NCBI GenBank assembly: GCA_030568195.1 | Contig: JAJLTO010000012.1 | Span: forward strand, 470,381 to 534,380 | Origin: Dipodascopsis uninucleata var. uninucleata | Lineage: Eukaryota; Ascomycota; Lipomycetes; Lipomycetales; Lipomycetaceae | Length of the DNA: 64,000 nucleotides | Direction of reading: 5' to 3' | Shown here: positions 1 through 64,000 of the stretch, piece by piece | How the letters are laid out: each line of letters starts with the position of its first letter | Numbering within the stretch: the first letter of the stretch is position 1 | Made by a program: the position numbers and the translations under genes | The notes under the pieces: generated by a model | Databases searched by the model: none | What the model was told of the DNA's origin: nothing | The model's input: the letters and a program-made list of their open reading frames with translations, nothing else

Positions 1-924
1 GCTTGAGAACTGTGGCGCGATCAGAGTTGCGTTCAAATGCAATAATTTTACCTTCGTTTTTCATGAGAGCAGCAAGGTGTGTGGTCTTATTTCCTGGAGC
101 AGCACATGCATCAATGATTGTGTCTCCTTGTTTTGGCGAGAGAATGAATGCTGGAAAGCATGACGCTCGATCCTGTATAATCAATTTTCCTGTTTGATAG
201 GCTTTCGAATGAGTGAGTGTTTTTGTTTGGCTGTTCATCATAGCATATAGGTCTGGAATATACTGATCCTTGTATATGCCTGTTCGTGATGGAGGGAACT
301 CATTGGATTCTTGAAACGACGACAACTCTGGAACTGTCTTTACTACCTCATCTACACCGGTTGAATCATCGCTCGATCCTTTCGCTATAATTTTATTTAG
401 ACGAAACCATCTTACAGAACGATCGTTTGGATTAGAGTTAAAATCTGAGAGCTCCTGTATACTTCTCTTGACCTTGATCTTGGTGAACTCGCCTTTTAAT
501 CTTACTTTATGCCGAAGTATTGCATCCTTTAATGGCCCCTTTCCTGCAGTAATGCCAGTTTTTGAAATTAGAAAGTCATGAATGAGTAGAATTCCAATAT
601 TGTAAGATAGTTTCTGTATAATATAAAGTCAATTATCATTTCATTGGTTACAAAGAATAAATGTAACAGTAGTAGCTTAGCTCTAAATAAAAAATAACAA
701 ACCTTTTCAGCCTTCAATATACCAGAATTATTTATGACGTCGTCTAATAGCTCTTTGTATCTTATGGTAGACTTCACTAGAGCATATATTCGTTTTGGGT
801 CTGATTTGAGAGTGGGAAGAGCTTTTTGGATATCTGCCCGTAGATGCTCGAAGTTCGACTTCGCCGCTATTCTATATGATGTTTTCGGCGAGATAAACCT
901 TGATGAATCAAAATACAAGTTCAT
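1..924 (-). CDS. RCM1: 25S rRNA m5C methyltransferase, Rcm1/NSUN5 type (3' part cut off)
   Basis: Exons 924-703 and 613-1, with an intron at 614-702 (GTTTGT donor, ATACAG acceptor) whose removal keeps frame. About 278 residues are visible of the roughly 490 usual for the family; the rest lies beyond the left edge. The start at 924 gives MNLYFDSSRF, which resembles the Rcm1 N-terminus as I recall it. Exon 2 carries LLIHDFLISK, then QDRASCFPAF and the SAM-binding motif I, DACAAPGNKTT, just before the edge. The catalytic PCS and TCS cysteine motifs would lie outside the window, so activity cannot be judged. Family knowledge: yeast Rcm1 methylates one cytosine (C2278) of 25S rRNA in the nucleolus. 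It is divergent from ARL3, with a 464-base gap between the two start codons. Identification is firm; the exact exon 1 start is slightly less so. Confidence 0.88.
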
Positions 925-1388
925 GGATACTATATGCAATTACTATAAGCTTCGTAGAAGTTATAAGTCTATACGATTCTGGTCTTGGACCAACAATAAT
1001 TGTTAGAAATCATGAAGAAAATTTTAGTACTAAAACTCTCTTTCGAGTAGTTGGGAATTCAGAAGGAAAACACGACTAGTTTGCGCAGCATTATATGCTT
1101 CAAGATCAGTGCTTTGTTTCTTCTTTCATTTCCGCCTTATCAGTGCATGCCTTCTAGTTAGAAGTACTATATATATGATCGGCAGTAGCAACAGTGGAGA
1201 GGGCCGTACGAAATACTCGAACTGATATAATTATTAATCGAGCAGTCTTACTGCAATAATTATTGGGAATCATTGCTCTGTACTTATCGGAGATCAGGAC
1301 ACGATTCTATAGAATCAGACCGTTAGTATTTGGCGAGAAATTACTGATACAGAACCGCAATAAAGAGATATTTCTTACTGGTTATATT
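925..1388. other. Divergent promoter region between RCM1 and ARL3
   Basis: This 464-base gap separates two divergently transcribed genes, so it must hold both promoters. A TATA-like tract (TACTATATATAT) is near 1166-1177. I see no other element I can name. Confidence 0.5.
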
Positions 1389-2262
1389 ATGTACCATCTA
1401 GTAAGAGGGGTTTACCTCCAACTGACAAGGAAAGAAGGTAGGCTTATAAATTTTTGACAATGATCGAGATGACGTACAATTTGTACTGAATCAAGTACAG
1501 GCTCGTCGGTGGTAGCTAATTTTGTGTTTCTAACAGAGTATTCGGTGCTGATCCTTGGATTGGATAATGCTGGTAAAACGGTGAGTTATTTTCGTGGAGT
1601 CGAATGTAGCTGCTGGAATAGCTAGCAGCCATTGCTGATAATACTGAAAAATGCTCTTATGATTGGATGGATCTAACAAGCATGACATCTCAAACAGACG
1701 TTACTTGAGAAGTTGAAATCAATATACAATGCCGGAAGAAGTGTAGATCCGGAAAAGATTGTACCTACTGTGGGCCAAAATGGTACGTTTTATTGTTGTT
1801 TCCAAATGCGAAGTTATGTTTTGAAGTACTAAACAATACTTAGTTGGCCACATAACAATAAACAACATACAACTCAAGCTTTGGGATGTTGGAGGACAGC
1901 ATAGCTTACGAACACTGTGGAACGAATACTATGCAGAATGCCATGCAATCGTGTTTGTTGTTGATTCGACAGATAGACCAAGAATTGAAGAGTGCAAGGA
2001 TACACTTAGATCCGTTGTAACTCACCAGGATACAGAAGGAATTCCCGTTTTAATGCTTGCAAATAAACAGGATAGAGACGATAGTCTAGAGGTGGAAGAC
2101 ATAAAGGAGATTTTCAATAAAATTGCGGAGCATATTGGTGCGAGAGATTCTCGAGTCTTACCAATATCTGCACTCAAGGGCGACGGCGTCAAAGAAGCTG
2201 CTGACTGGCTTACAAGTCGACTTACTAGAAATAAAGCTAATCGCCCGCCTAATCTTCGATAA
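1389..2262 (+). CDS. ARL3: Arf-like GTPase Arl3/ARFRP1 (Golgi)
   Basis: Exons 1389-1437, 1537-1580, 1698-1782 and 1844-2262 join to 198 residues, the same length as S. cerevisiae Arl3. P-loop GLDNAGKT lies at residues 24-31, the switch II motif WDVGGQ follows, then NKQD and a C-terminal SALKG loop. The protein starts MYHL. ARFRP1/Arl3 proteins have no Gly2 for myristoylation; the family is N-acetylated by NatC and recruited to the Golgi by Sys1, where it acts upstream of Arl1. The start is set by alignment with ARFRP1 (MYTLLSGLY) as I recall it. Introns are 99, 117 and 61 nt; the last has a TACTAAA branch site and TAG acceptor. Nothing looks broken. It converges with DUG3 downstream. Confidence 0.93.
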
Positions 2263-2609
2263 TAGTTCATTGATTTAATTTATGGAATTGGATTGGTATC
2301 GACAATTTGTGCACCCTCGATATTGGAGAAACTGCGTATGAGCAACTGCGTATGCTACTAGTGTATTGAGAAAACATGAGTCGAAATTCGCTTAGTCTAT
2401 GGTCCAAATTTCATTCTTCAGTTCGCATCTTAGTATTCTTACATTTCTTGTTTAATTTTGTGTTTTCGAAAGCGATGACTCTAGATACTACTTACAGACA
2501 TAGTAAATTACTTGCACCTTTACAAGTGTTATTAATATACAGTGATAATTTACATAAAACCTGAACTATCATCCTATGCATAATTTTTGGCAACTTAATT
2601 TGATCACAT
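2263..2609. other. 3' intergenic between convergent ARL3 and DUG3
   Basis: This stretch lies between two convergent genes and presumably holds both polyadenylation regions. It contains a 14-bp-period tandem duplication at 2330-2357. An open frame at 2376-2564 resembles nothing I know. Confidence 0.5.
2330..2357. repeat. 14-bp tandem duplication
   Basis: The 11-mer AACTGCGTATG occurs at 2330 and again at 2344, period 14. It is one of several similar short duplications in this window. Confidence 0.85.
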
Positions 2610-3908
2610 TTAAGTAGAGATACTGACGCGACGTCTTCCTTCGCGCTCCAGAGGAGGCAGATTAATATTCGTAGACGCTTGTGGCTGTACAATCGGTGAA
2701 ATCAATCCGCGACTGGAAGCGAAATCACTGCTTCTAGATATAGCGGGATTTGATTGATAAAACTCATCAACAATAGGATGCAAAAGGACTGTCTGATTGT
2801 TAATTGTTAGTATGGTATTTGTCGGCACTGTTACCCAGTCGTTGCGTTCGAAAGTCAGAGGTTCTGATGCGACAAGGATCACGTCCTGTAATCTGTCATG
2901 ACGCTCCATACGATATTGGCCAGGCTTGTATTCAATGAACTTGGATCCAGTAGAAAAATGCAAGCTAGCCGCTTCCTCTGTACGAGAGGTGATGTATCTA
3001 GTCACAATTACGGTATTGCCGTCAGTAAGGGCAAAATTCAGAAGCGACGGCTCTTTGTATGACGCTTCTCTGACAACCTCAAGATTAGATGTCCAATCCT
3101 TTATATATGCGATAGTCTTAAGCATGGCTTCTCTTAGCTGTGTATGAGTGAAAAGTGACCTTTTTGTATTTTGATCTGAACAATTTGTGTCAGGAAGAAC
3201 GGTGATAGTAGGATCAATACCCGTCAGCTTCTCAAGGGTATCCAGGAAAAGTGCGAATACCCATTCTGAATCAGTACCTCCTTGAATAGAGCAGAAGAAC
3301 TTATCAGACATTTGTATTACAAATTTCCTCTTTATACTGGAGAAATTTGCAATTTGACCGTTATGCATGAACATAAGTGATCCGTACACGAACGGATGAC
3401 AGTTTGTTTCGGATAAAACTCCCGATGTTGAAGCGCGGACATGTGCGAAAACAGTCGATGACTTGGTTTTCTCGGCGAGACGAGCAAGATTCAGATTATT
3501 CCAAGCAGGAGAAGTAGAACAGAAAACACAAGGACCACCGGAAAGCTCTGGATCACAGGTATCGGTACAGTAATATCCTACTCCGAATCCATCGCCGTTG
3601 ATCGGACGTCTCGTATCAATTCGAAGACGAGAATCGTAGGATTGACTATTTTAGGAATGTTAGCTGCAGAAACCAGCAGTTTAGTAGTATTAAAATCATT
3701 CCAAACTGGGAGAAGAATAGCTCTACTGACGATTAAAATAATTTACTTACTTTATGATTGAATGTTCTGGTCGTGTTAGAAGGTGAGCCAACAATATTGG
3801 CTGTCGACCTTGATTGAAAGAAACAATGCAAATTAGTATCACATTCCGTTCTCCATGCTATGCTCATATCTTTTAATAGTTACCTTTATAGATTAGAAAT
3901 CTGCACAT
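2610..3908 (-). CDS. DUG3: Class II glutamine amidotransferase-like Dug3 (glutathione degradation)
   Basis: Exons 3908-3884, 3808-3751 and 3645-2610 join to 372 residues; introns are 75 and 105 nt. The first exon is only 25 nt and encodes MCRFLIYK, placing the nucleophile Cys2 of the Ntn-hydrolase fold right after the start, which decides the start codon. Later motifs match Dug3: RRPINGDGFGVGYY, VFAHVRAST, ETNCHPF, MHNGQIANF and the C-terminal PPLEREGRRR. Family knowledge: Dug3 works with Dug2 (and Dug1 for Cys-Gly) in gamma-glutamyl-transpeptidase-independent breakdown of glutathione in the cytosol. Length is close to the S. cerevisiae protein and key residues are present. It lies on the same strand as FRE1 but about 1 kb downstream of it, so it has its own promoter. 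Confidence 0.93.
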
Positions 3909-4919
3909 TTTGTTCAGACTCTGTGATCTGCGGTTCTGATGGACAAGGATCTGACGAAATATAAGAAATTGTCGTTTGCAACCGGTGGCCACGTTACCAT
4001 TAAATTGCTACAAAAATATTTTGATTGTGACTCTTCAAAAAAATATTCCACACCAGCTGCGGCTCATATTTAATATGGCGAAATATTTCGCAATTTTCAT
4101 TCCTGAGAATTTTCTGTCTGTAGTAAAAGTTCGACAAGAAATCATCAACCTTCTATTAATCATCCGAATTTTACAGTTCATTATAATTTGGTAAGCTAAT
4201 TTGGTAAGCTATTCCTATCTGTACTAGCATTGAATTTATTTAAAATGATGGAAATAGTTTAGCAATAACGAATACAACTTCTGAATTGTTATGAAGCCTA
4301 CGACCTTGTTGACAGAGACATTCCGAAAGAAAAAAAAATAAACCACTTCTATAAAATACTTCTTTTTATTATCATCCTACCAAACAATAGTGTCAATAAC
4401 AAAAATACTAGTCATTAATCGAAATCATCTACATCTTCTAGCCCCTTTCCAAAAATTGAAACATCATACTATGAACATACGAGAGTCTTAAGTTTAATGA
4501 AATCAAACGATATAAACTATCCAGACCACTCAAAAGAAAAAAAATCAGTACACCCCAAAATGAAATACACTCCAACCTATATCATAAACAATAGGTAAAT
4601 ATAAACATAAAAATTTGAGAGACTTTTCCTAGTTAAAAAGCTCTAGAATCTTAGAACCCGATCCTCATGTTCGTGTCCACCATAATCTAACAGATGCAAT
4701 ACAAAAAAAAGTAAGTCTAAAAAGACTAGTAAATTGAAAAAAAACATTACAATTAAAATTAACTCAATCGAAACACCAACCACCTATGGAATTGTGAATA
4801 AATAAATGTGAAAATCGTAAACAAATAAACCCTGAATGTGATGGACGACATCAGCCAACTAAGAAAAACATCTACTGTAAAATAATCTGTAGTGGCGCCT
4901 TGGAAATCTAATATCGGGT
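3909..4919. other. Intergenic: DUG3 promoter and FRE 3' region, G-poor
   Basis: This holds the promoter of DUG3 at its left end and the 3' region of the FRE gene at its right. From about 4330 to 4910 the + strand is A/C/T-rich and markedly poor in G, so the FRE-sense strand is T-rich and C-poor, as in a long U-rich 3' UTR. A perfect 13-bp tandem duplication sits at 4185-4210. The open frame at 3976-4194 resembles nothing known. Confidence 0.5.
4185..4210. repeat. Perfect 13-bp tandem duplication
   Basis: AATTTGGTAAGCT occurs twice head to tail, starting at 4185 and 4198. Confidence 0.9.
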
Positions 4920-6494
4920 TTACCATCCGAAAGATTCAGCACGGAATTCAACATTAACACCTTCCCATAGGAGATCAGAGGCAGCGTTTCTAGTAGCACG
5001 GACGATAGCAGCTGGACCACAAACAGCGATAGCGACAGGAACATTTTTGTCACCATTGCACTGCTCAACACACTCCATAATACTATCCTTAACATATTTG
5101 CGAATATCAGGACGACCTTGTTCCTTAGTAACCCAAAGCTTGAAGTCAACACCAAACTTCTCACTATCGAGATCAACCCAGTTACTAAAAGAACGATCAG
5201 GAACCACCCACAAAAAGTCAATTACTGGAACCATATCACCAATAGCAGTGGCAGACTTAATTATCTCGACAGCCTCTGGATAAGTATATGAAACACCTGC
5301 ACCACCAGCAATCAGAACCACCTTTCGGCATCCATCGAAATTAGCGTGAGTACCATAAGGTCCATGAACCTCAACAACATGCTCGCCCTCCGAGTTGAAA
5401 AGAGCACGAGAGAAACCCTTACGAGCACGAATAATGAGGTCCAAAGTCTCAGCCTCTGGTGGAGATGCAATAGTGAATGGATGCTTCTGGAAACGAGCGA
5501 GATTCTTGATTCCAATGTAGACATACTGGCCAGTAGTCCAGTGGAGCTGAGAGAAAGTAGTCTTTGGGTCCATGCAGAGCTTGACGGTGTCACCAGAAAG
5601 GTTCTTAGAGACACCAACAAGATGGTGGACATTCTTAAATCTGGTAACACGATCCCATATGAAGATAACAGCACAAGTAATAACATATGGACGAGTTCGA
5701 ATCCAGTGAAAGAACAAGAATGGCAGTGGCAAGACCAAGAACCAAACATGGAGGTACAAGAAAATCTCGTACAACTTGTTTCTCAAAGGAGCAAGAGAAG
5801 AAGCCAAGATAATACCAAAGCAGGTGGTAGCAATCAAACCGACAATAGCCTCATTGTTAATTTGGACACGGATGTTGATAGGGATAACAGCACAGTAGGC
5901 GAAAACATGGGCAATAGCAGTAATACAAACGACACGTCCTACGTGCTTATGTAAGATGATATATCCCTCATGGGACCAACCAGTGAGGTCAGCCAAGAGA
6001 CCAGTCTTCGAACCGAGAAGGAAAAGAATTGGCATGTTGACGATAGAAACCAAACCAACACGATTAGCAAAGATTTGGGTAGAAGCAGCTCCACCGTGAA
6101 TGAAAATATAAAGGATATTGAGGCCAAGATAACCAGCAATGATAAGCATGGTACCCCAAGACTCAGAGTATCTTCCAGCAGGCTGGTAAGTAAGGAAACC
6201 ATTAATTCTTCTAGAGAGTAAAGTCATCTTGCTCAAAGGCTTAGCTGGACCAGAATTAGATGGCATAAGAGGAGTCTTTTCGTTCAACGCACGACGAACG
6301 GTCTTCTTGAACTGAACAGTATAAAAGTGATGGAGACATGCTGCAACGAAGAAGAAGACGACAATGATGTTGTACGAGAGATAAAACTTTCGCGACCACT
6401 CACGTCCACGCTCATCAAACTCCTCCTGCTGAATGGCAGCCCATTCAGCAGCGGTATAGTTCATACCATTATATTCGTAGTACTCGGTAGTCAT
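4920..6494 (-). CDS. Compact ferric reductase-like transmembrane oxidoreductase (FRE/NOX family)
   Basis: A single exon of 524 residues; the first ATG in frame is at 6494 (MTTEYYEYNG), and longer versions rely on a TTG. One membrane span lies at about residues 38-60, then the ferric reductase core. Two histidine pairs are each spaced 14 apart, His182/His196 and His249/His263, the bis-heme arrangement. The FAD motif HPFTIAS is at 338-344, GPYG at 378, an NADPH glycine motif AGGAGVS near 396, and CGP at 492. Family role: electrons pass from NADPH through FAD and two hemes across a membrane to Fe(III), Cu(II) or oxygen. It lacks the signal peptide and Cys-rich ectodomain of the second FRE gene here (695 residues). 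GGAGVSYTYP departs from the usual GGxG(I/V)T. Whether it is a metal reductase or makes superoxide cannot be decided. Confidence 0.88.
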   Translation of the reverse strand: MTTEYYEYNGMNYTAAEWAAIQQEEFDERGREWSRKFYLSYNIIVVFFFVAACLHHFYTVQFKKTVRRALNEKTPLMPSNSGPAKPLSKMTLLSRRINGFLTYQPAGRYSESWGTMLIIAGYLGLNILYIFIHGGAASTQIFANRVGLVSIVNMPILFLLGSKTGLLADLTGWSHEGYIILHKHVGRVVCITAIAHVFAYCAVIPINIRVQINNEAIVGLIATTCFGIILASSLAPLRNKLYEIFLYLHVWFLVLPLPFLFFHWIRTRPYVITCAVIFIWDRVTRFKNVHHLVGVSKNLSGDTVKLCMDPKTTFSQLHWTTGQYVYIGIKNLARFQKHPFTIASPPEAETLDLIIRARKGFSRALFNSEGEHVVEVHGPYGTHANFDGCRKVVLIAGGAGVSYTYPEAVEIIKSATAIGDMVPVIDFLWVVPDRSFSNWVDLDSEKFGVDFKLWVTKEQGRPDIRKYVKDSIMECVEQCNGDKNVPVAIAVCGPAAIVRATRNAASDLLWEGVNVEFRAESFGW

Positions 6495-6814
6495 GTTAAA
6501 CGTCTGAATACTTGAGAAAAAGATCTGATTAGCACCAACTATAACTTTTCGTCTTCGTCTACCGTTCAACTATAATTGATTAAGAAAACTTTCAGTCAGT
6601 CACCAGAACAAGTTAAAAAGATATCCGACTCATATGGCGAGATAATAATAGTGAAACCACAAAGACCTGCCACAGAAAGTGAACAAAATAAAGATCTCTT
6701 ACTATTGCTTGAGTCTCACGTTTTCGCACAGGTGCCACGGATCTCAATTAAATATATCACGCGTACACCTAGATAAAGCAAATGACGTCGAACCGGTTCG
6801 TTTCGAATGCGAAG

Positions 6815-6932
6815 AAATGAAACTGCTGATAGAGAAGTAATAAGAACCGAGATGCAAACGGAAGAGAAAAGGAAAGGAAACAGGATAATAAAGGAAAAAA
6901 AAAGACGACAACAGAAGACTATATTCTAGGAA
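6815..6932. promoter_or_regulatory. Polypurine/polypyrimidine tract upstream of FRE
   Basis: The + strand is strongly purine-rich over about 115 bases (repeats of GAAGA, GGAAAGGAAA and a nine-A run), so the strand sense for FRE is CT-rich. Such tracts are common in fungal promoters of strongly expressed genes. It lies about 320-440 bases before the FRE start codon. The regulatory role is inference. Confidence 0.4.
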
Positions 6933-7157
6933 CGGAGGATATCTGAGCTGATGGCATGATTTTATCGAAACTCACAAAAAGTCGTACGAATGGTTCTATT
7001 TTCTTTGCGTGCTAGGCTCATTGCTGTGAGAGTGTGGTCTGAGTGACCAGCTAGATTAGTTCTAATGGCTTGATAGGCGTAAGTTTAATAGGCAGAAAAC
7101 TGGCCCTTATGCAGCTCACAAACTATCGTCAGAAGCTCACAAGGAGACGCAATAACA

Positions 7158-7166
7158 GGGTTAGGG
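7158..7166 (+). promoter_or_regulatory. GGGTTAGGG site (telomere-like 9-mer)
   Basis: This is one of four exact copies in the window (also 9034, 11450 and 14187), all intergenic. The core TTAGGG is the recognition core of Tbf1-type telobox Myb proteins in yeasts. Binding here is inference. Confidence 0.4.
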
Positions 7167-9033
7167 TATATACTTTGACTCTTAGTGGATAATTCAAGTT
7201 TAGTAGCTGGCAGCGATAGAGGCACTGCGTCAGGAGATCTTCGCTTTGCCTGCTAGCAGAGAACGGAAGAGCCGTGAGTGCTAGTAACTGGAACTAACTC
7301 TTTGCGTAGCTAGCTTTGATGAGAATTTGTGACCAGGGGCAGCGGGCAGTGGGTGTATAAGGGCAAGATAGACCGCTTTTTCATCCTGCACTAGTAAATG
7401 TAAATGAAATGAGAATATAGGATATAAATGGCGGGAAGACTATTAGTATCGAAAAGTAGTGATAATACTGAGGATAATGAGGAAACACAGCTATCAGCCA
7501 CAGGCGGTGGTGCAGTTTTGCAGGCTTATCAGTAAACCTAGTAGAGCAGAGTTCATAGCTAATACAAATTAGCCTAAACCTATCAGGGTAGTTAATCACA
7601 GATTCCAGGTTCATTAGCTACGATATGCCCAGAGAGAATACAGCAGGTCTTTCCACATCTCTGATATCTACTACGCGGTTGTGTTGTGCATTGTTTTTGG
7701 CCGCGTACTTTTATTGTTCTGACCAATATATATTTAGTAGTACATGGTAGCTCAAGTCTGTGTACTAGAGCGTATGAGTACTAGCTTGAAAAATAGTAGG
7801 ATATGAACCTTTGTGACTAACTACAGTTGCATTACTCATGTAGTTTAGCGTCCACCAAGTATGTACTAGCCAGCATTCATAGTCTTAGGCTCGCATTAGT
7901 GTTGAATAGCTTACCTAACTCCCTATAGAGACGCTGCTTTGAGTGGCCACGAAAGAGGCTTATGGACTGCGACTTTTTCGCCCCTCCGGCATTACTTTTA
8001 CAATTGATGTTCTTGCTAGAGATTTATATGAATTAGATAATTTCCGAGATATGATTATGTCATATCAGTTTGATGTACGATAAGCCCATAGATACTGGCA
8101 TCATGCCTTAATATCATACACTAATAAGGACGCGAACGCCTTCCTGCTAGCGCAGTATTCTAGTCTGGTTCGGAAGCCTACCGTCAGAGCAGGCTTAATC
8201 GTTACAGGATTACCGATACACGGATCTGATGCAGAATTAACAGCAGTATCGAAATCGAATTGTGTGCAGATCAATTGTCCAATTCGTCTGTAAGTCTTGC
8301 GGAACTCTTAATGAGAGCACTTTACCATATAAGTGTAGTTACTGTCGACAAAGCCACTGACGGATATTGAAAATAGACATGGCAAACACAGTGTAAAAAT
8401 AATACAGATAATGTTCTGACTAGATTTTACTTTGTTTTATCGCAATAACTAGTTCTCAATAGTGAAAATGCTACTCCTCCTCGAAACTCGTAGAGTAATC
8501 GCTGAAAATGCTGAAAGAAAAAGCCACAGCTATCTATAGAGAAGTCGGATGCACGGAGGAAAGCCAATGGTTTAGGGAATTTAAGCCTATCAGAGCATCT
8601 AGCGCTCGTTCAAACTCTTCTGTGCAACTAGCTAATCGATATCACTGGTGCTCTGTAGTCTGTCGGTGGCCGATGACAGACGTTATGTATGTGGTGTTAA
8701 TTATCGTAGACAAAACACGTAAAGCAACGATTTTGCTATTCAGCTACAGTCTCGACGCCAAATCTATGCAGGATACCCAAATTTGTATAAAGTGGCCTTT
8801 TGACAATGGTGGTAGCGACGCAACCATTGAGATATGATTCGAGTACAATGAAACACAGCATTCATCAAGGCACGACAACGTGACTTTGTATTCGATTCCT
8901 TTAGGCTCCCACAAGCAAAGAATACATGATACAACTGAAATGGAGCGAATCTATTTCGGTTAGCACAAGAACATCTTATCGATATAGAATTTGTGATTAG
9001 AGACATGTTTTTGGCCGCTGGTGTTTGGCGTTT

Positions 9034-9042
9034 GGGTTAGGG
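9034..9042 (+). promoter_or_regulatory. GGGTTAGGG site (telomere-like 9-mer)
   Basis: Second exact copy of the 9-mer, in the 3.5-kb non-coding stretch between the FRE gene and the UEV gene. Confidence 0.4.
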
Positions 9043-10038
9043 ATTATATAAGTATATCTTGGGGATAAGCGTACAGAAGGCACAGCAGCCAATAGATAAA
9101 GATGGATATGTTATTACCAATGCAAAATGCGATCCTGGCTCTTGTACTTTATCCAAGTATACTCTCTCAGTATGTATCAGAATTGTAACAGGGTAATCGT
9201 AGCTCAAGGAGAAAGGATTGCAGGCTATGTTAGCCACTGGAACCATCCGAGGCTCTCTAGAGGCCAACACGGCTAGCGGACTGTGTTCAGGTGGACAAGG
9301 TAGCATTACTGTTTGGTGACGCACAGATATGAGGGGATATTCTGGTGTCATGTCGACTGTCTGTACGTAATATTATAATTCTTTATTATCGCTATCTCGA
9401 TGCCGCAGGTATCTCTGCGATCCCTGCCCGCCCCAAAATAGAAAAAAGCGGGAGGTAGAACCTAGCGCACTTAGTGCAATGCGACAATTTACAACCTAGA
9501 TTGAAAATTAGCCCTAGGAGGGATATAGAACCATCGGAATGCTAAGCAGAAGAGAATATATAGCCTCTGTCTTGAAGAATGATGCTATTAGTCAAGCGAT
9601 ATGTGCCAAAAAATAAATGAGAGCTTTGAGATCAAATGCCCGTAGCGCGGAAAGACAGAGATCACGTTATTTCTAGCGACGAAACACAATTGGCATCTGT
9701 CAACTGAGCTTTACAGCAGCTAACGAAAATTGTATTCTCCAGACCATTTAGATATAATGGTCTTGACCAGTATATCCGCACTCTATAAAAAAATCACGAG
9801 ATTTTACAGCTTCATACTTACTCTTATCTATAGACGATATTACTGGTTGTGTGATATAGGTCTCATCTTTGCAATCCCAAATGCTCAGTGCGTCTGTAAT
9901 CTTATATACCAAAAGTGCAGATTACAGTATTTCGCACAAGACTGCGACATTTGAGTCAAAGCAAGATATCATACGATGGAACTGTAGTGTTGTAGACTCG
10001 CTCCACAAACGTGGAGTAGCTAGTAGTACCAGAAAAGT

Positions 10039-11264
10039 TTAGAATTGGTGAGTATCAACAGTAGTTTCAAGAATTGACCAGATATCTTGCTCGAGCGACC
10101 GACGATTGCTGCTGCCTGTTTCAATTCTATGTTCTATAGTACTTGAAGGAACGTTTATGTCTGTAAAATTTAATAAATTTGCTGGCTGAGTACTTTGATT
10201 TATCTCTTCATTCTCATCAAGTTGTTCACCATTGTGATCAGGATGAAATTTCTCGACATTAGCAGTATGCGCGGGCACATAGTCTCTCACTAGCAATTCA
10301 TGTTCCTCTCTATCATGCAGCACGTCTGATTGTGCCTCATCAGCAATGGATATCTGCTCAGAAGTATCAAGTATGGAGTCGGTAGACGTGTATTTCTGGA
10401 TATCCTGGTGGTTCTTGCGCTCCGCTCTAAAAGCACCATCTAGTCGAACAAAGCGAATCGTATTCTCCTCCGAAGCGAAGACATTAGTGGGAGCACCGAA
10501 TATGTCGCCATTCTCACCGGCATAGGGATCTCCATTCTCATCTTCATCATACAGCTTGTGGGTAGCTCGAGATTGAGCGACATCAAGATCTGCTTCAAGC
10601 TTAAAGGTATCCCAGTCATATAAATGCTTGTTGGTTTTAATCTGCCGTGATCCACCATTTGTGACAAAATCTATACCACCACGTTTAAATGATCTTTTCA
10701 TATAACTAAGGACCCGTCCAACTAGCACGCGTCCCGTATAGTTCATGCGGAATGTGCCCTCATCAACCTGTGAGAAATCAAATTCGCCTGTCCTTGCGTC
10801 AACAAGAGGATGAGATCTAATATTTGACACCATCTTGACAACTGGCATTGCATCAGGATAAGCATGAGTAAAGAAAATAATAAAACGGAAGACTCCTCCC
10901 GCATAAGGGCCTGAAAAGTTGCATGGAAAACTGTCAGTGATCACGAAAAAGAGCAATTGATAAAACACAGCAGAGAATGACACTTTTGGCTCATACCTTT
11001 TCTAGGAAATATTACACCGTACCATATTTGTGGAGTAGTAGGCGACGCGCTTACATATATACCTGAAGGACAGTGACTTTTGATATTTGTACTTTAATTG
11101 AAATAGAGAGAAGAGACAAGTAAATACGTTAGATTTTGGTCTTTGATTCCGTTACTTACACCTCCTTATCAACTCCAATCATCATCTGTCACTCACTATT
11201 CGATCAGTAACTCCTGAAGAGAATACATGCCCATTTGATTACTAGACCCATTTCGAATTACCAT
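10039..11264 (-). CDS. UEV-domain protein of AKTIP/FTS type (catalytically inactive E2 fold)
   Basis: Exons 11264-11197, 11091-10997 and 10910-10039 join to 344 residues; introns are 105 and 86 nt. Residues about 14-130 form a UBC fold with the hallmarks of the AKTIP/FTS group: CPSGIYV, then WYGVIFPRKGPYAGGVFRF, then AYPD, then HPLVDARTGEFDF. In an active E2 the HPN motif is followed by the catalytic cysteine; here HPL is followed by no Cys, so it should not conjugate ubiquitin. The C-terminal half (about 200 residues) is acidic, low in hydrophobics and probably disordered. In Aspergillus the FTS protein joins Hook and FHIP to link dynein to early endosomes; that role is inferred for this gene. 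Two in-frame ATGs downstream (11234, 11228) are alternative starts. Confidence 0.8.
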
Positions 11265-11449
11265 AATGTATTACCGATTATGCAACACCTATTACAGTAC
11301 TACTCTTCACTATCCAACTATCCCGGATAAAAGAGGTAAATTTCACAGGAAGCCTATCATAACAAATATCAAGTAGCAGCTAAAATACAAAAGTGCTAGC
11401 ACACCAGCTAAATATGAAAAATGCAAAATAATATTACACAACATTAATA

Positions 11450-11458
11450 CCCTAACCC
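11450..11458 (-). promoter_or_regulatory. GGGTTAGGG site on the minus strand
   Basis: CCCTAACCC on the + strand, in the 237-base gap between the start of the UEV gene and the stop of UNG1. It lies about 186 bases upstream of the UEV start codon. Confidence 0.4.
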
Positions 11459-11501
11459 ACAGAGAATATGGCTGGATCTGCTAGCTTAGAGCGGTGATGG
11501 C

Positions 11502-12500
11502 TCATAGTTTCCAGTCAATGATGCCCTCTTCGCCGTAGCGCTTGGCGAGCCACTCATTGGCTTTTTTGAAATGCTGGCACTCAAAGAAGCCACGAGATGC
11601 AGAGAGTGGGCTAGGATGGACAGCGCGGAAGACTGCATGGACATTTTCGTTGACTTTTGCTACGCGCTTTCCGGCTGGAGTTCCCCAGGCAAGAAAGCAG
11701 ACGCCAGATTTGCAGCGTTCAGTGACGACTTGAATGACCCTTTCGGTGAACTGCTCCCATCCTTTCTGAGCATGAGAGTTGGCATTATGGGCCTTAACGG
11801 TGAGGCAGGTATTGAGAAGAAGGACACCACGTTCAGCCCATTTGGTGAGGTCTCCATGCTTGGGTATAACGAAGTCTGGGTAATCCTTTTTGATTGTCGC
11901 GTAGATATTTCTAAGAGACGGAGGAATTGCTGTTGGCGGCTTTACTGAGAAAGCCAGGCCGTGAGCTTGGCCGATGTTATGGTAAGGATCCTGACCCAGA
12001 ATGACGACTCGCACCTTGTCCAAGGGTGTGAGTCTTGACCACGAGTATACGTCGCCAGAAGGAGGCAGAATTGTAGTTCCTGCTCTAGCTTCCTTAACTA
12101 GAAAGCGCTTGAGATTGAGGAAGTAAGGCTTTCTAATTTCATCCTTGAGCACAGCTAGCCAGGATTCGCCCATCGTATCAATTTCCAGCCTGAGGAGATC
12201 CCTTTCCTCGCCGCTCAGCGTGTCAACCCACTGAGCCTTATCGAACGGCTCACCTGCTGTCTTAATCCCGTTGACGATAAATGCAGGAGAGGATCCTTTC
12301 GCAGGAGTCAATTGCTTATCACTATTCAATTTCTTATCATCTTTATTGCCAGAATCTGTGCTCTTTAGGCTGTTGCTGTTGGTTGACGTGCTGATCTTGC
12401 TGCTGGCAGACTTGATGAAGTACGAGGCGAATGGCTTTATTTTCTTCGATCCAGCTTCACCAATTAGCTCAGCTTTTCTTTTTGCTGCTGAGGCGTTCAT
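11502..12500 (-). CDS. UNG1: Uracil-DNA glycosylase, family 1
   Basis: A single exon of 332 residues. Catalytic motifs are intact: GQDPYH at 169-174 (Asp171 is the water-activating residue), the uracil-pocket Asn230 in LLLNTCLTV, and the leucine-loop motif HPSPLSASRGF starting at His295. Residues 1-80 are basic, Ser-rich and probably disordered, as in other eukaryotic UNGs where this segment directs nuclear or mitochondrial import. KKIKPFASYF at 19-28 loosely recalls a PCNA-binding box, but the spacing is not canonical. The enzyme excises uracil from DNA as the first step of base excision repair. It starts at the first ATG and lies on the same strand as the UEV gene, 237 bases upstream of it. 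Confidence 0.96.
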   Translation of the reverse strand: MNASAAKRKAELIGEAGSKKIKPFASYFIKSASSKISTSTNSNSLKSTDSGNKDDKKLNSDKQLTPAKGSSPAFIVNGIKTAGEPFDKAQWVDTLSGEERDLLRLEIDTMGESWLAVLKDEIRKPYFLNLKRFLVKEARAGTTILPPSGDVYSWSRLTPLDKVRVVILGQDPYHNIGQAHGLAFSVKPPTAIPPSLRNIYATIKKDYPDFVIPKHGDLTKWAERGVLLLNTCLTVKAHNANSHAQKGWEQFTERVIQVVTERCKSGVCFLAWGTPAGKRVAKVNENVHAVFRAVHPSPLSASRGFFECQHFKKANEWLAKRYGEEGIIDWKL

Positions 12501-13219
12501 GCTTGCGATATATATCAGTGGTAGGTAGCAGACTAGAAGTATCGCATTAAGTCGTGCGTCCTATTCTGCACGCGCGCTGCTCTGCTGTATCGCCAGATTT
12601 TTTTTTCTTTGTTCCATCATACCTCATGGAGCCTCGTACGCGTCTCAATGCCCTCCCCTGGCCCTGCGACGCGTTCTGTGATCCCCTAGCCCATAAGAGA
12701 GCGACAGCCCGCTTACCTGTCTAACTTCATATGTAGGTAATAAATGACTAAGCTACACTCAGAATGTCCTGTGCATTTCTCGGGGCGCACTAGATGTGGC
12801 TCAGTAGGGCAGGGGGCGTGGGTTTGAGCAGTTATGGAGCCAGGGCTTCGGGCAGCATTGCATATGAGAGCAGAGCAGGCGTGAGAAAGGTAGCCGGCGA
12901 TGCTGGGAACATGTAACGAAAAAGGCAATGGTACAGAATGGCGGTCTGCGAGATAATAGAGCGGGGTCCATCATTGTTTTCCGAACACTCACGGCTATAT
13001 CTGCGGCTCAGCAGGCATTATCTTGCGGACAGATCGTAGGCTTGTGAACAGCGAAGAGGGGTAAAACGGGAGCTCTTTAGCACTAGCTGATTTCTCAATA
13101 CAGCAATGCTGTCAAGGCGTGAACGCCATTTTGCACCGCGATCTTTGTACGGTCCTAATATCGAAGAGTAGAAGTGACGAGTCACCTACTACCTCGCATA
13201 CACATGGAGACGCGATTCA

Positions 13220-13245
13220 CAGCAGTTGGTTCGCAGCAGTTGGTA
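13220..13245. repeat. 14-bp tandem duplication
   Basis: CAGCAGTTGGT occurs at 13220 and again at 13234, period 14. Confidence 0.8.
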
Positions 13246-13414
13246 CACAGAGAAGGCCATGTACGTTAGAGAGAGGCGAAAGTGGGGGTCTGGATCCTTA
13301 GATGAAAAATTATAAGCGGCGTCTACGCAGGAAACATATGCCCTCAGTGGTGCGTCTGTATATACAGATATGCGTTAGAATTGTGCGTACCACCCAGAGT
13401 GCACGTGTTCCAGC

Positions 13415-13442
13415 ATCAGTCACACAGTATCAGTCACACAGC
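13415..13442. repeat. 14-bp tandem duplication
   Basis: ATCAGTCACACAGT at 13415 is followed directly by ATCAGTCACACAGC, with one mismatch at the last base. Confidence 0.9.
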
Positions 13443-14186
13443 ATATATACTGCATGAATATGTACATATAATACTTATTCATGCGTTATACATCGTGTGC
13501 GTAACTATATTTTACATGCTTATACACGTGTGCGCGGACAGCGTAGCTATTGCAGAGCACATTATTACTCGAGAGCTCGGAGTTTTACCGCTGCGATCGT
13601 TAGCGATACTGTTAAATTTTTCTCTCTATATTTTTCTCTGGAAGGTGTACTAGTTTGGTAGCAAACGCAACTCTCGAGACTTCATCTCCGTTAAATCCAT
13701 CGTCTCTGACAGAATATTACCTAATCCTCACAAACCGGTACTACAGTATACAGGTCCTCTTGCGCTGCACTACCAAATTCCGATAATGCGAATCCAAATA
13801 AAGGTTCGTCACGAGACTTACATCTTGCCATACCTTTTTTAGTCTAATATGGCCAATATCTGTTTTATCCCATAATATTTGCACATAATCAGTACATCCA
13901 CCTGATACCGCTTGCTTCTTCTGAGTGCCCAGGCTCTCCATGTAATCTTAATAGTGCCTGTAACATGCGACCTCATGATCAAACGTCCCTACTCTACTGC
14001 ATCGCTCGTCTGGTAACACGCCCAGTCGCATCCAACGGCGCAGCTCAAAGTAGATATACTCCGCACTCCAGTGCCTCCCTGCTTATTCATACCTCCCTCA
14101 GCATACCATCCTCTAATCATATTGCCGTTAACACCCCGTACCCACCGGGTAACAGCATCAATCGTAGCTAGCATAGCTAATACACG

Positions 14187-14195
14187 CCCTAACCC
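14187..14195 (-). promoter_or_regulatory. GGGTTAGGG site on the minus strand
   Basis: CCCTAACCC on the + strand, 326 bases before the start of the GAL4-type regulator. Fourth exact copy of this 9-mer. Confidence 0.4.
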
Positions 14196-14520
14196 AACCT
14201 TTAAGGTGCTCGTTTGGAGGCGAAGTCACACAAAGGCGTGGGCGGTTATTGCTTGGAGTTTCCACTTGGTCGTAGCCTTCCAGAGGAAAAGAGAATATAT
14301 TTTCACCAGCCACCTTACATGCTCACATAGCTGAGAAGGTGTTCGATGACGATTCAAGTGTTTTGTATAGTGAAATATCTAGAGTGACACTCGTATAGTG
14401 TAGTGTGCTGAACCTGCGAAAAGAAGATAGCAAGAAAGAAGGCGGCAAACCGGCTTTATTTTCTTGGTGTCTCTTTTTTTTTCATCTCTCACGCTGATAA
14501 CGGCAACGGTCAGAGAAAAA

Positions 14521-17215
14521 ATGGCGTCTGTTGCAGGTCAACAGCAACAGCAGGGAAGGCGAGTTTCCAATCACGATGAAATTGAGCAAGCGGTAAGTGA
14601 GCTACTGTACTGTGTGTTTATAGTCGCTTAATGGGGTTGTGGTGTTTATGTTTCGATTGTGGAGTATGGGAAGGTTCAAAAGCAGTTTCACAGAAGAGTG
14701 CATGCATAGAAGCTCACTATTAGCGTCTTCAAACTGATGTCGTGGGATTGTAATAGTACTATGAATAGAAGCTAACAGGAGTTTTATATTTTAACTATAT
14801 AGTGCGATTCATGTCGACGAAGAAAGCTCAAGGTAAGAAGATCTTGGTTTTGATAGCTTGGACACATGCCTCAAGGGTTTTTGGCGGGATGGGTCTCGTT
14901 CTGGCCGTTGCTTAGTCGAATTAGTTCTTCGCCGGTAGACACAGCTTGACGACAATAAGTTTGTTCGCATAAATGAGATTGTGCTATGTTTAAAACTGTC
15001 TAATAGGATACGCTAACGTGAATTCTGTAAACAGTGTACGAAGGAATATCCGGTATGCGCTCATTGCAAGAGACACAATCGTGAATGCATCTATTCCCCG
15101 CGGGCTGTTCGATCTCCGCTAACTAGGAAGTACCTGACGCAGGTCGAGAACAGAGTTAGTCAGTTAGAGAATGTCCTGAATGAGCTTTTTCCAAATGTCA
15201 GTATAGATTCGCTACTGGAGAGCACAGGAAATGGCGCTGTGTTTTCGCAGATATCGGCTGGCGTGTCGGACTCAGGATCTGATGACAACATACTCAGGCG
15301 GGCGTCTACTAACCGATCAGAACCGGATGACGGGTTGCTTGATAATATGACGGACAGATCATATGATCTTTCTGGGACAAACGAAACTTCACCTGCATCT
15401 CATGAGCCATTTTTTCCCCAAGAGACAGTTCCTGACGAAGCTGACGGATTTGATTGGGTCGAACAGGACACAGTCAACAATGATTTACTGTCAGATGGTA
15501 TGGCTGCTCTTTCTATTAATCCGCATGGATCTGGATATTTTGGTATCGCTTCTAGCGCAGTTCTTTTACGTGCTTTACGCATCAGTCCTTGGACTGGAGT
15601 TCAAATGAATGATTCGAATACTGAGTTATGCGGTGTTCCTGTCTTACCTCTGTACACATCGCCTGCACCTCGCCATGTGGCAGATGCTTTGATTGATGCA
15701 TACTTTTCTATGTATCATACATCATACCCATTTCTGCACGAAGCTACTTTTCGTGCGATGTATAATCTGGAACTTACTCGGCCTTCTAATCACATTTGGG
15801 AGATTTTACTTAACACAGTGCTGGCACTGGGTGCGTGGTGTATTGTCGATGAGTCTTCTTGTGCGGATATGGCATTTTATCAAAATATCAAAATGCATCT
15901 GACTGCGGATGTCTTTGAGACTGGTAGCTTGCCACTTGTTTTAGCACTAACATTGCTATCAAATTATGTGCAAAAACGAAATCGTCCAAACTCAGGTTGG
16001 AATTTCTTGGGTATTGCCTGTCGTATGGCGACTGGTTTAGGCCTGCACAAGGAGTTCTCGGGTTGGAAGTCCAGCCCATTGAAGCAGGAAATGCGCCGTC
16101 GCGCTTGGTGGGGTCTCTATATGTTTGATGCTGGAGCTGCGATAACGTTTGGTAGACCTGTTCAATGGCCTGAAATTGGTGGTGTTGATGTAGATGAGGT
16201 ATCCAATATTTGCGACGAAGAGCTCACTGTGGAGTCAAAATCGATGCCTGCCAATAATGAATCTGATAAAATTACGATATACACTGGCATGATTGCACAG
16301 TGTCGATTCCATATTGCCACAAACAGCTTGTATAATAGACTAATTTCGAAGCCTGGCTTGACTGCTGAAGAGACTCTTGCACTGACAGTGCAGATAGACG
16401 ATTTTTGTGAGAAATTACCTTATGCTTTTAACGAATCGACACCTATTGATACTACATACGACTGGTTCGTATTTAGTCGCTATAGACTCTTTTGGCGATA
16501 CAGCAATTTAAGAATTTTAGCGTACCGACCTTTTGTTCTTCAAAGAGCGTTAGTTATTAGTGGTGCTTCATCTTCCACTGGTAGAATTTCTCCACGGTCT
16601 AGCTTACATGATAACGACAATCAAAGTATAGGATCTCGAAATGACGATAGGAGCCAAGATCAGAATGCAAATAAAGTTTTTGATGAGACTCAGGCAGAGA
16701 GAACATGCAGGGAGAAATGTATGGCTAATGCGCATGAGACAATTTTGTCTGTGGAAGATTTTATTGCAAACCGTCCATTGACTACTTTATCTATATGGTA
16801 CGCTCTTTACTTTCTCTTCCAAGCTGGTCTTATATCATTGCTTTGCTTTTGTTCCGAGCCGGATTCCCCACTGGCTAGTGAATGGTTGGCAGATATTCAA
16901 CGAACGAGAGCCACACTGGCTGCGGTCTCGATGCGTAATAGTTTAGCTGATAAATTCATTGCACTGATTAACGGCTTGATTGACCCATATGTTGGTGTAT
17001 CTGATAACAATGGACAGTCTAGTGGTGTTATATTGATCGATGATCCTTCTAAGCGTACGGATTGGATCAATGACGTATATTCACTCTTATTTGAAGATCC
17101 TTCTGCTGGACTGATGAGTGGCATAGTGGGATCCGGAGGTGTGCCTGCAAGGTCAGCTGAGGACTTCGGACCAAAGTCTAATGAAGATCCTCTTGACAGT
17201 TTTTGGAACCTGTAA
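14521..17215 (+). CDS. GAL4/LAC9-type Zn2Cys6 transcription factor
   Basis: Exons 14521-14592, 14803-14832 and 15035-17215 join to 760 residues; introns are 210 and 202 nt. Exon 2 is a 30-nt micro-exon encoding CDSCRRRKLK. The zinc cluster spans Cys25-Cys52 with the exact Gal4 spacing C-X2-C-X6-C-X6-C-X2-C-X6-C. It is followed by YSPRAVRSPLTRKYLT and a short coiled coil (QVENRVSQLENVL), closely resembling the Gal4 linker and dimerisation region as I recall it. A fungal_trans (MHR) domain covers roughly residues 190-560, including RRRAWWGLYMFDAG and a C-terminal ALYFLFQAG helix. The C-terminus is acidic, a possible activation domain. The nearest neighbour downstream is a sugar transporter, a plausible target. 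Whether it controls galactose use, as in Saccharomyces, or something broader is unknown. Confidence 0.9.
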
Positions 17216-18341
17216 TAAGCGAGAATTCTGTAAAACTATGGTACTTGGCAACTGATATTGAAAGCGTATAATAATGACCAGGACGCTTAATGTTCTGAGT
17301 AAGATAATGGTGGCTAGAGGATATTATAATTAATTACGTATTACTACTGTATTAACAAAAGCGCTTTGTATGAACAAAACATCAAACGATTTTTCATCAG
17401 GCATTACTTGACGTATATCGATAGATGTCATTTATTCAGTTTGGGAATGTTTGATGCTATTTTTTAAAATTTTTTTTTTGCAATGTTACACTAGTGTTAT
17501 TATATCTTATGACTGCCAATGTTTATTTGTCTATCAGTATATACCGATTACAACATATCTATGTCTATAGACTTTAATGATAATTATGACTTTACTATTA
17601 AAACTGCCTTTCATACATAATCTATTAACTTCCACTAGAAATCATATTTTCGCTAATGTATTTCGTCACAAGTATACTGTTTACAGGATTGAGGAAGAAT
17701 AACATTACTTTTTGGATTTTATATAAAGCTGGAAGTGTCATTTAGACTTTCATTTTATGACTAAAGTTTGTGGGGTGCATAGAGGAGGGTAATAATGTCT
17801 CGTTTCCGTCAGGTGAATGAAAATATTAATAGTGTGTTCTACGTATTTGAGAATAAATTGATAAGTCGCAATATATAGTAGACGTTGGGTCTTTCTAGTA
17901 TTCAAATATTTGCTACACTATAGATGTTATTTAATACCAGTACTAATAGGCTTATGGTATGCGAAAGAGAGCTAGAAGACGTCATATTATATGGCCTAGT
18001 GGTTGATATAATATAGTCTTTTGTGCAAACAAAAGACGCTTGGGAAGTAACTGCACAAATACTCGTGTGTTCATTGTTCGTATCTGGCCATCTTAACGCT
18101 GATATAGCACAAGTTTCCTAGATATACTGCTCTTTTCATACTTAGTCTTCTCTCTACTAAACTTGAAGAGTTGTCGTTTTATTATAAAAACACTCTGCAT
18201 AATCATCATTGAAATTTGTTTTGGTCAACCTGTTGCACTAAACTTGTAACTCATTTTCCTTGGGACAAACAGAACCTTCGTTATCTATTCGACTGACTCG
18301 GACTGACAATACTCTCATCTAATGCGATACACGGAAGTGAA
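17216..18341. other. Promoter region of the sugar transporter
   Basis: An AT-rich 1.1-kb stretch between two + strand genes. A TATAAAAA box lies at 18183-18190. I looked for the Gal4 palindrome CGG-N11-CCG here and did not find one. Confidence 0.5.
18183..18190 (+). promoter_or_regulatory. TATA box of the sugar transporter
   Basis: TATAAAAA about 150 bases before the start codon at 18342. Confidence 0.45.
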
Positions 18342-20258
18342 ATGGCTGGGGCAATAATAATAAATACTGGACCTCCGGTGAAGCAAAGGAGTATTGTGAA
18401 AGTAGCATTGGAAAATCCCTATGTGCTTTGTGTGACAATTTTCTCTTCCCTTGGAGGGCTTCTCTTCGGTTATGACCAGGGTGTTGTATCAGGAGTGGTA
18501 ACTATGGAGAGCTTCGCGGTCAAATTTCCAAAAATATATCTAGACTCAGACTTTAAAGGATGGTTTGTATCTACATTTTTGCTCGGTAAGATGGCTTGAT
18601 GATTTTGCTCTATATTGCGTTGCTATTAAAGTGGTAAATGAGTGTGAAGTTAACATACTGGTCACCGACTATCTATAGCGGCATGGTTTGGATCTCTACT
18701 GAATGGCCAATTTACCGATAGACTAGGTCGAAAGCGATCTATGATGCTCTCAGTAGTCATTTTCGTCGTTGGATCTTCATTACAGGCTGCTGGAATAAAT
18801 CTGGCTATGATATTCTGCGGAAGGGCGATTGCCGGTGTATCTGTTGGTATGCTGACCATGGTTGTGCCTCTTTATATGGCTGAAATTGCACCAGCAGAGA
18901 TTCGAGGTGGTCTAGTGGTTCTTCAGCAACTGTCCATTACAGCGGGGATTTTAATATCATACTGGATTGATTATGCTGCAAATTACATTGGCTCTACTAG
19001 GTGCTGGCCAAATACTCCATACAGAAATGGAATATCCTTTAATCCCTATACTGATGTAGGAGATGGTCCATGTCGGCAGTCATCGGCAGCTTGGAGACTT
19101 CCGCTTGGATTACAGCTCCTACCAGCTATAGTTCTTGGTATAGGTATGATTAGTATGCCATATTCTCCTCGCTGGCTTGTCATGCAGGACAGATCAGAGG
19201 AAGCTTTGAGCGAGCTAAGTAGAATCAGAAGAAAGCCGGCCGATCATCCAGATGTTGAAAAAGAGTTCATCCAGATCAAAGCCGAAGTGGTCTTCGATCT
19301 TTTATCACGGGAGGAGAGGTTTGGTCAGAAGCGAGGAATTGCTTTGGAGGCGCTACAATATATCGATATCGTGAGAAATCCATCGTCTCGAAAGCGGGTC
19401 TTCATAGGCTCAGCTGTGATGTTCTTTCAGCAATTTATCGGCTGCAATGCTATTATCTATTACGCGCCAACTATATTTGGTCAGCTTGGACTAAACTCCA
19501 ATACTGTGTCACTTCTTGCAACTGGAGTATATGGGATTGTGAATTTTCTGGCAACCCTGCCTGCTTTCTTCTTGATAGATAGAATAGGAAGACGAGTTTT
19601 ACTTATGGCTGGCGCCATAGGTACATGCATTTCGTTGATTGTCGTCGCAGCTATCATTCAGCATTATGGTGGAGAACTATCTGCACATCCATTAGCAGGT
19701 TGGATTGGAATTGTATTCATATATCTATACGACATCCATTTTTCATACTCCTGGGCACCTGTTGGCTGGGTATTACCTTCTGAAATTTTTCCTATCGCTA
19801 TCAGGGCAAAGAGTATTTCCATAACAACTTCTTCTACATGGATGAACAACTTCATCATAGGATTAATATCACCTCGAATGCTTGAAAAGATGACTTATGG
19901 TACATATATATTTTTTGCTGCTTTTGCTGTCATTGGATTCTTTTTCACGCTTTTTATGATTCCGGAAACTCGCGGCAGATCGCTGGAAGAGATGGACGAG
20001 GTATTCAATGATACTACTTCGATTGATGATAAGCGACGATTACAGCAAATTTCCAACGATCTGGAACAAGCTTCAGCAAATAACCAGCATCCTAGTCCGT
20101 TTAATGAACCGGCATACGATCGCATGGATTTTGATAAGCCAGGGAATGAAGACTCAGTAGTAGAGCTAGTAGATCAGGTAGAAAGAGGAGTCTCTAGTAA
20201 CGGAGAAACAAGATCGATATCTAGTTCGACTGCCAATGCAGATATCGAAAGAGCGTAA
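18342..20258 (+). CDS. Sugar porter, major facilitator superfamily
   Basis: Exons 18342-18585 and 18679-20258 join to 607 residues; the 93-nt intron joins LLA-AWFG in frame. Sugar-porter signatures are present in order: GYDQGVVSG at 43-51, DRLGRKR at 95-101, PLYMAEIAPAEIRGG, PYSPRWLV, QQFIGCNAIIYYAP in TM7, DRIGRR, and PETRGR at 510-515. Twelve membrane spans are expected. An 83-residue hydrophilic, Ser/Asp/Glu-rich tail follows the core, longer than in many hexose carriers but far shorter than the tails of the Snf3/Rgt2 sensors. The protein should import a hexose or other sugar across the plasma membrane; the substrate cannot be told from sequence. It lies 1.1 kb downstream of the GAL4-type regulator on the same strand. 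Confidence 0.9.
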
Positions 20259-21039
20259 ATTGTATATGTAAATTATATTTATCTTGCTTGAAGTTTGCCA
20301 TTACTCATGGCTGCAGATATATAGCAGTAAATATAATGAATTCTATATTTTCTTGCATATCACTGACAAACAATAACTCTGACACATCCTCAAATAATAC
20401 ATATAGAATCACCTTAAAATTGTACCTGTTTGACGATAAATATACAAATCAGCGATTTATGCGCCACAACAGGTAAAATAATTTTAAGTCAGAGCGACAA
20501 AAGCCTACAAGATACTATTTATCAAACCAAGCACGATATTAATAATAGTGGATGCTATATTTATCTATCGGAGCCATCATATCTAGAATAAAATAATAAA
20601 AAAAAACTCCAAGCCCCAAATAAAATAGGACAAAATATAAGAATTCTACTGAGACAGACAAAAACAAACATAAATACACAAAATATATGAAGAGTGCTTC
20701 AAGTTAACGTTAGAATATTCGTAAAGACAATGATACAGTATTGTAAAAGAGAAGAAAAGGAAAAAGAAAAATAACAAAAAAATTTAGAATAAGAAATTCA
20801 ATTCATGCAAGAAAAAGAGAACAAAAACAAAAAAGATCTAGACACTCAATTACACCTTTTCCCTAGCATTTTTTTGTGCAAAAACTACTCTTTAAAGTAA
20901 TTTACTAAATTCATCAGGTCATTATGTGAGCTCGAAAGCTCAAAAAATAAAGAAATGAGAACAAGAGACGAGACTGTCAGAGATACAATGGAAACCACAG
21001 ATCCATCCTAGCTCTATACACCATTTTGTAAATGCTACT
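20259..21039. other. 3' intergenic between the sugar transporter and the SUR1-type gene
   Basis: This region lies between convergent genes. From about 20580 to 20890 it is extremely A-rich and G-poor on the + strand (T-rich in the sense of the minus-strand gene), like the region beyond the FRE gene. No coding potential is seen. Confidence 0.5.
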
Positions 21040-21969
21040 CTACTCTCCATATTCAAGATTTTTGTACTTGATATGTCGCGGTGCATACACCCGCTTGAAA
21101 ACCAAATAAATTGTAAGGCCAACAACAGCTGCCAGGAAAAATCCAACAACAGTAAAAAACATCCAATGTAGACCAAGGAACATGATCAATTGAGCGTCTT
21201 CCTCATGCCAAGAGGATCCATGCAAATCATTAAAATACGCGGCATCTGGAGTAGGTGGCTGTAAAATCCAGACTTGCTCAGCCTCGTTAGTAGCCCATCG
21301 TTTGTGCTGTTTCCAAACGACAGACAAAAACAGAGGACCAGTAGCATACATGACTGTAATATAAGGTACACGCCAGTTCATGTTGTAATTCTTCAATTCC
21401 AAAAGGACCTTCATAAAGAAAGGATGGTTCGGAGTAGAGCCCATGACAGAATTCGAGATACCAGTTGGATCCGAGTCACGCACCCAAGCTGGATATGTAA
21501 GCAAAGGATCTAATGACGAAACACATCCTTCATCAAGGTCAATATAGATACCACCAAAATGATGCAAAACGAAGTATCTAATAGCATCAGCTCTCATAAT
21601 ATTGTGAGTATAGCTATCATAAGTGTCTAGAAACCAGGTATAATTCTCAGCAATGAATTCTCGAGCAGATTCATCGGTCCAGAGCTTATATTCATAATCA
21701 GGATGCTTTGAAATGCAACTCTCCTGAGTACCTTTCCATTTTTCAGGAATTGTCTCATTCTTCCAGGTCTGATGAATAATCTTTGGAATTATCTGAGGTC
21801 GCCTAGTCTGTGATTTTCCAGTCTCTTTATTGATAGTAGGCACTTCGAATGGAATCGCATTGTCAGAGACTGGATCAAATAGGAGAGTAATGTAGTCAAA
21901 TGTGATAAGAACACCAATGAAGACAAATATGCCCAGACATATCAATGGAGCTTGGAACTGGCGTCTCAT
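21040..21969 (-). CDS. SUR1: Mannosylinositol phosphorylceramide synthase catalytic subunit (SUR1/CSH1 type, GT32)
   Basis: 309 residues in one exon. The start at 21969 gives MRRQFQAP, matching where SUR1 proteins begin; longer frames use a TTG. A signal anchor lies at about 8-30, then AIPFEVP and the GT32 entry motif IPKIIHQTWK at 61-70. The metal-binding DXD motif is YIDLDEGC at 142-149 (Asp144/Asp146), preceded by MRADAIRYFVLHHFGG. A second membrane span lies near 262-285, followed by a basic tail. Family knowledge: with Csg2, this enzyme moves mannose from GDP-mannose onto inositol phosphorylceramide in the Golgi lumen. It is somewhat shorter than S. cerevisiae Sur1 (382 residues), mainly in the tail. 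A 5' untranslated intron is possible upstream. Confidence 0.9.
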   Translation of the reverse strand: MRRQFQAPLICLGIFVFIGVLITFDYITLLFDPVSDNAIPFEVPTINKETGKSQTRRPQIIPKIIHQTWKNETIPEKWKGTQESCISKHPDYEYKLWTDESAREFIAENYTWFLDTYDSYTHNIMRADAIRYFVLHHFGGIYIDLDEGCVSSLDPLLTYPAWVRDSDPTGISNSVMGSTPNHPFFMKVLLELKNYNMNWRVPYITVMYATGPLFLSVVWKQHKRWATNEAEQVWILQPPTPDAAYFNDLHGSSWHEEDAQLIMFLGLHWMFFTVVGFFLAAVVGLTIYLVFKRVYAPRHIKYKNLEYGE

Positions 21970-23093
21970 GATTCGTTTAATTCTTCTCGATAGAATAGTC
22001 GTGACCGCCAACGCTGAAAATTCTATACTCTGTAGGAAAGAAAAGCAATTATGCAGAAATTGGACAATATCGGATTTGATATATTAATATAACGAATTTA
22101 TCGATTATATGATGTTCGAATGAGCCTAGCAGTAGCGATGTAATCTATGTCTTGATGATCAAATCTCTGAACTTCAAATAACTCGTCAATAATTGAAAAC
22201 AAACACAACTTCAAAGATAAAATTAAATAACGTCTTCAGTGCTCGAGCTGCGGAAAAGATGCAACAATTTTAATTGATACCTTTCTAATCCACAGATAAC
22301 ATTGCTCTATTCCACTGTTCGATGTAACTGACCTTTCCCCTTTCTGGATCAACTTTTATTAGACAAAGTTTGCTTCCTAACCAAGTAGTATCGCGATTCT
22401 ATTCTTCACAGCTAACGAGAAGTAAGTATCCTAGAGAAAACTGATTGCAAAAGGATACAAATGCGTGCTCTTCTCGATTTCGTTGCTGAAAAAATACGGT
22501 TATGCCTTTTGAGCCAAAATTTTCGATACCCAATTGTCACGGAACGAAGTAGCTCTCCCTTAATTCGACTAACCTTCTAGGACACTGTATATATAGTACT
22601 CCTAAAACTAAAACCCAATGGTAACAACAATTAAGATACCCCTAAAAGAATAAAGCACCTTGTTAATAAAAAATGGCTTCTAGCAAATATAGCTACACGG
22701 AAGTAAAACCCAGGCCCATCTATCTATATAGCTCCGTTCCAAGCATCTACCACTATAATCTCCACAAAACGCCACTCAACACTCACCACTTATCTATTAC
22801 TTGTAGATAAAAAAAACCAAGAGCACTATTCGTTTGAGTAAATTTACCGAACAGCTTCTCTATATAAAGAGTACTAATACGGTGCGTGGTGGCGATACGT
22901 CTACTTTTGTCGTACAATATAAGTAAAAAGCACGAGGCAAAAGCGAGGTGTATTAAGTTGACTGTAAACGAAAGCGTTCTGCGCTTCCTTTATTTTCACT
23001 CAGGTTCCTCTGAACCTTTTTCGTGGCGAATTGCCGTTTCTATAATCTCTCGCAAAATATAAATATATTATAAGAACCGAATGCCAATTTATT

Positions 23094-23110
23094 GGGGGAG
23101 GGGGGGCGGG
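23094..23110 (+). other. G-run with quadruplex potential
   Basis: Seventeen bases containing 15 G, interrupted once by A and once by C. Four G-triplets can be drawn with loops of one or two bases. It stands alone in an AT-rich non-coding region. Confidence 0.6.
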
Positions 23111-24441
23111 ACAAAGACGTACGCTGGTGAAATCGGTACCGAGTGAATTGCGGTTGGCTGTTGTAGCGCTTGTATAATTTACCGACGTGCGCAGCGGCGT
23201 ATAGAGTAATTAAGAGCAAATTGCTATAATATTAAAATACCGCGATATATAAGTGTATTGATAGCAAACAGCTCGGAAATCTCGTTTTATTTCTATTTGC
23301 CTTCTTTCTATAAAATATCCAGTAAAATAGAAGCTGCAATAGAATATAGATCAATTGTGCTGTCTAAATTCTATGTATGAATCTATCTCTGTCTAAGTGA
23401 AGATGCACCAAAACGAATATACAGGATACTATATATGCGTACGAGTGTAACAAATATATCTACATATAAATATATATTCGTATAGAAGTATGGTACTACG
23501 CACGTAAATGGTCTACATCTAGTGCTACTTTCTGTCATTTATTATTCCATTTTATACTTCTCACGATAGGTACTAGGTACTATCTACCACACTATGAGAA
23601 AAGAGGGACTATTATTATCCGAAGGCAAATACAGAAAGCAGTGATTTAGAGGACTGTGTCGTAAATGTCAAACAGAATCACATTTGAAACCTCAATATGA
23701 AACAACGCGTGTATATCATGCTGCGGAAATGGTAAGTTTTCTTATTACGGTCATACAGAAAGACTCTGCGCGCTTGCTCGTAATGAGATACGGAAGAAAG
23801 TTTAACATGCTAAATAGCCACAATGAAGGCTTAAGACGGCTAGCGCCTGAACACTGACTGCAGTGTGATCATAGACTCTATTTCCTATAAGAATAATACG
23901 CACACACGTTGATTACGCATTAGCATATCCGACTAGTATGAGGGATATTTAATATCTGAGGGTATGTAACCCTTTGCATAGCCCCGATGGCCTAGAGCTC
24001 CATTGTGTTATAGTTTCAAACATTTTATCTGCTTGTACCTGTACCTAAATAACAGACCGGGTAATAGCATGACCCTAGTGTTAGAAGAAGGCTCGGCTAA
24101 GATTATATGTCGATATTAAGATAACTCAAGAGGCTAACAGACTACGATGAGCTGGTGACAGGAAGAAGCGAAAGATGATGGATTATAGAAGATTTCAGCG
24201 TAGATATGTGCAGGCATATTGGCATATGGGTGTGTACTTACCTCGGCACTAATTGGATATCAAGAAACTCCTACTATTAGATCGGTAACAGGTAATGACG
24301 GTCACGCTGTATTGGAAGCATTCCCTGCTGCGACTTTGGTTTCAAAGACTGTCAGACGTAGTCAAAAAAGCTTACAGACGTAGAAGATTGAAAAATGTTT
24401 AGTATATCGGCCGACATACCGTACTTGATTTCTGTCATAGA

Positions 24442-24471
24442 AGACGTACAAAGCTTAGACGTACGAAGCTT
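24442..24471. repeat. 15-bp tandem duplication
   Basis: AGACGTACAAAGCTT is followed directly by AGACGTACGAAGCTT, with one mismatch. Confidence 0.9.
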
Positions 24472-24916
24472 AGAGAGAGTAGAGAATAATATAAGGTTTC
24501 AAACAAGCTTTTAGAATGCATAAGATAAATGGTCAATTAAGCAGTGCCTCGGTGTGGCACCGAACGCTACTACTATTTTACATATATTAATCGGGTATAC
24601 TAAGTTTGAGTTTTTGGGTAGCGTTTTATAGCCGTTTTCGATCCGACTGGATAGAGTCGGCGTAGGATCAAATTTTGTTGAGTAAATGAGCTCTAATAAA
24701 CACTAGCATTTTGAATTCATGACATATAGGGTCGAAATCTTTATGGGATCGAAGCTGCAAAAGTTATAAGCTGCATGCTCTTTGGTATCATCATTTACTG
24801 TTTAATCCTCGTAATCAAGCTAGACTGCAAGACGTTGATCTATTTCTCCATTGCTAGGCAGGACAAACTTGGTAGGTAACGTAGCAAGTAACGTGTACAG
24901 CAGTAATAGATAACCT

Positions 24917-24945
24917 ACAATAATTTCTAGGAGAGAAATTATTGT
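24917..24945. repeat. Perfect 12-bp inverted repeat with 5-base loop
   Basis: ACAATAATTTCT (24917-24928) and AGAAATTATTGT (24934-24945) are exact reverse complements around AGGAG. It is remote from any gene, so it is not an obvious terminator. Confidence 0.85.
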
Positions 24946-26251
24946 TACTCATTACTTATCACTTGCAATATAGAGGCTGTTACTACAAGCTAGTATGAGA
25001 ACCTGGGTACGGTGATAAAAAATGATAAGATATAGTGTTATTGTTACCTGAGCTCCTCCTGCAGCCACATGTTTTTATCATTATAGGAGTATAGGGTCTG
25101 CGCCTCTTTCTATTAATTAACTATTTATTCATTTAAATTTTTTATTGCTTGTGTATCTGGGTTATGCTTATATGATGGCTGGCTGCTATTCATATATATT
25201 AATACCGACAATACAGTAAGTAGACTTCAAATTGCCATCGCGAATAATGTGACCTGACAAATTCGTCACTAAGTGTTGACATGTGGTGACTATTCATAAG
25301 TAATTTTGTTCTGTCATCTGAAAGTAAGTAACTCGCTTATACCTCAGATAAGTGCAATAAGAGTAATCTGTTGTCATTCCCCGCTGTCTCTCATACATGC
25401 CATGCTTCTGCCGCTGTTTCATAACCTTTCCCTTGCATTCTGCCTACAGCGGTGTACATGTACAAAACTCTCATCCCACTATTAATCATTTTATCCTATT
25501 GTAGATGTGGGTCAATATGAGCCCCATGTTCTGCGGCGTGTAACGTTTCTTGTTGCGCGTTCTCATTCGTGATTATAACTAGCGCGACATAGCGCGCGTC
25601 AGAGTTCACATTCAATCACTGAAAAGAATACATCTCGAGGCTCAGATTGCTTCGTTACCGATTTAAACCTCAGAAGGAGTTTGGGGCTATTTCACTGGTA
25701 GAAAATAAATCACCCACAGTAGACTTGGAAGCGATAAATAGAGCAATGGGTGGGTCATACATGGCAAGATATGCTGCTTCAATAGTGAGTCAACCGTTTT
25801 GGTAGTTAGCTCTGTTATTGATCTAGCAAATTCGCTCGCAGAGAGCAGTATCTTTAACCAAGATCTCATCAGTATTTTCATACATTTAATGCTACCTTTC
25901 ACACTCATGGTAGATACTGATGCTCTCATGAGATCCAGGCAATCAACAATCGTTGCACCTATGACTACTTGCAGATTCTGACTACGAATGGTGAAGCAAT
26001 ACGTGCTTTCTCTTGCTGTCAAAAGAAGTTTATTGCCTAACTGTGGTTTGTAAATTAAGAGCCCGATGGAAATTTTATTCCCTCCTGAATATAGCTCTTC
26101 TGACTGTGGACATGTATCTATGTCTTGGTAAGATCTTTTTTACAAAGGAGACTGCCAGATTTAAAGAAAAGCAGAATATTCTATACTCATAACACAAACG
26201 TAAATCTCATTATGTATTGTACTATTATCAAGTCATGGCCATATATAAAAT

Positions 26252-28074
26252 TTATTCAGACAGTCCTTTGATCAACTCATAAACGGCATAAGCGCCTGGA
26301 TCTGGAGGTAAAATAGATTTGGATTCTAGACCACCAACGTAGGTCGCGCGACCCAGCTTTGGCTGAAGCTTTCGGGTTCCCTCGGCTGCCTCAAAAGCAG
26401 CGTTACAGGCACTTTGGATATCATAGGTCTGAAGCGCATTAGCATATGGAATCATAACATCCATAACTGTTCGGTCGCCTTGCTTCGCAGGAGTATGTGC
26501 CCTTAAAGAATTTAGAGCAAACAGCGTAGCTTCGCCAAGAATTTGCGTTATAGATTTTGAATTCACTTCATAATTCGCTGCTGAAGCTTTCAGCGCATTA
26601 AAAAATGCTGCAAAGAATATACCAAATACTGCACCGAGAGTACCACCCATCTTATCCTCTGTGATATCTACAATTTTACTGACGACAGCTAAAAGAGAGC
26701 CAGAGTCTGCAACTCCGTTCTCCATTGCCTCAAGTAATGCTCGAGCACCCGCTTCAATTGTTGTTCCGCAATCACCATCACCCATAACTGTATCCCATTC
26801 GGTCAGCTGAGGCTCATTTTCAATAATATTTTGGGCAGCTTTTCGGAGTTTCCTCTTCAACATCTCGGGATCGACAACTAAATCGACTGTATACTCAGGC
26901 TTTTCTGTACTGTCCTCATCTCTCATAGTAATACTTTCTCCAAATGAGAAGGTTTTTGGCCAGCATAGAGCATCAGTATCAGCATCAAAAAATCCTATGA
27001 TGTCGCTTTCAGTCAAGCCAGAGAGTTTGGAAGTATAGGTACAATTGAGCAAGCTGATCGAGAACCCTGGTGCATTCAAAGAAGTCATCAGTGTACCGGC
27101 TACTACTCTAATAGGTGGCATTCCGAAACTGTTCTTAAGTGTATCGATTACGACTTGTGTAATAGCTCTAATCTCAAGGGTGGAGACGCCTCCAAGGTTG
27201 TTGATTACGAGGACAATTTGGTCATTTGTCGGATCAAATGGCAAATATGCTCTATCGAGATCACTAGAATCAATAAGATATCGTAACATCTCCTGGATCA
27301 GAGTGTCGATGGGCGGAATAGGAGAAACGGATCGGGCACCAGGTTCATTGTGGATTCCCATTCCAATTTCACAAGTTTTGTCGTCAAGAGCACCATATGC
27401 AGTCGATCTACCAGGTACGTGACAGTGATCAAGTCCAGCACTAACAGTAACCAAACTTTGGGAAAGAGCATGACCTAGACTCGCAGTAGTCTCAAATGAT
27501 GCACCGGCTGAGGCGCAGGAGCCGAGGATCTTGTCCACTAACAATCTATTTAGCTCTCTATTATTCTCAATAGTTTAAAGATCGTATAGAATATTTACTT
27601 ACTTATGATAGTTCCACACAACCCACGTCTTCCAACCATTCCGCCATTCTTTCGACCGACAGCGACGTCGTCGGCTGCCTTAACGACCTCAACACGATAC
27701 CCTTCAGCCTTCATTTTCTCTGCTGCAAGACCAAAATGAAGCATGTCTCCAGTGTAGTTTGTAACAATGAATATGAATCCCTGGTCACTTGGTACCATTT
27801 TACAAGCGTTCTGAACCTGCTTTGCTGAAGGACTAGCAAAGACATCGCCGCAAACAGCTGCTGCCAGCATACCTTTGCCTACGTAACCAGAATGAGCAGG
27901 CTCATGGCCGGATCCACCTCCACAAAGCACAGAGACTTGGGATTTTGGGTGTGATCTGTCAAATACGACTTTATCAGAAGCGAGTAGACCGAGATTCGCG
28001 TTTGATGCCACTGTTCCGCGTAGAGCACTGTCGACCAAGCCCTCCGGAACTGGATAAAAATGCTTTGTAGCCAT
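26252..28074 (-). CDS. DAK1: Dihydroxyacetone kinase (DhaK-DhaL)
   Basis: Exons 28074-27603 and 27537-26252 join to 585 residues. The 65-nt intron ends at TTGTTAG rather than at the nearer upstream AAATAG; this gives RGLCGTIIMDKILG, which fits the family alignment with no insertion. The N-terminal DhaK domain has GGGSGHEPAHSGYVGKGM and GIHNEPG with His220, the residue that forms the hemiaminal with dihydroxyacetone in the Citrobacter enzyme. The C-terminal DhaL domain has GDGDCGTTIEAGA for the Mg-ATP site, then DKMGGTLG and LGRATYVGG. It phosphorylates dihydroxyacetone to DHAP with ATP, in glycerol or methanol use and in detoxification. The gene name follows the yeast family; a paralogue name cannot be distinguished. 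The start MATKHFYPVP is the first ATG. Confidence 0.95.
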
Positions 28075-28292
28075 TTCGAATTTTCTGCCTAGCACTGGCT
28101 GCTATGTGTTTACCAAGAGGATGAGTAAATCAGCGTTATAGACTATACGAATAATATGAATACAAGAGACTCTTCAAACTACAAGGATTGACTGATGAGA
28201 TAGAATCAGCTGTAGCCTTCTAGTATGCAGAGAAATTGGTTTGACAGTAAAGATTATACATAGTCTTATAGACTTCATCGGCCGCCAGGACG

Positions 28293-28481
28293 TTGCGCTG
28301 TGCTGGAGACGACCCGAGCTGCCAGAGGCGGAAGTATGTCCGGGAGCAGTTCCATTGCAGGTATGTTAATTTCAACTTTTGTATCCATTTCAATATAGAA
28401 CGAAATCACTGTGCATTGAATAGGGCATTAAAATGCCACTATGACCCCGCTAGGCGTCGCGATCTTCCCCGCAAAGTGTAG
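28293..28481 (+). pseudogene. Possible decayed Zn2Cys6 DNA-binding domain fragment
   Basis: A 62-codon open frame contains DDPSCQRRKY, an FHC followed by a sequence that looks like a short intron (GTATGT to ATATAG, 28362-28399), then HCALNRALKCHYDPARRR. The spacing and the CHYDP-plus-basic ending recall the C-X2-C-X6-C-X5-C-X2-C-X6-C zinc cluster and its linker, but several cysteines are missing or displaced, and splicing the apparent intron does not restore one long frame. No regulatory (MHR) domain follows; downstream frames close quickly. The nearest intact relative here is the regulator at 31609, which also has CQRRK. I read it as a relic; a chance resemblance is possible. Confidence 0.35.
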
Positions 28482-30895
28482 TCACCCAGAGATGTTGTCT
28501 GGGGCTCCAGCTTTTTCGGTCTACGCGCACATAACGTAGCTAAGAGAAGGCAGCTTGGCTTCATCATTATCCTATATCTCTTAGTATGATCATTCATAGA
28601 CTACAATAATCCAAGGTGTACGATTCTATATGAAAGCTGCGTCTACCTGTATGTAGTCATTTATTCTCACGTCCTGTTTCCTTATGCTCTTAACGGACTT
28701 TGAGCCGAGTAGTACTGTATTAGGGTTTCCAAGGAAAGGCAAATTTGGCGGCTGTATAGCCGTGCCTCGGAGGAAGTGCGATATGAGGACGGGGAGTCTG
28801 TATTCGCTCAGGCCGATGGAACACGTAAACGTAGAAGACTAGCAAGCAAGAAAAAGCATGTAACGTTTATACATGTCCTGATACAAAATATTCCTGGACA
28901 TGGCCCGATAGTGAACTCGGCGAAAGGGCAGAAAAAAGGACGTCGCATCATTGAATGCGCTGAATAAAGGCAAACAGCGTGCTGAATAAGCTTCGATATG
29001 ACCGTGTAACCATTGGCCAGCTCCTAAGCAAATGGGTTGTTTAGGGTAGCTGCTGCAATAGTAGGTGGAAGCGAGCTGAGCTGTGGGTAAGCGAATAGAA
29101 CGGCCGAGAAATATGATTGGAAGGAAAAATAATAGAGTATAATCATCTTTGATTGTGCACTGCATAGCATAAAACAACACACTGTATAACTCTTTACATA
29201 TTATGGTTCTCGTTAGGCTGTGCTACTATATTCGGGTCCTCTGTGTACATTATGATTCTCCGGTACGCGAGCAGCAGGCAGATACTGCTGAAGACGCCTA
29301 TTATTATGAGAAGTCTCAAGAGAATGAAGCAGCATGCATTTAATAAAGTTGCAAAGGTCATTACTTTATAGTTGAACTTATTTCAGAATATTTCAGTTAT
29401 CATGAAAGCACGCGCTGCTCTACCAAATCAGTCTTGCAACTGCATATCCCTACACACATCATCACATTATTACTGCCTAATGCCAAGGAGTAGAAAACTA
29501 AATATTAGCGTTTAGGTATGCTTATTATTTGCAGCAGACTTTTGGTCAATGACAGGTAATGATATCTATTCTGTTTAGACTATAAACTGTGGACTACTGA
29601 CTCGCAGTGCGATAAGATAGATATCATACCTCCGACCAAAGCTAGTAGAGAGAGTAATTTGACGAGTAGCGATAACTTCATCTCTGAGGAATCCAAATTT
29701 CTCTTTCGTATTCCATCTCTAGAGTTGTAGAGGGACGGTTTGTGCGAACTGCAACAGCTAGAGCAGTGGTGGTCCAGGCCCTCGCTAAAGTGCACGTCGA
29801 GATCAAGTGAGCCGCACATCTGTCAAATTGTAGTATACAACCTTATATTAAATATAGTTTACAAATTAGCTGTCATGGTCTCAAATACGGAAAGTGCTAT
29901 ACGAAAGTGGAAACATGTGACCATAACGCGGGTATAGAAGTCCTTTTGCGGTGAATGGCTATATACCAGATACCGAGAGAAACCTCGCGTCCCGTACAAT
30001 TGCTCAGTTTTGCTCTCAGCGACGGGGAAAGAGGGGCAGCACTGAAGCAAGCACTACTGAAGTTGAACGACTCTCCCAGCTGCTATATACTTTCGCATCG
30101 TATCACCATGCCATCATTGGCCATTTGCGGCAAAATGAGATTAACATGATGTCTGTAATAGAAGTAAATGTGCAGTGTCTGGTACTAGAACGAATAGTGG
30201 ACATATCTATGTGCTAGCATGCTAACACCAGATACATTTCTTGAATGTGAGCTATGGCCTTCTTTTATGTAGGCCCATGCTGTATCTACAGATTAATGGG
30301 TCAGGATAATAGACTGATGTAGCAGAATCCTCAATAGAAGTTCACAATTTCGCTCTATCGAACATAGTTTTGGCCTAGGCTTTTCGGCGCGGTAACTCAA
30401 CTGACAATTAGCACATCAGTCAAGCTTAGGTTTGTCCACATTTTAGTGGCTTGAGCTAGTTAATGCTCCAGCTCTATGCACCCGACAAATTGTCTATATG
30501 GCCATTGGTCGAGTACCTAAAAATCTAGCCAACGATGTCACAGGCATCATGTGTCTCATTGGCCGCTGCTAGTTCACATAAAACACCTTATATATGAGCT
30601 CATGATTACTCCTAGTCTTGTGAAGAGTCAAATGATGTTAGAGAGCCGCAAAATGGACATACAGCTTAAAATTCTCGTTAATATAACTTACATGCGTAAA
30701 AGGCTATTTTATGTACTATATCGTTAGATTACCAATGATGCTAAGGTTGTATTTCTTTAACACGCTGTAAAGCATCGTCATTAATCTCAGTAGTCGCAAG
30801 AGAATCGGCACCTGGGGCGGATCTATGATGAGTTGTAGGGAAATTTAGTTAACAAGCAATCTGTAGGAGCCAAATAGAAAACTAGCTCTCGTGGC

Positions 30896-30913
30896 ATATA
30901 TATATATATATAT
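30896..30913. repeat. (AT)n microsatellite
   Basis: About nine AT dinucleotides in non-coding DNA. Confidence 0.8.
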
Positions 30914-31608
30914 AACTGGCAAAAGAACATTCAGGTGCATTTCCCACTTAATCTTTATTACGTTTTTATAGCCATGTAACCAATGGCTGATCACGTACAT
31001 GTACTGTGAACTCTCCTTTGATGTTGCTTGCAAGCTGACTTCTAAAACTGGCTCGTTCATCAGCTTCAAACAAAGTTATCTTTTAAGTTCCTTCTTTCCA
31101 CTATACTTTCTCTTTTCTGACTTTTTTTGTAAACATGGCTCGTCTGAGGAGGAGCTCCTATTGCGTTATTGGTACAGGAGTAGTAATAACTTCCTGATTT
31201 CCTAACCGAGCTTTTGGAGAAATAGATAGCGAGCTATATCACTTTTTCCGTTGTCAGACACCATCCTTTAAAAGTCCTTATAAATAAACGTACTAGATAG
31301 ATATACTTTATATATAAAGGTACTTGTAAATCATTTATTAAATCCTGATATTCCGCTGTTTTCCCTCTTATTGATCATTATAAAGGCAGTCCCTATCTGC
31401 TAAGATTATAGTAGGAAATTAGACGGCGCGCAGTCGACTAAGTTTTCCCAATCCCATCCATTATTTACCACAATTTTACACAACTGAGCTAATTACTATA
31501 AGTAATTTCGTTATTTGCTCTCCCCTAATACTTCACATCAAACTGACAAACGATTATATATGCGGATTCATGGAAGTTATATCAATTAGATAGCTCAGAT
31601 ACTGTATC

Positions 31609-34453
31609 ATGGCAGAAAATACCGTATCGCCTGTGAATGACTCGCTACCTGTGAGCTCGAGCAGTTCAAAGAAACGAAAACGAGATAAATACGTAGCGGT
31701 GGCCTGGTAAGACAATCGAAATATTACTTTCTGTTTTTTCCTCTTTATAACTTGCTAACAATTCGATTATTGAAACATCGGATTAGCACTGAATGCCAAC
31801 GTCGAAAAGTGAAGGTATGCAAGAGGAAATTGTCCGTCGTCAGAAGCCTGTGTGTTTCTGCGTTGGAGGATGTTGCCACTTGATCATCACAAACTAGTTT
31901 GCTGACGATTTAATTTTTACGATAGTGTAACGGGCTTAATAAATGCGTACGATGTTCTAGAATGAATTTGCACTGTATCTATGACACAGACAGTCGCAAA
32001 AAATCGAAGAATCCGGAACCACATCCTCTGGGTTGGACAGATATGTGAGTTACGGCTAATTTCGCGGAACGACTTGCTTTCAATGTCCGTCAACGAGATT
32101 CATACTAATATGTGACAATAGAAACACACAAGCATTTGGGACTGACAATACAGTAAATAGTACTACTGAAGCTAGTAGCTCAGGAAAACCAACAATACAC
32201 AAATCTTTGGTTAATAATTTGCTCAACAGTGCGGAAAACTCGCCCTCGGCAAAAGAGCCTATGATGGTGAAGATTTCGTCTCCGAGCTCATTTTCTCCTT
32301 CATCCTCTGTTTCCTATACGCCACGATCAATTTTGTCACCATCTGGTGCAACGAATTCTATTGTATCGGATGGCAATGGAGGAGCGAAAGGAACTGGTGA
32401 ATACAACGGGTTTACCTCATCATCCTATCCTTTCAAAGAGGCTAATGTGATATCTAACCGGATGGATAATGACGAATGCAGCAACTCAGATGAGGATGAG
32501 GCTGAAGGTCCAATTTCTTTACACTCATCAGAAAGTATAAGTGAAGAGGGAGCAAAACCAAAGTTCTTGCTTCTTGAGTACGAAGATGCGAAGCATTTAA
32601 TGGAGGTTTACGAAGCTGAGATTAACAGCATGTATCCGATCTTTGAAGTCGGAGAATTGGGTAAATTATACGAGGATTCCTTTAGAATATTTAGTGAGAC
32701 AGGATCAATTGATACTATTGCTACTAATGATATTGATGTGCTCAAGATTTTATTGGCTATAGCTACATGTATTGTGGAAAGCCACATCGATGAAGGAAAG
32801 CAGATGTATGAAGAAGTACTGAAGACAATGGATCGCAAGACTGTCGCTGCAAAGGCTAGCATGTCTACTTTAGTATCATTGTGGCTGATTCATCAGTATC
32901 AGTTTCATTCAGATATGGAGTCTTTAGCTTGTAGAACGATATCGTTCGCAGCTGTTATGGCTCTTGAGCTAGGACTTCATCTTTCAGAGACTTTGGACGA
33001 AATGTTTACTAATGAAGTTGAGCGCGAACAATGCAGAGTGCTTTTTTGGTCTTTGTATATTGTCGACAGACGAATGAGTATCAGCGTTGGTAGACCATAT
33101 ATTTTTCATGACGAGGACATCGACCAGAAGATGCCAAAGTATATTAATATAGGAGGAGAGCTAGGTGAGGAATCTAGATACAGATATATGTATCTAAATT
33201 CAATGATTGACTACAGTCGTATAGTAGGAAAGGTGTGGTATGTTTTATCAAATTTCAAACCGGGAAAGGACATCAGTATAAATATTGCTGATATAGATTA
33301 CATCGAATATCTCATCGGGCAGTGGCAGAACTCATTGTCACTTGAGATGCGTCTACCTCCTCCGAACAGCAGCTATATTCCACCACAAGCTACACCACCA
33401 CTACACTCAAGAAAGCTGCAGACTATCCTCTATTTGCGACGAAATCTGATGTATTTACATATCTTACGACCGATACTGTTTTCGTCTAGAACGATTGCCG
33501 ACAATATGCCTTACGCTATGCGAGCTGTTGATGTTGCCCTTGATTCTATCAAAGAGCTTTCTCGACTCCATTTCGAGACAGATCTCTATAAGTCATGTCA
33601 AATACATTATAACTACTTCCTTGTTTCCGCCTTGGGGGTATTATTTTCAGCTATTATTCACGCTCCAGCTATATTTTCCGCAAAGTGCAAAGCAGAATTT
33701 AATACTGCGCTTTATCTTATCAAGCTCTTGTCGAAGTTTTCTAGAATTGGGCGGCGACTGTGGACATCAGTGAAGCGTATACGTAATGTTGTTGACTCTG
33801 TGGGAGCTTCTAGTCAAGGAGGCCCATTGCTTAAGACTTCTTATGTGAACAATAATGACAATATAGTGCCCGAATCGTCTCATAGAGTTTCAGTGTCATC
33901 AATGAGCGATAACATTGCCTTTTCTGCAGATACAAACCGAACGCCTGATGCTACAGAGAAGCCGAGCTGTACAGCTCTTCTCAGTGCAGATGTCAAACCT
34001 GAACGACACATTAATCTAGATCGTCCAGATGAACAGCCACCAGGCGGTGATAAAAATGGCTCTATTGATGCTGCTCAACTCTCTACTGAAATTTCGCAAC
34101 TATTATACTTAATGGTCGGTGAAAAGGAAACTCCCACAGTTTTGCGCAATCCTATTTCCGACAACAACAATATGTCTAACAACTCTAATGGGCATTCTTA
34201 TGTCCCAAATCAAAATTATGTTGAGCCTTATGGCAAATCTAGGCCTACGAACAATTACGGAATCGAGAAAAAACTGCGTATGAATATTATGCCGGAACCT
34301 CTAGGGCCACTTCTACACAACAGGCATGGCGTTAAAAATGCTTATGGTCCTGAAAATCAAGTACGTGACTGTAGAGGAACTCAAGTTCAAGCAGGTACTG
34401 TTACTCCTTCAGTAGATACAGAACTTTTTAAATTGCTAGAATCTTTGTTTTGA
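31609..34453 (+). CDS. Zn2Cys6 fungal transcription factor
   Basis: Exons 31609-31706, 31787-31814, 31926-32044 and 32122-34453 join to 858 residues; introns are 80, 111 and 77 nt. Exon 2 is a 28-nt micro-exon, and the first zinc-cluster cysteine is split by intron 1. The cluster spans Cys33-Cys59 (C-X2-C-X6-C-X5-C-X2-C-X6-C) after a basic KKRKRDK stretch that could be a nuclear signal. A Ser-rich segment follows, then the fungal_trans domain at roughly residues 200-450, with CRVLFWSLYIVDRRMS and ISVGRPYIFHDEDID. The C-terminal 250 residues are Asn/Ser-rich and probably disordered. The start is the first ATG in frame. It sits 0.8 kb upstream of the CYP504-like gene on the same strand, so it may control that gene and the permease beyond; this is inference. 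No specific orthologue is recognised. Confidence 0.88.
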
Positions 34454-35244
34454 GCCCGCAACTGAAACTAAAGGAGTTAATTTGTACTATAGGCTATCTT
34501 ATGGTTGTATTATGTAAAATATAATGTAAAAAATGCTATTCTAGTGGTTTTGTTATAATTATTTTTTGATTCTTAGTCATATTCCTTTTATTGAAGGATC
34601 TATTCTATCATAGTAGTTATGAACCTTAGGGCATTATTACTTGGGTAAGGGTAATGATAGTTTTGGCCGTCTAATGAGTCGTAGTTAAAAAATGTTAAAT
34701 ACTTTGTTTTATTGACGCCGCATTAGGGGTGTTAATTCGTTTCTCACAACCTTTCCGGGATATCAAGAATCTCGGCAATTTCATTATACTACTATCCATA
34801 AAGCAAGACGGAAAGTGATAGCAAGCTGTAAAATCCGATAAAAATGGCTTGAGTGATTTTAGCACTATTAAGCATGATGTGTATCATGCAAAAAATATCT
34901 TACAACTTGAGTATCTTGTTTGAAAATCGTTCGGCGTCGCCTGATAATATAATTGTACCCGGATTAAGGACGTCAGGAGAGCGGAGCAACAAAAGAGCAT
35001 CAGATCGACATTAAAGCATCGGAATATCAAGTAAAAATATCATGCCATTGGCTGTAGTTCTCAGTTAATCAGGAATATATAAACACTTTCGTATAGTCTG
35101 CAGATTTGTACGGATTGCATAAGTATGATACAGTGCGCAATTGATTATACTGCTTCTTGAAAAAGGACCAATTCAGAAACTGTAAAGAGCATACAGTACG
35201 TATTGTATGTTATAATTATTTAGTAAGCCTCGATAGTAATAGTA
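34454..35244. other. Promoter region of the CYP504-like gene
   Basis: A 0.8-kb gap between two + strand genes. A TATATAAA box is at 35076-35083. I see no other recognisable element. Confidence 0.5.
35076..35083 (+). promoter_or_regulatory. TATA box of the CYP504-like gene
   Basis: TATATAAA about 160 bases before the start codon at 35245. Confidence 0.45.
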
Positions 35245-36891
35245 ATGGCGTTGGGCACTCTTGTTTTAAGTCAAGTAAACAGTTTCTTCCAAATAGCAAC
35301 AGAGCGTCCTCTTACTGCGTTAGCACTGACTATTCCAGCAATATTTTTGATCTATATTGTTATCAATGAAGTGATCAGAGTTAGTGCTCGGGTCTCTGGC
35401 TTCGATGGTCCAAGAGGATTCCCTTTACTTGGAAATATTCCTCAGATTCGCTATAATGCGTCTGAGCGCTACCGCTCTTGGGCAAAGAAATATGGCCCTG
35501 TTTATCAGATACAGTTAGGAAATATTCCGATCCTCGTCGTAAACAGCGCGGCGGCAGCACAGGAGATATTTGTTAAAAATTCCAACTCGACAATATCTAG
35601 ACCTATGTTCTACACTTTCCACAAGGTAAGTAGCGATCTATAGGCTGTATTTTGTAGATCATTATATACTGACTGTTTCTAGGTCGTGTCAACTACAGCA
35701 GGATTTACAATTGGAACTTCTCCATACGATGAGAGTTTGAAACGTCGAAGGAAAGCGGCTGCTAGTGCTCTAAATCGTCCTTCTGTGCAATCGTACACGC
35801 CCCACATTGACTTAGAAACTAAAGAGTTTATCAAGGACGCGTTTGAAATTGGAAAAAAGGGACAATTAGCAATTGATCCTCTTCCAATTGTGCAACGTCT
35901 CTCTCTTAATCTTAGTTTGACACTTAATTGGGGAACCAGAATTGATAGTGTCCATGATCCCCTTTTCGAGGAAATTACAGAGGTTGAGGAATATGTTTCT
36001 CGCTTTAGAAGTACAACAGGTAATTTACAAGACTACGTTCCGTTATTTCGCCTGAATCCCTTAAATGGAAGTTCTAAGCTCGCGCGAAGTATGAGAGCTC
36101 GCAGAGATGTCTACTTAAAACAAATGAATAGGGAGCTTGAAGAGAGAATAGCAAATAAGACTCATAAGCCTTGCATTCAGGCTAATATCCTTCTGGATCC
36201 AGAGGCTAAATTAGATGCCACAGAGCTAATGTCTATTTCACTGACTATGGTTTCTGGTGGATTGGATACAATTACCACTCTAGTCGCCTGGGCACTTCCA
36301 CTTCTCGCTGCACGACCAGATATCCAGAAGAAGGCACACGAGGCTATTCGAAACACATACTCTGAGAACGCTATTCTTTGTGATCCTCTAGAAGACCAGA
36401 AGTGTGCTTATGTTGTTGCTCTTGTTCGTGAATTGTTACGAATGTACACACCATTACGTCTTGCTCTTCCTAGAGTTACTGAGAAGGACTTCCGCACGCA
36501 AGGTAAGCTGATTCCAAAGGGAACTGTCGTCTTCCTCAATGCTTGGGCCTGCAATATGGACTCTGATTTGTGGACTGATCCGGAAGTATTCCGACCTGAG
36601 AGGTTCTTGGAGAAGCCAAACGCTCCAATCTTTACCTATGGGCAGGGCTCAAGAATGTGCGCGGGCTATCTTCTCGGAAATAGGGAGCTTTATCTATTGT
36701 TCATGAGAATAATCTCTTGCTTTGAGATTATGAAGGCTGATAATGTTGATTGCGATCCATTGACAGGATTATCAGATCCTACCAGTCTTGTGTCAACGCC
36801 AAAGCCATACAAGATAGTGTTCAGACCCCGAAATAAAGATGTCCTGGAACAGGCTATCTTGAATCACATACCGGTGACCGTACCTAAGTAA
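35245..36891 (+). CDS. Cytochrome P450, CYP504-like (phenylacetate hydroxylase family)
   Basis: Exons 35245-35625 and 35683-36891 join to 529 residues; the 57-nt intron (GTAAGT/CTAG) restores FHK-VVSTTAG in frame. An N-terminal membrane anchor lies at about 24-42, then FDGPRGFPLLGN. The I-helix reads MVSGGLDTITT, the K-helix has ELLRMYTPLR (ExxR), and the heme loop is FTYGQGSRMCAG with the cysteine ligand at about 453. The stretch TTAGFTIGTSPYDESLKRRR and LNRPSVQSY are, from memory, characteristic of the fungal CYP504 phenylacetate 2-hydroxylase and 3-hydroxyphenylacetate 6-hydroxylase group, which feeds aromatic acids into the homogentisate pathway. Which substrate is used cannot be told. 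It is flanked by a zinc-cluster regulator and, tail to tail, by an anion permease, suggesting a small catabolic cluster. Confidence 0.88.
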
Positions 36892-37274
36892 CCTAGCTAA
36901 TTCCAGATATAGTCTGGGTAAAAATCATGTTTTAACTATTTATACTATTATTTATGTCATTTATATTACAGCTAATATGATTTACACGTATATATGTTTG
37001 CTTAATGTAGCTCGCTCCTATGCTTAATATTGTTATCTTACTTTTCATCATGACATAATGCTATCCCTGACAGTTACAGACAAATCTGAATGTGAACGTG
37101 GTGACGGCCGTACTCAGAGAATTTAGAGTACTTAGTGACATATCTAATATATAATTATCAACTGGAGGCAATCTGAAGAGATACAGTTATGCAATTTTTC
37201 AACTTAGCTGATAACAAAACAGGTATTATTATTGTAAACACAACAAAAAAATTACAACCAATTTTCCGAGGAAT
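36892..37274. other. 3' intergenic between the P450 and permease genes
   Basis: An AT-rich 383-base gap between convergent genes; no other feature seen. Confidence 0.5.
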
Positions 37275-38925
37275 TTATCTAACAAACTCCGAAGAGTTTA
37301 CGCCGATTTGATTCTTTGGCTCATCTACTGGACAGTGAGAACCGTAGTTTTCAATACTAGATACCTCCACGGCAAGCCCAAACTCATTAATAACTTTACC
37401 TAGTCGCTTTTGCTCCCACTTAAGGTAATAGAAGAATCCCAATATGGACAAAATCTCTAGTACAAGAATAGCAGCAGAAACTTGATAGCCAACTTTGTAG
37501 TGAGGGGCTTGAGGTGTAGGAAATATCACCAATGGTAACCATGCTGTCATTGCATAATTGAAAGTATTTCCAAAGCCCAATATCAACTGTCGAGCTTCAG
37601 CATCATCTTGGTATGCCTCTTCTCCCCAAGCGCTCACAATTGGCGATGCAGCTATACCGATGAAATTTATAAAATTCGCTGCCATCAACGCTCCAAAAGG
37701 TATATTCCACACTGAGAGCATAATATTTGCTACGAGCGAGAATATAACAGATACAATGGCCCAAATATATCGCTTACCAAGGACATCACCAAGTAATGAT
37801 AGAAGATACGAAGCTACGATAGTAATTGCATATCCACCACTGGGAATTACGTTCACTTGCTCTGTAGTGTATCTTCCAACGTCATTAAGCCATAGATTAA
37901 AATAACCTGTAGTGTTACCTACATTGCAGAGAATATAGGGGAATGTGAAAACCCAAGGTCGAGGAGATACAAGAAACTTCAGAAGCCTCTTTATAGTAAG
38001 TTCACGAGGAGGCTTTCTTCCGATAGCAAGCATACGGGAGGAACCGTAAGCTTTCTTTTTCTTGCTCAGCCATAATACGCGACAATTTGATGGGTGATCC
38101 GGAATACAGAAGAATCCCATGACTGCAACCGGCAATGATATTATTCCATCAATAAGAAAGGCCCATCGCCAACCCGCCATTCCATGACGACCGTTAAGTT
38201 GAGCATACACACCAGCCTGTATATATCCAGCCACCATCTGCGCAGCGCTGCTGGTCATCTCAAAAAGAGCGGTGCGCTTGCCCAGCTCTTCAGGAGCGTA
38301 CCAACTACCTAGTACGGTAACTAAACCTGGAAAGACAGTAGCTTCTGAAAGTCCAATTATGAATCTAATTCCGTATATAGTCTTTGCATCTTTACTAGCG
38401 GATAAACACATAGTTAAAATTGACCATAATAGCTCACAGCATGGAATAAAATATGATGCTCTCGTCTTAGCGATTATAATTTGAGTAGGCAGTGATCCTA
38501 TCAGATATCCAATATTAAAGTAAGTCGTAAACAAGTTCCTCTGCTGGCCATTTAGTTGGAGCTATATATGAAACTATTAATCCTTTCTGTTGGTATAATA
38601 TAATAGCAAAAATAAATAGAAAACTTACATCCGTAGCCATTCCACTAACGTAAGCGTTGGAAATATTAGCCTGATCGAGATATTTGAAGAAATATGACAA
38701 CAGAGAATAAGAGAAGAAGAAAAAATCAAGCCGTTGAACAAAACGACGCTCTCTTGGAGGTGTTTTGAAAGTATCCCAAAATATACCTGCAGTCAATCTC
38801 CATTTTGCTGGACTATATTCTTCTCGCACATAAACACTCTCCGGATCAATGATTCGACCGACATCCTGGTCAACACCTCCCTGGACATCAAGCCCTTTCT
38901 CAATGTTATCTTTGCGATTAAACAT
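37275..38925 (-). CDS. Anion:cation symporter family permease (Dal5/Liz1/Seo1-like, MFS)
   Basis: Exons 38925-38629 and 38561-37275 join to 527 residues with a 67-nt intron; the junction reads GMATD-LQLNGQQRN, matching the family. The N-terminus has PPRERRFVQRLDFFF, then a first span with YFFKYLDQANISNAYVSGM, typical of the yeast pantothenate and Seo1-type carriers as I recall them. FIIGLSEATVFPGLV and FLIDGIISLPVAVMGF follow, then a charged central loop and a second set of spans ending near TPQAPHYKVGY. Twelve membrane segments are expected at the plasma membrane. Family members carry allantoate, nicotinate, pantothenate and other small organic anions with protons. Its position tail to tail with the CYP504-like gene makes an aromatic acid a reasonable guess, no more. 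An (AT)n run precedes the start. Confidence 0.88.
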
Positions 38926-38990
38926 TCTTGATTTTGCGCTCTATAGCTCAGTACTTCCCTATTATAGAAATTTTATAGGTAAGTAAACGA

Positions 38991-38992
<2 letters not shown>

Positions 38993-39025
<33 letters not shown>
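38993..39025. repeat. (AT)n microsatellite upstream of the permease
   Basis: About 16 AT dinucleotides, 68 bases before the permease start codon on the minus strand. It may also serve as the TATA region. Confidence 0.9.
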
Positions 39026-39029
<4 letters not shown>

Positions 39030-40257
39030 TCTAATGGTCGCTTACGTAGATATCGTATCAGTTCTATCTATAGGGAAACAAACTTCGGTTACCTCTTAGT
39101 TACGCAAAACCACTATGAGCCACCGTACCTCTAATTATGAATTATAAAATTGTGAATCATTTTAATGGCTATCGATAACACCATACTCGGCAATCAATTT
39201 TAAGTACACTGAGCGCTATAAATTCTGCTATGACCATAGACTCGTCGTTTAACGAAATAGCTCTGGCATACTGCGCACAACCTCGTAACCATCTTACAAT
39301 GTAAAATGTCTAACATTTTCTGGACTAGAACCTCTCGCACGAATCTCTTGATTTGCTTGCGATTCTTATCACAGATGGTTGTAATTGAAAATGGGAGTAA
39401 AGAAGCATTAAGCATGAGCCAATTGTTATTTAGATCTCTAGTCTAATTACCTGTGGCTGATGAGCTAACTGATAATAAAGTGAGTGGACTGAACGCTACT
39501 GAATGACGACGATAGCTTAGTTTACCGGTTTCAATCATGTATCATCGAAGATAGTCAATCCTTCTATAAACATAATATTATATTTAAAATGACTATTAGA
39601 TTATTTTCTGGATGCTGGGAGACGCCAGAAGCAGCTTTCTTTGAAGATATGCTCCAAAGCAATACTGCTGATAGAGTAAATCTCCCAATCACGAGAGCTC
39701 CTTATATCGAGGGCCCTGGCGAAGCATAGACAAAAGCATAAATAGCTTAAATCTAAAAAACGCTAAGGTTATATAATATATACTATACTAAGTTCCGCGT
39801 CACTAGAGTCCGCATTATGGCATAGTAAAAGAAGTAAATACAAGTCTGTAAAGCCCTGGAAATTGGCTTCCCCTAAATATGAAAACGATGGCCCTTTTTA
39901 TGCTCTAATCTGTTATTATAAGCTAGATGCTCTTTCTAGATACTATAATAATCTAGTAAGGGTGTTCACCTCTCTGTGTAAACGTTATTGTTTGTCGTTT
40001 GTCCACGCTAGTTGAGCGATAAAGCAAGACACAGTGTTAGCTTTTGTATTAGTATCTTTATCGATAGGTTCTGATAGAGATTGACATTAGCGTAGATGCA
40101 ACATGAACGATAGATAAAGACGACGTAGTCGCTATTGTACGCATGATCGTGCCCATAGGCGTTTTCACATTTATTGCCTAATATAAGCAGTGATATGCGT
40201 AGGACCAGACTAAAAAAGACCGCATGACAATAGAATCAATTAAACCACTTTAAGACT

Positions 40258-40280
40258 GCATATTATAGCACGCATATTAT
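40258..40280. repeat. Partial 14-bp tandem duplication
   Basis: GCATATTAT occurs at 40258 and again at 40272, period 14; the intervening bases have diverged. Confidence 0.55.
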
Positions 40281-40572
40281 TCGGAAATTGCGCGTGAATC
40301 CATTATGTGCTTTGTGGTAGATTAGAGGTTCGGCACTGACATCTAAGGATGCAACGTCAAGCGAACAGTTCGCTACATAACAGTGTTACATTGTACCGTA
40401 TAATAAAGTAAGAATCATGACTATGAGTCTTTCAGCTTTTAATAGTAGCTCAGCATGGACGGTTTACACTTAATACTTGGCGTGCTGACTTTTTTAAGAC
40501 CGCAAAGTTGATTCAAAAGACAAATATATTTTAGCTGATAAATAACAATTTGTATGTACATATAACATGTGT

Positions 40573-40670
40573 GGCCGTGTGGTCTAGTCGTATGATACTC
40601 GCTTTGGGAGGATCCTTAATTGGTTCATTGAATTTGCGAGTGGTCCAGGGTTCAATTCCCTGCTCGGCCC
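40573..40670 (+). tRNA. tRNA-Pro(UGG) with a 26-base intron
   Basis: A cloverleaf can be drawn. The acceptor stem is GGCCGTG with CTCGGCC (one T-T mismatch at pair 6-67) and discriminator C at 40670. The A box is TGGTCTAGTCG and the B box is GGTTCAATTCC. The anticodon stem is CTCGC/GCGAG with loop TTTGGG+T and anticodon TGG at 40605-40607. An intron at about 40609-40634 lies at the standard position one base after the anticodon. The T stem is CAGGG/CCCTG. A poly-T pol III terminator follows. Proline tRNAs with UGG anticodons also carry introns in S. cerevisiae. No CCA is encoded, as expected in a eukaryote. Confidence 0.93.
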
Positions 40671-43392
40671 TTCAATTTTTTGAAATTTTTTTTTCAAACG
40701 AAATTGCTCCGCAATGCTTTAATATCTAGGTAAAAATGTTCTATCAACTTTATTTAGAGCAAGTCTTTATTCTCGTCTAGCAAAGTATATTCGTTTTGCT
40801 TTTAGCATCATAGTATTCTAATTTGGCAAATGACTAAACCGGATTGTAGAATTGTATGTGGATTATAAAGATTTACTATACAACATTTGTAAGAAAATAA
40901 GACCTCTTATATACTATCATTATTGGAGCTGAAATCATCGCCTCAATCTTTTTTAACTACTATCAGCTTATATTTATAATACGTGTGTATGTATAATTTA
41001 AAACAATTCCACATACGGTTTACTAGTAATATAAATCAACTGTTTTCGAAATTAATAATTATATTCTCAGTGAACTGGTTTCCCCAAGGGCCTCGTGGTA
41101 TCGTCATATTTCTCTTCAAGAATAGTCCGATGGGGTTTAGTATCGCACGGTAGATAGCTACCTTGCTGTATCCAAATTGCCCATCGTTCGGCAGAAAATT
41201 CGCTGGACAGAACAGTGATATTGTCAGTGACCATCAGCTAGTAGTGCATCCAGTTTGGCACACTTAGCTCGAGAAAAGTCGGTATATGTCAGCTGGAAGT
41301 TACTATATTCTGCCCTTGTAATTGACCTTCAGAGGATAATAATAAAATGGTATTCGCTCTGTTTCGGTTGAAACAATGAGTACAAAGTCCTCGTGATCCG
41401 TAAAGCTCTGATGAATTTTTCAAGTTATGTGGCAGTCTTGTCTAAAGATATAGAGCTCAGCTTCTCAGAGTCGATTTACAGGCTAATGATATTGTAAATA
41501 TTCTACGCAAATTCGTAATTTTGAGTACTCCCTTACGCATATTCATAGATATTCCGATGATCAAAGTGGATTTAATTGCGTCCTGCTGTGCGATATGCTA
41601 AGATTGCAAATAGAATATTGAAAGGTGAAATATTGGTAATCCTCTCTGCGACAAGTGATGAAGCAATTCGCTTCATAGTCGCTCAAGCAGGTCTTAAAAT
41701 GACCAAATAATACAGCTGACTGTTTTCGTTTGGAAATATAACCCATCAAGCAGCCCAAGTTCCTTGTCGTTGTATAGTAAAGAACACGATCATTAACATA
41801 CTAGTATGAAGCCCAGTAACAGGAAGATCGCAACGCAAAATACTCACTCTATTGAAAAATCGTTTATCTTGCTTTCACAGGTAGTAAAAGCAGAGGTAGT
41901 TCGCGACATCACAGAGCGAGCATGAAGCAATGACCAATACAGCCGTGGAATACTCGTAGGTGAAAACATATGAGAAAACCATGAACCTTAAATTGTCCAG
42001 ATATGTTGCGCGCCAGACTCCTCGAAGCGATCGTAGACTTTAGAGATATCTCCAGAACAACGCAGCGTTAATAGACTGATCATTCTCATCACTCTCCTGA
42101 TAGCTATCTTTGAAATCTTCTGAAAGAAAACTCCACAGCCGATTTCTATGATGCCATTCATTTTATTGCATTTTCAGGATCTACGAGATGATGTACCACG
42201 AGGGACAGAGATAAAAACGACCACAGAAATTCTGAATTTTATTGACGATTATAAACACGCTTGATTTCGAACAGTTTAATTTTCAGCTGAATTTGAACAT
42301 TAGCGATAATTTAATCGTGTAGTCCGTTATTCTGCTATACACCATTTCGGTACCTTAAACACTGGCGAGGCGGCAGTCATAGAAGAGCCGCGCGCTACAC
42401 GTAATATTATTTTAGCTTCATGGGTATAATACTGTCACCACCTCATTTCCAGTACTTTCGCAAGGGCTCTCTATATCATACGAACAGATACTTAATAGTT
42501 TTAGTATCTGTTAAAATGCTTTGCCAATTTAGCCGCATGAAAGTCGGTGTGTAAATGTTTAGTATAGGCATCGTCAGGCAAGGCTTGACAATAGGCTAGT
42601 CGCATCGCATATATGAGTCTGCAAAGGACTGAAGTTATTATTTTATGTAAAGACTAATGTGTAGTTATGATCATGAGATCCTCTGTAGGGAATAATAAGT
42701 AAATATAGAGAGGAAATATATTCTTATTTGCATTAAATGTTGTCTTAACATACCACAGGAGTCGTAAGACCATAAAAATTTGGCGAAATCAACGCCTCAG
42801 AGTTTAGACTGCGTAGGTACTGTCGCCATAAAGAAGCTTACATTACGATTGCATATATTCCTATTGGCCGCCACCTCTAGATGTTTCTAATGTATAGCTC
42901 TTGTAAAGTGGATGAGACGATTATTGAGTCTGACGCTAAGGTGACGCCAAGATGGCATCTTGAAGTATCAAGGTTTCTTCTCCAAGCAGACTTCACGTAA
43001 GTATTAGAAACGCCAAACTGTTCGAAATTCAGATACGATATCTGCACCAGATTCGGTTAAATGATATTGTCATATAGTGACCAATTCAATGAAAGTGTAT
43101 TTATGAACTTGACTAGAAGGAATGTATTTCTTATTTAAAATACCTGAATGGTCATAAGTTTAAGACAAGCTTTAGAGACCAGAGGGCCTTGATGGTTACG
43201 AGTGCTTGTAAGAGCCACCAAAACTTTGCTACTTTTTGAAAAAATTGCATCCTATGGACTAGCTGTGTTACAACTATGGTATAGTTGTATCTACATGGTC
43301 TGAAATTGAGTAGTTAATTTGCGTGGTTAACATCGTGCGGGTCCCAAATGACTAGGAAGGTACTTCTCTTCAAAATGCAAATAATTTGCTAC

Positions 43393-43400
43393 TATAAAAG
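43393..43400 (+). promoter_or_regulatory. TATA box of the zinc transporter
   Basis: TATAAAAG about 60 bases before the start codon at 43459. I looked for a Zap1 site (ACCTTNAAGGT) in the last 450 bases and found none. Confidence 0.5.
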
Positions 43401-43458
43401 GACTGACAGATGTCATATTCTCAATTGCATATAGCCTAACAATAGAAATATCTCCAAA

Positions 43459-44598
43459 ATGTCAGATCCTGCTTGGCAAACACTAGACCCTGACCTCGTT
43501 ACCGTTGGTAACGATTCCGTTTCCGATGCTTGGAAAGTATGCGTTATTGATGGCGTGTACTTTGGCGGAAACGAATACAATGGAAACCTGGGTGCTAGAA
43601 TATCTTCAGTCTTTGTGATTTTATTTGTCAGTACAGGATTTACTCTGTTTCCTATTATCTCTAAAGAGATGAAGAGCATTAGAATTCCACTCATCGTATA
43701 CACGATTGCCAGAAACTTCGGTACTGGTGTTATCGTAGCTACTGCCTTTGTACATCTGATGGATCCAGCGTATGGTGAAATTGGCCCCAGTACTTGTATC
43801 GGTCGCACGGGCAACTGGGCAGTGTATTCCTGGCCACCAGCTATTATTTTGGTTACTGTGTTCGTGATTTTCGCTGTTGATCTTTACAGTGCTGCTTTTG
43901 TTGAAAGGAGATTTGGTGTCGCTGAGAGTTGTCATGGTGATGACGCCATTAGGAACGCAATCATCAGGGATGATCAGGGAGTTAATGGTGAGGTTCACGC
44001 TGACTGCAGCGATCACGTCTATTCTGAAGACCAATATACGAAGAACGACCAAAAGGAGGTTGCTACAGTTGATAGTGGATCTGAAGTTTTACTTTTAACT
44101 TCTAAGAAACAATTTGAGTCAGAAATCGCTGCATTTCTTGTTCTTGAATTCGGCGTTGTATTTCATTCAGTAATGATTGGATTAAACTTAGGAACTGCTG
44201 GAGACGAATTCAAGACTTTATATCCGGTTATTGTCTTCCATCAGAGCTTTGAAGGTCTGGGTATTGGTTCTAGACTTTCAGCAATTCTTTGTCCACCAGA
44301 AAAAAGATGGTACAAGTTTGCTTTGCCAATTATTTATGGTTTGACCACACCTATATCTATTGCTATTGGACTGGGTGTTAGAACTACCTACAATAGCAAT
44401 TCATTCACTGTAAACATTGTCTCTGGTGTTCTTGATTCTATTTCAGCCGGAATTCTTATATACACTGGTCTTGTTGAGCTCTTGGCTCGTGATTTTATTT
44501 TCTGTAAGCAGAAGCCTAGCTTGTCTTCTCTGACGCTTTCTCTATTTGTCGTTGCACTTGGTGCAGGCATCATGGCATTGCTTGGAAAATGGGCTTAA
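43459..44598 (+). CDS. ZIP-family zinc transporter (Zrt1/Zrt2 type)
   Basis: 379 residues in one exon, starting at the only suitable ATG. ZIP signatures are intact: ARNFGTGVIVATAFVHL in TM2-TM3, then a variable cytoplasmic loop at about 155-215 with only a few histidines (HADCSDH), then TM4 with EFGVVFHSVMIG (Glu230, His236) and TM5 with HQSFEGLGIG (His261, Glu265), the metal-binding helices. Eight membrane spans are expected. It should import Zn(II), possibly iron, across the plasma membrane. The length matches Zrt1 (376 residues); the metal preference and the high- or low-affinity type cannot be told. It is isolated, with 4.5 kb of gene-poor DNA upstream and a convergent phosphatase gene downstream. 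Confidence 0.92.
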   Translation: MSDPAWQTLDPDLVTVGNDSVSDAWKVCVIDGVYFGGNEYNGNLGARISSVFVILFVSTGFTLFPIISKEMKSIRIPLIVYTIARNFGTGVIVATAFVHLMDPAYGEIGPSTCIGRTGNWAVYSWPPAIILVTVFVIFAVDLYSAAFVERRFGVAESCHGDDAIRNAIIRDDQGVNGEVHADCSDHVYSEDQYTKNDQKEVATVDSGSEVLLLTSKKQFESEIAAFLVLEFGVVFHSVMIGLNLGTAGDEFKTLYPVIVFHQSFEGLGIGSRLSAILCPPEKRWYKFALPIIYGLTTPISIAIGLGVRTTYNSNSFTVNIVSGVLDSISAGILIYTGLVELLARDFIFCKQKPSLSSLTLSLFVVALGAGIMALLGKWA

Positions 44599-45237
44599 AA
44601 GTACGCGTTTAGATGGAACAATGACGATTTAAGTCATGTAGGACTGATTTTGGATAATATGTAATCGAAGGCAAGGAAATAGTATGCCGGTTTAGAACAA
44701 AATAAGTAATAGATAGCTAATCCTATAGTTTAGTACCATTTTAACTTAAACAGGTTACTCCAACATGCCCATGACATGATAGTAGCAATGAAAAGGCAGC
44801 AAAAGATGACTGAATTTATTATTAGAGATTTCGTGTGGATAAAAATATTGACCTAGAACCAGTAACTTAAGAAGATCAAATCTTGTAGCTCCCAACGGAA
44901 GAGCAGCTGTTCATACTAAATATTTTGAGACGCAACAGAAATCAAGATTCAGTTACCATTAAAAGTAAGATCGGCTTGGGATGATAAGTCAAATTGTAAG
45001 TGTTCAGACCTTCAGAATGTGCGAGATAATGTGTTATTGCCAGGAATCATTATCTAGCAGATATTTACTGAGCCACTTTCGGACGTTACAGCTGGGAAAG
45101 AAAATAAAGATATCCAGTTGACAAAAGTAAATTAGTATTAAATTAAACTCTCTTTTTTAAAATCAAACCTATTTTATACAGTTTTTTAAACAGCTTTTAG
45201 AAAATAATAAAATAAGGTCCGTTAAGAACAGTTACAT
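44599..45237. other. 3' intergenic between the ZIP and phosphatase genes
   Basis: An AT-rich 639-base gap between convergent genes; nothing else seen. Confidence 0.5.
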
Positions 45238-46962
45238 TTATTCATTACAAAGAGCAATGATGTCATCAGGAACATACTTTTTCAAGATCTTAATGAGTTG
45301 AGTCAGTGGCATCCATTCAAGATCACCATATATGGTCTTAAGGGTGTGCCCACTGTAGAGAACACGCACATAATGCTGAGACTTCGACGTCTCCCAGATC
45401 TCAAAAGCGATGTTGGAAGCCATCGCTGGCCAACGTAGAGCCTTGATACCAAGAGCACCCAAGACAGGTCCAATATCACCATCATGGACAAAAGTGTGGC
45501 GGAAAACGTAGTCCTTGTCACCTCTGAGAACCGCTTCAAAGTTGCTGACAATCTCGCCAATGAAAAGACCTTCTACAAGGGTGATATACTTGGCTACATA
45601 CGGATTTGTTCTCCAGTAGTAATTCCACTCCCAGTCACCAGCACGAAAGACTTCGTAAGCATCCTTCTCGGAAACACATTTAGAAGTATCATTGAAGGTA
45701 CATGGAAGACTGTAACCATTGCATAAACGTCCCTGGAAGTTGTCAGAGAAGTGGTCAAAGGTTGACTGCCAGTCACTAGAAGTCGCGCCGAACATATCAC
45801 CAAGCCTTGCACGGAGATCAGCGGTGGCATTCAAGTGAGCCTGCCACTCTTCAGTGGCCATGTAGGCATTTTGAGTGGAGCTAATAGCACTGCAGGAGTA
45901 TCCTTCGTTGACGGTGTCAACAGCGCTAGTCTGTTGGTGCAGAGCAAGCGAACCTTGATATTCGGGCCAGATACCACGGAGGACACCACCAGCGCTCTGC
46001 TGGGTCAATGCAGATTCAGAAGATCGGAACCAGACACCGGCATGATAAGGAGACTTTGGGAAGAGACCAAGCTTCTCGCCATATACTCCCCAAAGATCGC
46101 GACCGTGCTGGTAGCCGTCAAGATATCCACCTAGAGTCAACTGAGGGAACTGGCACGTACCGTTGATGTAGCTATCGACAAAAGGATTAGACGGGTCCGT
46201 GTATGTCTGCGCGAACACCGGAATAGGTGGGATAGCGCTGTATCCACCAGCATACAAGAATGGCTGGATATCATCGCACCAGTATGGGTGTGCCTATAGA
46301 GAGCAATGAAATCAGCGTACATATCCATAAAAATCGGAAAAGTGGCGGTGAATAGCCAACAATTAACGTAACGAAACGCATCTATTTAATTCCGTGCATA
46401 TAACACTAGTAAAAGTGCTAAAACTACTTTGAATAGAGAAATCAATCGTTATTTACAAACGTTTAGTCATACGGCAGGCATGTAGACATTACGACATGGA
46501 ATAAGATGTACGGCACACACGACATAATAGCATGATAGTCGGACGAGTTGATTAGCTGGTATCAGCCGCCCGATGCATGATAAAGAAATATAAGGAGAAG
46601 AAGCTTACCTCACCACCGGGGAATAAATTGTATGGAGTGCGACGCTGATGACGCTGCAGGTACTCAAGGTACACGATCTTTGCCTTCACATCATGGTTAG
46701 CTACAGGCTTTGGGAGCTCGTACTCAGTCTTGCGCGGGTGAGGCATAGTGCAATAGTCATAGATACCATAGTGCTCAACCGCAGAGACGTGTTCTCTTGG
46801 AGCGGCATAGATGCCACCGTAGGTACCAAGTGATGAGTCACTGATCCACTTGGTACTGTTGATATTAGGAGGGTAAAAAGTATCGATTGGACTCAATGCC
46901 TTAGCGGCAGCAGGCACCGCAGCAATGCAGGCGAGCGCGAGAGACAGAGTAGGAGAAACCAT
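45238..46962 (-). CDS. Secreted histidine acid phosphatase (branch 2)
   Basis: Exons 46962-46609 and 46293-45238 join to 469 residues with a 315-nt intron, the longest in this window. Residues 1-20 form a signal peptide (MVSPTLSLALACIAAVPAAA). The catalytic motif is RHQRRTP at 104-110 in place of the usual RHGxRxP; the nucleophile His105 and both arginines remain. The C-terminal proton-donor motif is FVHDGDIGPVLG. Many N-x-S/T sites fit a secreted glycoprotein. The layout resembles the acid-phosphatase-like proteins related to animal PXYLP1 more than yeast Pho5, but I cannot place it firmly. It would remove phosphate from organic substrates outside the cell or in the secretory path. The start codon opens a good signal peptide. 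An (AT)n TATA-like run lies about 90 bases upstream. Confidence 0.85.
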
Positions 46963-48364
46963 ATCTAATATCTAGTTGACTAGTAGTACACCTTGGTATT
47001 TGTGAGCCTGCAGATGATATAAGAATTTCGAGGACAGGATAATACATCAGATATATATATATATATATAGATGCTAGTCGAGTCTGTCACTCGCTTGTCG
47101 GAAAATTAGATTCAATTGCTGACATACAAGCCTAGACCAGTAGCTCATTCCAGTGGCTTTGCTATTTCTGTCGGACGTATCAATTCATCTGTCAAACCTA
47201 GATCGCATACGGATTATCGGTGCCACGCGTCTGTCACTGTGGATGGCGATCTAGCAGACGTGCTCCAATGGACAGTTATTTTGGATCGCCGGGTTCTGTC
47301 TGCTAATATTCTAGAGGGTCAGCAGACCTGTATTTCTCTGTAGACTCGGGGAGAGTTATACTGACGTGTTCTAGGTGGACCAGTTGTTAATCGCTCATAA
47401 TATTTCGCGCCATTTTTGTTGACATAGGTTCGTTTTTGCAATATAGTCAACTACAGGAAAAATGATATCCAATTATTCGACCGCGTCATGCATAATTGGT
47501 CGACCGAGGCACATTGCGGTTCCATCACGGGCTACAGAACTGGCAAGTAACTGGCGCAATAGAACAGATTTAAGCAAGGCAGTTTAGAAACAGCTTCCTA
47601 ATTTGCTGTACACCGCTTGCTACACAAATACAGAAGCGCAGACATAGTAGTTTTGATCCAATAGAAGCACTTAGCCTGCCCATGCGGCGTGCATTGGGCA
47701 GTATAGGCTCCACAAACTTTGGGAAAGCCACGGGTCTGCGTTGAGATCTGAGAGCAAGACCGAAAAGGAGCGTGCCTTGGAAACTAAAGGGCTGCTATTG
47801 CGCTAAAAACAAAAGAGAAAAGGCTTAGCTAGCCTAGGGCTGCACTATGCTTATTTCTCACAGCTTGTTTGTTGCTAGCACAGAAATTAGATCAGATACA
47901 ACCCCTGCCCCTGCTGACAGGCACGTGTAGCATCCACGAAGCTGCTTACTGCCGTTGAGAAGGATCCGCAAGAGCTGGAGCGAACGGAATCAGATCAAGT
48001 CTGGTAAGCTCGGGAGGCCGTAAAGGGGAAAAGTAACCGGTCAAGAAAATTGGATAGATTATGTTCAAATTAGAAGCCATAGTCCAGACAAATGGTAAGT
48101 CGGGTTCAAAAATGACGTTCGAACTGAGCAATTTTGATACGAGTCATGTCGACAGCATGATTCAAAGCATATAATAAGCACAATATCCTCTCATTCACCT
48201 AATTGAGAAACAGAGGTAGGAATAAGACAATACCTTATAGAGCGCTATCGGAAATAGCCTATCTTTTGCTCATCTTTGTGACAGGTTGAAAGCAGATTCG
48301 TCGTAGGACTTTTAGCAGCTACTCTTTGAACTAGTGTTCTCTTGCGTTCTTCGTTCTATACATC
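46963..48364. other. Divergent promoter region of phosphatase and PI-PLC genes
   Basis: A 1.4-kb gap between two divergent genes for secreted enzymes, so shared regulation is possible. It contains an (AT)n run at 47049-47069. No recognisable gene lies within it. Confidence 0.5.
47049..47069. repeat. (AT)n run upstream of the phosphatase
   Basis: About nine AT dinucleotides, 87 bases before the phosphatase start codon; it may act as its TATA region. Confidence 0.7.
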
Positions 48365-49558
48365 ATGCTATTTTCTTCTAAGACTGTTCTAGGTGGCTTG
48401 ATAGCCTCTGCTATCGTAGTAGCAGCTGCGCAGAATTCAGTGCTAGCAGAATTTGCTCTAGAAAAGGTTCTCGGCGATGCTGCAGAGGTCTTTGGCGACT
48501 ACGTTAAGGTGACTACTGGAAACGCAGAGTGGATGAAAAAAATCCCAGATGAAACTCCGATTGTTCATATCAATATCCCAGGTACACACGATAGTGCCAC
48601 TTGGAACGTTACTGCTGACAAAGAGGATAGCTTAAAAGGAATTCTAGAGCTCAATGGTCTTGTCACTCCTGAAACTGATGTCCCTACTCAAGACTACCGC
48701 TGCCAAAGTAAATCGTATATTGACATGTTGGACGATGGAATTCGTGTTTTTGATTTACGCTATGCATTGGATGTCTCTAACACCACGCTTGTTTTCTATC
48801 ATGGTCCTGCTCTTGCTTCTCAGATTAGTAATCTTGATAGCGTTCTTTATGGATTCTACCAGTGGCTTGACGATCATCCATCTGAGGCTGTGTTTCTTTC
48901 ATTCCAATATGAGGGTGATACCAAGACTTATGCTCCAGATGATGCTACTGTACAATTGAGCCTTTTCAACTCTCTCACTACTAAGGCTGCTCGCAAGTAC
49001 TTTGTTCAGACAAAGGACAAGCTTGGAACTATTGGTGAAGCTCGAGGCAAGATCATCCTTCTTCGTAGATTCGATCTTGACCAACTTCCTGACTCCTACA
49101 CTGAAGCTCTTCCGGGATTACACTTTTCGCCAGACCTCTGGACTGACAACTCTCCTGATATAACGTTGGTCTACAATAATAAGGAGCAATTGACTGCCTT
49201 CATCGAGGACTACTATCAGCCTCTCACTCCTTATGGGTCCGATGCTGCCATGAATATTCAATGGAAGTATAATGCTACCACTAAGCATTTTTTGAAGGCT
49301 GTATCTAAGCAATATAAGGACTCTCTCTTTTGGTCTTTCGCTTCTGCTACAAATATTGATAATGTGCCAGACGTTACACCTCTCATAATGGCAGTTGGGA
49401 ATGGCACTAAGTATACTCCAGAGGGTGGCATGAATCAGATGATGTACAAGTTTTTCGATGGAATGAAGGGCAAGCGACTAGGGATTGTCATGTTTGATTT
49501 TTATTCTAAGCCATATTCTTCTCTTGTTGAAAAGTTTCTCAGTCTTCAGGACTGGTAA
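48365..49558 (+). CDS. Secreted PI-PLC X-domain-like phospholipase
   Basis: 397 residues, one exon. An N-terminal signal peptide ends near residue 21-23 (SAIVVAAAQ). The X-domain begins with VHINIPGTHDSATWN, carrying His75 and Asp76, and the second catalytic histidine is likely His146 in VFYHGP. GIRVFDLRY lies between them, as in bacterial PI-PLCs. The Y-domain and calcium site of eukaryotic signalling PLCs are absent, so this is the small bacterial/fungal type that cleaves phosphatidylinositol or GPI without calcium. Secretion would place it at the wall or outside the cell. Intron-free and solitary, it could descend from a bacterial gene, though such genes are known in several fungi. Divergent from the phosphatase gene. 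Confidence 0.82.
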   Translation: MLFSSKTVLGGLIASAIVVAAAQNSVLAEFALEKVLGDAAEVFGDYVKVTTGNAEWMKKIPDETPIVHINIPGTHDSATWNVTADKEDSLKGILELNGLVTPETDVPTQDYRCQSKSYIDMLDDGIRVFDLRYALDVSNTTLVFYHGPALASQISNLDSVLYGFYQWLDDHPSEAVFLSFQYEGDTKTYAPDDATVQLSLFNSLTTKAARKYFVQTKDKLGTIGEARGKIILLRRFDLDQLPDSYTEALPGLHFSPDLWTDNSPDITLVYNNKEQLTAFIEDYYQPLTPYGSDAAMNIQWKYNATTKHFLKAVSKQYKDSLFWSFASATNIDNVPDVTPLIMAVGNGTKYTPEGGMNQMMYKFFDGMKGKRLGIVMFDFYSKPYSSLVEKFLSLQDW

Positions 49559-52500
49559 GTGCATAGTTTTCCAAACTTTCTATTCCTTTTGACTTTCAGA
49601 AGTATTTCGTCTTTCAATTATTGTTATCATATTATTTTTTTTCAACGCTTTATGATTTCTAAATACTGAATAGTAGCATAAAACCCGCTATAACCTGATA
49701 GTAGTAATCATTCCTAATCCAAAAACGGACGTCATGCCCGTTTCTTACAGAGTATCCGAGAGTTTTGTACACACCAATCGATGTATTTTTGTTTTACCTA
49801 CGATCTGAGCGGTTATCGTTTATACCTTGCTTGTGACGGTTTTGAACGTAGCTTAGAACTGAGATTTGATAATTTAAACTAAATTAGAGCAAATAGACAC
49901 TCAATAGTTCTATAAGCTTTCACTAGTAAATCTGATGCGCGTTGCAATCATGCCAATGCTCTAAAGTTGTTTGTGGTATATATATCTAGAGAGTAGTCTT
50001 ATGTACAGAAAGTTACCAGCGAAAATAGTGGTTCATGTCTCTTAGTAGCGGCACATTACCACACACTGTAGCTCATGCCCTAACTATAACGCTTCTAGAC
50101 ATATTACGGTCACTGAGCTCTCTAGGAAAATAGTAGCGGAACATACACGCCCAAAGGCACTAGTGAATGTATAATAATTTACTGGCAGTTCTATTGGCCT
50201 TTCATTTGTGAGATAGGGAAGATGAAACGAATATATGCGATACTAAAGATATTGATCCTCCCAGAAGAGAAACTAGTCAAAGTCACAATAAAGTAGGAAA
50301 TCTGAGAATACTCAATCTGAGACACTAAGAAAATCTCCGGCTAGGTCTTTTAAAGTTATTTGGTATTCAAGCCACAGGGTGCGCTAGTAGGGTAACGGAA
50401 AAATATGGTGGTATAACTGAAGCTGCGTACTTATTAATAACATACAGTAGACTTTGGCGAATGATCAGTTATGTCCCCAAAGTCTCCTAGCCCAGTAGAA
50501 TCTGGCGAATATAGTATAATTAAATACTGGAGAAATTAAGGTATTTATCAGAAAGAGCGTGGATTTAAGGCAGATCTAAAACAAGATTTGCTGTTATGTG
50601 CTCTTCGAAACTGTAGCTAAAAGCATAAGAGTATTACAGATTAATATACTTAAGCTAATTGAGTATAAAGATCCCTATGAACGCAATTCGTGAAAGAAAC
50701 CCACTAATATTTGTGTAGATATATGCGCAGCAAATTAATTGATATGAGGTAGGCCAAGTATTATTCTTTAGAGTGGAGCTCCTGCTATTTCTACGATTTT
50801 GCTCATAGGACGCGACTACTCGGTTATTTTTTAGTCTCCCTAAGATTATTCCTTTCTTTACTCTATTTGTAGTCCAGATGCAGTTTATACAAGCGTAGAG
50901 ATGCTCTTTCAATGTATCTCGTTATTGCATTTTTGCTAATATATTGATACTCAGCTTATTATGTACTGACCCGTATAGCAACGGTCGAGCTCTAGCCCAT
51001 TTGGCTATACATATAGCTCCCTATACGATATATGGAGACAAGCAAAACAAAAAATAGTGAAAGTAGATTGAAATAGAGCTGCCACAGCAATAAATACGTA
51101 TCCGTAGATAGCTACACTATCATGCCTAGTAGCCATGCCTAGTAGCCATCTCGCAGTTAGGATCTGCTCTTTCGCAGAGCAAGTATACGAGAATTGTTCT
51201 GTATCACCGCGACAGCCGAGCGAGCTTGTCATTGAGCTTCTATGACTTGGACTGCAGGTTACAGCTATGTAGCCGAAAGCACTAGGAATCTCTATTGCAT
51301 ACTATAAATGCAAGATAGAGATTGAAAAATACGTCTTAAAAGCAGGAAAAACAGATCTTGCCTGGACGCGCGGCATTGTAGGCGTACCCCTGCTGATGTC
51401 ACATCTGCATACTGTCTCTACGCATGCATTCTCACATCAGTAAGCCAACTATAGCTGATGACGAAGCAGTGGACACTTACTATAAAGCTAGAGGCGGACT
51501 CACTAAACACAATGACACTAGCACTAGAACTTTAAATGAAAGCTCTAAAATTTTATAGGATTAGCGAGAGGCACTGTCGGAAACTTAGAGAGAGCTTGGT
51601 ATGGTAACGCACGCTGGACCAAATTGCTCGTTTATATGGGCTTTTATAGTATCTATACTATTCAGGCTGTGGTATCCACTTCTCATATTTCTCGACAGGC
51701 GATACTAGGCCGAGAAATCTTCCAGCTTCAGAAGTACAGATCTTTGTGATTCAGAATTCCGAGTGGCTACAGTAACACGCGACAAATCTAGAAATATTCA
51801 TTCGGTATCCGCGAATAATATGCCCTGTCGGAATGAACTCTACTACGATAATAAGTTAATACTTGGCAACATTGAGTAGAAGTAGCATAATTTGTCTGCC
51901 GCGAGGTATTCATCTCTTTAGGTTTCTTACGGGAGCACATCATTGGACACATTTAACGACTCGCTAATAATGGACACACCACTTCTCTGGATATTGTCCA
52001 GGAGCTTACATAACAATTACAATTTTCTCCTCCGGAATTAAAGAGTTTCGCAGTTTATTCTACAAAGGAATGGTATAGGACGACGGAAATGTCGGATCTA
52101 TCTTATGTCGTCGGTCATTCGACTGAAAGGGGTTAACGAAAGAATTCCGAAAAGAAATTTATTTCTTCGCAGCCAGCTGTTGTTGTAGCATGAAAAATAC
52201 AATAGCAAGACTCCGCGGAAGTCTCTCGGCAGGCTGAATATCGAGTCAGTCGTAGCAAGCTTAATTTAAATCACTGACTGAGCCGTTTCCCGTAAGGGAA
52301 AAAATTTTCCGCTTCCTTTATCGGTTTATCTATCGATGTGGGTATGGTGATACCAGAGAGTTCTGGAATTTGAATTGCGAGAGAGTCTCAGATGTTGCCA
52401 TAACCTACACGAAATGAGCAATTGTAAGTTATGGCTTCTTATTGTCGATGAAGTTGGCTGCTGAATGCTCATTTCTACTGGATGTTTAATTCCTTGGCAT

Positions 52501-53549
52501 GCATAAGTAGTCGCCGCTAGAGTTTATCAGATTCTCTTAATTGTCAATCAAGAACAGTCTAGACATATGTCTCATTGTTTCTTTAGATGGTCAGATTAGA
52601 TAATTTTATATTACTGAAACTTTAATCTGCAATTGCAAAAACCTTAATACTCACGAACGAACAAGTTATTTTCGTCATCTCCATTCATTGACTACACAAC
52701 ACTAAAAAGCTCTCATCCTTAAAAAGTCACACAGTACAATGCGCTGGAAGGTCTACTGGAACAGGTGATTTGCGATGGCTCTATGAATAAGGCGATGGCC
52801 GAAGAGTAAGACTATGGGTGGCCAAGAAAAAACATCACGTGGCTTCTATAGCGTTTGCGATTCTGGGTCCGCGACTCGCTAATAGGACCGACACTAGAGA
52901 AATTCATGCTTGGTATAGATCGTGCTTTTCAGTAGCACACTATCGATAGCTTGACAGACGTAGAAATGCAAAAGTTGCTCACAGACGTATTTACCTGTGT
53001 AGAAGAAAAGTTGAAAACCAAGGACCATCCGGTGAGATCCTAAGCAACTCTCAGAGACGCTTGATTTACTAGTGTGGCCTACTGTGGGGATACGGCATCA
53101 CAGCAAGCTTCAGAAAAAAGCCCTTGAGGCAAATGCCCAGATTCTAATCAATTCTTGATAATCTTATAAGCAACTTTCTTCACTTGGTATAAAACTCAAT
53201 CAAGCTTGCTCCTAAGCGAGTTTCAGGTACTCACCTCTACAGCGCAACTCTTAGGTATCAAATTTCACCGGATTCTGACATTGACTGTCAAAATATGCTC
53301 GCCAACCACCGAAAAGTAATTGTCCGACATTAATAACCTGAAAATCTTAATTGAAAGCCATGTGGTTCCTAATTTCTTGCGGAATAACGTAGTATATAGT
53401 CAGGATTGACGAATATATATCACTACTTTTCTTGATTAAAAATATTTCACTTCTGTTCTACAGCAAGAAATTATCTTCTTTAGAAGAGGTAGCTGCATAC
53501 TTGGAATAAACGAAATCGTTATAGAAGTCGTAACGACAAGAGCGTAAAA
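49559..53549. other. 4-kb gene-free stretch
   Basis: The right end must hold the promoter of the second FRE gene. The rest has no recognisable gene; the frames at 50655-50912 (-) and 51005-51232 (-) show no family resemblance. A perfect 13-bp tandem duplication is at 51121-51146. Confidence 0.55.
51121..51146. repeat. Perfect 13-bp tandem duplication
   Basis: CATGCCTAGTAGC occurs twice head to tail, followed by the first three bases of a third copy. Confidence 0.9.
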
Positions 53550-55637
53550 ATGTTGCAACATCGGCTACCACTGCTGTGTTCTGTGGTATTTGCACTCCTA
53601 GCATGTGTTGCTGAAGCTACTCGCTACGGTCCTGTCTGCGCAGAGGTCTGTCAGTCAACTTTCTACTATTACCCCACTGCATATGATAATTGTACGGATG
53701 GCACCTGCATTTGCAGTTCTCGGGTAGCGACCAGCTCCTACGCGTTATGTATCGATCATTATTGTGGACGTAAGAGGGACATTAAGCCAGCATTGAAGAT
53801 CGTAACTGAGTACTGCGAAGACTACCTAGTCGAGCTCGCCTATTCTTATGACGATGCCCTTGCTTATGGCAAGGAGCATATGTCAAATGAGATAGTTGAC
53901 GTAACAACTCAGGTTATGACTGTGCCGTTTCTTCTCTCAGAAGAGTATTATAGCACAAACTATAGATCGTATAAAACTTATTACGAGAATTTCGATTCCT
54001 CTGAGTATATGGGAATAGGAATTACTGCCTACTTTGTCATGTTCATGTTGCTTGCCTGCGCACGTCAGATTCTCATAAAGTTGTTCCCTCGATCAGTTCT
54101 CTGGCATAACAGATTCGTTACAAAGTTTAGAAAGTACTTTGTCATTCCTGCGTTTTTTGGAACAAAGCATGCTATTCCATCTAAACTCCTTGGAGTACCA
54201 CTAGGTCTCATGCCCACATCATACGAGGCACTCGTTTTGGCGGGATTCTTCTCTATTAGTATTATATTCTGCTTCGTTCACTACGACATTTTTGACAATG
54301 ATACTATCTTTGGTGATAGGAGAATGTTACTTTCCCGTGTTCTCGCTGACAGAACTGGCATTGTATCTTTTGGACACCTTCCTCTGTTGTACATATTTGG
54401 TGGAAGAAACAACATCTTCCGCTATATAACTGGCTGGTCAATGCAAACCTTTATGTTATATCATAGGTGGATTGCACGATCTATGTTCTTACATGCGGTT
54501 CTTCATTCTGTTGGATATACGGCATATGGCTTGCTCTATGGTGCTCCTACTTTCGCAACCTTTTTTTACGATGCTTACTTTCGTTGGGGTGTTGCGGCAA
54601 CCGTGATAGCAGGATTCGTTCTCATTCAAGCTACATACGTTTTGAGGCACCGTTGGTATGAAATTTTCTTGATATTGCATATTTTATTTGTCATAATGTT
54701 CACTGTTTCTCTTTGGTACCATTGTGATATTCTTGGCTACATGGAGTACGTGTATGCTTCCATTGCAATCTGGGCATTTGATCGGGCGGTTCGCTTGTTG
54801 CGTCTAGTAATGTATGGATCTATTACACCGTCTGGAACTAAGGCTAAGGCTTCAATTGTCGGTGAGATGATCGAGCTTAGCATTGACCCCCCAAAAGTCC
54901 CATGGCATATCAGACCAGGCCAGTACGCATACATTTATTTTGCTAAGTTCAAATTCTGGGAGTCTCATCCTTTCTCGCTCTTTGAGGTCCGTGATGGACG
55001 TCATATCTATGTCGCTAAACCTAAGGAAGGGATCACAAAGATGGTCTACAACTATCTTCAAAAGCAGCCTGAGAAGTCTGCCGTTATCCGATTAGGTGTT
55101 GAAGGACCATACGGTCATCACTTTGCCGTGGAAACATTTGACACAGTTCTGTTGATTGGAGGAGGTGTCGGTATTACTGCATTGATGATGTATGCTGTTC
55201 GAGCCAGGAAGCTTCGTGCCACTGGCCAACATGTTATAATATACTGGGCCACCAGGCACGAGACAAACATTACGTATGTTCGCCAGGCTCTCTCTGATCT
55301 TCTCTCCGGGGAAAATCCCATCGAACTTCACATCTACGTCACTAGCAAACAATATAATCATCTCAAAGAGACTGAGAAGAATTCTGTATCTGGAGAAGAC
55401 TCTCATTCTGAGAGTGAGAAGATCAATTTGGACGTTATTGAGTCTTCTGTTACCTATGGCCGACCTGATTTCGAAACTATTATTGAAAAGAGTATTCTAG
55501 AATCTTCTGGTTCGCTCATTGTAGCTGTTTGCGGTCCGGAACCTATTAACGATATTTGTAGAGCCGCTGTTGCAGTCAACTTGGACAAGGGAAGAGGACG
55601 TGTCGAATACTTTGAAGAGACGGGAATGTGGGCGTAA
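53550..55637 (+). CDS. Ferric reductase, FRE family, full length
   Basis: 695 residues in one exon. A signal peptide (about 1-22) is followed by a Cys-rich ectodomain to about 150 with eight or more cysteines (CAEVCQSTFYYYP, CTDGTCICSS), then a first span at about 155-178. The ferric-reductase core has histidine pairs His305/His319 and His377/His391, each 14 apart, for two hemes. FAD binding is at HPFSLFE (473), then EGPYG, the NADPH motif IGGGVGIT at 536-543, and a final CGPEP. Family role: plasma-membrane reduction of Fe(III) and Cu(II) before uptake. It differs from the 524-residue FRE protein at 4920-6494, which has no ectodomain, so the two are not recent duplicates. No iron-uptake partner (oxidase, permease or siderophore gene) is adjacent. 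Confidence 0.93.
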   Translation: MLQHRLPLLCSVVFALLACVAEATRYGPVCAEVCQSTFYYYPTAYDNCTDGTCICSSRVATSSYALCIDHYCGRKRDIKPALKIVTEYCEDYLVELAYSYDDALAYGKEHMSNEIVDVTTQVMTVPFLLSEEYYSTNYRSYKTYYENFDSSEYMGIGITAYFVMFMLLACARQILIKLFPRSVLWHNRFVTKFRKYFVIPAFFGTKHAIPSKLLGVPLGLMPTSYEALVLAGFFSISIIFCFVHYDIFDNDTIFGDRRMLLSRVLADRTGIVSFGHLPLLYIFGGRNNIFRYITGWSMQTFMLYHRWIARSMFLHAVLHSVGYTAYGLLYGAPTFATFFYDAYFRWGVAATVIAGFVLIQATYVLRHRWYEIFLILHILFVIMFTVSLWYHCDILGYMEYVYASIAIWAFDRAVRLLRLVMYGSITPSGTKAKASIVGEMIELSIDPPKVPWHIRPGQYAYIYFAKFKFWESHPFSLFEVRDGRHIYVAKPKEGITKMVYNYLQKQPEKSAVIRLGVEGPYGHHFAVETFDTVLLIGGGVGITALMMYAVRARKLRATGQHVIIYWATRHETNITYVRQALSDLLSGENPIELHIYVTSKQYNHLKETEKNSVSGEDSHSESEKINLDVIESSVTYGRPDFETIIEKSILESSGSLIVAVCGPEPINDICRAAVAVNLDKGRGRVEYFEETGMWA

Positions 55638-55819
55638 GAAACATCTTTTGAACGCTTGTTCTTTTTATATTGTGTTTAAATTTAGGATATGTGTAATTTT
55701 TGGGATCCAAAATAATTAACTTGTTAACGGAGAAAATATCTTCCTAGTACAGTTTTAATTAATAGATTAACATCTTTGCTAGCTCCAGGCCACGTTAAAT
55801 GTAGCTTCAAAAACGCTTC

Positions 55820-56981
55820 CTACTTGTCTTCGGGATATACTGTACCGCCATTCTGCAGTCTAGCCTCGTCCAAGAGACTCATAACGAACAATGACTCATT
55901 CCATGGCATAAGATCGTCTTGCTTTTTTCCGTTGGCAATGTCAAGGGCACAAGCATCAGCTTCAAAAAAGAATCCATATCCAGGAACTGTGTAATCGTAG
56001 AACTCATCCTCCTTGGTCGAATCATTGTACTTCACAGTTACTTGACGAGGCATACAAGTTTGAAGGCCTCCGACAATAATTTCACCTTTGGTTCCCTGAA
56101 TTGTCATAAATCGTGTGAAGTCAGTAGTATTATATGCTGAAAGAGTCAAGATTCCTTGCCGGCCAGTACTTGGATACTTCAAAACTACAGTAGCCATATT
56201 ATCTGCACCAGTCTTCGCAAGAGTAAAAGTGCCCTTCACCTCTGGCTTCTCCGAGTTATAGCCTAGATTTTTGTCTAGTGCCAACTTAGCCAAAGTCAGG
56301 TTATAAACACCCATATCGAGAAGAATTCCAGCACCCAGAGACAGATCTAGAAATCGGGAAGATTCAGGTCCCTCATACTCCTCTATAATATTAGAATAGT
56401 CTACATAAACACGTGTAACATCACCGATGACCTTCTCGTCATGAACCAACGACTGCATTTTGGCCACTGCAGGCATAAATCTTATCCACATGCCTTCCAT
56501 GAGAAAAACATTCTTTGCTTTCGCAGCATCGAACAAGGTCTTAGCAACCTTTTCATTGACAGTCACAGGTTTCTCGCAAAGGACATTTTTTCCGTGGGCA
56601 ATTGCGCTCAAAACTTCTTTAGGATGAAGAGAGTGCGGAGTAGCCACATAAACGATATCAACTTGGGGATCCGAATATACACCTTCATAGGATCCGTATG
56701 GTACAGGAGAGCTGGAAGTACAATTAGCTGCAATAAAACTCTTGGCACGTTCGAGCGATGATGATCCAACAGCTGAGATTATGTGGTTGGCCTTAGCATC
56801 TGGGCGATTGATTTGGAGGTCTTCGACGAACTGTGCAGCGATGTTTCCGGCACCTTTAAGAGGTTAGTAGGGCAATAGAATCCACTTCCATCAGAGATGG
56901 GTGTTCTCATATAGCGAGTCCAACACTTTATTTCTTACCAATAATTCCCCAGCGAAGGGTCGGAAGAGATGTATTAGTCAT
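55820..56981 (-). CDS. GFO/IDH/MocA oxidoreductase, dihydrodiol or D-xylose dehydrogenase (NADP) type
   Basis: Exons 56981-56939 and 56853-55820 join to 358 residues; the 85-nt intron has a perfect TACTAAC branch site and splits the Rossmann motif GIIGAGNIA (residues 12-20). Further motifs are VDIVYVATPHSLH, then NVLCEKPVTVN with the family EKP signature, FLMEGMWIRFMP, and GAGILLDMGVY. These match the dimeric dihydrodiol/D-xylose 1-dehydrogenase group. The expected reaction is NADP-dependent oxidation of a sugar or trans-dihydrodiol in the cytosol; the substrate is uncertain. The gene is complete with no missing key residues. It converges with the FRE gene, 182 bases apart. A TATA-like TATATATATA lies about 70 bases upstream. 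Confidence 0.9.
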
Positions 56982-58284
56982 TTCTGTAGTTGGTAGCGAG
57001 TCGTATTGAATCGATTGAGGTAGTTGTAGATTTTGATGGACAGATCGATATATATATACTTGAGTATGTATTGAAAGCCTGCAATAAAGTGAACTGTATG
57101 CTTGTTATAGTGTTACACGAGATGTCAGATACCCTATTGTTAAACTGGTGTATTTTTTAAAAGTATACTATGAATGTTTGTTAGATTTCCGAGGAACTGC
57201 AGCTTCTCCGAGTATATTCATTAGGCGGATTGTGGTTATTTCCGTATGATCCCAAGCTACTAACTGAACTGGTCATTAAGTTCTGACCGTAATAGGCCCC
57301 AGGGACAGCATCCTCGAAGCTATTTCCGGGCTTTACTAATGTCATTTAACCGATGAGAGAAATCACCGTGAACATATGACGATCTACACCGGCCCTTGTC
57401 TGAAAAAAGAATCTCCGTTAAATGTAACGGCAATATAATAAAAGGACTATCACTTCATACGCTGATAAATGTGAAGACTTGATGCCATTCTACCGTCTTT
57501 AGATGGAACTATTAAAAAGCGTATCGCCGGCATTCACGTATGCAAATCGACACTAATACTTAGCATGAGTTCTATATGGTGGGTTCGCTAGTAAATGAGC
57601 CGCACGTGTTACTTAGAAATTGCATAGAACCATCAGTGTTCTCGGAAATAGATATTGAAGCGACTCTACAAGCAATATCGTGCTAGATAGTAGATTCGAA
57701 TTATCATGAAAAATGAGTTCACTTGAATTGAATAAGCTGTTCTGCCTTTATGTAGACGTCTTCATTGCGATATGATAGGGTATCCTGGGTGATCTGTGAG
57801 CACCTACCCCATCTTTACCCTGCCAGCAAGTTCAGGCACACTTCGCGTATCACATGACTCTGCTTGTTTTCAAGGACTACTTCAGAGCCTGACAAATAAG
57901 TATATATTTTATTGCATTTATGATCTCATGTTCTTGTTTATTATTTGTATATATAGTTGAGATTCTGTACTGGCGAATCTGCAAAATTACCTTCCTAGCA
58001 TTGACAAGTTAACTACCCTTATTACTACGCTTACTAAGATATTTGCTCATTCTTTTCTAGTACGGAAGAGACATAAGTGGGAGTATAATTAAGCATTTTT
58101 GCGGTTCTCTCTTAAACTAAGATATATTAAATTGGGCCTTGTTGTAGTTAGTTTGATAAAAGTACCTTATACATTGCTTATCAGAACTTGTTTAAATAAT
58201 GGAACATATTTATCGAGGCGAAAATATCTCCTTCTGCTAGTTATTTGAATTGAAATAGGAAGGAAAGTAAGTTGGATAGGAAGC
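56982..58284. other. Divergent promoter region of dehydrogenase and serine hydrolase
   Basis: A 1.3-kb gap between divergent genes. TATA-like TATATATATA is at 57047-57056 for the dehydrogenase. No gene is seen. Confidence 0.5.
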
Positions 58285-59724
58285 ATGAGTTTTCCAAGGG
58301 CATCTTCCAGTGAGCATGGCTTGAGCGACAAAGCTTTAGGCAAGTTTGTATCTACGCTTGAAGAAGTAAATGGCCATTCTTTCATGCTCATTAAGAAAGG
58401 ATTTGTCATTGCAGAGGGCTGGTGGGCTCCGTACAAATCAGAATATCTTCATACCATGTTCTCGGTCACTAAAAGTTTCACCTCGATTGCAATTGGTTTT
58501 GCCGTTGATGAGGGCCGCTTATCAGTTGAAGACAAGATTTTGTCCTTCTTCGAGGGTGTGCTTCCATCAAAACCATGCGAGAATATGCAAAAAATCACTG
58601 TTAAAAACTTACTGACAATGTCTTCCGGTCATACCGGTGAATTGGACATCGGATGGAATGTCTGGGCGTATGATGTTAGTGCGAGAGGCCGTGAGATTGA
58701 CCACGTCTACGAGTTTTTGACGTCATATGTTCCAGTCGCGCCAGGAACTGAATTTCATTACAATACGAGTGCAACTTATATGCTTGGTGTCATTCTTACC
58801 AAGTTAACTGGATTGAGTGTACTCGAGTACTTGAAGCCTCGTCTTTTGGAGCCACTGGGCATTGCCGAGCTCACCAGCGAAAGTGATTCCAAAGGATATG
58901 GTACCGCTGGCTTTGGATTTCAAACTCGCACAGAGGATCTTGCCAAATTTTGTACGTTCCTGCTACACAAGGGGAAATGGAATGGCCACCAATTGCTTTC
59001 TGAAGAATGGGTTGAGCAAGCGACAAAGAAACAAATTGAGACTGTTCCAACTACTTTAGAGAAGAACCCACAGTACAAAGCTGGATATGGCTATCAGTTC
59101 TGGAGATGTTCAGATAGTGATATTTTTCGTGCTGATGGACTTTGGGGACAATATGGATATGTGTGCCCTTCCAAGGATCTTGTTCTGGTGGTTACTGCGG
59201 GATCAACTGCAACTAGCTTAATTCTAGATGCCGCGCTCGAACTTATTGAGACTGGATTCGAGACAACCAGCGAAGCAAAAGTTGGAATGTCCGAAACATT
59301 ATCTCATCTCAGTATTAAAGGTGTTAGCGGCGTACCCATCAGCTCAAAACCGTTGAAACTGAACTTCCGAATTTCCAAGAATCCAATTCTTATTGATACA
59401 ATGGAAATTGACACTATATCGAAGACTATTAGCTTTTCCAAAAAAGGTGGAGACTATTCGTTCGCGATTGGGGAAGGTCAATGGATTGATACCAAGATAG
59501 CTGACGATCCTGACGGAATGGCCGATTACCTTGGAGATGTTGCCTGCTCTGGAGCCTGGATCGGATCGCAGCTCGTTCTTAAAATTGTTCACACGAGAAC
59601 TCCATATACTGATACCCTTAAGTTTGATATTACAGACACTACTCTATTGTGCCATTTTTCTAGATATCCGTTCCTTGATACATTTGAGCATGAATGGGAG
59701 GTTTTAGGCATCAGAATCGATTAA
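58285..59724 (+). CDS. Beta-lactamase-fold serine hydrolase
   Basis: 479 residues, one exon, no signal peptide. The N-terminal 330 residues have the class C beta-lactamase/penicillin-binding-protein fold: catalytic SVTK at 60-63 in MFSVTKSFTS, the YNTSATYML motif (Tyr159) in place of YxN, and a third motif near GLWGQYGYV where many esterase members have GxxGQ. LLTMSSGH is also typical. The C-terminal 130 residues form a beta-rich extension I do not recognise. Known relatives are esterases, amidases and oligomer hydrolases, mostly bacterial, with scattered fungal members; the substrate is unknown. Intron-free in a subtelomere, it is a candidate for horizontal transfer. It is not evidence of antibiotic resistance. 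Confidence 0.85.
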   Translation: MSFPRASSSEHGLSDKALGKFVSTLEEVNGHSFMLIKKGFVIAEGWWAPYKSEYLHTMFSVTKSFTSIAIGFAVDEGRLSVEDKILSFFEGVLPSKPCENMQKITVKNLLTMSSGHTGELDIGWNVWAYDVSARGREIDHVYEFLTSYVPVAPGTEFHYNTSATYMLGVILTKLTGLSVLEYLKPRLLEPLGIAELTSESDSKGYGTAGFGFQTRTEDLAKFCTFLLHKGKWNGHQLLSEEWVEQATKKQIETVPTTLEKNPQYKAGYGYQFWRCSDSDIFRADGLWGQYGYVCPSKDLVLVVTAGSTATSLILDAALELIETGFETTSEAKVGMSETLSHLSIKGVSGVPISSKPLKLNFRISKNPILIDTMEIDTISKTISFSKKGGDYSFAIGEGQWIDTKIADDPDGMADYLGDVACSGAWIGSQLVLKIVHTRTPYTDTLKFDITDTTLLCHFSRYPFLDTFEHEWEVLGIRID

Positions 59725-61511
59725 GTTATTAGGGTGTTCGAAATCTAGAAATTGATTACATTAAAATTATAGACGTTTCTAGGAAAATGTAAAGTAATCT
59801 ATTAGTTCGGATATTGCTCGCTGGTCTAGATTAATCAAGCTACATTCTTCGTAAGAAAGAAAATATGGCTCTAAGACTTAATGACTGTATTCATGTATGT
59901 TTCCTGTAGTTTATCCCTAGTGCATTATGTAAATATTTATCTCGATAATTATGATGAATTTGTCGTTATCCTGTTTGTTCGACTATTTCTGGTGAAGTTA
60001 ACGTTTCGTAAATTCTAGGAGATTTCCAGTGTGTGTCTGAATATCTTGAAGTGTACAGCAATTCGCTACAGTGTGTGATATTTGGTAGCTAAAATAACTC
60101 ATGTAAACAGTAACATAAAGGAATTTATGGTTAATATACGCTTGATATTAGTTTGTAACTACTGATGTCATTTTGGGGCTAAGGTATATCGCGTATCTGT
60201 TACTACACACTTCTATAATAATATGTATAGCAGTCTCTCATTCTATCAAAAAAGTTGATATTCATAGGCCCATTGATTCAGCTGGTACCTTATCAGTTTA
60301 ATGGGCTTTGTTATATATGATAGTCTCTATTTCATGGCACTTAAATCAGTAATTAATGGAGCATCAGAGTCCAACACGGTGGACTGGCAATACGTTATAA
60401 GTTTAATCGAACATTAGTTTTCAGTGAGCACGTTCAATTATAGTTTAACTGGTAAATCATTGTCTCGATATTAAACCCTTGATGAATATAGCTCATCCAA
60501 AGTGAATACACACGCTTCCCGCCACTAAAGTAGATATTGATGTAGAGACTGTGTAAGAAACTACGGGAAGATCCATAGCTGCCAAGATAATATACAGTGA
60601 CAAACTACTCTGATCTTTATTTGGTTGAACTTTACACCATGGTTAAGAATATACTAACTAAACATTATTATAACTTAACTCTATTCCGCAGTAAATAGTA
60701 CATTTCCAGCATGTAGTGATTAATGTGCTCGACATCGCAAAATTTATATTTTCTATTGATTTTTAAGAAATGTAACTGGATATATAATTCTCTATGTATG
60801 ATTCTTTATCTATATCAGCTTCCCCTTAGTAGAACTTTTACTAATTTTATGTTCGTGTTATGTACCAGTACGAACCACTACGATATGAATTGTAGTAGAG
60901 GAAGTCGAGAGTTTTTGTGAACTCTCGTCTCTTTTACCGAAGTAACGGGGCAGATAACAGCATTCACGGTTCAGTAAAATAGACAGTGTGATGGTCAAAT
61001 AGCTACAAGTATAGCCAACTGCAAACGTCTCCTGAATTGCACGAGGGTAAAGATGTACCTATAAAGTATATTACTAATTCGAGACTCTTCACGTTTAAGC
61101 TCCCGCATATGTTCGTAGGACTGAAGTCCAATGATCCACCAAAGTACTGGATGCTATAAATTAAGAGCACCCGCAGGGGTTTAGGTGGATCATTACTGAT
61201 TATATGATGATTCTCCAATTGTAAATGATAATTTTGATGTTCGATACTTTAGAATTTTAGACATTTAGGCTAGTCAAGTTGATGTTGCCGTAAGAACTGA
61301 AAGACTGTACATGAAAATACGATATAATGAAATATCGCAAGCTAGATTTCTAAAGTACAGTGAAACTTGCGTTTTATGCAGCAGAGTAGAATTTCACATC
61401 ATGTACGGTTGAAAGATATATAAATATATTAGCTCATTTGCACTGTATTATCCATCTCATAATCAATATTACTGGAGACTCTCGAAACGTATTCCTAAAA
61501 ACCTATTACCA
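59725..61511. other. 1.8-kb gap before the terpene synthase
   Basis: AT-rich, with no recognisable gene. It ends with the terpene synthase promoter, including TATATAAATA at 61417-61426. Frames at 60723-60920 (+) and 61003-61218 (-) are unsupported. Confidence 0.5.
61417..61426 (+). promoter_or_regulatory. TATA box of the terpene synthase gene
   Basis: TATATAAATA about 90 bases before the start codon at 61512. Confidence 0.45.
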
Positions 61512-62483
61512 ATGGATCCAAAAACGTACGGAAAATGCAAGCAAATTATCTTAAACTACTGTCATAACAGACCCTTTATATCAAAGCTTCAGTATAAGAT
61601 ATTATATGAAAAAGAGATTGAAGAGTACATTCTCAGCCTTGACATTTCGCCGAGGATAAAATCAAATGCAAAGTTCTTCGCCTTTCATGGTGTAGTAGCT
61701 GCGTGCTGCTTTTACCGTTACTTTATTGATAGATTACCTGACTACGTATATCTTATAGCGAAGTATACTGCTCTTATTGTCGCACTTGATGACACTCCTG
61801 AGATTTTAGCTGAGATTGACTTTGGTCTCAAGGAATTCAATGAAGGAAAAGAAATCAGCTCTACTTTGATCCGAGAGCTGTTCAAACATAATGCAGAATT
61901 ATGTACTTATTATGATGCCTACGGTGCCTCTGCATTGACAGCAAGTACGTTACATTACGTTTCTACGTTACTGGTAGAGCCGACTCTCAAGATTCGCTTT
62001 GTTAGTGATGAAATGGCCTTCTTCTTTCGCTGGAAGACTGCAATCACCGAAGCATATCTGCAGTTTCTCTTTCCTCTAAAGGCCCTTGAGCATACTGACA
62101 TAAATTACGACTATATTAATCTCATACCGCTGCTTGGATACCATATTGGTGCTGAGAATGATATTTTATCGTTTTATAAAGAGTCAATGGCTGGTAAGGA
62201 ATTTAATACTAGAATGTGGCTAGAAGCGACAAGATATAATGGCGATGTCAGCAAAGCTCTAGATATTATTTCTTCAAAGAGCTTGAAATCTTTTAAAGAA
62301 GCGATAGCACTTACAGAAGATATGCATCCTGTGATCAAACAAATTGTACTCGAATACTCTGAAGGATATTGCGCTTTCCATTTCATCTGCACACGGTACC
62401 GTATGCAGGAGCTCACGCCAAATGTTCTAACCAATATTGGCGAAACTTATCCTATTTATATTCTTGATTTAGAAAAAGCATGA
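61512..62483 (+). CDS. Class I terpene synthase, trichodiene-synthase-like
   Basis: 323 residues in one exon, all-helical in character. The aspartate-rich motif is LDDTPE at 92-97, a variant of DDxxD/E. The second metal motif is intact: AENDILSFYKE, with Asn216, Ser220 and Glu224 of the NSE triad; it closely resembles NDLMSFYKE of trichodiene synthase (TRI5) as I recall it. RY at 295-296, about 80 residues later, matches the diphosphate-sensing pair of this class. The predicted reaction is Mg-dependent ionisation and cyclisation of farnesyl diphosphate to a sesquiterpene; the product is unknown. It is about 50 residues shorter than TRI5, and no trichothecene-pathway neighbours are present, so a trichothecene role is not supported. 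Such enzymes are rare in budding yeasts. The gene lies about 1.4 kb from the telomere. Confidence 0.82.
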   Translation: MDPKTYGKCKQIILNYCHNRPFISKLQYKILYEKEIEEYILSLDISPRIKSNAKFFAFHGVVAACCFYRYFIDRLPDYVYLIAKYTALIVALDDTPEILAEIDFGLKEFNEGKEISSTLIRELFKHNAELCTYYDAYGASALTASTLHYVSTLLVEPTLKIRFVSDEMAFFFRWKTAITEAYLQFLFPLKALEHTDINYDYINLIPLLGYHIGAENDILSFYKESMAGKEFNTRMWLEATRYNGDVSKALDIISSKSLKSFKEAIALTEDMHPVIKQIVLEYSEGYCAFHFICTRYRMQELTPNVLTNIGETYPIYILDLEKA

Positions 62484-62869
62484 GTAGATTTGCTTGCTTT
62501 ATCTTTCATAGTTCAAATGAAGGCCATTTTACAAATGTAACTCTTCCTTATATGAGATTAAGATAGTCTACGTCTCTATGCCTTAGATCTTGTGATAAGA
62601 AGTGATTTGTTCGAGATGAAATATATACAGAATTTGAGTTATATTCCCGCTAACACTTCAAGCTTGTTACTTTATCGAATTAAAATGTAAATGTTCGGAA
62701 TAGCTATTTGTAATACTGAAATTGGAGACCATTAAACTAAATAAGGTTTTTGACGGGGGACCCTGATGTATATTCTGGAGGTTGTCGAGAGTTAGTTACA
62801 TATTCCAACGTAATTAAACCAACAAAGCGGAAACACAAATGAAATCGAAATAGCCAGCAGTATTTGGTT
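62484..62869. other. 3' intergenic between the terpene synthase and mini-intron gene
   Basis: A 386-base gap between convergent coding regions; nothing else recognised. Confidence 0.45.
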
Positions 62870-63429
62870 TTAGTGGAATCTCTTTGAGGTTTTTCCAAAT
62901 ATGTGTGCCTGAACAATAGTCTGGTCTGTCATTTTCCATTGTAGTATCACAGCGGCGTCCTCGTCGGAGAGATCCTAGCAGAGATCAATCAATATAAGAG
63001 ATAGTTACTCTAACTTCTCGAACCCAAGAGACATCTCTTCCTTCTACCCATGCTGTCACATCCAGAACGAACAGCTCCTGTAACTTTGAATATGCCACTT
63101 GTCCCATGCTCTTCACGTCCATAGCCATACCACCAAGTTTGCCCGCAACTTCGTTCGTCCTAGGAACGCCATCATTTGTCGGTATAACACTCCCTTCGTT
63201 GTCGCAACGGAAAGGACCCTCACTTCTCTATGTGCGAAATTCTCTTTTGTTTCCGGCCCTACAGGTTCCTTGATTTTCATGGTTAATTTGAAATAACGCG
63301 ACACTTCCTCAATAGGTCTGAGCCCACCAAAAGTCTCAAAAACGCTGATCTCTGGTGGAATGGCAAGGAGATACTCAATCAACGATTCGGAATCATCCAG
63401 CTTACATCAGCAATCGCCTCAGATTCCAT
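62870..63429 (-). CDS. Unassigned subtelomeric gene, apparently with three introns of 32-35 nt
   Basis: On the minus strand, four stretches of clean coding-like sequence lie in different frames and join into one 152-residue frame if three short GT...AG segments are removed: 63405-63374 (32 nt), 63262-63228 (35 nt) and 63008-62975 (34 nt). Exons would be 63429-63406, 63373-63263, 63227-63009 and 62974-62870. The product has LLAIPPEISVFETFGG, AGKLGGMAMDVKSMG, VLDVTAWVEGRDVSWV and DLSDEDAAVILQWKM. I do not recognise the family. The frame stays open upstream to 63534, so the true start may lie further out. The other introns here are 57-315 nt. Alternatives are a frameshifted pseudogene, in which case the introns are illusory, or a chance patchwork. 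Confidence 0.35.
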
Positions 63430-63874
63430 ATGGCAGAAATATCGATTTCGGCAGATCGTTTGACCTGGAAAGGAAGGCGGAGCAGGCGAGGTCTGGATAA
63501 GCTGCACGAACAGGGTGGTGGTGTTTTCTAGTATTTAGGGGTGAGATCGACTGAGCATAGCCATCTATGGGGAAGTCGGGAACGAGAAAATGGTAGCTAG
63601 ACAGGCAGTAGTGGATAGATGTCCATGTTTTCGCACTAGCGAAGGCGCCATGGAGAATGAGATTGTTGAAGGCGGTCCGGGTTACATAGGGTTAAATACT
63701 AAATAGACAGTTAAGAGAGGAAGATGAACCGAAAGAGTAGGTGGTTATAGATAGATATGTATTGATTAGCTATAAACTGCAATTTTCACTCGTGTAGGAA
63801 GCAATAGGCGCGCTTGAATATGTTTTCGGGGTCTCTTCAGGGATTTTGAGGAAAGTAGAGAACAGACAGAAAAG
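63430..63874. other. Telomere-adjacent sequence
   Basis: Non-repetitive sequence between the last coding region and the telomere. It contains one and a half telomere units at 63679-63694. No Y'-like helicase or long repeat is seen, so this end has almost no subtelomeric repeat block inside the window. Confidence 0.5.
63679..63694 (+). repeat. Interstitial telomere-repeat fragment
   Basis: GGGTTACATAGGGTTA, one full unit plus six bases, in the same orientation as the terminal array and 183 bases before it. Confidence 0.9.
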
Positions 63875-63876
63875 TA

Positions 63877-64000
63877 GGGTTACATAGGGTTACATAGGGT
63901 TACATAGGGTTACATAGGGTTACATAGGGTTACATAGGGTTACATAGGGTTACATAGGGTTACATAGGGTTACATAGGGTTACATAGGGTTACATAGGGT
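63877..64000 (+). repeat. Telomeric array, unit GGGTTACATA
   Basis: About 12.4 exact head-to-tail copies of the 10-base unit run to the end of the window, with no variants seen. The G-rich strand runs 5' to 3' outward, as required at a right chromosome end. A 10-base unit starting GGGTTA is reminiscent of Yarrowia (GGGTTAGTCA), but the last four bases differ. Confidence 0.97.

What the first reader, a model, noticed from the sequence alone, without database searches (positions are those of the whole stretch)
61512..62483. Trichodiene-synthase-like terpene cyclase at a yeast chromosome end
The protein has both metal motifs of a class I cyclase (DDTPE and the NSE motif NDILSFYKE) and a C-terminal RY pair. 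Sesquiterpene cyclases of this type are known mainly from filamentous fungi; one in a budding yeast, single-exon and 1.4 kb from the telomere, suggests transfer or an unusual retained secondary-metabolite gene. No P450 or acetyltransferase partner adjoins it; the nearest P450 is 25 kb away and looks catabolic.
Basis: partly seen in the sequence, partly recalled or inferred. Interest (0 to 1): 0.75.

Follow-up and report, generated by a model that had tools for sequence, protein, structure and literature searches.

The report
Orphan sesquiterpene cyclase in basal yeast
A basal yeast, Dipodascopsis uninucleata, carries next to a telomere one intact-looking gene for a terpene-making enzyme of a family best known from moulds and mushrooms, which suggests that it can make a sesquiterpene.

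The parts
61512..62483 (+). TRI5-family class I sesquiterpene cyclase gene, single exon, 323 aa
61788..61802 (+). aspartate-rich metal motif D93-D94-T-P-E97 (DDxxE)
62028..62030 (+). R173, aligned with R182 of trichodiene synthase; identical in 25 of 25 relatives
   Evidence: role as diphosphate ligand recalled
62157..62183 (+). NSE triad N216-D-I-L-S220-F-Y-K223-E224; a second D. uninucleata record has V at 218
62394..62399 (+). C-terminal R295-Y296 pair, aligned with R304-Y305 of trichodiene synthase
61416..61429 (+). TATA-like stretch 82-96 bases before the start codon (candidate promoter element, read by eye, untested)
   Evidence: sequence
63678..63870 (.). subtelomeric element, matched (73-93%) wholly or in part on eight other contigs
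63875..64000 (+). telomere array, 12.6 copies of TAGGGTTACA, reaches the contig end
58285..59724 (+). PF00144 beta-lactamase-fold serine hydrolase, nearest upstream gene found; a pathway partner by position only, not shown

Best explanation
The gene encodes a working class I sesquiterpene synthase of the TRI5 family. Inferred mechanism: three Mg2+ ions held by D93 of DDxxE and by N216/S220/E224 bind the diphosphate of farnesyl diphosphate; R173, K223, R295 and Y296 close over it; the diphosphate leaves, is shifted to nerolidyl diphosphate, and the allylic cation closes 1,6 to a bisabolyl cation, which is quenched or cyclised further to a hydrocarbon or alcohol. FPP would come from the organism's own prenyl diphosphate synthases. 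It probably works alone, releasing a volatile or a product modified by enzymes encoded elsewhere. Shown here: family, predicted fold, complete metal and diphosphate residues, the frame in two records, one match in the genome, position. Inferred: activity, FPP as substrate, the bisabolyl route. Unknown: product and role. The confidence is for the enzyme class; for the bisabolyl route about 0.55.
Against: No expression, activity or product data. Identity to the 25 relatives is 16-25% over the tree alignment, at best 30% in local alignments (Pyronema, 72-75% of the query), so substrate and product cannot be carried over. Synonymous codon bias is weak: 0.039, second lowest of 16 ORFs, and an off-frame reading of the gene gives 0.035, so codon usage does not argue for constraint. 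No cluster of tailoring genes was seen.
Confidence: 0.87

Rival explanations
1. Vertical relic: a TRI5-type cyclase of early Ascomycota, kept in this lineage and lost in other yeasts. (A question of origin; it does not compete with the enzyme assignment.)
For: The host is a Lipomycete, recalled as an early, hyphal branch of Saccharomycotina. A very long branch without near relatives fits long isolation. Grouping with the Pezizomycete Pyronema is not rejected: p 0.185 and 0.133 without TRI5 and CLM1. A starred branch (98/97) keeps the 17 Agaricomycete rows together without it.
Against: The best tree does not put it with ascomycete proteins, and one clade of all six ascomycete rows is rejected (p 0.0037), though paralogues in the family could cause that. 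It needs repeated loss in other yeasts.
Confidence: 0.45
2. Old horizontal transfer from a filamentous fungus (Agaricomycete or Pezizomycotina) into the Dipodascopsis lineage, at a chromosome end.
For: The single-sequence search of about 5.8 billion proteins gave, at E <= 1, this species and one Mycena only. The tree places it beside 17 Agaricomycete rows (91/87, not starred), with the same neighbour when TRI5, or TRI5 and CLM1, are left out. Subtelomeric, intronless, lowest GC of 16 ORFs (37.8%).
Against: It lies outside, not inside, the sampled Agaricomycete clade (98/97), on a branch of 4.29 changes per column; the tool warns that a long row may be shut out wrongly. Grouping with Pyronema (p 0.185), SydA and a metagenome protein (0.175), TRI5 (0.188) or CLM1 (0.064) is not rejected. 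Third-position GC lies inside the range of the other ORFs, and the DNA around the gene is AT-rich too. Whether other Lipomycetales proteins are in the database was not tested. The relatives were gathered with a Mycena sequence in the query, which biases the sample.
Confidence: 0.35
3. It works with the upstream PF00144 protein as a two-gene pathway (cyclisation, then acyl transfer or hydrolysis).
For: Nearest upstream gene found, same strand; one match in the genome. Acyltransferases of this fold (LovD) act in fungal secondary metabolism (recalled).
Against: The genes are 1.8 kb apart. The best solved relatives are Lsa45, a beta-lactamase-related serine hydrolase and 6-aminohexanoate-dimer hydrolases; no molecule among the 43 listed is named LovD. 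No relative was checked for the same pair.
Confidence: 0.1
4. Decaying pseudogene or inactive relic of a cyclase.
For: Subtelomeric, orphan, weak codon bias.
Against: Full-length frame in two records and complete catalytic residues.
Confidence: 0.1

Closest known systems
SydA sesquiterpene synthase (PDB 8yzx, 8yzu, 8yzy)
   Different: 20% identity over the superposition, 21.5% in the tree alignment; first metal site reads DEDYL, not DDTPE. No paper with both SydA and sesquiterpene synthase was found
Longiborneol synthase CLM1 (PDB 8h4p)
   Different: 20.1% identity; CLM1 has DDAEA where this has DDTPE
Trichodiene synthase TRI5 (PDB 1jfa)
   Different: 16.1% identity; lowest-scoring of the three solved relatives by sequence; no trichothecene-type neighbour genes seen among the ORFs scanned
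Unassigned TRI5-family proteins of Pyronema and of Agaricomycetes (Mycena, Tetrapyrgos, Volvariella, Punctularia and others)
   Same: PF06330; the nearest proteins that the database searches returned
   Different: 19-25% identity over the tree alignment; the two Pyronema proteins have DNVIA and ENVTE at the first metal site

Membership tests
TRI5 family (PF06330) | profile match over the curated cut-off | tested here: met
   47.4 bits against 25.2; residues 83-302 to profile 88-309 of 362
TRI5 family (PF06330) | helical alpha fold closer to TRI5-family structures than to other class I cyclases | tested here: met
Class I terpene synthase | aspartate-rich DDxxD/E motif | tested here: met
   D93 D94 T P E97
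Class I terpene synthase | NSE/DTE triad | tested here: met
   N216, S220, E224 in NDILSFYKE
Class I terpene synthase | basic diphosphate-binding residues and RY pair | tested here: met
   R173, K223, R295, Y296 aligned with R182, K232, R304, Y305 of 1jfa
Class I terpene synthase | metal-dependent ionisation and cyclisation of a prenyl diphosphate | not testable with these tools
   needs an enzyme assay
Trichodiene synthase (TRI5 proper) | same clade as known trichodiene synthases | tested here: inconclusive
   best tree separates them; joining them is not rejected, p 0.188; one trichodiene synthase row only
Trichodiene synthase (TRI5 proper) | makes trichodiene | not testable with these tools
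   product unknown
Clustered sesquiterpenoid pathway | adjacent oxidases or acyltransferases | tested here: inconclusive
   nearest P450 match is 24.6 kb away; a PF00144 protein lies 1.8 kb upstream; genes of many short exons could be missed by ORF scans

The most novel reading that the evidence does not exclude
Dipodascopsis uninucleata is a native sesquiterpene producer among the budding yeasts, using a cyclase of a deep, otherwise unsampled branch of the TRI5 family that it alone kept or acquired long ago; its product is a volatile or signal made by a single gene without a cluster.
Probability: 0.35. Interest if true: 0.65.

Novelty: new member of a known kind. Interest (0 to 1): 0.48.

Why it matters
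Budding yeasts are hosts of choice for making plant and fungal terpenes, yet I recall no native sesquiterpene cyclase described in them, and the listings and passages of my library searches on Dipodascopsis, Lipomyces, Lipomycetaceae and Saccharomycotina showed none (most listed papers were not opened). A cyclase in a basal yeast makes it testable whether such enzymes were lost early in yeast evolution or arrived by transfer, and it is a divergent enzyme (at most 25% identity to any row of the tree) for product discovery.

Tried and rejected
Bacterial origin: a scan of genome contigs with alignment A4 gave 3 pattern matches, none confirmed; one peptide pattern only, so weak evidence. Viral origin: a scan of viral contigs gave 5 pattern matches, none confirmed; the viral structure library gave no match at E <= 0.001, the best being an Orpheovirus terpenoid synthase at E 0.01. 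Other terpene cyclases in the genome: PF19086 gave nothing, but nothing rang in the control genomes either, so absence is not shown; PF06330 rang once, here. Contamination of the assembly: rejected, because the contig ends in the telomere repeat used elsewhere in this genome and another D. uninucleata record has the gene on a 535 kb contig. A gene between the cyclase and the telomere: three stop-free minus-strand frames between 62985 and 63691 gave no Pfam match at E up to 10; frames on the plus strand there were not searched. NCBIfam gave no family for the cyclase at E up to 1. Rfam gave nothing in the window at gathering thresholds. The third protein search (A3) returned only 5 proteins of 7997 scored, two of them new, and did not widen the sample as hoped. 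Rows dropped before the tree: P0018, P0021, P0022, P0025, P0026 (short or metagenome fragments) and P0002 (near-copy, not in A4); 23 of 28 A4 rows plus 3 solved structures made the 26-row tree. The branch labels printed by my own script may have shifted on re-rooting, so I use only the neighbour and the p values from it.

Full report
What was claimed and what is there. The ORF at 61512-62483 (+) is real and complete: 323 codons from the first in-frame ATG to the stop, in a stop-free frame of 356 codons. In 300 simulated sequences of 6.4 kb with the trinucleotide make-up of window 1-61000 the longest stop-free frame was 217 codons. At E up to 10 the only Pfam family is PF06330 TRI5, E 1.7e-12, 47.4 bits with a cut-off of 25.2.

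Where it is. A database protein identical in 322 of 323 residues (I218V) is named 'isoprenoid synthase domain-containing protein [Dipodascopsis uninucleata]' and lies on a contig of 535179 bases. The window is the last 64000 bases of contig C12 (534380 bases) of a 16.2 Mb, 25-contig genome. So two records of the species hold the intact frame; whether they are two strains is not known. The taxonomy is Ascomycota, Saccharomycotina, Lipomycetes, Lipomycetales. That this is the earliest branch of Saccharomycotina and that Dipodascopsis is filamentous is recalled. PMC11024372 describes genome sequencing of D. uninucleata Phaff 50-6 (passages); in its main text terpen-, secondary metabol-, biosynthetic gene cluster and antiSMASH do not occur.

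Telomere. The last 126 bases are 12.6 perfect copies of TAGGGTTACA. Thirty-base stretches of this repeat occur 91 times forward and 83 times reverse in the genome and never for the reversed control pattern; on the minus strand they start at base 1 or 4 of contigs C7, C9 and C11, and plus-strand arrays are listed on C5, C8, C10, C12 and C14 (the list is cut short). About 190 bases before the array match eight other contigs at 73-93%, some only in part. The cyclase gene ends 1.39 kb from the array.

What it most likely does. From the established chemistry of the class (two metal motifs, a trinuclear Mg2+ cluster, basic residues on the diphosphate: PMC10563020, passages) I infer that it ionises farnesyl diphosphate. 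Trichodiene synthase and CLM1 go through nerolidyl diphosphate and a bisabolyl cation (recalled; the review calls the ligand in the CLM1 crystal a bisabolyl-cation mimic), so the same route is my best guess here, at about 0.55. FPP supply is plausible: prenyl diphosphate synthase matches lie at three loci. The product cannot be predicted at this identity.

Surroundings. Upstream are a PF00144 beta-lactamase-fold protein (58285-59724), a GFO/IDH/MocA-type oxidoreductase (frame 55820-56863) and a ferric reductase (53550-55637). The PF00144 protein is the only neighbour found that might be a pathway partner; its best solved relatives are Lsa45, a beta-lactamase-related serine hydrolase and 6-aminohexanoate-dimer hydrolases, which gives no support for an acyltransferase role. 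The nearest P450 gene has two exons (about 35245-36891; intron about 35626-35682, read by eye) and is one of five P450 loci found in the genome. Its resemblance to CYP504-type phenylacetate hydroxylases is recalled, not tested; the best solved relative of its second exon's 266-codon ORF is sugiol synthase. The cyclase itself and PF06330 each match once in the genome.

Relatives and origin. The single-sequence search found, apart from the species itself, one Mycena protein, at E 1.1e-5. With that protein added to the query, 26 proteins came at E <= 10: 18 with Agaricomycete names (class recalled), two of Pyronema, five unnamed or 'hypothetical' metagenome proteins, and the species itself. The third search gave 5, two of them new. 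No hit with an organism name is another yeast, but the search needs shared five-residue words, and I could not test whether other Lipomycetales proteins are in the database. In the 26-row tree the protein has an end branch of 4.29 and sits beside 17 Agaricomycete rows (91/87, below the tool's star); those 17 are held together without it by a starred branch (98/97), so it is beside that clade and not inside it, with the tool's warning that long rows may be misplaced. Highest identity to any row is 25%; local alignments reach 30% with Pyronema over 72-75% of the query. The neighbour is the same without TRI5, and without TRI5 and CLM1. Holding it with Pyronema (p 0.185), with SydA and metagenome protein P0029 (0.175), with TRI5 (0.188) or with CLM1 (0.064) is not rejected; holding all six ascomycete rows together is (0.0037). 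Without TRI5 and CLM1, holding it with Pyronema gives p 0.133, and with Pyronema, SydA and P0029 p 0.169. The origin is therefore open. Base composition does not settle it: gene GC of 37.8% is the lowest of 16 ORFs, but third-position GC is inside their range. Codon bias does not separate the true frame (0.039) from an off-frame reading of this gene (0.035); the same control was not run on other genes.

What is in print. In the listings, and in the passages read, I saw no report of a terpene synthase from Dipodascopsis, Lipomyces, Lipomycetaceae or another Saccharomycotina species beyond the cluster calls named next. One search listed 20 of 13,618 papers, and most papers of these listings were not opened; the library lacks most subscription journals. 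PMC12866564 reports fungiSMASH 'terpene' clusters in leaf yeasts, among them one in Metschnikowia and Candida (passages); the enzyme type was not stated in what I read, and squalene synthase is a common cause of such calls (recalled). PMC11120764 says that a different, PF19086-type cyclase (BcStc3) is absent from Saccharomycotina (passages). PMC7603203 describes the TRI5 superfamily in Trichoderma as holding TRI5, longiborneol synthases and two uncharacterised groups (passages).

Verdict. A sound, intact-looking TRI5-family sesquiterpene cyclase in an unexpected host. By mechanism it is a new member of a known kind; the taxonomic setting and the isolation of the sequence make it worth an assay.

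Noticed in passing
window 63875-64000: The telomere unit of this yeast is a perfect 10-mer, TAGGGTTACA, also at or near the ends of other contigs; about 190 bases beside it form a shared subtelomeric element.
   Followed up: yes
window 62985-63691 (-): Stop-free frames of 80, 97 and 90 codons in DNA of higher GC (0.43-0.47) than the intergenic DNA before it (0.36), perhaps the remains of a gene; no Pfam match.
   Followed up: partly
window 58285-59724: Single-exon PF00144 serine hydrolase with one match in the genome; NCBIfam's best model, far below its cut-off, is a bacterial 3-succinylated cholic acid synthase (221.7 bits, cut-off 800), so bacterial ancestry might be worth testing.
   Followed up: partly
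G000:C11:156413-167330: Six condensation-domain matches over 11 kb, a large NRPS, possibly a siderophore synthetase.
   Followed up: no
window 4920-6494 and 53550-55637: Two ferric reductase genes in one subtelomeric 64 kb stretch.
   Followed up: no
Pyronema proteins P0023 and P0024: The aspartate-rich motif is eroded (ENVTE and DNVIA) although the NSE triad and RY pair are kept; perhaps unusual metal binding.
   Followed up: no
protein P0029 (metagenome, 400 aa): A TRI5-family protein that groups with SydA (96/81) in the tree.
   Followed up: partly
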